Shown piece after piece: positions 1 to 64,000 of a stretch of 64,000 nucleotides of DNA. Within the stretch, counting starts at the first letter, position 1, and each line of letters begins with the position of its first letter. The position numbers and the translations under genes are program-made. Source of the stretch: Owenia fusiformis (lineage: Eukaryota > Annelida > Polychaeta > Sabellida > Oweniidae); assembly GCA_903813345.2 (NCBI GenBank), contig CAIIXF020000008.1, positions 35,922,867 through 35,986,866 of the forward strand. Direction: 5' to 3'. A model generated the notes under the pieces. The model was not told where the DNA came from, did not search any database, and saw only the letters and a list, made by a program, of their open reading frames with translations.

Positions 1-190
1 ATCTGCATATTACTGCGGCACAAACATTATTGTCATCAATCAGTTTTGTTTCAAAGTGCCTATTTCAAATCATATTTACAGTACAGAAAAACCTGTCGAA
101 GTGAAACACCTTTATTACCTCTAAAAAGTGTTCCACTTGTTTCACTAACAGAGGTGTTCCACTTCACAGGTTTCACTAAATTAATTTCAG

Positions 191-454
191 GTGTACGAGA
201 TCATTCCTAAACAGGCCTCCTTGACTTACATCAACGCGAACATCAGTTCTGACGTCGCAAACTACGTTCCTTGCACTCGCACGAACCACGATTCTCACAT
301 CGCGTACGTAAAATCTTTAGTCGCGCATAACTATTTCCTCGCTCCCGAACATATTTCTCCACTCGTGCACAGAGATCCGTGCTCGCGAACCACTTGTACT
401 AAAAAAAAATTACGTTCGCGATGTGAGAATCGTTGTTCGAGGCATGTTAAATAA
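191..454 (+). CDS. Possible 3' terminal exon (uncertain)
   Basis: An open frame of 87 codons begins exactly after a good splice acceptor (ttaatttcag, ending at 190) and closes with TAA at 452-454. It is richer in G+C than its surroundings. It has no recognisable domain. Its second half (284-437) overlaps an inverted repeat, so any real exon may have been disrupted by a small hairpin element. It could be the last exon of a gene lying to the left, or chance. No AATAAA signal follows closely. Confidence 0.2.
   Translation: MYEIIPKQASLTYINANISSDVANYVPCTRTNHDSHIAYVKSLVAHNYFLAPEHISPLVHRDPCSRTTCTKKKLRSRCENRCSRHVK
284..437. repeat. Imperfect inverted repeat (28-bp arms)
   Basis: The arm starting at 284 (core acgattctcacatcgcg) pairs with the arm ending at 437 (core cgcgatgtgagaatcgt), leaving a loop of about 100 bp. 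It looks like a small hairpin or MITE remnant. No clear target-site duplication was found. Confidence 0.6.
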
Positions 455-847
455 CTACATTTAATTTAGATATGTCGTCCAATATCATATGGAGCTGAAT
501 ATCATCCTCGATCTTATCATATAATCGCACCCTTGTTATAATCAAGTAGTAGAGCACCTACTGTAGTAAGTGTCATGGAAATTACTGTAAAATTAGAGGC
601 CTCGATAATTTAGGTAATTTGAAGTAGGGAAGTCATATCCGACACTAATGTAACAAATGAAGTTTAGAATATGAGAAGATTGATATGTTTCGTGCAACTC
701 GCGTGATTACGTGCAAGGATATCATTTACCTTAACTTATATAATCAACTCAAAGGATATTACCACTTCTTAATAATCTTATCATAAACAAGGAAATGAGG
801 TTGCATGGAAAATATGCCATCAATGGAAAATTCCAACATGACAGTCT
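455..847. other. Non-coding stretch
   Basis: AT-rich sequence with no convincing gene or repeat structure. Confidence 0.4.
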
Positions 848-1917
848 TTGATAATTCCGAAAGGAGACAAAGAATTGAAGGTGAGAATTTGTTCAATGGA
901 GAAAATCGTCAACTCCTTCATATTGCCTCATTTTGATTATGGTACCATTATTTACAATCGTTTTCCAAATATATACTTCAAAGGCTCGATAGATTATATT
1001 ATAAAACTGCTATCTACTGCTCAGATTGTATTCACTCAAATGGCCATCTCTTGACACTAGAAGAAAAATGTTTATAACTTTATGTACAAAATAGTACATG
1101 GTCCTAACCCTAAATTTCTCGATGACATATTTGATAGGTTCAAAAAAACCAGAAACACGAAACTTGCGTAACACTGATGAGTTCGTTATACCAAGTTGTT
1201 CTGAACGGTACAAAAATTCAGCGGTATCCTCTGCAATCTCCAACTGGTTAGCTTTGCCAAATACATTAAAGAGTAAAGCTACTATTCAGAATTTTAAGAA
1301 ACATCAAAAACTACTTTTTGAAAATCCAATAACTGTCATTACAACAAGCAAACTGCACAAGGAGACGTGAGATTATAGTAAATAAATTCAGGGCCGACCT
1401 TTTATTTTAGGCCCAACTATACTTCAGCAATATTGACTACCCAAATTGTACCTGTGGACATCCACAAACAGTTAAACACTTCTTTTTCCATTGTGCTCTT
1501 TTGACACAAGCTAGGGATGAATTTAATCAATACCTGAAAAACCGGGGGAAAACCTGATCCCTGAAGTTTTTGCCAGGCAAATCTCTCAGCATAAATATCT
1601 TGAAGTTCTGAAATGTGGCTCAACAGAAAACTCTATCGAACTAAATTCGAAAATGATGACCAGGCTAGCTTCCTTTATAAAAGCCAATACATAATTTTCC
1701 CTCTGAATCATCTTTTATCTCTATAAACTGTTTCCCACGCCAAGCACCCCCCACAACCCCAAAAAAACTACTGTTAACATTGCTCCTTAATTATATTCAA
1801 AAGCGCATTAATGTCTTCTATAATGCCCTGCATGCATTTGGCGATTGGAGATAATTTTGTAGATGTAACTAATGAGGATAATTGATAAATAGTACTAAAT
1901 AAATTAATAAAAAAAAA
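848..1917 (+). pseudogene. Non-LTR retrotransposon (LINE) 3' fragment, decayed
   Basis: Three broken plus-strand frames read like the end of a LINE reverse transcriptase ORF. At 895-1050 the peptide includes FILPHFDYGTIIYN, typical of the region just after the RT fingers/palm. At 1080-1370 (MYKIVHG, then a frame shift) comes the family's C-terminal helical part, containing AISNWLALPNTLKSKATIQNF. At 1385-1690 there is a C-x-C-x-H-type segment (CTCGHPQTVKHFFFHC), as in the zinc-binding C-terminus of many LINE ORF2 proteins. Stops and frame shifts separate the pieces, so it is not active. The element appears to end in an A-rich tail near 1900-1917 (aaataaattaataaaaaaaaa). The segments could come from one copy or from two related copies. 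Confidence 0.7.
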
Positions 1918-2758
1918 TTTTCAATGCTGTGACTCTTCCTCAGTGTTTACAACAATGTTTACATTTTAAAAAACAAAAATTTGTTTTAACAATGTAAAAA
2001 TTGAAGCATTGACGTTCCAAACTCTTTTAATTTTTGTTGTTAATGGCATGATTTTAAATTTTGTTAAAACACTGATCTGATCATGACAACTTTCATCTTC
2101 TCATTGCGAGTTTCAAAACTGTTTTAGGTTTATTGACATTTGACAGATAAAATATGTTTTAATTTTGCAAAGGAGCAGGTCACTGCTAAGTCTTCTTCAA
2201 GTAAAATGTCCGGGGTCCTTCCATAAGCTCTACTAACCAACAACGCCCATAATTAGAGAATCTTTATTACCAGTGACATACCTAGATGTATGTAAAATGT
2301 GACCCTGTTACAACAGCAACTGCTTGTGGAGTTACTCCATTGCATCAACAGCTTCAACCCATTCACTGCAAGATAAGTTTACCTGGATCACCTTATTCTC
2401 GTCAGATCACGTCCATCATAAAAAGTTCCATCTACCATCTACGTCAAATCCGTTTGCGCACACTTATGACTCCGTTCGGTTTACCATACGGATAGATCAC
2501 AATGTGGTTACACACCTGAGCCTACAGTGCGTGTGGCGATAAGTAAATCACCGAGTGATGTCCGACGAAGATGATGTAGTGTTGCTTCAATAACAATCTC
2601 TTATCCATCATTTCAACATCTTAATTACCAATACATACATACATCTCTACTTATAACAGCATCTTTAGCGATTATTGACATTCTAGCATTATTGAACACT
2701 CAACAATAGTCCAAGTGGATTAAATAACACTTAGTCAATTTTCAAGGTCGATACAGAC
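1918..2758. other. Non-coding stretch
   Basis: No gene is supported. The frames at 2286-2542 overlap one another, lack splice context and show no domain. Confidence 0.4.
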
Positions 2759-2761
2759 TAA

Positions 2762-3251
2762 CACCCCAGTCACATTTGTCGCACGGCGGCCGCAAGTCGA
2801 CCGCAGATCAATTAAATCGGTGAATTTCTGCGGCGAGCGTAGAAAAACTACGCTCGCCTTGCGGCCTCCGTACGGCGAATGCAGATTTTTACAGGCCGCA
2901 GGGAAGGCGTAGAAATTATAACTCGGAGTTATAATATTTGTTCATTTCTGAGGTCCCCGTAGAAATCAACTGGCTCAACAAGATTGAATCATTATTTGTC
3001 AATGTTTCACGATCACTTTTCATTTGATATTACACGCTAGCACTATGAATAACATTTATAAATTGTCCCGATGTAAATAAAATGAAAAAAGTATTATTTA
3101 TCAACAGAAATTTAAAATTCACCGTGCGGCTGCCGTGGGAAATGTGACTGCAAAAGTATGAGAGCGCAGAAATTCCACGGCGAGCGTAGAAATGTTACTG
3201 GCCGCAGAAATGATAGACCGCAAGGTCGCCGTAGGAAATGTGACTGGGGTG
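2762..3251. mobile_element. Harbinger-like MITE with TAA target duplication
   Basis: The element begins CACCCCAGTCACATTT and ends with the inverse, AAATGTGACTGGGGTG. It is flanked by TAA on both sides (2759-2761 and 3252-3254). The 490-bp body is GC-rich near both ends, with repeated motifs such as gcggcgagcgtag, and AT-rich in the middle. It codes for no transposase. A 3-bp TAA/TTA duplication is typical of the PIF/Harbinger superfamily, so the assignment rests on termini only. Confidence 0.75.
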
Positions 3252-3254
3252 TAA

Positions 3255-5401
3255 ATAGTTGTACTTTAATTATTGTCTTATTTTATACCATGGACGGTTC
3301 TTTTGATATTTCACACTGTTCATTATGTGCATACTCTATTTCGATTGGCTGGAATCGGACACACATTGCCTAGCTTTGTGTGAATGCGATTTAACATTTG
3401 CCTGTAATATATAACCAAGAGAAACAAACAGATAAAAATCTTTTGTAAAACTAAAGATCGATTATCACCCCATATGAATAAATAAAAGGATAAAACGTAT
3501 ATCCAAATAAAAGATTTTTAACATTTCTTTACTCAACAAGAGCACTAATGACATGATATATCTGATATCAATGGACACATTTCTAAACATATCGAGCATT
3601 ATCAGATTATAGACTGGTATTGTTGTGCACTGATAATGGAGTATTCGATCTAAGCTGATGAAAGGCTAAGGACGATGTATTTTCCTAAATGTTTGTTCAA
3701 AAATCTTTTAATTGCATTGGAATTGACCTGTTAATAGAGTTGCATGTTCGATCTTAATTAATCGAAATTTGCTGTTGTTATAATGAACTACGTTGGAATA
3801 TTTATTAACATGACGTTTAATTTATACGCCTTCTTGCTCACACACTTCTGAAAATTTTGAAAGAATGACAATTTAAAAAAAAAATACAACATTTTGAATG
3901 ATTTGGGGCGATGGCATTCTTTAAGGAAATGTGCCTTCTAAAAATCTCAAAGTCGTATATGAAATATAAGCATAACCTCATTTATCAAGAAAATATCACC
4001 GTTATTGGGTTATTCCAAAATACGAGGGTTTCATTGTTTAGGTCACCATAGTAATTGTCATAGCAATTTCCACAGCGTCTCTACATAATCTGTACCAAAA
4101 TGCGAAAACCTATTGTTCAAATTCTTCTAGTTGTTTATTTACTATCAAAGTTCTGAAAAAATTACCGTTACCACAAATCAGAAAGAATTTAAATGGGTTT
4201 ATTCAATCCACAATTGGAAGCGAAAAGCAAAATTTTATTTTACATATTCTTACCATATTAGCGGACGGGCCTCGGTGAGGGGGTAGGTGCAGGCGATTCG
4301 ATCAATTAATTTTGTAATTTCCTACTTTGTGGATAATATTCCCATTAGGGTGTCTTCCACTTCATGTAATTATAATATCATACAATATAAGGAAATAAAT
4401 TATAATATTAATAAAATGTTGCACCTTGCTGATAACCAGTAGAGTATCTGCAGAGGAAGGGTGTCCATTAGAGACAGGTGTTTATTAGAAAGAGGTGTTC
4501 ACTATGAGAGGTGTTCACTAAAGAGGTGTTCACTAAATTTTATTGTTAGTACTTCAACTGAAATACTCGATTCTGATTGGTTGATTGGCGGTCAACAATA
4601 TGTATACTGTAGTTAATGTTGATAATTAGCTGTCGCACAACAGTCTCACCTCAAATAAGCAAGTAAAAGTCATTATACATTTTAAAAACAAAATGTCATG
4701 TATTTCTATATATATATTATAGATCTAGAGATACATTTACATATAAGCATATTCAATTGTGTTCCGTGCAAAACAGTTACCTATTCATTCTCCCACTGAA
4801 TGACGTTCGGGTATAGATTCATCCATTTATCCATGCAATAAGTCAGTTCAGGACAAAGGACAAACACATTTATGCACTTTTTACAAAAAACAGGCTTTCA
4901 TTCCTACACTCATCCTCTATTTCAATATGTAGTTGGTTAGTCAATTTAGGACTATACAAGACTCGATTTACAGTGCAGTCAAACCTGTTTTGTATCTAAA
5001 CACCTTTAAATCTGAACACTTAATGGTCCAATGTTCCATGTTAAATACCACTTTAAACACTTTTGGTCTTTTAAACGGGACACTGATTGATCAATTTTAA
5101 AAATGTTTTTCAGACAGATGATTGTTTATAGCCTTTAGTCTCTGTGATCTTTTTCCCACACATAGCACAAATTCCTTTCTTGTAGGCACATCCTGAAAAA
5201 CAAAAATTGAAGCTGTAAAATAAATTTACAGATTTAGAGTTTTAACTTTCAAAAGGGGACAGCACTTCCAGTGGTGTCTTGGTTAATGTATCTCATTTAT
5301 TTAGATTTCAAAAATATTTCAAAGATATCAAGAAAAAGGTGATCTTAAAGCAGGTCATAAAGAGCTAATAACGAAACATGCGTTGTGTCGTTAAGAATAT
5401 T
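3255..5401. other. Intergenic AT-rich DNA
   Basis: No coding frame is supported. A short degenerate repeat of the motif gaggtgttcacta lies at 4470-4540. The same motif is seen near 120-180 and 53580-53660, so it may be a dispersed repeat. Confidence 0.4.
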
Positions 5402-6361
5402 ATTTGACAGTAATATGAGTCAGACTGAATTACTTTGACAGTAATGTGAGTAAGGTTGACTTACCTTGACAGTAATATGAGTCAGGTTGACTTCCCTTGA
5501 CAGTAATATGAGTCAGGTTGACTTCCCTTGATAGTAATGAGTCAGGTTGACTTACCTTGACAGTAATGTGAGCCAGGTTGACTTACCTTGACAGTTATGT
5601 GAGCCAGGTTGACTTAACTTGACAGTAATGTGAGTCAGGTTGACTTACCTTGACAGTAATATGAGTCAGATTGACTTCCCTTGACAGTAATATGAGTCAG
5701 GTTGACTTACTTTGACAGTAATATGAGTCAGGTTGACTTACCTTGACAGTAATATGAGTCAGGTTGACTTACTTTGACAGTAATATGAGTCAGGTTGACT
5801 TACCTTGACAGTAATATGAGTCAGGTTGACTTACCTTGACAGTAATATGAGTCAGGTTGACTTACTTTGACAGTAATATGAGTCAGGTTGACTTACCTTG
5901 ACAGTAATATAAATCAGATTGACTTACCTTGACAGTAATATAAGTCAGATTGACTTACCTTGACAGTAATGTGAGTCAGGTTGACTTACTTTGACAGTAA
6001 TATGAGTCAGGTTGACTTACCTTGACAGTAATATGAGTCAGGTTGACTTACCTTGACAGTAATATGAGTCAGGTTGACTTACTTTGACAGTAATATGAGT
6101 CAGGTTGACTTACCTTGACAGTAATATAAATCAGATTGACTTACCTTGACAGTAATATAAGTCAGATTGACTTACCTTGACAGTAATGTGAGTCAGGTTG
6201 ACTTACCTTGACAGTAATGTGAGTCAGGTTGACTTAACTTGACAGTAATATGAGTCAGGTTGACTTACCTTGACAGTAATATGAGTCATGTCGACTTAAC
6301 TTGACAGTAATGTGAGTCAGGTTGACTTAACTTGACAGTAATGTGAGTCAGGTTGACTTAA
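5402..6361. repeat. 31-bp minisatellite, array 1 (about 31 copies)
   Basis: Tandem copies of a 31-bp unit made of cttgacagtaatatgag followed by tcaggttgacttac. The variants are phased (gtaatgtgag, cttactttg, cttcccttg, cttaacttg). Nearly every unit contains TGAGTCA, and many contain ACTTACCTTG, which on the minus strand reads CAAGGTAAGT. The last five units (about 6205-6361), including the rare tcatgtcgac variant, match the order seen at 10730-10870 in array 2. Confidence 0.95.
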
Positions 6362-7149
6362 AGAGACTCTATTGAGACTTCTCTGTGGCATTTTTTCTTT
6401 TTTCCTTTTTGTTTTGAATTTTTAACACCATAACATTAACTAACTACTCAATATGCAACTTTTCACCGCATAGAATTTTAAAATATTAAGTTTGAAAATT
6501 CCATTTTTATAATGGAGCTCAATGGGGAAAACTACATAATTTGAATTATTTTCAAACGTAGCGGCTCGATTTTAATAAAATTGACAGATATAATGAATAT
6601 TGGTAAGACAAAATGTTTGATGAAAAATGAAGAAAATTCACCGTCCTGGTTACGCAAACTATAGAAAAATCTGAAATAATCATAAAAACCTGTAAAAATA
6701 GATTGAAGGGGGTGATATTCATTTTCAATGTGCCTTTCACTACTACAGGGTAACCATAATTTTGGTACTGATTTGATTTTTCAATGAAAATCATTTCTAT
6801 AGTGTTTAGTCAGTTTAAATAATACAATTGGTATATTTCTTTACTGAACAGTGCAATCATTTATTTATTTATCAACAGTAATGCAAACTACATATTATAC
6901 AGTTAGTAAAATATTAAAATAATTCTATTAAAATTAAAGCATTGCCAGAATGTGTTGACAGCTAGCAAAAAATTGAAGAATTTGAAGAAAAACAGCCACC
7001 CAAAGACACTTACACCTGCTAATTGCCACTTTGCAAAGAGTTTATTCAAGCAAGAAAACTATTTGGAAAACGTAATTTCCGGTTGAACATGGTACCCACC
7101 ACTCTGGTTACCTTAGCAACCATCTCTCAAGAACCAATCAAAATGGTAA
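6362..7149. other. Intergenic AT-rich DNA
   Basis: Nothing beyond AT-rich sequence is recognised. The frame at 6552-6794 on the minus strand has no domain and no splice context. Confidence 0.4.
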
Positions 7150-8280
7150 CTGGTCAACTCAACCCCAAGTCAACTCAACCCAAGTCAACTCAACCCTTAG
7201 TCAAGTCGACCCCAAGTCAAGTCGACCCTTAGTCAAGTCGACCCCAAGTTATCTCGACCCTTAGTCAACTCGACCCCAAGTCAAGTCGACCCTTAGTCAA
7301 GTCGACCCCAAGTCATCTAGACCCTTAGTCAACTCGACCCCAAGTCATCTCAACCCTTGGTCATCTCAACCCTTAGTCAACTCGACCCCACCATAAAAAA
7401 ACAAATAGATATACTATTTTCATGGTATGATATTGATGAATTTTGAAAGAATGAGGGACTAAAATGCTAATTTTCCAAAATAAAATTATCAACTATTGAA
7501 GTTTGTGCTTAACGCATTTATAATTTTTATAAATATGACATTTATTTACCAAAATAATATTTGATTAATCTTAATAGGGCTATTCACGATGCTATACATA
7601 TATTTCACCCCTTCATATTTGAGCTTGTTTTATCTCTCTGAAATAAAAAAAAATATCTATACACTTTTCTGTTATACCAAAATTGTTGCAACAGTATTTT
7701 TGACAACAGGTAACTTATGCAATATGTGCATTGTGCCAGCATCCATCCATTACTTTGTATTGAATGATTTTATATTTTGATAATAATAATAAACAATAAA
7801 CAATATGATATAGTTCAAAACTTCCTTCTGATCTATAGGCGATAGAAATGTTTATTTTTTTTGAATCTAGATTTTAAAACAAGACTGAACAAACAATGGG
7901 ATTTATGATTTTACAATTTCCATTATCGTACCCATGTCAGGTGTCATAAACAATCAGATTGGGATTTTATGATCCATTTCAAATTTTCGTTTTGATCTAT
8001 AGGTGGCAGAAATGTTTTTTTCTTTGAAGTTTGATTTCAAATCAAACTGCACAAACAATGGGATTATATTGTATTTTAATCTACTTAAAACAAGTAAAAT
8101 CATTTGGGTCGACTTGACTAAGGGTTGAGTTGACCAAGGGTTGAGATGACTTGGGGTCGAGTTGACTAAGGGTCGAGATGACTTGGGGTCGACTTGACTA
8201 AGGGTCGACTTGACTTGGGGTCGACTTGACTAAGGGTTGAGTTGACTTGGGTTGAGTTGACTTGGGGTTGAGTTGACCAG
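7150..8280. mobile_element. Foldback-type element with tandem-repeat inverted arms
   Basis: The left arm (7150-7393) is a string of 15-bp-type units (ccaagtcaactcaac, cttagtcaagtcgac). The right arm (8106-8280) is the inverted counterpart. The outer roughly 70 bp, starting CTGGTCAACTCAACCCC and ending with its inverse at 8280, match almost perfectly. The roughly 710-bp interior is AT-rich, has no transposase, and carries a diverged direct repeat (about 7823-7920 and 7987-8070). Long inverted arms built from short tandem repeats are the hallmark of foldback (FB-like) transposons. No clear target duplication was found. Confidence 0.7.
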
Positions 8281-8904
8281 GAAGCATCAAAATTGAGGTA
8301 CCAAAGGACCTTATACACCCTCCACTGGGATCTCCCCTAGTCCAACAACATTAGACCTAGCCCGGGCCTCGTTTCTTATCTGACATGTGTTATGGCCCGG
8401 CTAGGTCTAACCTCCATGACCATTTTGCCTTTGATGCGTTAATTTAATCGTTCAGCAGGTTTCGACAAGCGGAACTAATTGAACCCTGAAAACATGGCAA
8501 TATTACATAAAGAATGTGATTCAAGCATGCATACATACCTTATAAACACATACACCCCGTCCCGTATCCCCCTTAGACCCTATTGATGCATAATTACGAA
8601 AATATTGGAGACAGGTTTGGAATATGACGAAAATGTCGGTCAGTTTCGGTAACATCGAAATTGCAAATCGTTTCAGGAATTAACCGTCATCACGGCACTG
8701 CATTAACGAACAGTTGGTTTGCAATTAATAACTATTTTGCGTGTATATACGCGCTATATAAATTAATCAAAGATACCTGTTATCCTCAAAATTGATCTTT
8801 TTATCCCGAGTAATCGCGATAATAATTATCAATCTATTTGACAACAATTTCGTTTCTCTGGTAGTTTAATTTTACGATCCGGGACACTCAGACGAACAGA
8901 CACA
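8281..8904. other. Intergenic DNA with a TATA-like motif
   Basis: No gene is seen. A TATATAAA-like string (gcgctatataaatt, about 8749-8762) lies about 150 bp upstream of the weak small-gene candidate at 8905. Confidence 0.3.
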
Positions 8905-9166
8905 ATGACAGACATGAAATGTCACTTTAGAGATTGGTAAGTGTAGCCTCATTTTACTCGTATAAATGAACATTTAACACAATAATATTGTGTTAAATCG
9001 CTTGATGTTATGTGTTTTTATATTATTGTCAAGTATCAGTTGCACGTTATCGCGGAAAAATGGTTTCGATGGATTCAGAACTTGCATCAAAGGAAAGAAT
9101 AGTAAGGAGGTTAAACTCAATAATGGCCCCAAGAAAATTCCTAATAATAAAGAACGCCGTTATTGA
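8905..9166 (+). CDS. Possible small two-exon gene (unrecognised)
   Basis: An ATG at 8905 opens a 32-nt frame that ends at a consensus donor (attg|gtaagt, exon 8905-8936). An acceptor (aagtatcag, ending at 9039) restores an open frame to TGA at 9164-9166, giving a 52-aa, Lys/Asn-rich product. A TATA-like motif lies about 150 bp upstream. The alternative frame in the second exon (9012-9218) is also open. No family is recognised, and conservation or transcripts would be needed to accept it. Confidence 0.2.
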
Positions 9167-9590
9167 GTATAACGACGTTGAACTAGGATCTCCCCATGAG
9201 AAAAAAAAATTCATCTGATTTTTCAAAATGAGTATTCTGCTTTAATTATTACATTTATATGCACACTAGTATCTTGTTGACCTATATTCAGCACTGTATT
9301 GATGTATAGGCTACTTATTAGGGGCATAATTCAATCATGAAGTGTAGAGGCATATGATTCCAAACCAGGAAGTATTTTTGTGTCTGTCAAAATCCATTTG
9401 CATCCTACGCATCCCTACATCTTATCCAAATATGTTACTACATAATCAATGAAATAAAATAGTATATTCTTTGGTTTTACAAAGTTGTATGATTTTTGAT
9501 AAGTGTAAAAGTTGTTTTTGGAGCATTTTTCTATAGCCATTTTGTAGGGAAAAAATGATGAAAAAATGTACAATCTTTTAATTTTAAGTA

Positions 9591-9689
9591 TGACCTGAAT
9601 CGATTGCAAACTTCATATTTGCACATTTGATGAGAAAAACCATTAGTGCCATATTGTGAAATTATTAAGTTTGCAATCGATTCAGGTCA
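9591..9689. repeat. Perfect 23-bp inverted repeat (hairpin)
   Basis: The arm tgacctgaatcgattgc-aaactt at 9591-9613 is repeated inverted and without mismatch at 9667-9689, around a 53-bp AT-rich loop. It is probably a tiny MITE or hairpin remnant. Confidence 0.8.
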
Positions 9690-10662
9690 TAGTGTATTTT
9701 TGGTATTTGTGTGATAATCAATACAAACCAATGGCCTCTATTGGGATCTGCTGATATCCTCATGTTAAGTCAATGAAGCACAGCCCCATGTAAGGCAATA
9801 CAACCTTACTAAACTAAATGGCCCCTATCTCAGCCTATGTGTGCCCAAGCATTTTGATATTTTCCAAAGAGTTATATGACATTCTATTCTTCATGTTACA
9901 CCTAACAATTATTCATTTTGACCATAGGGGTATTTGCCAATAATCGCACCTCTTCCTTTTAACATATAATGTATAAATGTATAACACATATGTGTACCAA
10001 GTATCATTGTAAAAGTCCTATTTTCCTTTAAGTTATGGCATCAACTGCAAAACTTTTTGAACCACCTAAGTATATACCTTATTAGATGCAGTGAAGGAGT
10101 TAAATCATTGGGATATGAATAAATCATGCAAAACATATTTTGTACATATCTTTCATCATTTAGGGTTACCCAGTAATTTACAAGCTGACCTTTGCAAAAT
10201 ATATTTCACTTACTATCCTCATTCGCTATCACGCTATCTAGTTTCTTTCCAAATCGGCCTGGATTGCCTGGTTTATTGGTTTTAGCGAACCGTCCATTTC
10301 GTCGAATCATCATTTTGCTAAGGTTGTTTGTGACTGATGAATATACAATATTCAGTTACATATAACTGTACAGCAACTTTATGCAAGGGAAGGTAATTGT
10401 GTGAGAGCACATAAAGTACATGAAGTATTGACCCACTTGTCTCAGTGAATCTTATAAACAGTGCATAAAGTTTTTTCTATGCAATGATTGGCTCACAGTT
10501 ACTTATAGTGTAAATTATTTTATTTCTATACAGTGTGGAATAGAGTGTATAAACTTTTACAGTTTCAAGCAGGTTTTAGTGTTTTCTGACCAATGATATA
10601 TTCAGACTTATTCATTTCACGATTATGTAATACTGACCTACATATCTGTATAGCATATCTTT
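9690..10662. other. Intergenic AT-rich DNA
   Basis: No supported gene. The frame at 10091-10285 shows no domain and no splice sites. Confidence 0.4.
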
Positions 10663-12967
10663 AACTTGATAGTAATGAGTCAGGTTGACTTACCTTGACA
10701 GTAATGTCAGTCAGGTTGACTTACCTTGACAGTAATGTGAGTCAGGTTGACTTAACTTGACAGTAATATGAGTCAGGTTGACTTACCTTGACAGTAATAT
10801 GAGTCATGTCGACTTAACTTGACAGTAATGTGAGTCAGGTTGACTTAACTTGACAGTAATGTGAGTCAGGGTGACTTACCTTGACAGTTATATGAGTCAG
10901 GTTGAGTTGCCCTGACAGTAATATGAGTTAGGTTGACTTAGCAGTAATATGAGCCGGGTTGACTTACCTTGACAGTAATATGAGTCAGATTGACTTACCT
11001 TGACAGTAATATGAGTCAGGTTGACTTAACTTGATAGTAATGAGTCAGGTTGACTTACCTTGACAGTAATGTCAGTCAGGTTGACTTACCTTGACAGTAA
11101 TGTGAGTCAGGTTGACTTAACTTGACAGTAATGTGAGTCAGGTTGACTTCCCTTGACAGTGATGTGAGTCAGGTTGACTTACTTTGACAGTAATGTGAGT
11201 CAGGTTGACTTACTTTGACAGTAATGTGAGTCAGGTTGACTTACTTTGACAGTAATATGAGTCAGATTGACTTACCTTGACAGTAATATGAGTCAGGTTG
11301 ACTTACCTTGACAGTAATATGAGTCAGGTTGACGTACCTTGACAGTAATATGAGTCAGATTGACTTCCCTTGACAGTAATATGAGTCAGATTGACTTCCC
11401 TTGACAGTAATATGAGTCAGGTTGACTTACTTTGACAGTAATATGAGTCAGGTTGACTTACCTTGACAGTAATATGAGTCAGATTGACTTCCCTTGACAG
11501 TAATATGAGTCAGGTTGACTTACTTTGACAGTAATATGAGTCAGGTTGACTTACCTTGACAGTAATATGAGTCAGGTTGACAAACCTTGACAGTAATATG
11601 AGTCAGGTTGACAAACCTTGACAGTAATATGAGTCAGGTTGACTTACCTTGACAGTAATGTGAGTCAGATTGACTTCCCTTGACAGTAATATGAGTCAGG
11701 TTGACTTACCTTGACAGAAATGTGAGTCAGGTTGATTTACTTGACAGTAATGAGAGTCAGATTGACTTACCTTGACAGTAATATGAGCCGGGTTGACTTA
11801 CCTTGACAGTAATATGAGTCAGATTGACTTACCTTGACAGTAATATGAGTCAGGTTGACTTAACTTGATAGTAATGAGTCAGGTTGACTTACCTTGACAG
11901 TAATGTCAGTCAGGTTGACTTACCTTGACAGTAATGTGAGTCAGGTTGACTTAACTTGACAGTAATGTCAGTCAGGTTGACTTACCTTGACAGTAATGTC
12001 AGTCAGGTTGACTTACCTTGACAGTAATGTGAGTCAGGTTGACTTCCCTTGACAGTGATGTGAGTCAGGTTGACTTACTTTGACAGTAATGTGAGTCAGG
12101 TTGACTTACTTTGACAGTAATGTGAGTCAGGTTGACTTACTTTGACAGTAATATGAGTCAGATTGACTTACCTTGACAGTAATATGAGTCAGGTTGACTT
12201 ACCTTGACAGTAATATGAGTCAGGTTGACGTACCTTGACAGTAATATGAGTCAGATTGACTTCCCTTGACAGTAATATGAGTCAGATTGACTTCCCTTGA
12301 CAGTAATATGAGTCAGGTTGACTTACTTTGACAGTAATATGAGTCAGGTTGACTTACCTTGACAGTAATATGAGTCAGATTGACTTCCCTTGACAGTAAT
12401 ATGAGTCAGGTTGACTTACTTTGACAGTAATATGAGTCAGGTTGACTTACCTTGACAGTAATATGAGTCAGGTTGACAAACCTTGACAGTAATATGAGTC
12501 AGGTTGACAAACCTTGACAGTAATATGAGTCAGGTTGACTTACCTTGACAGTAATGTGAGTCAGATTGACTTCCCTTGACAGTAATATGAGTCAGGTTGA
12601 CTTACCTTGACAGAAATGTGAGTCAGGTTGATTTACTTGACAGTAATGAGAGTCAGATTGACTTACCTTGACAGTAATATGAGTCAGGTTGACTTCCCTT
12701 GACAGTAATATGAGTCAGGTTGACTTACTTTGACAGTATGAGTCAGGTTGACAAACCTTGACAGTAATATGAGTCAGGTTGACTTACCTTGACAGTAATG
12801 TGAGTCAGATTGACTTCCCTTGACAGTAATATGAGTCAGGTTGACTTACTTTGACAGTAATATGAGTCAGGTTGACTTACCTTGACAGTAATATGAGTCA
12901 GATTGACTTACCTTGACAGTAATATGAGTCAGGTTGACTTACCTTGACAGTAATGTGAGCCAGGTTG
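10663..12967. repeat. 31-bp minisatellite, array 2 (about 74 copies, higher-order)
   Basis: Same 31-bp unit as the array at 5402-6361. Variant monomers recur in the same order, giving a higher-order period. For example, gagccgggttgac occurs at 10951 and again at 11785 (834 bp apart), and ttgacagtgatgtgag recurs about 896 bp apart near 11153 and 12049. The difference of 62 bp is two extra monomers. Blocks of about 27-29 units have therefore been duplicated as a whole. The array ends abruptly at caggttgatgg. Confidence 0.95.
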
Positions 12968-13482
12968 ATGGACTGATGTTTTACAAATTCTGCATTTCTT
13001 GAACTCTGATTGGTAGGGAGAGAACCTGTTCAAGTAAAAAATATCATTTATAACTGCAGAAGGGCTAAATGATAACTTTTGACAGTGAATGACTGAATGT
13101 ATAATCTTAAGGATGCAACTGCATGTAGATTAAATTTGAAACAAATCAATAAATGCTGAATTTCATTTTAGATGTTGTCAATCTGAAATGTAATTAATCT
13201 GAATCATTTCAGAACATTGACCTCTGTTGATCCTATTATTAGTGAGTCTCGCTGACTATCCAGACATTGTGGTTGAACTTATTTTTTATATTTATCATGA
13301 AATTTCAACCTTGGTTTTTAATCTGCTATGAATGACTATTTGAAAGTCGAAATAAAGGTACAAAATGTTCCGAAACAGCAAGAATCATGACCCATAAAGA
13401 TGATGAAAATGAAAAACTTCAGTTTATGGATCTCCATTTTAGTAAATTATGTATAGGTGGTTCATTGTGCTGACATCTTTAT
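12968..13482. other. 3' flank of the minus-strand terminal exon
   Basis: AT-rich with no supported gene. It lies downstream of the poly(A) signal at 13478-13483 of the minus-strand gene. Confidence 0.4.
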
Positions 13483-13607
13483 TTACCTATTTTTCTTGGA
13501 AGTAAGTGCTTTGTTTTCTCCGACCGATCTCCCTCCTCCTTCAGTTATGTTTCTTGCTCCTGATTTCCAAGGATCTGGTGTTATAACTTTTCCCAATTTC
13601 TTTTGGC
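13483..13607 (-). CDS. 3' terminal exon of an unidentified minus-strand gene
   Basis: On the minus strand a strong acceptor (tttcttttggtttcag) precedes an open frame beginning with GC, so the previous exon must end with one extra base. The peptide runs GQKKLGKVITPDPWKSG, then ARNITEGGGRSVGENKALTS, then KKNR, and ends in TAA. It is basic and Gly-rich and reads like a conserved C-terminus, but I do not recognise the family. AATAAA (plus-strand tttatt, 13478-13483) overlaps the stop codon, as expected for a last exon. A short candidate upstream segment with matching phase lies near 14498-14525 (donor ggtg|gtaagc) but has a weak acceptor. Other exons were not found. Confidence 0.45.
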
Positions 13608-15825
13608 CTGAAACCAAAAGAAATTTAAATTGTACTTGGGAACTTTCTTTCGAAATACATTTTCTCACCACATATGTAATTCACACAAACAATCCAATAT
13701 ATCTTATGGTCTTCTAGCATGTTAAATGCTTCTTTGCTTTGTTTTGATTGTGTGAATATGTGTAGGTCCACCGTGAATACCAAGAATGGTAAGTCTCATT
13801 GCATCAGAACGTACAGTTTGAGGGGGGGGGGGTATTTATAGATAAATATTTCTCAAAGTCTTGCCCTTCAAATACTTTAACCAAATTGAATCTCAGAAAA
13901 TACCAAATAGTAAATTAGGTCTTTAAAGGGGCAATAAGGCTTGTAGAGAGAAAAAGTATTCTGAGCTATCAAGGAAACAGTTGGCTAACATCTTCAACAT
14001 ACCTATTTTCTAAAAATGTATGGATAAACTATCAATTTCGGCATTAAAAAGTGTACATTCAGTTCAAAGCTTCAAAAAGGGGACGTCCACTTTTATATTT
14101 TTAAGATCCACCATGTTTCAAGAGGAATATAAGCTGAAATAATGATTATCTAGGGGGTTTCTTTGTAGAAAATAAAAATAGATGTTAGTCTCGATGAAAT
14201 ATCCAAACTTAAATATATTTTGACACTGGTCCATGATCGTTGAATGGCTCTGCACTACTTGTTGCACCTTTAATTCATTTAAATCCTTGTGGTAAATCAT
14301 TTAAAAACTAGTTTGCTCTTTCGTAATATCTTAGTTTCCATCTTAAAATCTAAATTGAGGCTTTTGAACACACCAATCGATGCCAGGTGTTGATACAGGT
14401 TCTTGTGCCTCACAATCACATCCTAAGTTGAGGGAAAAAGAGGAGGGAAAGCCCAAGAGCTTTAGCAGTGACAGACATAATTACATTTCTTGCTTACCAC
14501 CCTCGTTTTTTAGAATTTTCACTGGCTAGTAACGCTGTTGTGATGTTTAAATATTCCTTTCCCCTTTCTTTATCTTAATATTTGTTCTCACACGCCAGAA
14601 ATTAACACAATATTATCCGAAGCGTGTTTAGAAAAGTTTGAAACGGCCATTGTTTGTCTGTCGTCTCAGTACAGATTTACATCATAGACATATGTCTCCT
14701 TTGAACCCTAGGGTTATTCCCCCTTTTGGAAAAAATAATAAAAATTGTGGGCGATAATAGAATAAAAATAAATTCACGAGCTTGCAATTGAAATATCACT
14801 GTGGTGCTGCAATTCAAACCTAGCATTTCCAGGTAAATAAGTACATTGAAATGTTAACCTACATTTTTCACAAACCATTGTTATGTATAATTCAGGCTGA
14901 CCGAGTAATAACTACTTTATTCATGCAGAATCATCGGACACTTTTTCATAAACATCCGTTTTGCGTCAATTATGCGAACGATATTAGTTTCCTAATTGAA
15001 TTTCGTTCTCACTTTTACACGAGGCAAACATTGTTATAATTCGATTAATTGATTCGATAGTGATACATACATTTAAACATATTCCTTTCCTCTCTTTTCT
15101 TACTTTCTTTCCTTCTTTCTTGCTTTTTATTGAATAGATAAGACAACTTTTATTAGGCAAGATCAAATCACTATATTAACCAATCAAATCACTGCTACAT
15201 ATTCTTCTCATTCAAGACGGCAACCATCTTTTCTAAGATTGAGAAGTTAAAATTCTGATGACATTTCAAGGCCCAGAGCTCGATACGATACAAAAATCTG
15301 AAGAATATTTAGTGCGAGGTATTCACACAGAGTATATGTAACGCCCGAGGTCACAGTTTATGAGCGTGAGTAATGGTCACACTTGATTTAGCTAGATTAT
15401 TGCAGGATTGATAAAACTGATACACATTGATCCCGGCAAGATTATTTTGTAGTAGAATCCGTAGCTCAATTTATAATTTTTCAAGATGAGACACCTCAGA
15501 AAATTTCAAATTTTAAAATGACGATTGTGGAGCCATTTCTGAAAAATATGAGACAAATCATACCTCATTTGAAGCGTCTTGTTATTCTTTAACTCTTTTA
15601 TCACCATTGACCATTATTCAAGCAATACTGCGTTCATAAGAGGCCAAAACAGTGATATTTTATCGCTGGACTCTTGTCTGTCCAAATCTGAATGGTGATC
15701 CTGTGGTTCCAGAAATATGACGTCATCAGTACTTACTCGAGTCTTTAGCTTACAGCTAGACGTAACTTCATTGATTTCGTATGTACTCTAGAAAAGGTGC
15801 TAGTGCACGCACCTAGAACTCATTT
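13608..15825. other. Non-coding stretch, possibly intron
   Basis: May be intron of the minus-strand gene ending at 13483. It contains short poly(G) at about 13823 and a CT-rich tract at 15080-15125. No further exon can be supported. Confidence 0.35.
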
Positions 15826-16083
15826 TTAAAAAATTTTATAAATATTTTTAAGAATATTGATCATATTTAGGATGAAGTGTTGCTTGTCTGGATTTAGATA
15901 TTTCAAAATTTCATTTCGGAGTTTGACACATGGTGAAATTTTCTCGCTGTAGCTAAAAATGGCTTCCGGTTCTGGACGTGAATAAAATTTGAAATTATTC
16001 TCGCAGAAATCAAATATAACAATAGATTCAGACGAGGATGTGAGCTGATGTTCTTCAAATCTATACATAAAGGTATATTTCAT
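15826..16083 (-). CDS. Possible single-exon ORF, 85 aa (uncertain)
   Basis: An ATG-initiated minus-strand frame of 85 codons. Its first 70 residues have a balanced composition (contains YRFEEHQLTSSSESIVIFDF), and it ends in an Asn/Ile/Lys-rich stretch. No domain, signal peptide or splice donor is recognised. It lies upstream of, and on the same strand as, the terminal exon at 13483-13607, but no splice link could be drawn. It may be chance in AT-rich DNA. Confidence 0.15.
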   Translation of the reverse strand: MKYTFMYRFEEHQLTSSSESIVIFDFCENNFKFYSRPEPEAIFSYSEKISPCVKLRNEILKYLNPDKQHFILNMINILKNIYKIF

Positions 16084-16966
16084 ATTATTATGCCATATTT
16101 ACTGTGCGTGTGAAACAATGATTTACAATATTTATAATACTAAGGCAGCTCTATCTTCCTACTCAAAGCCGGAATATAGAGAAGGCTTTGGACCGAAGTA
16201 AATCAGTACAATGATATTTGAACACACAAGAGTCCGAATCTTGTGAAAAATATTTGCTGTATTAAAAGTCAAATAACTGCATCCATAAGTTATTTACTCG
16301 AACCAAACAAGTAGAAATAGAAAGATGAAGATCTCAGCTATAAAATAAGTGCAAAATCTGTCACGGGGAAGCAGGTACCATTTCGTATAAGGAACGTTTT
16401 GAGAGGTGGTCACTTTTTTGGAATTTTCCAATCAAGGTGACGCATCTTCTGAATTATTCTTTGAGCCTATGATCCAACTACAAAACAATCTGGCCAACAT
16501 CTGTGCAATAACCAGACAGATTAGTCTGTATCCAACATACTGAATCATGAGATTCAGTCTGAATATTATTCAGACAAATAGGATATAGTCGAAGACAGAG
16601 ATTATGATTGGCATTATGCAGTAAACTCCTAGTGGTCGAGATCGAAATCCCCACCCAAGTCAAAAAGTTGCCTAGCCCAGACTACAGAGAGTTAGGTATA
16701 GGGCAAAGGGGTGTAACTTGGACGTGTGGGGCAACATGAACATTAGAGACAGGGTAATTTGGACACTTACTAATTAGAAATACAATTCCATTTTTTGCCA
16801 TTTTTGATTTCTGGAAAAATTAAAATCTCGCGAGTTCTCGATCCATGTGAGAAAAGAAAATGGCTTCCCCCTAGATTGAAAATTAGAGCAAATAAACAGC
16901 AAGGTGTCAAAGTTACCCCACATGTCGAAGTTATCCCAAAATGGTGTTGACATTACACCCCTTCAC
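16084..16966. other. Non-coding stretch
   Basis: No supported gene. The minus-strand frame at 16478-16663 overlaps short internal palindromes and has no domain. Confidence 0.35.
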
Positions 16967-17361
16967 CAGGCCTGTCAACTGTCCCGTAATTTGCGTATTT
17001 GTCACGCATTTGCTGAAGAATTTGAAGTCACGTCAGTTATTTTTGCGTGACAGAAAATGTCACGCAAATACGCATTTTACCTGGTAATTGTCAAGCAAAA
17101 ATAGTTCTGTAGAAAATTTTCTGAAAAGATCGTCTACACAGCAAAAATACGAACGACGCGAAAAAAACGTACGCATTTCGTTCGGACTTTTCACGCGAAT
17201 TACGGATATGTCACGCATTCCGTTCGAAAATTTTCGTACCTACCCCCCCCCCCCCAAGGTGTCAAGGTGTTCAGATTTGGACCAAGGTGTCCACATTTTG
17301 AGGGGAGGTGTTCAACATTTCCAAGTCACTCATGTTAGGTGTTCCCAAGTTGACAGGCCTG
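16967..17361. mobile_element. hAT-like MITE
   Basis: Terminal inverted repeats CAGGCCTGTCAACT and AGTTGACAGGCCTG bound a 395-bp element. The hexamer CTTCAC flanks it on both sides (16961-16966 and 17362-17367). The interior holds repeated TGTCACGCA-type motifs, a poly(C) run near 17244-17257 and AGGTGT repeats. It encodes no transposase. CAG-start termini suit hAT, but hAT normally makes 8-bp duplications, so the superfamily is tentative. Confidence 0.7.
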
Positions 17362-17820
17362 CTTCACCCTAGTCACCCATCTCTCTATTCCTTATATTAA
17401 AATATAGGCTTAGAATATAAGATGGAGGGGTGACTTACTCCTCATGGCCCAGACCCTAGACTACAGTTAAATTTTAAATGTTGGCAACAAGTTCATATTT
17501 TTAAAATAATGAAATGATGTGATGTAACCACGTATCTACAGGGTGGGCCAAAAAAACCAATACCCAACTTCAAATCAGGATAAAAATACTTATGTTCAAT
17601 ATGATACATTGACTTATATATCATTTTAAAGGTAATACATTTTCAAACAATTTGGTATATAACACTATGACATAAAATCAATAGTAAAGGTGTATTATAC
17701 TTATTTGGGAGGCTGGGTCGCTATTTAAGGTCTCTAGATTTTAGGGAGAAAACAGTAAATCTGTGGAATTATGTAAACTTTTTATTCATAGAATATCATT
17801 TTGTGAATACATGCATGTTT

Positions 17821-18353
17821 ATTTGCATCAATGTGTGACTAAACTTATTGTTTATGAATTTCAGTGTTGTTTAATAACATTTTACAATTTATTTATTTAA
17901 ACAATTGCTTAATATGCCCCCCCCCCCCCTATGCGTCAACAATAAGCCTCAAGCGGTAGCGCCATCTATCAACAGATTACTGTTGCAATACATTCCAGCA
18001 ATTAGGATTCCGCGGTTCAGCTAATCACTACTTTTTATTGGATGCTTGTGACTGTACACCATTTCCTGGACCCATTACCATACATGGAGATGGCTCCATG
18101 TATGGTAATCCACCACATTAGCATCGGGCTGCTGGGTGGCCAAGCATCTGGATCAGTCAAATTGACAACTTGTTCGTAAAGGAATGCCAATGTCACCTTT
18201 GATCTATGGGACAAGGCACTGTCTTATTGAAAAATACCCCCCCCCAACCACATATACGTTTTATGTCTTTTAACATACCTCTTTTGAGTACTTATTGATA
18301 GTAATCAATACTGAAATTAATAAACAATAAGTTAAGTCACAAATGATGCAAAT
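17821..18353. mobile_element. Nested element inside the left arm
   Basis: This block is absent from the otherwise matching right arm at 20622-21378. Its ends are inverted copies: atttgcatcaatgtgtgact at the left and a close inverse ending gatgcaaat at 18353, continuing through the motif aacttattgttta. Inside are a poly(C) run and a perfect short hairpin (ttaccatacatgga/tccatgtatggtaa, about 18076-18109). It is a MITE that inserted after the host element. Confidence 0.75.
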
Positions 18354-19746
18354 ATCACGGGGTGCCATCGAATAATTTTGGCAACGTACCGGAGAACGAC
18401 ATTTTACTAAGAAATGGCAATAATTTAGCACAATATATTTTTAACTAGAGTTCTATTTTGATTTTGACAAAAGTAAGTATTCCATGCAATAACTATTTCA
18501 TTCATGAGTTTGTAGGAATTCTGTTGGAACCCAGTTCTGATCAAGTACGAAGTTATTGAAATCGGCGCAGACGGACTTTACTCCGAAAGATGGTTTTTCG
18601 ATTATAACTTTTCACAACATTTAGGTATAGACTTTTGAAAAAAGTACAGAATAGTCCTTATACTTTTGAATAATTCTGTTATTTCTGATTCACACGACTC
18701 TGATTTGTTTAATTAAAAAAAAGTTTTAAAAATATTACTTAGGAACGTAACCGGAGCTGGGAACGTAACCGGAGCAGATCAGTTGAATTATTTAATCAAA
18801 AAAATTAAAATATATGATTTGTAACATGGTCATTCTCACAATTTAGAGTCCGGCGCCCCGCCGTTCTCTTTCATGTTCAGACCTGATAGCGCCAGTGTCT
18901 AATGCTAAAAATGAATGCCGCCGGTCTCTAATTTTTGGGGATTTTTTTTTCAATGCCACTTTTTATCCTCTTTAACTTCAGTTTTTGAGTTACAACTTCT
19001 CAAAACATATAATAAAGTGTTCACTTACCGTACAGATTCTAATTTTCCAATATAAGGTCTTAAAAACAGGTGATTTTCAATTGAAATCATCGTATCATCA
19101 AGACATTTTTGTTTCCTTCATGTGGTATGAAGGGAGACATCTATTGAGAAAATAGTAGTAATTGATTCCAATAAACATACTCCCTCCGATAAAATTTGGC
19201 AATTCCATTTTATCATGTAGATTTAAATAATTAAATCACGGGGAGGAACCTCTTAAACGAAACAGCCACTATATTAGCTTCATTTAGGAATGTGTTTAGT
19301 GGGAAATTTAAATTTGAATGTTTATGACAACATGATTGGTCAATTTATAACTTGATCTCATCACATGACTCATCACATGATCAGAAGTTAGGATGTAAAT
19401 ATTGAACCACATGGTCTGGTACAGAAGTGATAATGTTTATACTCTCATAAAAACAGCAATTTTTCTTTCTATTTTAAGATCTTCTGAAGCTGATTCTGTT
19501 TACTTTTGAGTAATAAACATACTCTTTTTGGATGCAATTTTGCAACCTCTGCTGGCCCAGTGTTACATATACTGGTATACCACGTGACCTGGTCAAGAAG
19601 GGGGGTCACTTTTTTAAAATCCACGGGGGGGGGGGGTTAAATTTTGGTCCAAAAATGGCAAGATTTTGAACTTTTGGTTGGGAGAGTATTTCATTCCAAC
19701 CATAACCAATATTCAGAAAAATGCAAATATCATTTCATGTTTCACG

Positions 19747-19773
19747 GGGGGGGGGGGGGGGGGGGGGGGGGGG
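19747..19773 (+). repeat. Long poly(G) tract
   Basis: About 27 consecutive G residues, with shorter G runs nearby at about 19624-19635. It is potentially G-quadruplex-forming, and also a place where assembly length may be unreliable. Confidence 0.85.
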
Positions 19774-21380
19774 TGGTGGGGCGCGAACGTTGAATTTTTT
19801 TCCGGGTTCTAAAAATTTCCTGGTGAGAACCCTGCATTGTTTATAATTCTACTTTTCATATTGACCAATCCCCATCCATGTCATTTTAACAGGTCCCTTC
19901 ATTACTTTACACCAGTGTTTCAAATATTTAATTCCAATGTTTTCAATTTTTTGTATACTTTCTACTATATCTTCCTTTATTTAAAGCAATTTTTAGCTTT
20001 TCATGGTGTGATTGTTTCGTACTGTTTTTGTATTCCATATAATAGCATTCACTCACATGTAGCTGAGTTTGGGTGTTGGCCCAGCCTAAGTAGTTGCTTA
20101 GAGTTAGATGATAATGTAGATTGTACAGAGAACGTTTGAAGTTTATTTGAAATAGACTATTTTATATATTTTAACTTTAGTTATCTGTTACTTTTATTTG
20201 CCACCCACGGGCCTTACACTCGCCCCGTTACAGATTTAAAGCACATATACTAATTTAAAAACATACGGGATTGTTCGAATGCGTATTTATTACATTTAAT
20301 TTAAAGAAAAAAATTTATCCATTGTGAAAAATTAAATTTGGTATTTACCATGCATAAGTGCACTTACCTTAGAAAGGCTATCAGACATAGAACAATCATT
20401 GTATGGAGAATGAAGTGATTAAATGTAGTAAGCAAATAATTCCATTTGATTTCACCCATTGTATTTGTTCAGCAAACTATTAGAACCCACTCTGTTATAC
20501 TAATTTCTAATTAATTTCTAATTTATACTAATTGCCATGCATTGATTTTCCTGTAAGTGAAGGGTAATAAATAATGCTCATTTTAACATTCATATGTGTT
20601 TGTAAATAATATATATGCTTTAAATCATATATTGTATTTTTTTAAATTATATAATTCAACTGATCTGCTCCGGTTACGTTCCCAGCTCCGGTTACGTTCC
20701 TAAGTAATATTTTTAAAACTTTTTTTTTAATTAAACAAATCAGAGTCGTGTGAATCAGAAATAACAGAATTATTCAATAGTATAAGGACTATTCTGTACT
20801 TTTTTCAAAAGTCTATACTTAAATGTTGTAAAAAGTTATAATCGAAAAACCATCTTTCGGAGTAAAGTCCGACTGCGCCGATTTCAATAACTTCGTACTT
20901 GATCAGAACTGGGTTCCAACAGAATTCCTTCAAATTCATGAATGAAATAGCCATTGCATGGAATACTTACTTTTGTCAAAATCAAAGTAGAACTCGAGTT
21001 AAAAAATATATTGTGCTTAATTATTGCCATTTCTTAGTAAAATGTCGTTCTCCGGTACGTTGCCAAAATTATTCGATGTCACCCCGTGAATATTCAAGCT
21101 TGTATTCACCTAACAAAATGATATTCCATGAATAAAAAGTTTACATAATTTCAAAGATTTACTGTTTTCTCCCCAAAATCTAGAGACCTTAAATAGCGAC
21201 CCAGCCTCCCAAATAAGTATAATACACCTTTACTATTGATTTATGTCATAGTGTTATATACCAAATTGTTTGAAAATGTATTACCTTTAAAATGATATAT
21301 AAGTCAATGTACCACACTGAACGTAACTATTTTTATCCTGATTTAAAGTTGGGTATTGGTTTTTTTTGGCCCACCCTGTA

Positions 21381-23503
21381 CTTACCAGTATGTTCTAAGT
21401 CAGCCCTTGTCCTAGGTCACATTCTGAATTCAGCCAAACATGTCTCTGAAGGCAGTCTTCTCAGGAAGTAAAAATTAATCGAAAAATAATTTCTATTTAT
21501 CGTCAATATCTCCTAGAGCAGTTCGTTCGGAGCAATCGTGCCTCACTCCTCTGTTTTGATATCCATCCAGCACCTGTGTAAACCCCTGTTTAGTCTGTTT
21601 AAAAACATGCTGTTTTGTAAAAAATGCCACTGTTGGCTTCTACTGTACTTATTATGCCATAATGTGGTATCAATTTACATTTTTATTACAACATTAGCGA
21701 TATATCATATAGGTCAAAAATAGTTCCCACATCGACAAGTTAATTGTGCATTGGCCATCATTCAGAATGGTAGCAAATGCGACTTACAATAAATAGGTGC
21801 TGATATCTCAAAAAGTAACCTGACTCAATATAATTTTACGTAGATTAATTGGACCACTAGATGAAGTTGTACATTTTGACATAGCACAATGGGAGCAAGC
21901 GTTTCACAGGAATGAAAATATTCACACTATAGCCACATATGTTAAAATTTGGGATTGAAAAATATTCATTTACCGCGTGACACAATAAAAGTGACACCCA
22001 CCCATGCAATGTTTCCTAACTTTTTTGTCTGACGAAATCCTGATTTTTTTTTCGCACATTACGAGTAAAGCTACACTATATTTTGCAACTCCACAAGAAT
22101 TTTCAGATGACTAGCTCACCTGCACATTTATGAGGGTTGCAAAATATAGTGTCTATTCCTTTGCTGGCACAACTGGATCTTGTACAAAAAATTTGTAACA
22201 TAATTTTAGAAATAAGTTATAATGATTTTATCAATGACAACTACATTATTTTGAATGTAGTTCGGAGTAGGGATACTAGCGGTTACCGTTGGTTATTTGG
22301 TTTCCTGTATAAAAATACCTTCTCTCCTTTTCCGGCCCATCGCAGCGCCATCTAGTGTTTGATAAATGAATCAATGTTTATTCTCGATAGGGTAGGTACT
22401 AATCTATCAGGAAATATTGACAAGTTTGGTTAGAAACGGAATTTTTAGAGATGGCGGAGTGATTTTCGAGACTATGTAGAGCAGAATAATTTTCTGAAAC
22501 GGGTAGCTTTACCATGGTAGCTCTCTCCAGATTCAGTTATCTCAAAAACGGTGTGGTCACCGTATCATTATTTTGTAACGGCAAGCTAGACAAGACTCCA
22601 ATGAACACTAGCCACTGTTTCGCTGAGCTAGATCTGTGCCCCTGAATATATTATGACATGAAACGTTATAATGGTCCTCAATGGGATTTTTAACTGCAAT
22701 CTTGACCCTTTGTGTTTAATTTAACAGACTTCATTTTCCTGAAAGTACAAGCCAAAATCAGTTATGTTACAAAAGCTGGGTGGCATTTTTTGTGTTGATT
22801 CCATGGGTGTCCGCAAAGGAATAGACAACATTTAGAGCAAATGTAATTGTAATGCTCATAAAATTTGACTCACTTGAGCTACACATCTGAAATTTTTAGA
22901 GGTGCTTTTGTGTCACCCTGTAAATACATGTAGGAAGTGCCATTCAACATGGCTGATGGAGTAAATTAATTTGCATATATTTGTTACTTACGCTAGCTTT
23001 ATTTCCATTTGACAATATGCTGTGTTACTTTTAATAGCATTTAATTGTACCTTACTACTTCATGTACTTAGGTTAACTGAATTGTTGTAACGTTTATTTT
23101 TGGGAAGTGAAGCTTCCTAAAATTAATAATTTTGTGCTGAAAGTTTCCTGTTTTTTCCCATGTAGGAAGGACATGATGATCAATAGACTACATCAGTGGC
23201 GTCCGTCTGTGAAAGTATTGGAGCGCTGGAGTACTTCTTTGTCGATCATTGACTTGTAATTGTTCGTGAAGTGAATGTTTTCAGCCCAATTCCAATATGG
23301 TGGTTTTTGCTCGGAAACTTACATAAATCTCTGGAGGTTTTCTGAATGACCAATTGACATGTACTAGAAATGCCGACATACTTAGTTAGGACTGCAAACT
23401 ATTGGTTCATCATATATCATTTAATTACTGTATTTACATTAGATTAGAAAATTACCCTGTGATTTCTTATGAGTCTATACTTTTTTTATTATTTTGATTT
23501 CAG
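21381..23503. other. 5' flank of the SR gene
   Basis: No coding exon is seen. It holds a perfect 17-bp inverted repeat (acactatattttgcaac, 22073-22089 and 22136-22152) and, at about 22906-22924, a transposon-terminus-like string (tgtgtcaccctgta) without a visible partner. A non-coding first exon of the SR gene probably lies here or further left. Confidence 0.4.
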
Positions 23504-26500
23504 ATGTCTAACTCAAGGAAGAGTGTTGGAACAAAAGTTTACATTGGAGATATATTAGAGTCAGTTACTGCAAGAGACATTGAAGATGAGCTATCACACT
23601 TTGGACCACTGACAGAGAATCCATGGATTGCAAGAAACCCCCCTGGATTTGCTTTTGTCTACTTCAAGAGATCCAGAGATGCTGATACGGCAATCCGTAT
23701 CTTAAATGGGAACAATTTTTGTGGATCGAAAGTACGAGTTGAATTAGGTCTTGATCAACAAAGAGGAAATGCTAAACTTAATGATAGTAGAAACAGTAAT
23801 AGCAGAGGAGCCCCTCAGAGAAAAAGACCCAGGGAACGTGAGCGACACTTGCGCCCACCTTCCCCACATCAATCAAACAGCAAGAGCAAGGATTCACGCT
23901 CACGAAGCAAATTTGACAGATTTGATGACCGTTACAACAACAATGATGAAGATGATATATACGATAACAAGGATGACAACAGACGACCCTTGTCTCCTGT
24001 ATATAGAAGCAGATCCCCTTTGAGCCACAGACGCAGGTACCCCCATGGTTGATTATTCAATCATTTATTCCATTTCAGGACCCCCAACTTGCAAGCTGCA
24101 ATCATGGATTCATAACTCAGAGCTACCTTCATCTTGTAGTTCCTCACACTTTCGTCCACTTTAGCAGGCAAATTCCACCATGGCCGACTTGTAGGGCTAC
24201 TTTATTATAGGAGATCTACAAGAGTATCACCATAACCTTATCTCCAACCAACTCAGTGCCAGTGATTTGAAACCTACTGTTAAGTAGTGTTTAATCACAA
24301 AGTCCTCATAGAGAAACTCCCCTCCTGTACATTACATCAGATTTTTTTCAGGTCAGCAAGGAAATTCCCCCCCCTGCCTCCACATCACATCTCTATTAGA
24401 ATGCAGATCCCAGAAGATATATGATATGTCTAAATATTTCCCCTAACTGTATAGTGACAAGGATCAATACTAGCCTAAAGTGATACTACTAATACTAGCC
24501 AAGTAGCTACAAATATGCATTCATTTATGCCATGTATGCTATAAGAATGTAGACATCAGATAGTGTCACACTTGTCAGTGCTGAAGGTTGATTCAAGACT
24601 CATGTATAATCTCGTACCCCAGACTGCATCGGTGTTATATTCTAACCATGTATACTTACCCTGAATCCAATCAGTTAGTCACGCTACTCTCTAACTATAA
24701 CATGATTTTACACTTGATAGATCATAACAGTCACAATTGCAGCTTTAAAAGGAATTTGAATTTGAATGTATCAGTCACTTAAATGCAGAAAATGAAGTGT
24801 CAACATTTTCTGAATTTTGACTACATATTCAGAATGGATATAGCTAGATAAATGAATTATCTCTAATTTATAGATCGCCTATATAGTAACTTTACACATA
24901 CATGTATGTGGTGACAGATTCTATAACACATTTCTGCCCCATTGATTTAACAGGTCTAGGACCCCTCAAAGGAGGCATGATCTACCTGCGAAAATCCCCT
25001 CATTGATGGATCTCCCTCTAACCCCTGTTCCTGTGGTGCCCCTACTACCCGATCTTGTACCCACCAGACAACAACGTTCGAAGACTTCGGGGGCTGCACT
25101 CAGAAGAGCACACAGGAATAACACACATTCTGGAACCTCTAAAAGGCGAGATCGACTACCCCAACCAACCCATAGAGCAAAAGAGAGCAGCCAATCACCT
25201 AGGCCTAATAGAAAACGTTCTAGACACTATTCATCCCCACCTCATACTGTTCCCCCTCCACAAGGACACTCCCACGGTAGAGACCCTGACAGGCGCTCCC
25301 CTGATTCTAGACTGTATCTCCCTCAAACCAACCAATCACGCAAATCTAGTTCTAAACGACCTGCATCGCAACATAGGGGTGCCTCCCACAGGGGCAAAGC
25401 TCCTGAGGGAGATAAGTACAGCAGTAAATCTCAAAGGATGTTCAGGAGTTTGTCTCCAAGATCTCCTCCTCGGAATTCTAAACATAAGCTTCCTAATGTT
25501 CCCCCTCCATTGATGAGCCAGATTGTCGGTCCTTTAGTAGACTCAGTTGTACCCCCTCCAGCCCCACTAATGGGAAATGACTTCCTAGCTCGCTACGGCT
25601 CCCCTTTAAGGGATCATTCCCCATCATCTCCCATTTCCCAGAGCTCCAACCCTGATTACAATTCAAGGAAAACAGGTAGTGATGGGAATCATACACACTT
25701 TGTATCATGTAGGAGAACACCCCCTAAGGCACACTCAAGCAAAAGAGCCAGGTCCCCATATATTTCCCCATCTAGGGGGAGATCACCCCTGCCACGTTCA
25801 GACAAGTACTCCTCCCCTAATCGGGGGAAGCCTTCACTTAAGAGTAAAGTTGGTAGGTATGTCTCGAGATCTCCCCTGCGTCAACAATCTACAAGGCTAC
25901 CTTCTGGAAGATCACCAATAAAGAGCATTATCCATAAAAGATACAAGTCAGAGTCAAAACCCCAGCGTAGTCATATGACTGAATATTCCAGTGGGCGGGC
26001 ATCAGGTAGGGATAATTCAACAAGTCACCCTCAGAAATATAGTTCATATAATGAGACCCAATCATACCGCAGAGAAGACAGACTTACTCCACCACGTAGT
26101 GCTCTTGGGGCTGTTTACACCCCAGCTGAGCATCGCAGTCTGTCCCCCCTGGATGATAGCCAGTACATGACATACCTGCCCCCTCCACCTCTCCCACCTC
26201 CTCTACTCCCACCCCCAAGGCCAAAGAAGAGTAACTGGCGTAGAAACAAGGGGGTGAAATCTCGGATGAGCATTAAAGAGAGACGTGAAGCCAGGAAAAA
26301 AGCTGTACTTCCTCTTATGTCTGATAGAGGCTCAAGTCGAAATATTAAATCACGTTCTAGCATTAGAAATTCAGAATCCTCAAAGCAATATGCCAGTAAA
26401 TCTATTCCCCCTCCACTGCCAATGTTCTCCAATTATGACTCCGGGGAGCGCCATTCCCATTTAAAGACTAGACATTACACTCCACCGCCTCTTCCCCCTT

Positions 26501-27403
26501 TACCTTCCTCTCGCTCTAGGGATAAGCCCAGACGTGCCCTCAAGCCTAATAGTGCAAGGCAAGCGGCAGCTGCACGGATTAAACAGAAAGCCATGGGAGC
26601 ATCACGTGGTAATGCAAATCATAGAAATCAACCTAGATCGTAAGTATTCCTAACATCAAATTTATCTTTTATAACTCACAAGTAAGAAAGAAACTAAGAT
26701 TGAAAGAACTAGCCTAGTAGAGAAAGATTATTTTAATATTAAGTTTATATCTCTTAGTGTTATGTGATCTAAAACTTGAAAGCATGGTGAAAAGATATTT
26801 CTTGAGGCAGCCTCTCCAGGATGTTGAGGCTAGATATGATACATTATGATTTATATTGAGCTGCCAATTTGCTCTAGTTTATATTATACTGGGTGAGCCA
26901 AAAAAGGTAACCAAAACAAATCTTAATAACTTCGTCATCCCAGTGCTCTCCTCACATTGAAATCTCTGAGGCGCAGCACCTCCATCTATTTTGTCAAACC
27001 AAAATGCTCCTCAATGCAATTAGATGCGCCTCCTAAAATGTTACTGTAAATGGGCGATGGAAAGCCACCTTTTGCGACACCTTAGGAAGTTAGGTTATAT
27101 TTGCAAGATTCGTAATGTCATGTTTTGTGAGTAGCAACACATTTCCATTAGGTTTATTAAAGTAAACAACAAGTAAATCCTATATTGGTTTGTAAGCATT
27201 GCCACCTACAACCTATGACATCATGAAGGTCATTATGCCCAAGTTTCTTTTGTGTAGCAAAAGATGACAGGGTTGATTGGGAATGTCTATTTTATGATTT
27301 TTTCACTTGCTGTTTTGCAATCAAAAATGCAAAACACCCAGAATGTGTATTAACAATTGATATTATGATGTCTTGCAGGCGTATAAGGGAAAGAAGAAGA
27401 TAG
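23504..27403 (+). CDS. SR-type splicing factor (RRM plus long RS/Pro-rich tail)
   Basis: Coding exons 23504-24036, 24954-26639 and 27379-27403 join in phase to encode 747 aa. The first donor is cgcag|gtaccc, the second agatc|gtaagt, and the acceptors end aacag and ttgcag. Residues about 10-83 form one RRM: RNP2 is KVYIGDI, RNP1 is GFAFVYF, with the SRSF3/SRSF7/Rbp1-like signature ARNPPGFAFVYF. There is no CCHC knuckle. The rest is basic and rich in RS/SR, SP and poly-Pro (for example PPPPLPPPLLPPPRPKK at about 26180-26231), ending in SRIRERRR. It is expected to bind pre-mRNA in the nucleus and recruit splicing partners through the RS region. SRSF3 relatives are usually under 250 aa, so the tail is exceptional. 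The ATG lies directly behind an acceptor (tttcag, 23503), implying a non-coding upstream exon. Confidence 0.9.
26891..26925 (+). other. Transposon-terminus-like string in SR intron 2
   Basis: ctgggtgagccaaaaaaggt resembles Tc1/mariner-type ends seen elsewhere here (cagggtgggccaaaa). No inverted partner was found, so it is probably a truncated element. Confidence 0.3.
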
Positions 27404-27559
27404 GCACAATGATGCTGCCATGCTCTATCATCTAAGACTCATTGGTGCTACAAAAGATGGAATTAGATCATCTATACTAATCCAGGGACTTTATATACAC
27501 TAGATACATGTATATGGAACCTCAGTTCCCTATAGACGGATTAACAGCAAAGTTGCAAG

Positions 27560-28890
27560 TGTATTCCATGATTGAAATTATTCAGTTAAACATTAGTAAA
27601 TACATGAAATATATTCGGATTTGTGTAACGAGTGTAATTCATGATTATTCAATCAAATGATTGTTAATATCAGGATAAGAGTTACAAGTTTTATTTCATG
27701 TTTGAAATTGTTCAGTCAAATGATAGTAAATATTTGGATTTGTGTTTCACATTTTTTTAGTCAAATGAAAACTATTGGGATTTGTGTTAAAAGTTTAATT
27801 CATGATTGAAATTGTTTTAATGCTAGTAATAATCCATGTAGATAAAAATTAAAAATTATTTAATTTAAAACAACAGTTAATATTTGGAATAGAGTTAACA
27901 AGAAAATGCATTAACTACAGTTTATATGAGGAATTGTTAACAAATGTAATTCATGTATGAAATTATTCAATTAAACTACAAATATTTGGAACAGTGTTAA
28001 CAATTGTAATTCATGATTGAAATTACTCTGTCGAACCACAAATATTGGGAACAGTGTTTACAATTGTAATTCATGATTGAAATTATTCAATTAAACTACA
28101 CTTAATATTGGGAACAGTGTTAACAATTGTAATTCATGTTTGAAATTATTCAACCAAACAACAAATATTGGGAACAGTGTTAACAATTGTAATTCATGAT
28201 TGAAATTATTCTACCAAACTAGAGGTTGTATTAGGATAGGGTTAAGTGTTGTAATTCATGATTGAAATTACTTTATCAAACTACAAATATTGGGAACAGT
28301 GTTTACAATTGTAATTCAGGATTGAAATTACTCTATCAAACTACAAATATTGGGAATAGTGTTAAAAATTGTAATTCAGGATTGAAATTATTCTATCAAA
28401 CTAGAGGTTGTATTAGGATAATGTTAACAATTGTAATTCATGTCTGAAATTACTCTATTAAACTACAAATATTTGGAATAGTGTTAACAATTGTAATTCA
28501 TGATTGAAATTACTCTGTCGAACCACAAATATTGGGAACAGTGTTTACAATTGTAATTCAGGATTGAAATTATTCTACCAAACTAGAGGTTGTATTAGGA
28601 TAAGGTTAACAATTGTAATTCATGATTGAAATTACTCTATCAAACTACAAATATTGGGAATAGTGTTAACAATTGTAATTCAGGATTGAAATTACTCTGT
28701 CGGACCACAAATATTGGGAACAGTGTTTACAATTGTAATTCAGGATTGAAATTATTCTACCAAACTAGAGGTTGTATTAGGATAAGGTTAACAATTGTAA
28801 TTCATGATTGAAATTACTCTATCAAACTACAAATATTGGGAATAGTGTTAACAATTGTAATTCAGGATTGATATTATTCTCAAACAACAA
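27560..28890. repeat. 60-bp minisatellite downstream of the SR gene
   Basis: A 60-bp unit (aattcatgattgaaattact, then ctatcaaactacaaatatt, then gggaacagtgtttacaattgt) repeats from about 27950 to 28880. A second unit type (ctagaggttgtattaggata) is interleaved. Copies from 27560 to 27950 are increasingly degenerate, giving a gradient from decayed to near-identical. The array begins about 150 bp after the SR stop codon and could lie in its 3' UTR. Confidence 0.9.
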
Positions 28891-28910
28891 TGATATAAGG
28901 AGTTATTATA

Positions 28911-29210
28911 CTCACGCGTTCCTAACTTCAACCGTTAATTTGGATTTTTGACCTACTGGATGTTTGAAAATCAAGGATTACAAGTCTCATACTGCACCGT
29001 TTTCTTCAAACTTGTTCCATTCAAACACAAATCCCTTTCTGATGGTACATTATTCTCTTCAACAGAGTCCCTACTTCCAGCGGCATTTTGGTCCCCAGCT
29101 GTAAGAGGGCCTTTTAACAGCTGGGGACCAAAACGCTGCTAGAACGAGGGACTCTTTACAATAAAGTAATGCACTGACAGAAATTAACGGTCGAAGTTAG
29201 GACCGCGTAA
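28911..29210. mobile_element. Palindromic MITE
   Basis: The outer arms cgcgttcctaacttcaacc (28914) and its near-inverse (ending about 29207) enclose a second, inner palindrome: ttttggtccccagctgt at about 29086-29102 against acagctggggaccaaaa at 29117-29133. It has no coding capacity. Confidence 0.7.
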
Positions 29211-29513
29211 TACTGTCATTCACACAACACTGTACTACAAATGCCGCATGTTAGTATATCAAACTAATGTGCTTGAAGACTGTCAATACCTGGTGGTATG
29301 ATAATGCATCATATTTGATTGTAAACATTAACATGTAAATATTACAACAAGTCTCAGAAATAGATTGAAATGATAGTTCAAAACCACTTGATATTGAGTT
29401 TAATGAACATAAAAAGTCCCACTGGTTAAATGGAAATGTCCAGTATTTTTCACAATTGCCCCTCACTAGCCAAATGAAATTACCATGAGAAAGTGTTATA
29501 TGAATATTCTTAA

Positions 29514-29654
29514 TGCCTGGGTCACATTTGCTCCGATTCATCGACCGGCGCCTAGCTGGTTGAGTATCCTGTTCACAGTTGTGTTCAGTTTTTTAACAGA
29601 ATACTCAATCGGCCGGGCGCCGGCCAATGGATCGGAGCAAATGTGACCCAGGCA
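29514..29654. mobile_element. TGCCTGGGTCACA hairpin MITE, copy 1
   Basis: A 141-bp near-perfect palindrome, TGCCTGGGTCACATTTGCTC to its inverse, flanked by TAA on both sides (29511-29513, 29655-29657). The arms carry ggccggcgcc-type GC blocks around an AT-rich loop. Same family as 38205-38349 and 42651-42790. TAA duplication suggests Harbinger mobilisation. Confidence 0.85.
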
Positions 29655-30526
29655 TAAGTAGGCACATAAAAGTTTAACAAAATCGATCCACTTCTTTCTC
29701 AGTTAAAGTAAGAAAATGTAAATAAAGTGCATAAAAATTGCGGCCATTTTTCAAAATGGACACTTGCTAGCCAAAGTGCCATTAGTCAGTGCACCATGCA
29801 TATGAGTATATATTTACGTACAAAATACGAACAAAATCGCACCACTAATTTTTGAGTTATACAATAATTGTAATAGTTAAATAACATGTATAAAAATTTT
29901 GAAAAATGGCCGCCTCCTAGCCAGTGTCATAAGACAGTGTGCCGTGGTTATGATTATTCACATTGAACAAAATCGCCTCACCACTTTTCCAGTTACAGCA
30001 AAAATCGTTTTATATTGTGTAATGGCCGTCATTTTTCAAAATTGCCACCATGTTTCTTTTTAACATCTATATATTCAGCTCGATATTTTTCATATTTTTG
30101 CATCTAAAACATATATACTACAGTTTTTTATGTTTTACCTAAAGCACTATAAAATTTGGTACTAAAAATGGAGGCCATTTTGAAAATTTACTTTCGATCA
30201 TACTAAACGATATTGCTCCAACGGAATTTGAACTATTGGTCGGACGAATCCCCGGACTTCATTTGACGGGATAATGACCAGTCATTAGTTTTTCCTCTTT
30301 TTGGCAAAGTCTACATCAATGGCAACACATCAGATTAAAAATTATTGTAGCGTTCTATTTGAATCATTTTCAGATACAGTAAGTGGTTTTTAAGTTATCA
30401 TAAATTTTATATCTCCTGAAAAAACGGCCATTTTGAATTCAGAAGCGTGTGTTTCTTTCATGCGTTTTGTTGGTCTCCCTTTGACGATTGTACTCACATA
30501 GTCAAAGTTTTAAGTCGGATGTTATT
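29655..30526. other. Intergenic, 3' flank of the protease gene
   Basis: AT-rich with repeated gccattttg/caaaatgg words. No gene is supported. Confidence 0.4.
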
Positions 30527-31230
30527 TCATGATGAGCAGACCGTTTCGCCGACAGCCACAGAGTTTAGAATAACATTAGACTTTATCATTCTGGTATCAT
30601 ATGAGGTGTATATTCTTCGACACCTCTCATTAAGAGAATGAGGAAATATTGTTTCTTCCCACATACTTCTTGTATATATGGCATTTGTCATACTGTAATA
30701 ATCATGTTCAACAAATACAAAAAGTGGATGTGGAGGGCACGAGGCAGTCATGTATATGAAAGAATTTTTAACATTTTCTCTTGGTCTTACATTGTTTTTT
30801 AACTGATCATCTGCTAATTTAAATGCTCTTATAATCATTTCTTCGTGGAAGGTTTGTGACTCTGGACTGGCTGTTGTTAGAGGTTTTGTACTTTCGTCTG
30901 TATAGGGGGTTGTCTCATCATTGGTAGTGGATCGGATCGGATTGTTCTTATTGATATTTTTGGCTTGAGTGACATTTCTTAAAGCTTCAATTATATTATA
31001 AATTCCGAACTCTCTTGAAATTGTTATAACCTCATGGACATCATCCGTTATTGCCACAATACCAAGTTGGACTTTAGTTGGAGCAATACCCAATTGCATT
31101 ATGAATGCTTCAATGGGGTATTCACTAATGTCTGCATCAGTTGTGAGATCTGCTACGATAATTACATTCAGTTCTTTTACACAGACTGGTCTATGACATA
31201 CATTTGGAGCCATATACACTTTGGGGTTTG
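30527..31230 (-). other. C-terminal VWA-like domain (last exon)
   Basis: After the linker (TNPKVYMAPNVCHRPVCVKE), the strand LNVIIVADLTTDAD resembles the VWA metal-site loop in the form DxTxD rather than DxSxS. LGIVAITDDVHEVITI then fits the second strand. A roughly 35-residue Ser/Thr/Pro-rich insertion follows (TTNDETTPYTDESTKPLTT). NSFIYMTASCPP occupies the place of the usual TDG strand but lacks its Asp. Metal binding is therefore doubtful. The domain ends VGETVCSS at TGA 30527-30529. Confidence 0.65.
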
Positions 31231-34200
31231 CTGAAATAAAGTAAAAACGTACAGACGTATGTAGATAGATTTTACGCAAAGCTGACTTGAGTGTTACTTG
31301 GCCTCGGAATAAAGTCATAAAGATGTATGCATATAGATGCAATTATTTATATTATTGTATATTCATTTTAAGTTTAAAATGAGGATTAAACAATTAATTT
31401 GATTGGTACGGAGTTTCTTTTACTAATTCTGTTTTTTTCTTTGTTGAACAACAATTTTAAAAGCCAATTGGCATTAAAAAGATTTCAAATACAAACTTTA
31501 CATTGGGCCTTTATGGTTAAACAACAGCTGAGGAACATACTATGTAATGCACTTACTACCACCATTTTGAATCGGTCCAGTGATGCTATCTATCCATTTT
31601 AGATTATGGATAACTGATGTATACACTCCTGGAATATCTGCTAGTCCACATGCAGGAGCTCCAGATTCTACCAGACCATAAACCAACCATTCACCTGTCA
31701 TGTTAGACATCAATGGGCCTCCAGAATCACCCTTAGAAACAATCAAAAACATTTAAATTCCAAAAATTTAAGTTCGCTTATGTATATGCGGCTGATAAAC
31801 ATATCACCCGTAGGTGCGGTTGATTGACGATAGCCGCATTTAAATTGGAGCTGATAAACGATTTTCTTAAAAAACATCACACTGATCTCCATAATATCAG
31901 AAATATCACTTGCTGTTATTGTACAGACAACAAAATAATAACATTGGATAAATAGAGGTTATTTACTGGGAGGAATACGGGATTCAATATGGGGTTTATT
32001 CCGAGGGAAATATGATATTTCCCAAGGGCCCTGAGTGCCAGAGAAATATCATATTGTCACGAGGAATAACATTTTGGATGTACCTTTGTCTCGTTTTTCG
32101 AGGAATCTTCTTTTTTCAAAATTTCACATTTTTACAATATTCGACAATTTATAAATTTTGCCAAAATTTTGCAATGTTGGCTGTTGCTCATGTATATCGG
32201 CCTATTTACGATAAGTAATATATTTTTGGAAACCGAGGAACCGAAATTTAAAACACAATTATGGCGATACTTTTGAAAGAAAAATAATACATTCCATATT
32301 TTCGGGAGTGTGTTGTATTTATCTATGATATATTTGTAACTTGACCTCCGTTTGCAATTTGACCTACTCTTGTAACTTGACCTGAATGTATTATTTAAAA
32401 TGAACGCCCAAAAAGACGAGGCATTTTACATGTAAAGTGTCACCACCTACCATTTGGGCCGAACATCAACCGCCGAACACTGTCTACAAAATTGGAGACT
32501 ATGTCGCCACTTGTGGTGGTGACATGAAAACGATGTAGCTAGTAAATGACATGAGGGAATTTGCATGTAGAAATCACCATGTGACCATACATGTACCTAA
32601 TGGTGCCATTTTAAATAAGTCTTACCTTACATGCATCGGAACCTATGCCTCCAGCACAAATTGAATCTGCTGTTACCCTGATATTTTTTAAATGAAATAG
32701 ACGCTTTGTGGTTTTGTCAGAGTAAGTGGATTTACATTGGCCCAAGGGCTGTGATAGAACTTCGATTTCCCTCAATACATTGGATTGCCTACCAAATATT
32801 GCTGCAAAGGTAAGTATTATTGCATAATACTAGTATACAGATTATGTATTTACTTTTTCAATAATTAGAGATTTGTGGGGATATGGATTATAGAAAGCAA
32901 GCTTCTGAAAATCATGCTTCAGATTAACCCATCGACTCAAACAGATATACATTTTATGATTCAAGCATTATAATTTTCTCTCACATTTAGTTACGACTCC
33001 ATATCCAATAACTGTGAATTTCCCTTTGTTTGCCACATAATCTTTTAATTCGTGTTTCATATTTTTGGCTGGCAGTTTAGCTGGTTGTATCTTTCCAGAT
33101 ATTACATTTGAATCATAACCATCAAGCTTTACCAAGGCAATGTCATTTCTACGATGTATTTTTATCATGCTTATGTTATAAGCAACTTCCCCCTCTTCAA
33201 TTTTTGTAAGGTCATGTTTGCCCAATACTATTCTTACGTCTTTCCGTTTTCTGAAATCAAAATTGTCATTTGAAGTCGACGTATTATATCAACCGCATTC
33301 CTTTGCAATCTTCATATGGTTGTTATTACAGCGAAACCTGAATATCACATCGGTATATATAAGGGTTATGTTCTGGGAGGTTTTGGATATAGGGTATATC
33401 CTGAGGGATATATTTATATCTCCCCGAGGTATCGAAGGGACCAAGGGGAGATATAAATATTTCCCGAGGGATATACCCTATATCCAAAACAGACCGTACA
33501 TAACTGGTGTATCTCATACTTGAGTGGGTTTAGGGTAGATATAACATTTTCCACCTTTTCAAATGACAAGATAGATTAAAACATACATCCAGATCTCAAA
33601 TGATTTAAGCCTGATGTAGCTTTCTTCTCTTCAATAGGGGAGAAGTCATCCCTAAATCTTTACAAATGTTTGAAAAGTAATCTCTCTAAGGAAAATTATA
33701 AGAACTCAGACTTTGATTTCTATGGTCAGAAACTTAAATTCATGGCCAGGACGGGATGTTTTGGCCTTCGCTCTGACCTTCAAAGATGGGGTCAAGGAAA
33801 CGGTATATGTCTCTTTTGTAACCTCAATGTTAAAGATACTATACAGCATAGACTTTTTGTCTGTCCCTACTTTGGTAGTGATAGGAATGTATTTTTCAAT
33901 AATGTTGTGTCAAACTGCAACCACCAACTCTCCTCTGACTTTCTAGCAGGAAGTGTACAACTAAAAACATGTTGGGCTCTGGGAGATGACACTTTAATCT
34001 TGTGGGGACATGATAATTACGTGAAGTTTGACAAATATGTCAAATTGTTTTTAAAGAAAATACATGTACAGTGCACATAATAGTCGTATGCATGTTTTTA
34101 GTGGCCTTTTGCATGATATGTTTTATCCCATTTATATTTTATATATGATGTATTGGATGCACCGATTGAGTGCCGCTGCTCTAAAAGCGTTTTCCAAATA

Positions 34201-37200
34201 AATAAAAATAAAAATAAAAAATAGGCCTATAGTAAAAGCACAATTTATATTTAACATTCGTAATATTCTTTTTGCTCAATACCATGAAATTGTAACATTT
34301 AAACTTTTAAAAAACTTAAACTTTAAAATTTAAAACTTTTTGATTTTTAAACTTTTGAAAATTCCCGGGAGCGGGATGGATATATTATATCTGCCCGCAT
34401 TTGGCCTGGAGCGGGACATATACAATATATCCTGCCCGCTCCTCAGATATGATATATATTCCCAGGTGATATCTACCCCAAACCACATTAAGTATGAGAT
34501 ACTTAGAGGTTATGTCACTATGACGTGAAATATGCCTGAGTTCTCCCAATATAGGCCGACCTTGGGAGGCTCTATATTTGGGCAAGAACGAAGGCATATT
34601 TCACGTCATAGTGACATAACTGATGTATTACATGCCTTTGTTCCCATGGTTACGTTGTATCAATGACGTGACGTCATGATATTATCATGGTTATTAAAGA
34701 AATCTAATATCAAAACGAGGTAAGCGGGCTATATCGGGGTAATCGGGCAATATCGGTGGATATAGCTCGCTAACTTTCCCATTGACTTCCATACAAATGC
34801 TTCGCTAGGTATGTAATACACCTGTATATAACACCTCTTTAATCTGAACACCTCTTAATGTGAACAATCTCGATCACATCACATTCTCGATCCAAAATGT
34901 ATCTACCGTTGGTAGATCGACTCGCCTTGATAACAAACCCTTTAAATGGGAATACCTACTAATCAGACCAATTTTGGCCAGGCCCAGTGGCGTTACTGTT
35001 AGTAGCTATTATTTAGACTGAGTAAAATAGGAACAATTGATATTTGACTTGAAAATTAAAAGTAGAAATCTAGGCACATAAAATAGTATTCGATTCAGAG
35101 GGATAATGTATACATTTGGAACAGCCAAACTGGATGGATCTCAAAATACCCATGCCTACCTGCAGTTGAATTCTGTGATGTTTTATAAGACTCCTTGCCA
35201 TATGTGAAAATGAGTCCAGTGCTTTAAGCCTTGAACATAGAAAAGGCGTTTGCCAGTACAAAACTACCTTAAAGTGCAAACCTGTTAAAGCAATGAGCTG
35301 AGGTGAGAACCCAGCCATTGTTAAGTAAACTTCCACCACAAAAATTCACCCAGCCCATCGGATGATACTCATCTCTGCTCTGGATGGCGGCAAACCATGG
35401 CCAACAATGAGGCTCGGATTCAAAGCCAAGATCAGGCGCATCTGTATAATGTTGATTTATGCATTACTTACACGCTCTACTATACATAACCCCTAGAAAT
35501 GCATACGATACTCTGTCTTATAGTATTGTTTAGTAAATTTTTGAAAGTACCTTATTAACATCTAACAGTCATCCGATAAACCATTCATAAGAAACAGACA
35601 CATAAAAACAAATACCATAATCATTACTGATAAACCAAATGGGTTGCCACTGAACACCAAATGCAAGGTAGTAGAGTGTTACAGTCAATATGTACATGTA
35701 AAATAAAGATCGACAATACTGATTTATTTCTTCAGTCTTCAATCAAATTAATGTTTCAAAAAAGATTCTTCAATAATACAGTATGCTTTCCAACTTTATT
35801 TGGAGTTATTTAGAGCAGTTTGCAACTGATCGCTATCACTTGCCTTTCAATATTCGATATAAAAATCTTGACATTTGTTGATACGCTTATACGTTAAGAC
35901 TGGATTTTTTCTGTCCCACATCATTTGAGACTGAATGCTCTTTGAATACTAAACAAGTATCTACTTGCGAGTATTGGCAATTGAATTTATTCTTCAACAT
36001 GTATTGTAATGACTTCATGAAATGATAATGGTAAGGTCTTGGATTGTGATAATAGTTCTTGAATAGTGGGGGTTGGGGGGGGGGGGGTATTAGACATTGT
36101 TTATTTTCACGTTGGATTATGGTTTTGGGGAGCTGGGGTTTGTTTTCCTTATGAATAGTGTACAGTGTTAGATGTTCTCTTTTTCTCTCTGTGTTCTGTA
36201 AAAATTGTTGGTACTTTCCCGTTGGCTCTTGTGCAAACATATTTTTGATTTGAATGAAAATTGCCTATGGTGCTTGATATAAGTAAATAAACATACCGCA
36301 TCCATAATGACGCATTGGAGGGAAAGGTTGCCTTTGTCGGAGCTCATTTGCAATTTCAGAAACAGCTGTAGATGACTCATTCCGTATGTCAAAGAAACGA
36401 TTGGCTCCAAATTTGTAGTTAGATCCTTCAAAATCACCCTTTATGTCATAGTATCGTTGCACATTACTCTCCTGGAGCTTGTCCACTATGGAACGCAAGC
36501 CTTTAACCTTTTCCTTTCTTTTCCTAAAACCACGCGTGAAAACATTGAAATACATGTATTTTGGCGCAAAATATACGTACAATAACATTTCCTGCACAAA
36601 GAATGATATTCTTGTATTTTTGCGATATGTTTTGGTTCAGCAAAATTTCCAAAAATGACACTTATAGATTAAAGAGATATTTGGTCATAAATGAAAGCAT
36701 ATCTTACATTTATGCGTATAATCCAAACTATTTCACAACCGCACTTATAAGCTGTTTTTAAATTCCTTATGCTGATAACGTGCGCGTGTCATCATTTGGT
36801 GCGCAGCTCTATTCATTTATAAGGAGCTATCGCTTATAAAACGTTTTTTATAAGAGGTAACTCTTATCTCGTTTAGATATTGTTATTGATTGGGAATCAT
36901 AGGCTAGTAATACTTGGCATGACGTCATAATTATACTATCCACCTTATTAACAAAAAATATTAGAAGAAAACTATTCATTTTTGGTGGAAAGAGCATTAG
37001 AATCGATCGATAGAAAAAATATATTTATTAGTATAAGTACAAGTTTTTTGCGAAACGCCAAATTTCAATTCTCTTATAGTTGTACTTATGACGTATAGCT
37101 GTACGGATAAACACAATTTACACTTTCACCTGTGAGCGAATTCTCACCAGTTTACACGCTATACGTGCCTTGAGAAATCTCTATTAGCACCTCAATTGTA

Positions 37201-39902
37201 ACACATATACTTACTTATCTATCAGGACTGTAAATAGATCGACTCCATACAGAACTAAATCATCTAAGACATTATCTATGTTGTTAACTGATTTTGAATC
37301 TGTCAGTCCATCTGTAAACAGTATAGCAGCCATGGCCTTCACGTTCCTTTTATTCTGACTTCGTGGTGTACTTTCAAATCGCATGTGATCTTCATACAGC
37401 GACCTTAATGCTACATCAGTTTTTGGTTTGCATTTCGTCTTTCTAAGATCCGTTTTGTCCCATATAATGAAAAAGTCATGGAAAATGGATCCCATCTCAA
37501 AGATAACTTTTTCATTTTTATCAAATAAAACAGCACCTTCTTTGAAGTTTTCTGGTATGTTTTCATAGTTAATCTATAACAAAGCAATTAATGATTTCAG
37601 GAATCATGCAAGATACATCCCAAAATACATTCAGTTTAAGTTAGGGTATCATTTTAATAAATGATAGTTAACATTCTATAGGGTGGACCAAAATACATTC
37701 AGTTTAAAGAGATCGAGTCGTCCAGATTTCTATTCTGGACAATCAGTAATTAATGTCCCAATATAATTGCTCATAAAACATCATATATACCTTATTAGAT
37801 ATATCTTGAGACAGATATCACCAATATATTGAGGATATCAACAGGACAACCAAAAGAACAACCAACTGTCAGAATTTAACGCAATAAGTCGAAGACAGAA
37901 TACAATGTTTTTTGGGGATTTATCTATATTGTAACCCCTTAGAAGTAATAAATATGGCTTCTCTAAGCCAAAATAATCTGAAGGAAAACGCCAATAAGAC
38001 TGGAACAAATTTGAGCGGGCTTTTTAAATTTTAATTTCTATTGATGTAAGTGGAAATTCATAGCTAGGAACAATCATCGAATTGATACTGTTAACGAATT
38101 AATTCAAGCCTCAGCATTGCTAAGTTGATAAACAAACTTGTTTTACATAAAATTACACGAAAAAATCAGGGGGTTACTCTCATTGTTTTTAGGAGACCCG
38201 ATAATGCCTCGATCACATTTGCTCCGATTTTCACTACGGCGCCCGGCCGATTGATTTTTTTGTTCAAAATTGAATACTAATATTGAACAAAACTCTCAAA
38301 CGACCGGGCCGGCCGATGGATTGGAGCATACATGTACGTGACCCAGGCATAAGTTGAGGTATCATTTTGAAGTTAACATTCTATAGGGTGGACCAAAAAC
38401 GTCGACACTGTAACTCAAAAAGTAGTCGAGTGATTACGTTGAAATTTCAGATGTGAGCTTTTCTCTGTTGTTGCTCTGGAAAAGTAGTCGAGAGATTTTG
38501 TTGGAATTATCTAGAAGCATATCACTATACTAAAATTGGTGGCCATTCTACATACTGTTAATTCAAGTTTTTGTTATAACTGAATAGGTATATACACTCT
38601 ACTATACCTAACACCTAGAAATGAATAAGATACTTTGTTTGTCTAATTGTATTGTTTAGTATATTTTTGAAAGTGCCTTAGTAACATCTAACATTCAACT
38701 GATAAACCATTAATAAGGAACAGGCAAATATTTAACAAATACATAATCATTACTAATAAGCCAAATGGGTTGCTCATGAACACCAAATGCAAGGTATAGT
38801 AGAGTGATATATTGATAGTAGTGGAACGATTGTTAAAACTTTTCTTGTGAATACATATAAGCAATTATCAAAATTTGGTTAATTTGTGGTCATTTCTAAA
38901 GATGTAAATCATGGCTGCTCAATGGGATTTGCTACGCCTTGGCGTTGCTTCATATCTATCTAGTTATTTCTTTCTGATATCAATAAAAAATTTACTTACA
39001 AGTTCATATACTATTAATTACATAATGTGTATATTCATAATTTATGTTTATTCTTATTGCTGAATCTTATTTTATTTTTCCAAGGTCCTTGAAAATAAAT
39101 GCAATTAACTACTTACTGTCAAGTCCCAAATCAATTTCTCATGAAATAAGAGTGCATTGTAAATTGCTTCTTTATCCACTTCACACGAGACATCAAACAC
39201 AAACATCAAATTGAAACACGCTGCAAATGTAAACGATTGGCATCATATATGCATCATTTGCTCAAAAAAACTTTTCAAGAAAACCTGCGCCACCTTTTGA
39301 GACATCAAAGAAGTGTTGATATATTGACAAGATTAATGATGTCATTTAGGTTGTAATCTGTCCAAGCAAAAATAGGATTAACTTAATTATTGGTATTTGA
39401 AAAAGTACAACCAATGACATCATCAATCCAACCAATATATCTTAGCTTCTTTAATTTTACCAAAAGGTGGCATGGTACATTGGAAAGGTTTATTGAACAA
39501 ATGATGAATGCATTTGTACATACGGTAGACTCCGTAAAGTCTTATCTACGGCGGCTGCAGCTTCACAAAATCATAGAATATTTGCATCGTACTTCTTATA
39601 CCTATTTAATGCTGCATATTTCTCTCGATTTTAGGAAGTACGCCCGCCCTACGGTTGCGGTAGATCAAATGTAATTGAAGTTTTCCGGTTACCAATGTAG
39701 CTTGGCCTGTATATCTCATCTTGTCACTTACGTTAATTAATATTTGCGAGTCGAGTACAATAGATTATCAATGTCACGAGATCGAGACAGATTTTTTTTC
39801 AGGCTATACATAAAATGTGTAATACATACGTTCATAGTACGATTCTCCTTGTTCGAAAACTGTGCCAATGACCAATATAAAACACAAAATAGCTCGTTTC
39901 AT
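30527..39902 (-). CDS. Secreted VWA - trypsin-like protease - VWA protein (factor B-like)
   Basis: Nine minus-strand exons join in phase to encode 747 aa: 39902-39830, 39220-39117, 37573-37215, 36523-36297, 35441-35282, 33250-32985, 32801-32626, 31731-31557 and 31230-30527. In order they give a signal peptide, a VWA domain, a linker ending HYGCG, a serine protease with His (TSAHCF), Asp (RRNDIALVKL) and Ser (GDSGGPL), and a second VWA-like domain with a Ser/Thr-rich insertion. Adjacent VWA and trypsin domains are characteristic of complement factor B/C2, and the VWA matches that family at FTDGLTDS and its C-terminal helix. Factor B has N-terminal CCP modules, but here the signal peptide runs straight into the VWA. 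It probably acts in extracellular or haemolymph proteolysis, and a complement role is inference. Introns hold a LINE tail and several MITEs. Confidence 0.9.
31993..32070. repeat. Hairpin repeat in intron
   Basis: ttattccgagggaaatatga pairs with the inverse near 32041-32068 (aaatatcatattgtcacgag). It has the same style as the hairpins at 33363-33505 and 34509-34620. Confidence 0.5.
33363..33505. mobile_element. Palindromic MITE in protease-gene intron
   Basis: gggttatgttctgggaggtt and the inner ggatatagggtatatcc pair with ggatataccctatatcc near 33469-33486 and gtacataac at the end. Almost the whole 143 bp folds on itself, so it is a MITE-like hairpin. Confidence 0.65.
33635..34235 (+). pseudogene. 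LINE 3' tail, antisense in an intron
   Basis: A plus-strand frame open from about 33635 to 34080 reads KFMARTGCFGLRSDLQRW, followed by the zinc-type segment CLFCNLNVKDTIQHRLFVCP, typical of the C-terminus of non-LTR retrotransposon ORF2. It ends near 34235 in a short tandem tail (aaataaaaataaaaataaaa). The 5' part is missing, so it is a truncated insertion in the intron between exons 35441-35282 and 33250-32985. Confidence 0.75.
34509..34620. mobile_element. Hairpin MITE in protease-gene intron
   Basis: Arms gttatgtcactatgacgtga (34509) and tcacgtcatagtgacataac (ending at 34620) are near-perfect inverses. Similar ends (tttatgtcactatcgtggca) occur at 54353-54466. A neighbouring GC-rich palindrome (gagcgggatggatatat) lies at about 34369-34445. 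Confidence 0.7.
35468..35680. mobile_element. CTCTACTATAC MITE, copy 1
   Basis: A block of about 213 bp, about 80 percent similar by eye to 38595-38806. Ends gctctactatac and gtagtagagtg are inverted. It lies in an intron of the protease gene. Confidence 0.65.
38205..38349. mobile_element. TGCCTGGGTCACA hairpin MITE, copy 2
   Basis: 145 bp, with TAA on both sides (38202-38204, 38350-38352). Arms contain cacatttgctccgatttt and gacccaggca, and the loop has doubled ttgaa words. It lies in the intron between exons 39220-39117 and 37573-37215. Confidence 0.8.
38595..38806. mobile_element. CTCTACTATAC MITE, copy 2
   Basis: Ends cactctactatacct and aggtatagtagagtg are inverted over 15 bp. The body matches copy 1 at 35468-35680. 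Non-coding. Confidence 0.7.
39290..39470. repeat. Palindromic hairpin repeat
   Basis: ccaccttttgagacatcaaa pairs with the inverse ending aaaaggtgg at 39470. Inner words gatgatgtcattggttgta also pair. It is MITE-like and lies in intron 1 of the protease gene. Confidence 0.6.
39830..39902 (-). other. Signal peptide exon of the factor B-like gene
   Basis: ATG at 39902-39900 opens MKRAILCFILVIGTVFEQG, a typical signal peptide (basic n-region, hydrophobic core), then ESYYE and the donor gaac|gtatgt. The exon ends with one base, and the VWA exon at 39220 starts with the two bases needed to finish the codon, which supports direct joining. Confidence 0.8.
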
Positions 39903-40301
39903 ATCGTTTTTTTTTATTTCATCTCATATATTGGGATTCCAAGCAAAAGGCAATATTTAATTTTGCGATGTTTCACTCGACTGCTTATATATACATAATC
40001 AATTCTACATAGAAAAAATGAAGTGAACATAATGAAAAGATTGCATGAGAAGTATTGTATTTAATATTAATTCAGTTGTTTTGCTGCAAATTGAAGTATT
40101 GTTTATTAATTAATGTGTCCCATCAAGGGTCGATAATGTTAATGTTCTGTTCGTACGTATGTCCAATCATACTAAGGTATCATTCGAGAATTCAACTGCC
40201 GGCTAACGGTTTTACCTACCATTTTATAGACAACTTATTTAGATATGAATACCACACGTACCAACATTCCATACATGTCAAAATGAGTTGGCCATAAAAT
40301 A

Positions 40302-42613
40302 TAGGGTGTCTCAAAAAAATGTACCCAAAAGTAATCTGAAATATGAATACCAAGAAATTGTTTTATTTGGAAATCAAGGTGTTTTTCTCATTCCAGGAAC
40401 TCTATGGATGTGTCCGGGTATATGCCCTTTTGGTCCCTCAGTCAAATGTATGTGAAATATGGTTTTTATTACTGTCATAGTTATATTTGATAAGTATATT
40501 TACTTTTTCACGAGTTTTGATGCATAATTAACCCCCTGCTGAGAGTCAGAATAAGTATCTTAACAACAACAAAAATAGTCCTTATCATAGAAAAAACTCC
40601 AATGGCAACATGTATGACATACAACGAAGAAATAACTTAAGACCCATGAAGAATTAAAGAGAAAATCATATTTTTGAAATATATTTAAGGATTACAATTT
40701 TTTCAAATTTTTGAATTTCCCGCCAGTTTAATTTGAAGGGGGAAAAACAAGATGGTTGCCATTTGACGTAAGAAATATCAGAAAAAAAGTTGCTTTACTT
40801 TTAGTTTTCACAATGAGCACAGTTTTCCGGTTTAGGTTTTTTGACTGATTCTGACTCTTCATCACCAGGGTCATGTATAGAGATTATAAAATTGAAACCA
40901 AAATGTATGCATGAATTTGACTGAAATATGTATAATTTCACCAACACAATTGAAGTGTCAAAACTGGATGCTCAGTAATTTTGAGTGACTATAATCCCTT
41001 GATTATCCAGATAAACACCAATTCACTTATCCAGAAATACCATTCAATGTCTATACAAAGAAAGTAACCAATGTTTTGGAAGATATGTTTCAAACTTTTT
41101 GCATAATTAATTCATTTAATATTTGCCATTGATTTTCTTTCAATTCTGACAAAGTGATATGCACTGTCTTTGATGCCAATATTCTTCATCAATTGTGATT
41201 CAAATTGATATTTTTGTAATCTCAGAAGAAGGGTAAGATATTGAAGTTTAATAATATGTGTGATTGAGTTGGTTTTTCAGACATTACAATTTTCAATATT
41301 TTCTAGGTCGATACCCAGACTCATTCCCAGACTCATCCTTTGTTCTGCAAAGCATTAAAGTTCAAGAAAAATGCTGCAGTTGACATTAGTTCAGAGAACA
41401 AAAATTGTTCAGTTTTGGCACCAAACAAATTCAGTGGTCCAGGTCCAGCGTATGTATTGTGAATATTTCAACACTTTTGATGCACCAAATCGAAAACAAT
41501 TTGCAGAACTGTTGTTAAGTTTTCCACCTGTGTGTAATTTGAACAAAGGACATAGTGGAAGAAGAAGAAGTGGCCGTTCAGTGGAACATGTAGATGCTGT
41601 GAGAGAGTCCGTTGCACAAAGTCCGAAGAAATACATTCGCCGTATCTCTGTAGAAACTAACATTCATCGTAGTTCTGTGCAACGCATCCTAAGGGCAGAC
41701 TTGCATCTCTTTCCATACAAAATTCAGTCTCAAAGCGAACTAACACCCCAGCAAAAGGCAAGGAGACTAGAATTTGCCAGATGGTTTTCTAAAAAACTAG
41801 AGACGGACTATTTGTTTCTCAGGAAACTTCACATGACCGATGAATGCCATGCTCATCTCTCAGGGAAAGTGAACTCGCATAATATACTGGGGGGGGGGGG
41901 GGCAGAGAACCCAGGCAATGTACTGATTGATGAAGGTCCTAGATCTTTGCTCAAGGTGACAATGTGGGTTGCAATTGGCTGGAACGGTATTATTGGACCA
42001 TACTTTTTCGAGGATGAAGATGGCAAAACAACCACAGTGAACTAGATCAATTACCGTCAAAATGATTCAGGAGTTCTACCTCCGAGAGTTACGTAGGCTA
42101 GCTCGGAGACCAAATGACATCAGAATGAGAACAGTGTGGTTTCAGCAAGATGGAGCCCCTCCACACGCAGCAAGTGCCACACGAGAATTCCTACAAAGAT
42201 ATTTTCCTGGACGTCTGATCTCGCTGTATGAAGACATTGAATGGCCTCTCTATTCACCAAATTTGACGCCTCCAGACTTCTTTCTCTGGGGCTATTTAAA
42301 GGATCGTACCTATGCCAATCCTAAGCCAAGAAACCTAGATCAACTGAAGGCCAACATTCGAAGAGAAATTCAGAATATTCCACTGGAAACATTCCCAAAT
42401 GTAATGAGCAATGTAACAGTAAGAATGCAGTCAGTCAGTCATTGGAAAACAAGGAGCTTACTAGGCGTCATATGCAAAATGTTCTATTTTTCTCTAATGT
42501 CTCTGTCCAATTTGATCTACATCAACCGTACGGCGGTAGTCGGTCTCAAAAACGAGAGAAATATGCAACAAAAATATAGCGATAAGCAAAACGATGTAGA
42601 CTTTCTGCATTGA
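40302..42613 (+). pseudogene. Mariner/Tc1-type transposon, broken transposase
   Basis: A terminal-repeat-like end, tagggtgtctcaaaaaaatg, lies at about 40302. The transposase starts at 41371: an N-terminal helix-turn-helix region (LVQRTKIVQFWHQTNSVVQV), a linker (GHSGRRRSGRSVEHVDAV) and a second helical part. The DDE-type core has a first Asp in MTDECHAHLSG, a second in WFQQDGAPPHAA, and a third motif WPLYSPNLTPPDFFLWGYLK. A poly(G) run (41889-41902), an in-frame TAG at 42043-42045 and a frame shift before 42062 inactivate it. No matching right terminal repeat was seen up to about 44.7 kb. It is upstream of the factor B-like gene, on the opposite strand. Confidence 0.85.
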
Positions 42614-42650
42614 TTTTGTAAAGCTATGGTCGCCGTGCAGACACACGTAA

Positions 42651-42790
42651 TGCCTGGGTCACATATGCTCCGATCTATCGGCCGGCGCCCGGGCGATTGA
42701 GTGTTTTGTTCAATATTGTATTCAATTTTGAACAAAATACTCAATCGGCCGGGCGCCGTAGTGAAAATCGGAGCCTATGTGACCAAGGCA
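42651..42790. mobile_element. TGCCTGGGTCACA hairpin MITE, copy 3
   Basis: 140-bp palindrome with arms tgcctgggtcacatatgctc and gagcctatgtgaccaaggca, flanked by TAA at the left and TTA at the right. It sits just behind the broken mariner transposase. Confidence 0.8.
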
Positions 42791-42793
42791 TTA

Positions 42794-44142
42794 CCAAGAT
42801 ACCTTTACAACCGTTAAATCATCCCACTGAGTCCGAGAGATCGTGTCTAGTAGGCATCAGCACTCCGTTCTAGCTCGCAAGTTAAACACTCCCTAGTTCT
42901 TTTTTTGGCATCTGTATTTCGGCGTATTGGTTACATGATTTTCAGTGTTTTTGGCAATTGTCCACCTGCACAGTTTCGCATTGTTGCTGTACATGAATGA
43001 CAATTTTGGCCCAAATATGACTAAAATCACTTAAATGCTCAAAATGGCGACAAACTGCATGCCTTTAAGATAATTTTTGGCCGGTGGGGTTCGCCCGAAC
43101 CCTGCGAAGCCCCCCTGCTACTGGCCTGACTCCCCTCCATATGTTTGGCAACCAGATTCCCTCCTTTTTTATCACGCGTTAGCAACTTAATGGGAGCCAG
43201 GATTCGTATAGATGGCAGTTAACTACCAAGTTGTTCTTCACATCTGGCCCACTGGTTAGCGTGTAAATATTGCGGTTTTAAACTTTAAATTTACAACATA
43301 TCAAATAAATTTGGATTTTTCAATAAAATTCATTTTGGGAGATTTTTGGAGCAACTTCGACTTTGCATGTTAAAGTATGCTATTAAACCCACTGAATTTT
43401 ATGCCAATTTAGTCCCGAAGGCCATTAAGTAAATCGTGGGGATTTTTAAACATTTATAACGTATTACTTGGCCTCAGGTTATTCATCCAGTTTTACCCTC
43501 AAAAAGACATTAAAGAATCAATTAGGTTTGAAAAACTTAGCCACAATTTATTAACACAACAGAAACACAGAATTACAGATTAAAACTTTGATAATATTGT
43601 GTACAACTATGAATATATTATAGACATCCTGTCAATCAACATCATGATTTTCAATAAAATTGAATGCGTTGTTAAAAACTTAGTTTTCTTGTTTTAAATA
43701 TCACAAATATTCAAAAGCTCTTCAGTAGTGTAAGTTTAGAACAAAATAAAAAGTAAATGCTAAGAGGAAAACGCAAAATACCAAATAACACAATCAACTA
43801 TGGAACGTTCGATAATTTTTCGTGAAGTTAACGTATTTGGCGATCCCCTCCCACCGTCTGGTTTGTGTAGCACAAAATATAATTTGAAATGACTATTACA
43901 CTACGTGAATGATACTCTGAAACAATTCGATAAATATTTTGAACTATATACAGTTTTGATTTGAAACGTTTTTGTTGGGCACTGATCCATCACGTACGTT
44001 TGTGCTAGACGCGCTCACGTTCATGTAATCAGTCACTGGCGAGGATGATGTAAACTCGTTACGGGTTCGTCCACAAAGGCAGGAGAAATATCATTGGATG
44101 GCATCGACTATATACAGTACACCACCGTATCTTGGCCTCTGA
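42794..44142. other. 3' flank of histone H3
   Basis: No gene is supported. On the minus strand AATAAA (plus-strand tttatt, 43547-43552) is about 590 bp past the H3 stop and could serve poly(A) addition. The replication-type histone stem-loop was not seen just after the stop. Confidence 0.4.
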
Positions 44143-46853
<2,711 letters not shown>

Positions 46854-46885
46854 TTAACGTGAATGGTGAGTTTCCATTACTCTCC

Positions 46886-46932
46886 ATTCATTGGCTAAAA
46901 CGCTATGGTGCTACGCGTTAATTGGCCAATAC
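46886..46932 (-). promoter_or_regulatory. CCAAT boxes upstream of histone H3
   Basis: CCAAT on the minus strand appears at 46890-46894, and ATTGGCCAAT at 46921-46930 provides one on each strand. They lie about 90-130 bp upstream of the H3 ATG, a usual histone promoter position. No TATA box was seen. Confidence 0.45.
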
Positions 46933-49841
46933 AGTGTTCCGTGTGCTCATTTACACGTGGCCAATTCCGACATTGTGCTACTCATTTGCCACTCAGCATT
47001 TTTGGGATAAGGCAATTCAAAAATAAGTGTAATATGTTTAAAGGCAGAATCAGATCTATGGGGGTCACAAAATTACAAGCAACATGTACAATTGACCTAC
47101 TAATCTATTCTTTCAATCTCAAATAAAATATCTCCCAAGAGATCTTCGGTATATTATAAATTGGTGAAGTTATAATGGATTAAAAGTGCAAAAATGGGTG
47201 AACAATGTTTAAATTCTCCCAAATAAAAAGAATGGTAACCACATTCTTATAGAAAAATAATACTTTATAAAGTGTGCAGTTAAGGTTTTTTTTAGAAAAT
47301 AGACATGAAAAGGAATGATATCCCGGGAATGATATATGCCAGAAAAGTTCTAAAATTGAAACAATTTTTGTTAGGCTGCTCGCTATATCTGATTCTCTCT
47401 TTAAAGTTAACGTCCAGATGAAATTTTATTCTTAAACGTCATTAAAGGTTAAAAATGTTCAACGTTCGATAGGTTCCATGCATTAGTTCATACCTTTTCA
47501 GGCCACATTTCGAGGCTCCTCAGGGGGATCACCCAAAGTTCAGCCTTCGTATTCGATCACGTGGTATTCAAGTGATAGATCCATATAAGGCTTACATGAC
47601 CATATAGGAATCCAACTGTTCGTTGTCCGCCATTTTGAATATCATGTGATAGATCCATATAAGGTTTGCATGACCATATAGGATGGCTAAGGGGAATCCC
47701 CGAATACGAAAGAATATGATAGTATTATGGGAGCTTCTCACTTCTTCTGGCTCCTCACATAGAGGTTTTAATGGTGAAAATTAATGCATTCAATCAATCG
47801 AAAGTTTTTTCAACATATCATTAAGTATCAGTCATTACGATTTTCTGTACTAGTAATCTAAATCAAAGATCTTCATAAATTATGCGTAAATTTACACTAC
47901 TGGAAAATTATATGATGTAATTCAATAGACAATGTTCTTAATAAACGAGATGCAATCTCTAGCCAAAGCTATGTTTAATATCTAATGAGTGTCATATGTT
48001 AATTAAAAGCACAACGCTTTGTAATGTATAGAAGGGCAAATAACGAAAGGTTGAAGGTGAAAAAGCAAATTAAAGAACAAATCCTTTTTTATTAATAACT
48101 ATTCGGAATTAATATTGTTCAATATAAATAATAAAAACACCAAAAGACAAACAAAGAAAGGGATTGGGAACTTCTTTTACTATTATAATATAAGATCACA
48201 ATTTTAAAGCTTCTATCCTGGACATCCATTAAAATGTGAAGGCAGGGGCCTTAAAAGGCCCAGAAATGACCAAAAAGGCCCATTTTTTATGGGCCCACCC
48301 AGGGGGGGGGGGGGGGCTGGCCCAGTTCCGCCAGTGGAAGGGATATGACGTTAACCATGTATCATGATTACAATTTGATGGACAACTCATTTAGATATAA
48401 TTGATAGTACCGATGCCATGTATCGCGGTAGCTGCAAGCTATTGAGTCAAACCTGACGCCGACCTAAATAACGAGTAAACCTGCCTAAAAGCAGGTACTA
48501 ACATTGACTTACTGGCCATGACTTCAAAATATTGATCGTTAAGGTGGCGTAAAAGTCATGCGATCACTGTTCGTTGACACACGGGTTTTTCGTCATTTCA
48601 ACTTCAAAATGACGGGTTTAATTCATGCAAATAATAGATGTCAGTCCGGCAGCCGGAAGTTGCATTCGCGAATCGTAGCTCATTTACTGCTTATCTTGGT
48701 GATTTCCATAGCTACAGACTAGAAAATGCATCTAAGCTAGCATTCGCGAATGCAACTACTGGCTGCCGGTGTAAAAGGGTAGGAGGTCCTATTAATTTAT
48801 GGTCCTACTCTCCATTGATTTATATGGTGACCTATTTCCCTTATTACATAATCCCCGGAAGACCATAATCACCGGGGGACCATAATTTCTTTCACATCAG
48901 TCGATGAGTATTTTGTTTATAATTGCATTCAGTTTTGAACAAAATATTCATTCATAAGATACAGGAAGTATATTAAAAGTTGTAATTTAAATATAGGCCA
49001 TATATTTACAATAAATTTACAACGCTTTTGTTTCCAAAAAACAATACAAATGTTCGTAGAAATCATAGCATAGGAAGCAAGTAATCTGACAATTTCAGAT
49101 TTTTGCATGCACCTGAACAGACTCTATTTGGCTACAATTACAATAATTCCATATTTATGATTTGTGTTTTATCATGGGTGATCATTAAATTGTCCAGAGT
49201 TTTAATTTAATGCCTGGAGGTGTAATGTCACATCCTCTTTACATTTAATCAAATGAAATTTTGGCAACTCGTTTTATCATATGGAAATTCTTCAACCCCA
49301 CGTTTTGTTGCACTGTGCTTGATCTACCCCCAGGTTCACAATCATCTCTTCAATTTGTTTAACAAGGCACGGGATCTGGAAAAATAATTATAAATGATCT
49401 TTGAATACTACTATAGTATTATTTTCACTATTTTACCAAAGCGATTCAATAAATATGAATGTGGCGTTTATATCCACATCTATTGGCTCGGCAACTGCGA
49501 TCATCAGCGAACCTGTGGCGCTCTAAACACGTACGACCTCGATGTTTCTCTACCACGTGATCTAGGGGACTATAAAAGCTGGTCAAGTTTTTGGAAGTTT
49601 CAAGATGATCAATGTGTCATTCTTTACAGTTGTGCGTTGAAAAGAGCCGCGCAAATGTTACAATTTTCGCAGCGTAGTTGCCACGTGTGTAATGCGTGTG
49701 TACTTCATTCATGGATAATGGAGATATTACCACGCTTGTCTCGCCTACGCGACCCTATCACGTTCTCAAATCGTTCGAGGTCAGATCGCAGAACCTTGGT
49801 GTCTGTATTGAATATACTACTAGTAATTGTCAAAACTAAAA
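46933..49841. other. Intergenic between histone H3 and the channel gene
   Basis: No gene is supported. It includes a hairpin repeat (48646-48769), a degenerate piece of the TGCCTGGGTCACA MITE loop (about 48899-48957), a poly(G) run at about 48303 and a TATAAAAG string at 49570. The plus-strand frame at 49394-49852 has no domain. Confidence 0.4.
48646..48769. repeat. Inverted repeat (28-bp arms)
   Basis: ccggcagccggaagttgcat and the continuing tcgcgaat pair with attcgcgaatgcaactactg and the continuing gctgccgg, around a roughly 70-bp loop. Confidence 0.7.
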
Positions 49842-52800
49842 CTACCTTTTAGTTTTGCTATCTTTGTTTTCTCTTTCTTCACGTGTTGACCTGAAATAGA
49901 AATACTTCTGATAATGGGAGAAAGTATCAAATGACTGTACTATGTACTACAGATAGTAAAAAACTCATAGCAATAATGAATGAAAAGCAAAGGTATCACT
50001 CATTTTCAAAGCTTGCAGAGATATAACTGCAGAAACCAGAAACCTTGAAAATTTAGAGCACCATCTATGTGAAAGCTGTCACATAATACAGTTTGACTGG
50101 TGTAAGTGGAACAGTACACCTTTGGTACATACAAAGGTGTTCGACTAGGGAGGTATTACAGACTTTTATATCACGTTTGTGTAATGAGTCAAGGAGGGCT
50201 AGAAAAGGTGTTCTACTTTCACAAGATTTACTATATGAGGTGTTAGCTACCTTATGCTTTCTCTGGTGCTATCTGGCATGGTGAGAGTACTAACGTTGGT
50301 ATCAGAATTCAAATTTACATCCATAGACCCCGAATCATCATCCTTTCTAGCCAACTCTGTCAAGTCATCTCTGAAATATAAAACATATTTATATAGATAT
50401 ATGTACAGTATATATGTGTCATGCTTCCAAGTATGTAATAATGATGATGGTACTATATAGAAAATATCAAAAAACCTTACACTGCCAGTCATCTCTAAAT
50501 ATAAAACATATTTATATAAAAATGGCATCAATTTTCAAAATGGATGACTTATTAAGCAAAGTGTCAAAAAACAATGTGTCATGCTTCCAACTATGTAATA
50601 ATGATGGTACTACATGCATCATAAAATAGAAAATTATACTTAACTACATATACAGTGTATTGACATTAAAATGGCCACAATTTGAAACCAGTGGCAATTT
50701 TGGAAAATGACTTTTGAGCAGAACTTGCTTTCTAATAAAGCAGATGTGTACACAATATCAACTATATTTGAATTCTTGCCCAAAGGGACAGACTTGTGTT
50801 CAATGTAATAATTAACAGATTCTTACTCGCTGGTGGAAGCATCAGGTATGGTGTTTTCCTGCTTTCCTTCTTTAGCCTCCAAGTCATGAGAGGTCAGGAA
50901 ACGTTTGGCCCAGTCAGGCATTTCCCCATTTGTTTCTTTCTTCTTCTTTGACTTTGGCAGCTTTGGAGTCTGGACTCCTAAATATGATCCTGGTGAAAGA
51001 AATTTTCATACTTTGAATTGTTTTACAAGCAATGTGTACATCTGTATTGTATCATACATGTAGGCTGGTTGCTCAAAGCCTACATTTTATTTGCTCAAAA
51101 ATTTGAAAATCAAACAGGTGAAACATGCTTTTACATTATCAGGGATCGAAACTCATACATGTAGCTGCCTGACTGCAAATGCAAATCTCTTTTTAATCTC
51201 GTCAATGGAGATAGAAAAACTGGTTGTCTATTGGGCAATGGATGGAATGCCAATATGTTAAATTGGGAAATCACTTTTCACTTTTGGCAATGGACATGGA
51301 AAAACTGGTTGTCTAATGGGCAATTGACTGAATGTGAATATGGTTATACAGTTGTTGTGAACTCTGTACCTGAATCTTCAACTTCATGTTTCTGATTATC
51401 TGTTTGGTCTTCTTGACTCTCTGCAGTTTCAACATTAATCTAAAAAAAGAATATATTTGTTACAAAGCAGTATTTGAAGTGAGATTGGCAACTAAATGGT
51501 TCAGTTACAAATAATAACCCCATCCTAAAGTCATTCTTTAAAAATTAAAACAGAAGGCTTGAAAATGATCCCTGCCATTTTTAAAGCAGCAGCCATTTTG
51601 GAAAAAAGATTTTGCCTAAAACTATTCATCAAAAATTAATCTTTCCACTAAATATGAAGAAAATCCATATACTATTCTAGTATTCAAGTTATCTTCCAGA
51701 CAGATGGACAGACAGACTGACAGACAGACGTAGGGCTTCACTATATCCCTATTTCCTCCATTGGTATATTACCTGTGGCACATGAACTGTAGGTGCAGCC
51801 TGTTCTTCTTGTTCTTCTTTGATCTCATCTACCAAACTGAAAATATAATTTAAAAAATTGACCAAAACAGAGCTTGATTTTCAGCCATTCCTCAATTAGA
51901 GCAAAACCCTTTTTTCAGTGTCTTCAACTTCTTTTGTATTTATGACTGACATCTATACGATGTATTTTCAAGTAAATCATTGTAATGTTTGTAATGAACA
52001 GACCCATACTATATAAATAACAAGTAATTGATGATTAGTGATCAACTTAGTACATGAATGTAGGAGATATGATATAGAGTACAGAGTACTTGGAGACAAT
52101 GTTGTCCATGTAGGTAAGTTAGGTAACTGTCCAACAAATGGCTTCTCAAGATATCCAGCAATAATCACCTATACAGAATGGCTTACTTAACCTCCATGAT
52201 CTATATTAGAACATATCTTACTTGACTAGTTTAGGGTTTAATCTCCTGGCTAAAGCACCTCCTCCTTTCTTGCTTTCCTTCATTTCTGCTCTCACTATTC
52301 TATTCAGCTCAAGCATCTGTAAAACAATGCATACATGTAGAGGTCATTATACCGAAAGCTCTCATTTTTTATTTTTTTTGATCTCCTGCTATGGAAGTAT
52401 GATACATGACGTACCTATTGTCAATAACGATCACACAGTGATCAAATTAGGGTTCCTAAATATTATAATGAAACAATACTTTGAACAACCCTGAAAATCT
52501 CAATTAAGTTAATGGAGCATTTTGTATTGAAGTACACAGGCAAGAAAATTGAGAGGACATCTAGCTAACCTCTTGCTCAGCTGTTGACAATAAGTACTTT
52601 TTTAGGTACAATAAAAAAACAATGATATGATAAAATGACCCATTTAAAGTAAATGCATTTACATACAGTTTTCCATTTATCTTTGTTTAAAAATATTAAT
52701 TCAAAAATAAGTATTACTTGTGCAAATGTAAAATAAAATGTAACCACTTGTTGGACTGGGGATAAACCTATACATCAAATTCCATTTTTGTAATATTGAC

Positions 52801-54068
52801 AAGACAAACTGAGATAAATATTGCACTTTAAGTAAGAGCAAATGGTTGGTTTGTTTATTACTAAAATGCCCAAAACTTAAGTCAAACAAATTAACACTAT
52901 TATTGCTGTCAAGCGACAACATTTCTCAAAAGATATCTCATATACCCATTAGCACAAGACAGCCATAGACTTTTTCAGGTGTGATGAAAAGATAATTACA
53001 ATTTCAGATATCAGTTACAAATGGAGTTATAATCATCATCTCTTCCCCTTGGATATTTTACTAATTGTGATATGAATTAGGATATTCTAAATCAACTTAC
53101 CTCTTCTTGGTTCATGACCGTCATGTCTCCTAATATTTTACGTCTCCAGTCTCCATGGTTACCTTTAATCTAGAAGGATATAAATAGTTAACGCATTTTT
53201 GTATATATAATATAGAAAAATTCTAAAGCAAAATTTACTTTTCTTCGTGAAAATGTTTTCTGAAGAATTTCTTTGGGTATGCAAATAGCTTTGTAATGTG
53301 TAAAAGGATACATTATGTACTGCAGTTGGTATCTATGGTTTTAGCAAAAGCAGTGTCTGGAGAACTGTCAAGTGAAATTGACTATGGATCAGGTGAACTG
53401 CTGTCATAGAAAGCTGAACAACTTGTCCGTTATTTAATTTTGACCCATAAATCTGAAATCCTTGCGACACACCAAAAATGTGTTGACGGTAAAAACTGTT
53501 GTTATTGAACACACTTGGGGCCACAAGAGTCCTTATTAAGAACGGTTCATTCACAGGAAGACAATGGATGGTAGGATTTTTAGTTTCACTTGAGAGGTGT
53601 TCCTATGATGTGTTCCTATGATAGAGGTGTTCCTATGGTAGAGGTTTTCCACTTGGAACAGTTTTTTCTGTTATATTATATGACTTGGTCAAATTATTTA
53701 ATAAGACACACAGTAATAGCTATGGCACTTTAAGGGGCAAAATGACCATCATATAATTTATTCAACGTGCCCAAAACCTACCTAGATCTTAGCAATATTC
53801 TGCTCTTTCACGGGCAAAATTCAAATTGAATAGATTTTCCTGGAATATGATGCCAATAGATTTATCTATGTGTGCCCTCCCACACACCAATGTTGTCCCC
53901 ACACAAGGCAACAATAGCATAGCACTTAACAAATTGTGATTAAACATTTACCGCATTTCTCTTGGACATGTTGATGTTAGTTGATTGTCTGTATAGCCCC
54001 CTATTTGGGGCACTAAGCCCCTGTGGGGCCAATGCACTCTCTGCCTTCATAGGAACCTCTGACTGAAT
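49842..54068 (-). other. Distal cytosolic tail exons (unrecognised)
   Basis: Eight small in-phase exons follow the SH3 exons. Peptides include HGDWRRKILGDMTVMNQEE, MLELNRIVRAEMKESKKGGG, LVDEIKEEQEEQAAPTVHVP and EMPDWAKRFLTSHDLEAKEG. The composition is highly charged, with no known domain, and is probably flexible or helical. The last two exons have donor-like GTAG sequences that also create stops (50247, 49842), so the 3' end is uncertain. If the GTAAAT donor at 55097 is not used, these exons would need another promoter or belong to another transcript. Confidence 0.6.
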
Positions 54069-57000
54069 CTAAAAGACATGTAAAATATGCAATATTATAA
54101 CATACCTATGATGATGTATAGTGCAAAGTGTTCACAAGACAGCGGGCCAATATAAGTTTTGAAAAGCCCGCGCCCGCTAACTTTCTGATTGGTCAAGGCG
54201 CTGACGTCATAACCAATCAATCGAAGATAAAACTGTGCGAGCAATTTTTCTAAACTCATTTCAATCATTTTCAAACCATTTGTTTGTCAATTCTATAAGA
54301 AAACAGTACTCTCTGACCAGTCTACATCATCATAGGTATGTTATAAATCGTTTATGTCACTATCGTGGCACATTATGCCCTCGGTTCTCAGAGAGCAATG
54401 TCCCTCCCAAGGTCGGGCCATATATCACTTAGACCTCGGGCATATATGCCACGATAGTGACGTAACCTCTAAATAGTTCCCAGTAATAATCTACATTATA
54501 CCACTCTAAGTCCAATTACAGTTGCATAACATGGGTCTTTAACAACGATATACAGTGGACAGTGGTATATCATCATAGTATACAACTCCTCCGTATACGC
54601 TCCAGCGTATACCACTGTAGAAGTGCATTCTGGGAACTAATGAATAAAAAAATCATGAAAATTTTCATGATTTCCTAGAATCAAGTGACGTCATAAATGG
54701 TTCGAGATCAACATCAGCATTATTGAGTTGGCTATGGGATATTTTTATGGTTTTTAATTGTTATGATTGTGTTCGAATCAACTGTAATTGAACTTAGAGT
54801 GGCATAATAAGATTATACAATGGTTCATTCTGTATATCGTGCATTTTATACTCTCGTGAGAATATAATATATTCACTCGTTCGCTACGCTCACTTGTGAA
54901 TATATCATATACTCACTCGAGTATAAAAACGATATACAGAAAGAACCATTATATAACCTCATATTGTACAGTATATACAACTAGTATTTTGTTTCATCCA
55001 GTGTAATGTTATAATTACAGTATTATACAATGTGTAATTATACATGTAACCAAACCCATTAGATTAAGTATTTTTCGCGAAGGTAATCAATATTTACATT
55101 GAGATTATCATTTAGTGGTATTTTTGGTTGCACAGGTAGACTGCTCCAAGCAGGTTTGGGTGGACTGGACTCAATGATACTATGACCTGTGGGTTCAGGG
55201 GTGACTTCCACTGCCTTCTGGCGAGACTTGTTGGCTCCACGCACTATTTCAATGACATTAGATGCTGCAAAATATTTAAATACAATTCAAGTAAGCTATC
55301 ATTGACTCTTTAAGTCCCTGCTATCATTTATGCATACATTGCTATTTTTATTTCTACTGTACGACAGATGATTTAATTTAGAGATCTAACGAAAGACCTA
55401 TTGTATAACTCTTAGTTTCATAGTCATTGGCAATCTTTTAAAATCATTATCTCCAATAATGAAGAGCAACTGTTTAATGAATACAATTTCATTTTTTACA
55501 ATTTTTACCTGGAAACCACCCTGTTTTGTCTCTAGTTGTTCCTTTCCACATCCTGCCCTGTTTTTCTATCAACTTCACTTCATCTCCAACATGAAGATCT
55601 ATTTCAGAGTCTTTAGTTTTCCTAAATGCTGATATCACCTTGATTTTCACCCCAGTTTGACGCTTTCTCTTCTTCATTTTCTTTTTTAGGATTCTCTGTT
55701 TGCGTTCATGTGCAGTCAGCCCAGTGTAATCTTCCTCCTGTACAAAATGGGAGAAAGAGGATGATGACAGTTGTTGCATCAAGTTTAGAGGCTAACCAAC
55801 ATTAACAACAAGCTAACCCACACATCCACTCTCCTTCCCAGATTCATGATGTCAATTGTCATCTGGCCAATATAACTAATTATGGGTTTCACATGTAGTT
55901 TGATCTCAAGAAGAGAACTTCAAGGTTACTGGTATAGATAAAGAAGGAATGACATGAACTTTAAGAACTTGAATGAATATACAGTAAAACCATGAAAGTG
56001 GAAAACCTTTTGAATTGGAACACCTTAACACCTTGTTTCATTAGAGGAACACATTTCCAACTCCAGTTACCCATATAATTAAATTAAACTTGTAAACTTA
56101 ACACTACATCTTCATCAATAATCCGCAAAAGGCTAATAAGCCCATTTAAAGCAGATATATAGTTTAACAGTGATATAATTTGAATAGAATACAATTTGAA
56201 CCTTAACATTTACTACTTGAGGTACGAAAGTCATTCCACTCCCACATGTTTAACTGTATCTTGATTTATTTGATAATAGTAAAACACATGTACATATACT
56301 CACAGTATCGGAAGATGGTATTTGTTGTTGAACTTTAGAATGATGTTTGTTGAGAGATGGAGAATTCAGATTAGTCAAACTCCCTGATGGATTCTAAAAT
56401 GTAACAAAGCAATTGATGCAAATACAGAAAAAATCATGTATAATAAAATTTTGGTAACAAACACAATATCAATTATTGATAAAGTTAAAGCATATAGTGC
56501 ATTACTTCTGGGACAACCCTCGTACAACTGAATTAAATCATTACACAGAGTGGAATCAAATGAGTAAAGCAAGTCTTAATAGGTCTGTCATTAGACAAAG
56601 GAGAATGATTTTTATCAAAAGTTCAGGTGAGGTATCTTGTATCGTGTTAGATATTTCAGCCTCTGGCAATATCACTCATAATGTGTACATATTTATAAAA
56701 CAGTTGAAATACAAAATATTAAAATATGATCATGTTTATAATGTAAGCTTTAATATTAATACATGCAACATGCAAAATAAAATATGGCTATAATCTTATA
56801 TATAATGAAAGTAATACAGTACCTTATACAACATGCTGATAGGGGTACATGTATGTTGAAGGGTGATAGGCATTGTTATGCATGGATCATTTAGAAAGAT
56901 AGTTGCAAGAAAAAACAAGGTATTAACATGACAAAATGTCACCACCTACAGTCAAAACAGAAATGTTTGTGAGTACTTTGAATTTAAAAAATAAGCAATC

Positions 57001-60000
57001 AAATGACCATATTGAAACAGTTTATGTAAAAATAGAAACATTTATATTTATCCCAACTTTTGTATATTTCAGATAGTAATGTATAATGTGCAGCAAAGCT
57101 GTGGCTTTTTATAATTTAGGAAGTTTCAGCCATGTTAATTTTTCCGAAAATAACATGGCAGAGAAGTATCAAAATATAAGAGGACACAGATATGATAGCT
57201 AAAGTAAAAAACAAACTAAAATATACAAAAGTTGGGATAAATAAAAATGTTTCTATTTTTACATAAACTGTTTCAGTGTGGTCATTTGATTGCTTATTTT
57301 TTAAATTTAAAGTACTCACAAACATTTAGACCCTGAGAAGGTCTTTGAAGGTGAAATCTTCTGAAAACTTGAAGATTTTTTTGAAAAAAATATTGGTCAA
57401 TTTGAAGCAAGTTGAAAAAAGACCTTTTTGACCTTGAGAAGGTCATTGGAGGTCAAGTCTATATTCAGATTTGAACTTTTGAGAACTTATAGATGATTTT
57501 GAATCCTTTTTAAATCTTTTTTGACCTTGAAAAGGTCATCGAATGTCAAATCTTAATTCTAGAGTCAGATTTGAACTTCTAAAAACTTGTAGATGATTTT
57601 GAAAAAAAATTAAGTCAGTCTAAACAGTATTTGTCAAGTTGCTGGAAGTTGTAAGAAATTGTTACATATGTCGATCGCCAACCACCAACCGCCAAGCACC
57701 ATCCGCCAATCGCCATCACAAAAAATGGAGACCATAACAATATGTCACCACTTTTTGGTGGTGACATAAAAATCAAATTAGGACACCAAGTAGTTAAAAT
57801 GAGGTTTGAGCAAATTTTGTAAGAAGGTATGTGGAAGAAACCTTGTTGAAAAGACTTTTAGGTGGTTTCTCCATATTTTCCCCATACTCTTAATCTTCAG
57901 CAATGAGACCCTTGTCTAGCACTCACACTTAAAAACTCTATCTAATCCAAAGTCTCTGTGGTTTTTGTGCTATTCCAGGGAAATTACCAGTATTTAATGA
58001 AAAAAACATGAAAACCATGTTTTCCATCGATTGTGAAATCATTTATGAAATCATGGAAAAGCAATGTAAATGTCATGGACAATTTCATTTTTTCATGCGA
58101 GTGAAATTATAATTCCATGTATGTGTTAAATATAGCACATTATTAAATACATATATATTAAGTATTAATTAAAGTTAAGTGAGTTCAATATCCCTAATGA
58201 GTTAAAAACATGCTGATATGCATTGTTAACCTATACTGTATGAGAACATGCCATGAGTTAAATATCTATGAATTAAAAAACATGCATATAAGATAAATCC
58301 AAACCTGTGACCCATTGGAAGATACTGGTTGCATAGCAACAACAGATCTACGCCTTTCGTTGACCATGGCTAGAGAAATCTTGCGGCCAGGAATGTGTGC
58401 TTCAGACTATAGATGGAGTGTGTGAATGCAAATATAGACTATAATTATAAGGTCAACTACTAGCAATGGCCTAAAAGACGACAATAGATGGCGAGAAATT
58501 CAGCTGGTTTACCTTAACGTATCAAAATTGCTCAGAAAATAAATAAATAAATTTTACTGAATATATCTAGAAGAATAAATCCAGAAAAATAAATTCTGAA
58601 TGACCAATCTGCCATTTATATGAGTCCCGTCTTTCATTGTAACATTAAAGTATTCAATAATATTGAAAATAGTCTTGAGTCAAAAATTGAAAATGAAACT
58701 TCTTCAAATTGCTCAGATAATAGGGACCAATACAAGTTCATAAAAAGAGAATACTTTTTTAAAACCTCAACTTCATTTTGGGGTAAATACTGTTTATTAT
58801 GCTTTCGTTGGAGAATGTTATTTAGTATTAAAATACCAAAAATGATTGAGTTCAATCAAAATCTTCAGGTAAACTTGTTGCATGTCTGAGGAAGATTAAG
58901 AAATAAATTGATAATTTGTAAATCTCAATCATTTTTGATGCTTTTGTTGAAGATTACTTTTAGACTATTTTCATAGATTATCAAATATTTCAAGTGATTA
59001 AGCAAAAACATTATACACAAATACTGCAATTATTGTTAGATGTAAGCAAACGCACAAACATAAACAAACAGACAAACAAACAAATAACACACAGAATATT
59101 ACATTTAGCAGCGGAATAAAAATTCAACTAAGTGCTTCTTTACAATTAAATCTATAATTTGCTCTTAAGCGAGAAAAACACTACTTATACATGTATTAAT
59201 CAAACTAAACTGGTAGTGTTACACAGACTTAGGATATAGAAGAACATATAAGAACATATAAGTGCAACAAATTAAGGAACACATCAATATTATCAATGTA
59301 ACTCTGCCTCTAGAGTGCTCAGTCGTCATTACTTCTCCCTCTGAGACCATGCTTCAATTCTATGACCCACTGTGCCAGATTTTATGCACATGCTGTCAGA
59401 TGTTTGTATGAAGATAAAGGACATACAAAAGAACGAATTGGTGAAGAGGTAGATGGATGGAGGATTGAGCAATTTTCATAAGCTTACAGCCAACAATTCT
59501 TTGTAATCTCAATTTTTGCACTTTTTGATTCATGGAACACTCTCTAGTCACTTGATTGACAGTTGATTTAGACAGATTACTGCAAATCATTTGTGATTTG
59601 CTAGTAGTCATGAACTTTAAGTAACCTGTGCTAGCAATAACCTCTGTCAACAGGCTTCCAGAGGGAGAAAAAAAATGACGACTGCCGGAAACAGGGTCTG
59701 AGCTATAGAGATCATAAATATTATTTTGATGTGACACCAGTCATGTAAAGGTCAGTTATTGAACTTTTACTTACCCTAGAAGGTGCAAATACTTCATCAA
59801 GCAGTTGCTTCGCTGACTTCACAATGGTTCTCTGAAAAGTATGCACATTAAATTCAATTGTACATGTATTGTTATTTAATTATTGGTAGCAGCAAAAGAC
59901 AAAATGCTGCTAAACACTGAACTAATTGTTAAATACCATTTTATGCTGTGAGCAATTAAGGTTTCAGACCATTGTATTAACTACTGAGTTTGCGAGTACA

Positions 60001-63000
60001 CATAATACCTTTTGCTTTAGATACATGTACCGCCAAGCCAAATCAGAGTATTTTGACATCTGGTTATTACCAGTAAAATGGTTCAGGGTATAGAGAGTAG
60101 AAATGAAATTTAATAATCACTTCCTGATTGGATGTTAAATTGTTAAATATTTGAAAATGCCCCAGAAAAATTAATTTGATCCTATCAAATAACAAATGTA
60201 TAATTTTCTCTAAAATTGGTTTATATGACATTAAACTCAATCAGAGTCAGTAAGCCCCAAATACACTGTAGGACCTCAATTTCTTGGGGACTATAATCTC
60301 TTCCGTACATTCACTACCAACCTGTTTATCAGTATCCTCATCATTTTCATCCTGAGTTGCAAGTGGATCCACCAACCCAGCATCACCGTCAGTGTCCTCT
60401 TCAGTAATCATGTGTTTGAATGCCTCAATTGTAATGGCCACAAACAAACTGAAATAGACAGTAAACTATGAAGAATTCGGGATCTATAAATTATCCTGGA
60501 GTTTTACACTGGTATTCACTCAGATGTAGTCATACTTAAGGTAGAATAGTTGTACTGTATTGTCTCCATTTTCAAATTGAAGAAATTGTTACTGTTTAAA
60601 CCTGGCAAGATAATGAACATTTCAAGCTAGTGCCTCCTTCTAAACAGTGGATTTTTACATGCAAAATCATCCACAAGATGCAATGGAAACTGGAATTCAA
60701 CTGAGGACCTCTATAATTGATACACATGCTTGTATTAATTGAATCATCTTCATTGCAACAGGGAAACTTTTCTGTTAGACACAGTGATGAAACAGACAGA
60801 CGATCTGGTAAAAGATGAGACAAAGTTCTTACCTCATAACCACCATGTCAATGATGAGGTAGCAAGTGACGAAGTAGAGAGACGCCCAGTACGACGTGGA
60901 GACAATGGCAGCATTCATGATCTCATGCCAGTTGCTAGTGGTGACCACTTGGAAGACTGCCAGGAATGAACACCTGAAATGGAAAATATGCATTTAAAAA
61001 CATTTTATTTTTGTGTAACATGAATGACAATTATTGTTTCTTGTCAACCTCATCCTCCTAGGCAGGTGTTCAGAATCTGTACCTCCTTCTTCCCCCTGCT
61101 ATAACCAATTTGGAAGCTGCCGATTTAACTGAATCACGTGATCTAAGAATGCGCAATGACTTCTGTCGCAGTGTTGCGACAGCCAATCAGATTGCGAGTT
61201 CTTAATCGGGGAAATGGTAACTGCTTATCGCAGGGGTAAAAAGAAAGAATATATTCTGGATTTGAAGCCCTGTGATCAGAGGATGTGTCAACCTTAGCTC
61301 AATTCATTTTTGTACTTTGTTAAAACAGGTTGAGAGGCTAGGATTAACATTATAACCTAACAAAAGTGGCAGCTACATGTAAGTGGTTAATTAATTCATT
61401 AGATTCAATGGCTAAAAATGAAAAAGGTTAACATCAAATCCTTCTTTTGTTTCTTTTATTTCTTTTAATTTTAAATAACATATTTATTGATGGATGAACA
61501 ATTCAAATTGGCAAAAAGTTAATACTTGATTTTTAAAGGTTTTGGGGCATAAATCTTTACATGGTATTGGATTGAGAATCTCCACATCCAAGAGCTTCTC
61601 TGTAACACAAAATGACACTGACGTAAGACATTACTGATGTCAACCATGATATGAGCGAAACACATTGTTGTTTAATTTGTAAAATGGTATTAGATTGTAA
61701 AAGGGCTTATGGGTTGATGCAACATTGATGAATCATGTTGTCATGATTAATGTATTTCATGGAAAGATTATATCAATCATTATCAATTAAGATTCTCGGA
61801 AATATTTTAGGCTGTCAGAACAGATATAATGTTTGATTAATCAACTATATTTAATTTGTTGATAACATAATGTAATGCTTCATGGAAAATCAGAAGAAAT
61901 TATACATGTAATGAAAAGCACACAAAAATGTAATTGTTGATTGAAATGACTGAAAATAACGTACTGTAAAACGGGTAATTTTGACACCGGGAAATTTTAG
62001 CGATTTTTCAATTTTAGGGGGTTTTAGCGCAGGAAATTTTAGCGAAATGAAGATTAATCTTTAAAAAATCAAATTAGCGAAATGCATTAGAAATTTTATC
62101 ATTTATGGCAGAAGAATGAATAACGGACATGACAGAACATTCACTGTGTATAGATTCTATAGACTTTGATTTTGAAAGTGATCCTTTGCTCACTTATGGT
62201 ACGGGAGAATTTAAGCAATATCATTGGTTGTTGAACCGTGTTCAATTAACACCTTTTATCTTTATATTTACTACTAATACTATTTCACTGATGGATGGCT
62301 ATTTATCCTTCAGATATTGAAAGAAACATATGATTTAAAAATATTCACCTTTTTCAAATTACAAACCGGAAGTTGAGCACTGAACGAAAAGCTCCTTAAA
62401 TAATAGTATTCATGTAGTTTCCAGGGAATTTGCAAATTTTAGCGCCCGGTTTATTTTAACCCCGGTTTATTTTAGTGAGTTGAATTTTTAGCGAAACTAT
62501 AGCGATCGCTAACAATCGCTAACAATTACCCCTCGCTAACAATACCCATTTTACAGTATGTGAAAACATATGATTTGAAAATAGATAAAGTACTCGATCA
62601 ATGAGTGAATATGTTAATCCACAGAAAAAACAGCTTTAATCTTAAACTGGCAAATTATGAATAGATGTCCTGTCCCAAAGACAGAAAGTTTTAAAATAAG
62701 GGTAATTCCTACCATTGTAGAAATAATAGAAATACATGTTTAATATACATTATTGATTTTCAGTGCTTATTTTTTTGTATTACTCTATTTTAAGCAGGTG
62801 CAAATAGCATGTAAAATGCTTGGGAATTCACTGTTTTGGTAAAAAATGTTAAACATATTGTATTCCTGGATAATCTCTTGCTATTTGATTTCATAATGTA
62901 CTTGAAATGAGAAAGATTAATCCATACTTCACTGATATGTGATATGACCCCTTTTCTAATAGGTATGCCTGACCACAATCATTCGACAATCGTAATCTTG

Positions 63001-64000
63001 TGTGGTTTCTCAAATATATTACCCTTTATATGCATTTTATTATAAAACGTACCAGATATCTGCATTCATCTTGCTTTGGGTTGCTATTAAGGAAGGCAAC
63101 CAGCCATAAAATCAGATAGTGTTTTCAAGGTAAAATATCACTTCATCATTAGAACAATGGATTTCTTTAATAAACTTGATTTGAAATACAAGACTCATGA
63201 AATAAATTCATGATGAATTTCATATTTTCATTATGTAACCAATCCATAGTCATAAAATTGATCATGTTGATATCCATAAAGCCCATATTGATGACGATGG
63301 TGCCAAATATCAATTAGTTTTAATAGGTTTTCTCATTGATAGTTCTTTTCCTGTTGATCATATAATCTATTAATGGATGGCCACTTGCAAATAAGATATA
63401 GATCACACAAGGTACAAGTAAGGGCCTTGCATGCTCTAATTGCCTGTGAAACTTTGCTACAGTGAAATCATTAGACTTATTGGTAAGATCAAATGATTTT
63501 GGTTGCTGGATTATAGTTGTTAGTAAGATTAGTTTAATTTGATTGGTTCAGGTAAGATCGGTTGATTTTGATTATTGGCAAGATCAGTTGTACCTTGATA
63601 AGATTGGTTAATTTTGGTCGTCTTTTAGGGTAGATGATCTTGGCTGTAGGTAAGATCAGTTGATTTTGCTTATTAGGAATAAGATCAGTTATTCTAGAAT
63701 ATTGGTTATTAGATCAGTTGATTTTGATTGTTGTGAAGATCAGTTGTATGTTGATTTAGGTTCTCGGTAAGATTTGTTAATTTAGATAGTTTTTAGGGTA
63801 GATGATATTGGTTGTTTCTAAGATCAGTTGATTTTGACTGATGGGATATCAGCTAATTTTGAATTTTGATTATTAGATCAATTGATTTTGGTTGTTTGGT
63901 TAATGGTTATCACCTATACCTTTTTTTATTCAACCCATACTTACGATAGAGTATCAAAGCCGAGTCCACATTGATATTCATAATGTCCCGATTCATACGT
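49842..64000 (-). CDS. Voltage-gated-like cation channel with SH3-containing tail (3' part)
   Basis: Partial: the 5' part lies beyond the right edge. In-phase minus-strand exons: 64000-63945, 60973-60833, 60448-60322, 59831-59775, 58406-58305, 56393-56304, 55737-55509, 55264-55098, 54068-53952, 53169-53101, 52316-52222, 51836-51773, 51439-51370, 50989-50827, 50370-50251, 49890-49842. The first three hold the end of an S5-P-S6 unit (GFDTLS, FLAVFQVVTTSNWHEIM, then a hydrophobic S6 ending SLFVAITIEAFKHM). The NW after the filter and the S6 pattern recall domain II of two-pore channels, but other four-domain channels remain possible. The tail is acidic/basic and low-complexity, with one SH3 domain. 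All listed exons fit by phase, but the linkage of the distal tail exons is inferred. Stops at 55059 and 50247 could give shorter forms. Confidence 0.75.
54353..54466. mobile_element. Hairpin MITE in channel-gene intron
   Basis: Arms tatgtcactatcgtggca and tgccacgatagtgacgta are inverted. Related ends occur at 34509-34620. A further hairpin (gtatac-rich, about 54545-54620) lies next to it. Confidence 0.65.
54813..54956. mobile_element. Palindromic MITE in channel-gene intron
   Basis: ttatacaatggttcattctg pairs with the inverse ending aaccattatataa. Inner words tatatcg/cgatata and attcac/gtgaat also pair. Nearly the entire 144 bp folds. Confidence 0.7.
55098..55737 (-). other. SH3 domain in the channel tail
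   Basis: Exon 55737-55509 encodes a basic linker (KKKMKKRKRQTG) and then most of an SH3 domain: KVISAFRKTKDSEIDLHVGD, EVKLIEKQGRMWKGTTRDK, TGWFP. The next exon (55264-55098) finishes it with ASNVIEIV, giving the standard SH3 ending (GWFPxxYV-like, here GWFPASNV). The ALYDY motif is replaced by SAFRK, so the usual aromatic ligand-binding residues are partly missing. The GKGxW position is kept as MWKG. SH3 domains bind proline-rich partners, and the specificity here is unknown. Confidence 0.85.
56961..57327. repeat. Long inverted repeat (about 110-bp arms) in channel intron
   Basis: 56961-57071 (aaatgtttgtgagtacttt, continuing through atcaaatgaccatattgaaa) is repeated inverted at about 57219-57327. 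The loop contains the gccatg/aacatggc hairpin of the dispersed repeat that is also near 46380. Similarity is near-perfect by eye. Confidence 0.8.
57328..57775. repeat. Dispersed repeat with tgaccttgagaaggtcatt motif
   Basis: The words ttgaccttgagaaggtcatt and gatttgaacttttgagaact recur at 45800-45940, and the segment ends in a short hairpin caccactttttggtggtg (57748-57765). A related tgtcaccacct edge is seen at 45692, 56936 and 32438. It is an interspersed repeat family of unknown class. Confidence 0.55.
60322..60973 (-). other. Channel pore and S6 exons
   Basis: Exon 60973-60833 encodes FLAVFQVVTTSNWHEIM (pore helix and filter, TTSNW), followed by the hydrophobic segment ASLYFVTCYLIIDMVVM. 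Exon 60448-60322 continues SLFVAITIEAFKHMI and the acidic stretch TEEDTDGDAGLVDPLATQ. The exon junction completes a Ser codon. The preceding exon at the window edge supplies CGLGFDTLS before the pore helix. Confidence 0.8.
61964..62556. mobile_element. TA-flanked MITE with CTGTAAAA termini
   Basis: Starts CTGTAAAACGGGTAATTTT at 61964 and ends with the near-inverse aatacccattttacag at 62556, with TA on both sides. Multiple ttttagcg words point one way in the left part, and gctaacaa words point the other way at the right. The interior frame 62129-62320 shows no transposase motif. It sits in the intron between channel exons 63945 and 60973. Confidence 0.75.
62560..63944. other. Channel-gene intron
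   Basis: AT-rich. The part from 63480 to 63900 is a loose array of gttgattttg/gtaagatcagttg words with no fixed period. No exon is recognised. Confidence 0.5.

What the first reader, a model, noticed from the sequence alone, without database searches (positions are those of the whole stretch)
49842..64000. Cation channel whose cytosolic tail carries an SH3 domain
Phase-matched exons connect a two-pore-channel-like pore/S6 to an SH3 domain within about 180 residues. I know of no TPC, CatSper or Nav/Cav alpha subunit with a built-in SH3. It would couple a channel directly to proline-rich signalling partners.
Basis: partly seen in the sequence, partly recalled or inferred. Interest (0 to 1): 0.72.

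Follow-up and report, generated by a model that had tools for sequence, protein, structure and literature searches.

The report
Cation channel with built-in SH3 tail
An animal gene seems to fuse the pore of a two-pore-type cation channel to an SH3 domain, a small docking module that calcium channels usually borrow from partner proteins, but this SH3 has lost most of the groove that grips proline-rich partners, and no RNA yet shows that the two parts are one gene.

Summary
The observation largely holds. On the minus strand, 15 exons (60973 to 49842) form one open, phase-consistent chain. Exons A-B encode the pore loop and S6 of a cation channel; of the alignments printed, the best single repeat is repeat II of mouse TPC1. 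Exons F-G encode an SH3 domain above Pfam's cut-offs, 143 residues after S6. Earlier channel exons were not found in the window. One gene is favoured, because exon C, with a near-perfect donor, ties the pore exons onward and every join is in phase. It is not proven: B can read on to its own stop in exon-like GC, D holds a good ATG, and G meets H only through a weak donor. A lipid or non-classical tether is more likely (inference). The filter (TTSNW) differs from human TPC2 filter II (VVNNW), so I call it TPC-like, not TPC1/2. No relative could be fetched, as no eukaryote collection was available; novelty rests on ten limited literature searches.

The parts
60833..60973 (-). Exon A: pore loop (TTSNW filter) and first part of S6; the exon's first base completes a codon, and it leaves in phase 2
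   Evidence: Ion_trans 1.3e-07 on the surrounding open frame; mouse TPC1 repeat II; acceptor 99.8 and donor 99.7 percentile
60322..60448 (-). Exon B: end of S6 (SLFVAITIEAFKHM) and acidic stretch; leaves in phase 0. Can also read on 24 codons to TGA (60249-60247)
59775..59831 (-). Exon C: RTIVKSAKQLLDEVFAPSR, phase 0-0, near-perfect donor
   Evidence: Donor 99.9 percentile; 0 equally good candidates in 63.9 kb plus and 48.9 kb minus strand
58305..58406 (-). Exon D: tail, phase 0-0; contains ATG at 58367 in context CTAGCCATGG (possible start of a separate gene)
   Evidence: Acceptor 78.5, donor 94.7 percentile; GC step at the acceptor; ATG candidates
56304..56393 (-). Exon E: Ser/Asn-rich linker, phase 0-0
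55509..55737 (-). Exon F: basic stretch (net +12 over 27 aa) and most of the SH3 domain; leaves in phase 1
   Evidence: SH3_2 6.4e-08 on the surrounding open frame; net charge
55098..55264 (-). Exon G (short form): last SH3 strand and Pro-containing linker, ending at the internal donor AAT|gtaaat, phase 0
   Evidence: GC 0.46 up to 55098, 0.26 after it; donor only 87.5 percentile
55059..55097 (-). Extension of G to a TAA stop (alternative C-terminus, probably intron)
   Evidence: GC 0.26
53952..54068 (-). Exon H of the tail, phase 0-0
53101..53169 (-). Exon I, phase 0-0
52222..52316 (-). Exon J, phase 0 to 2
51773..51836 (-). Exon K, phase 2 to 0
   Evidence: weakest acceptor, 59.9 percentile
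51370..51439 (-). Exon L, phase 0 to 1
50827..50989 (-). Exon M, phase 1 to 2
50251..50370 (-). Exon N, phase 2 to 2
49842..49890 (-). Exon O with the TAG stop (49844-49842)

Best explanation
One minus-strand animal gene encodes a two-pore-channel-like cation channel. Its last 6-TM repeat ends at S6 in exon B. The cytosolic tail of about 490 residues then carries an acidic stretch, a basic run, a SHANK/p47phox-like SH3 domain and an end without recognised domains. Shown here: the domains, the open chain, the phases and the splice signals. Inferred: that they lie on one transcript. Proposed mechanism (inferred): the basic run and the SH3 with its worn-down pocket act together as a tether. They bind acidic membrane lipid, a non-PxxP partner, or the acidic stretch next to S6, and so place or gate the channel. 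Phase-0 introns flank C, D, E, the F+G block, H and I, so isoforms with and without the SH3 would stay in frame.
For: Ion_trans and SH3 both above Pfam cut-offs in the joined product. Exons A-B match mouse TPC1 repeat II best among the printed single-repeat alignments (41.7 bits; Cav3 repeat II at most 32.7). All joins in phase with GT-AG. 13 of 13 internal donors other than G's at or above the 94.7th percentile. No internal stop in the 15 exons beyond the terminal stops of G (long form) and O, whereas 28 of the 30 alternative frames hold stops. Exon C, in phase with B, has no equal in 63.9 kb plus and 48.9 kb minus strand, and its donor implies a downstream exon. Between B's stop and F, the only in-phase ATG-plus-donor first exons found (ATG within 150 nt, donor score 1.2 or more) lie in exon D itself. 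GC falls at G's internal donor (0.46 to 0.26), which favours G to H. Pocket loss and net +12 before the SH3. Passages of PMC10453029 describe CASKIN1 SH3 as lacking groove aromatics, with possible lipid binding, and PRAM1 SH3 as binding PI(4)P.
Against: No transcript and no relative: scans of viral contigs and prokaryote genomes found none, as expected for an animal gene. Exon B stays open for 24 more codons with exon-like GC (0.43, then 0.25 after the stop), and its donor GTTGGT is not consensus. Exon D has an ATG in good context, and exon F an in-frame ATG before the SH3. D's acceptor (78.5 percentile) and K's (59.9) are weak. Exons B-E show no similarity to the recalled human TPC1 tail: shuffles reach the score 614 of 1000 times. 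The lipid-tether step is untested, and the AlphaFold model of exon F alone was poor (pLDDT 62.5), with 0 fold matches at E up to 0.001.
Confidence: 0.66

Rival explanations
1. Two adjacent genes on the minus strand: the channel ends in exon B (TGA at 60247) or just after C, and a separate cytosolic SH3 protein begins at the ATG in exon D (58367), or at the Met in exon F after a non-coding leader, and runs to 49842.
For: Exon B reads on 24 codons to a stop, with GC 0.43 falling to 0.25 after it; B's donor is non-consensus though 97.9 percentile. ATG at 58367 in context CTAGCCATGG, 21 codons in phase to D's donor. D's acceptor is weak, and C-D and D-E are the two longest introns, 1368 and 1911 nt.
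Against: Exon C, in phase with B and with a near-perfect donor, would be left without a partner. GC rises at D's acceptor, not at its ATG (0.30 in the 40 nt upstream, 0.51 in the first 39 nt), though a 5' leader could also be richer in GC. The D-E gap contains repeats that account for part of its length.
Confidence: 0.24
2. One transcription unit with alternative ends: a short channel without SH3 (stop after B), one ending at 55059 just after the SH3, and a long one ending at 49842. This overlaps with the best explanation; the figures are not exclusive.
For: Open extension of B, TAA at 55059 shortly after G's weak internal donor, phase-0 symmetry of C, D, E, F+G, H and I.
Against: No transcript data; AATAAA is no commoner than chance in the window (154 against 144.6 expected), so poly(A) signals do not help. 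GC of G's extension is intron-like (0.26).
Confidence: 0.3
3. The SH3 works as an ordinary proline-rich docking site, or folds back on the Pro-containing linker that follows it (PPKPAW, LPVQPKIP), as recalled for p47phox-type autoinhibition.
For: p47phox is the nearest solved SH3 in one of two searches (1.7e-08 for 7yxw); the linker after the SH3 holds PxxP-like stretches.
Against: Three of five pocket positions are lost, the usual Trp118 among them.
Confidence: 0.2
4. Chance or artefact: the SH3 or channel match is spurious, or an assembly join put two loci side by side.
For: Only the end of one 6-TM repeat is present; raw reads could not be checked.
Against: Both domains exceed Pfam cut-offs; continuous phase-consistent exons cross the whole stretch.
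Confidence: 0.03

Closest known systems
Two-pore channels (TPC1; mouse structure 6c96)
   Same: Pore and S6 of repeat II: 41.7-bit single-repeat match, shared MVVM stretch and EAF
   Different: Filter TTSNW where mouse TPC1 has VVNNW (alignment; human TPC2 the same); tail carries an SH3, and B-E show no similarity to the recalled human TPC1 tail
T-type Cav3 and NALCN channels
   Same: Repeat II pore and S6 also match (Cav3 repeat II 32.7 bits; NALCN 7cm3 47.3 bits for the whole chain, repeat score not printed)
   Different: Cav3 scores lower per repeat than TPC1; Cav3 has TQEDW, here TTSNW without an acidic residue; SH3 tail
CACNB and STAC proteins
   Same: Bring an SH3 to voltage-gated calcium channels (passages of PMC10453029)
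   Different: They are separate proteins, not part of the pore subunit
SHANK1-3 and p47phox SH3 domains
   Same: Nearest SH3 sequences in the PDB; SHANK3 also lacks most pocket aromatics: K, H, F, P, C
   Different: Not channels (recalled: scaffold and oxidase-organiser proteins)
CASKIN1 and PRAM1 SH3 (lipid-associated)
   Same: CASKIN1 lacks groove aromatics; PRAM1 binds PI(4)P (passages)
   Different: Not channels; no helically extended SH3 family of Pfam matched the joined product at E up to 10

Membership tests
Two-pore channel (TPC) | Two 6-TM repeats in one polypeptide | not testable with these tools
   Upstream exons lie outside the window or were not recognised (ten ORFs)
Two-pore channel (TPC) | Repeat II pore/S6 nearest to TPC | tested here: met
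   Mouse TPC1 repeat II 41.7 bits, Cav3 repeat II at most 32.7, among the five chains printed; whole-chain scores favour Cav3 (63.3 against 50.8 bits), where several repeats add up; NALCN repeats not printed
Animal TPC1/TPC2 | Filter II VVNNW | tested here: not met
   TTSNW here; mouse TPC1 VVNNW (alignment), human TPC2 VVNNW (passages of PMC11844439)
Cav | Acidic residue in the repeat II filter (recalled as defining) | tested here: not met
   Cav3 T-Q-E-D-W against T-T-S-N-W
SH3 domain | Pfam SH3 score above cut-off | tested here: met
   SH3_2 30.7 bits (21.8), SH3_1 25.7 bits (22.9)
Classical PxxP-binding SH3 | Five pocket residues (Src Y90, Y92, W118, P133, Y136; recalled) | tested here: not met
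   S, F, M, P, N
Helically extended SH3 (hSH3; recalled as FYB/PRAM1 type) | Match to the Pfam family | tested here: not met
   No such match at E up to 10 (HMMER's filters drop most weak matches)
SH3 domain | SH3 fold in a predicted structure | tested here: inconclusive
   Exon F alone without the last strand, single sequence: pLDDT 62.5, 0 PDB matches at E up to 0.001

The most novel reading that the evidence does not exclude
A pore-forming cation channel has taken an SH3 module into its own cytosolic tail. The module has lost PxxP binding and, with its basic run, works as a built-in lipid or membrane-contact sensor, switchable by in-frame exon skipping.
Probability: 0.25. Interest if true: 0.72.

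Novelty: new variant of a known kind. Interest (0 to 1): 0.5.

Why it matters
Voltage-gated calcium channels get SH3 control from separate proteins (CACNB, STAC; passages). A channel with the SH3 in its own chain would fix the stoichiometry at one per subunit and show that this kind of control was internalised at least once. The unusual filter, with other residues at the two filter II positions reported to govern Na+ selectivity in human TPC2, would make it a natural test of TPC ion selectivity.

Tried and rejected
Whole-genome search: no genome is held for the window. Relatives: viral contigs with the channel-SH3 part (91 pattern matches, 0 confirmed) and with the H-O tail (34, 0), prokaryote genomes (332, 0); none expected for an animal gene. 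H-O tail: 0 Pfam families at E up to 10; three PDB matches, best E 0.35, not credible. NCBIfam: two chance-level matches, best E 0.096. Similarity of the tail to TPC1: PDB search of the end of B to E gave two unrelated chains, no TPC. Against the recalled human TPC1 tail, shuffles reach the score 614 (B-E), 970 (C-D), 664 (B with its extension) and 69 (F-G, a 9-residue alignment) of 1000 times. Poly(A) signals were uninformative. The fold prediction of exon F was too poor to use. Longer forms of exon B: of the phase-0 donors in the extension the best scores -4.7 against 2.8 for B's own.

Literature: 10 searches. Searches found no paper. None of the titles listed in the others describes a TPC or other pore subunit with an SH3, but one search listed 20 of 27 papers, 20 of 51 and 15 of 28. 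Papers seen as passages only: PMC7312350, PMC11844439, PMC10453029; all others as search listings.
Full report
What is there. On the minus strand, seven exons (A-G, 60973-55059) and eight more (H-O, 54068-49842) form one open reading frame with GT-AG borders and matching phases, G being cut at an internal donor. The joined product is 552 residues from the first full codon; its N-terminal part is missing. Residues 2-61 match the end of Ion_trans (38.4 bits, cut-off 25; profile 177-237 of 241) and residues 204-255 match SH3_2 (30.7 bits, cut-off 21.8), with SH3_1 at 25.7 (22.9).

The channel. The pore and S6 match many channels: 142 distinct PDB sequences at E up to 10, of which 60 were shown. 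By whole chain the best scores are Cav3 channels (63.3 bits, several repeats added together). Alignments were printed for five chains only. Among these the best single repeat is repeat II of mouse TPC1 (41.7 bits, against at most 32.7 for Cav3 repeat II); NALCN repeats were not printed. A longer query gave 41.0 and 32.4. The filter reads TTSNW. Human TPC2 has TTANN in filter I and VVNNW in filter II, and V652 and N653 of filter II are reported as probable main determinants of Na+ selectivity (passages of PMC11844439). At the aligned positions this protein has T and S, so altered selectivity is likely (inference). Earlier repeats are not in view: ten minus-strand ORFs of 60974-64000 gave no channel match. 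I therefore call it TPC-like in its last repeat and do not file it as TPC1 or TPC2.

Is the chain real? 13 of 13 internal donors other than G's lie at or above the 94.7th percentile of 674 GT sites (those sites included), using recalled splice frequencies. Acceptors are more mixed (59.9 to 100). No exon holds an internal stop apart from the terminal ones of G (long form) and O, while 28 of 30 alternative frames do. Amino-acid composition favours coding in 13 of 15 exons; A, which is membrane-spanning, and E score negative. The in-frame reading scores best of the three in 12 of 15, not in A, F and I. For 11 exons, fewer than 10% of 8478 overlapping 72-nt intron windows reach the exon's GC; E, F, L and O are not distinctive. 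A phase-0 candidate as good as exon C occurs nowhere in 63.9 kb of plus strand and 48.9 kb of minus strand outside the gene. D- and E-quality candidates turn up about 0.1-0.8 times per 4.6 kb there, and a looser class 1.0 to 2.25 times, so D and E are individually weak; D also has an alternative acceptor at 58379. Since C, D and E are all phase 0-0, the B to F join is in frame with or without them.

One gene or two? For one: C is in phase with B, and its near-perfect donor implies a further exon. The only in-phase ATG-plus-donor first exons found for a separate SH3 gene before exon F lie inside D. GC rises at D's acceptor (0.30 to 0.51), upstream of that ATG. For two: exon B stays open for 24 codons past its donor with exon-like GC, falling from 0.43 to 0.25 just after the stop; D's ATG has a strong context; D's acceptor is weak; and exon F has a Met before the SH3 that could serve after a non-coding leader. 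I put one gene at about two in three. One unit with alternative ends is compatible with much of this.

Exon G. The stretch before the internal donor at 55098 has GC 0.46, and the 39 bases from there to the TAA at 55059 have 0.26, like the sequence after it (0.27). This favours splicing from 55098 to H in spite of the weak donor (87.5 percentile). Inverted repeats that look like small mobile elements span most of the G-H intron.

The SH3. The nearest solved sequences are SHANK3 (1.7e-07) and, with the domain alone as query, p47phox and SHANK3 (1.7e-08 and 2.2e-08; 60 of 86 matches shown). Against recalled Src, the pocket positions Y90, Y92, W118, P133, Y136 read S, F, M, P, N. Classical PxxP docking is therefore doubtful. 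A 27-residue stretch just before and into the domain carries net charge +12, and a segment after S6 is strongly acidic (-8 in 20 residues). A passage of PMC10453029 reports that CASKIN1 SH3 lacks groove aromatics and may bind lipid surfaces, and that PRAM1 SH3 binds PI(4)P. I infer a lipid or charge-based tether. This is the least certain step. A fold prediction of exon F alone, which lacks the last strand, was too poor to help.

Novelty. Ten searches of the paper library showed no pore subunit with its own SH3 among the listed titles (five found no paper and three lists were incomplete). CACNB and STAC are separate SH3 proteins of calcium channels (passages). No eukaryote sequence collection was available, so how widespread the fusion is, and whether databases already hold it, remains unknown.

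Noticed in passing
44143-46799, minus strand: Histone H3 gene split by an intron of about 2.2 kb after HRYRP (read; second exon Pfam Histone 5e-42). The core reads [14 protein letters not shown], with Ala where I recall Met/Gly and Cys/Ser in common H3 types; perhaps a replacement variant.
   Followed up: partly
41359-42610, plus strand: Transposase-like ORF pair (HTH_Tnp_Tc3_2 below its cut-off, DUF4817 above it, DDE_3 at E 0.095) split between two frames near 42042.
   Followed up: no
23498-24049, plus strand: SR-protein-like gene with an RRM (9.1e-11), followed at 24946-26640 by a 565-aa open frame in a GC-rich, strand-skewed stretch.
   Followed up: no
54095-54962: Several inverted repeats (22 to 34-nt arms) that together span most of the G-H intron, like short mobile elements.
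   Followed up: partly
56961-57603: Inverted repeat with 181-nt arms (82% complementary) and 5 nt between them, next to a tandem repeat of period 100 at 57425-57603, inside the D-E intron.
   Followed up: no
whole window: The palindrome TACATGTA occurs 19 times against 2.1 expected from dinucleotides.
   Followed up: no
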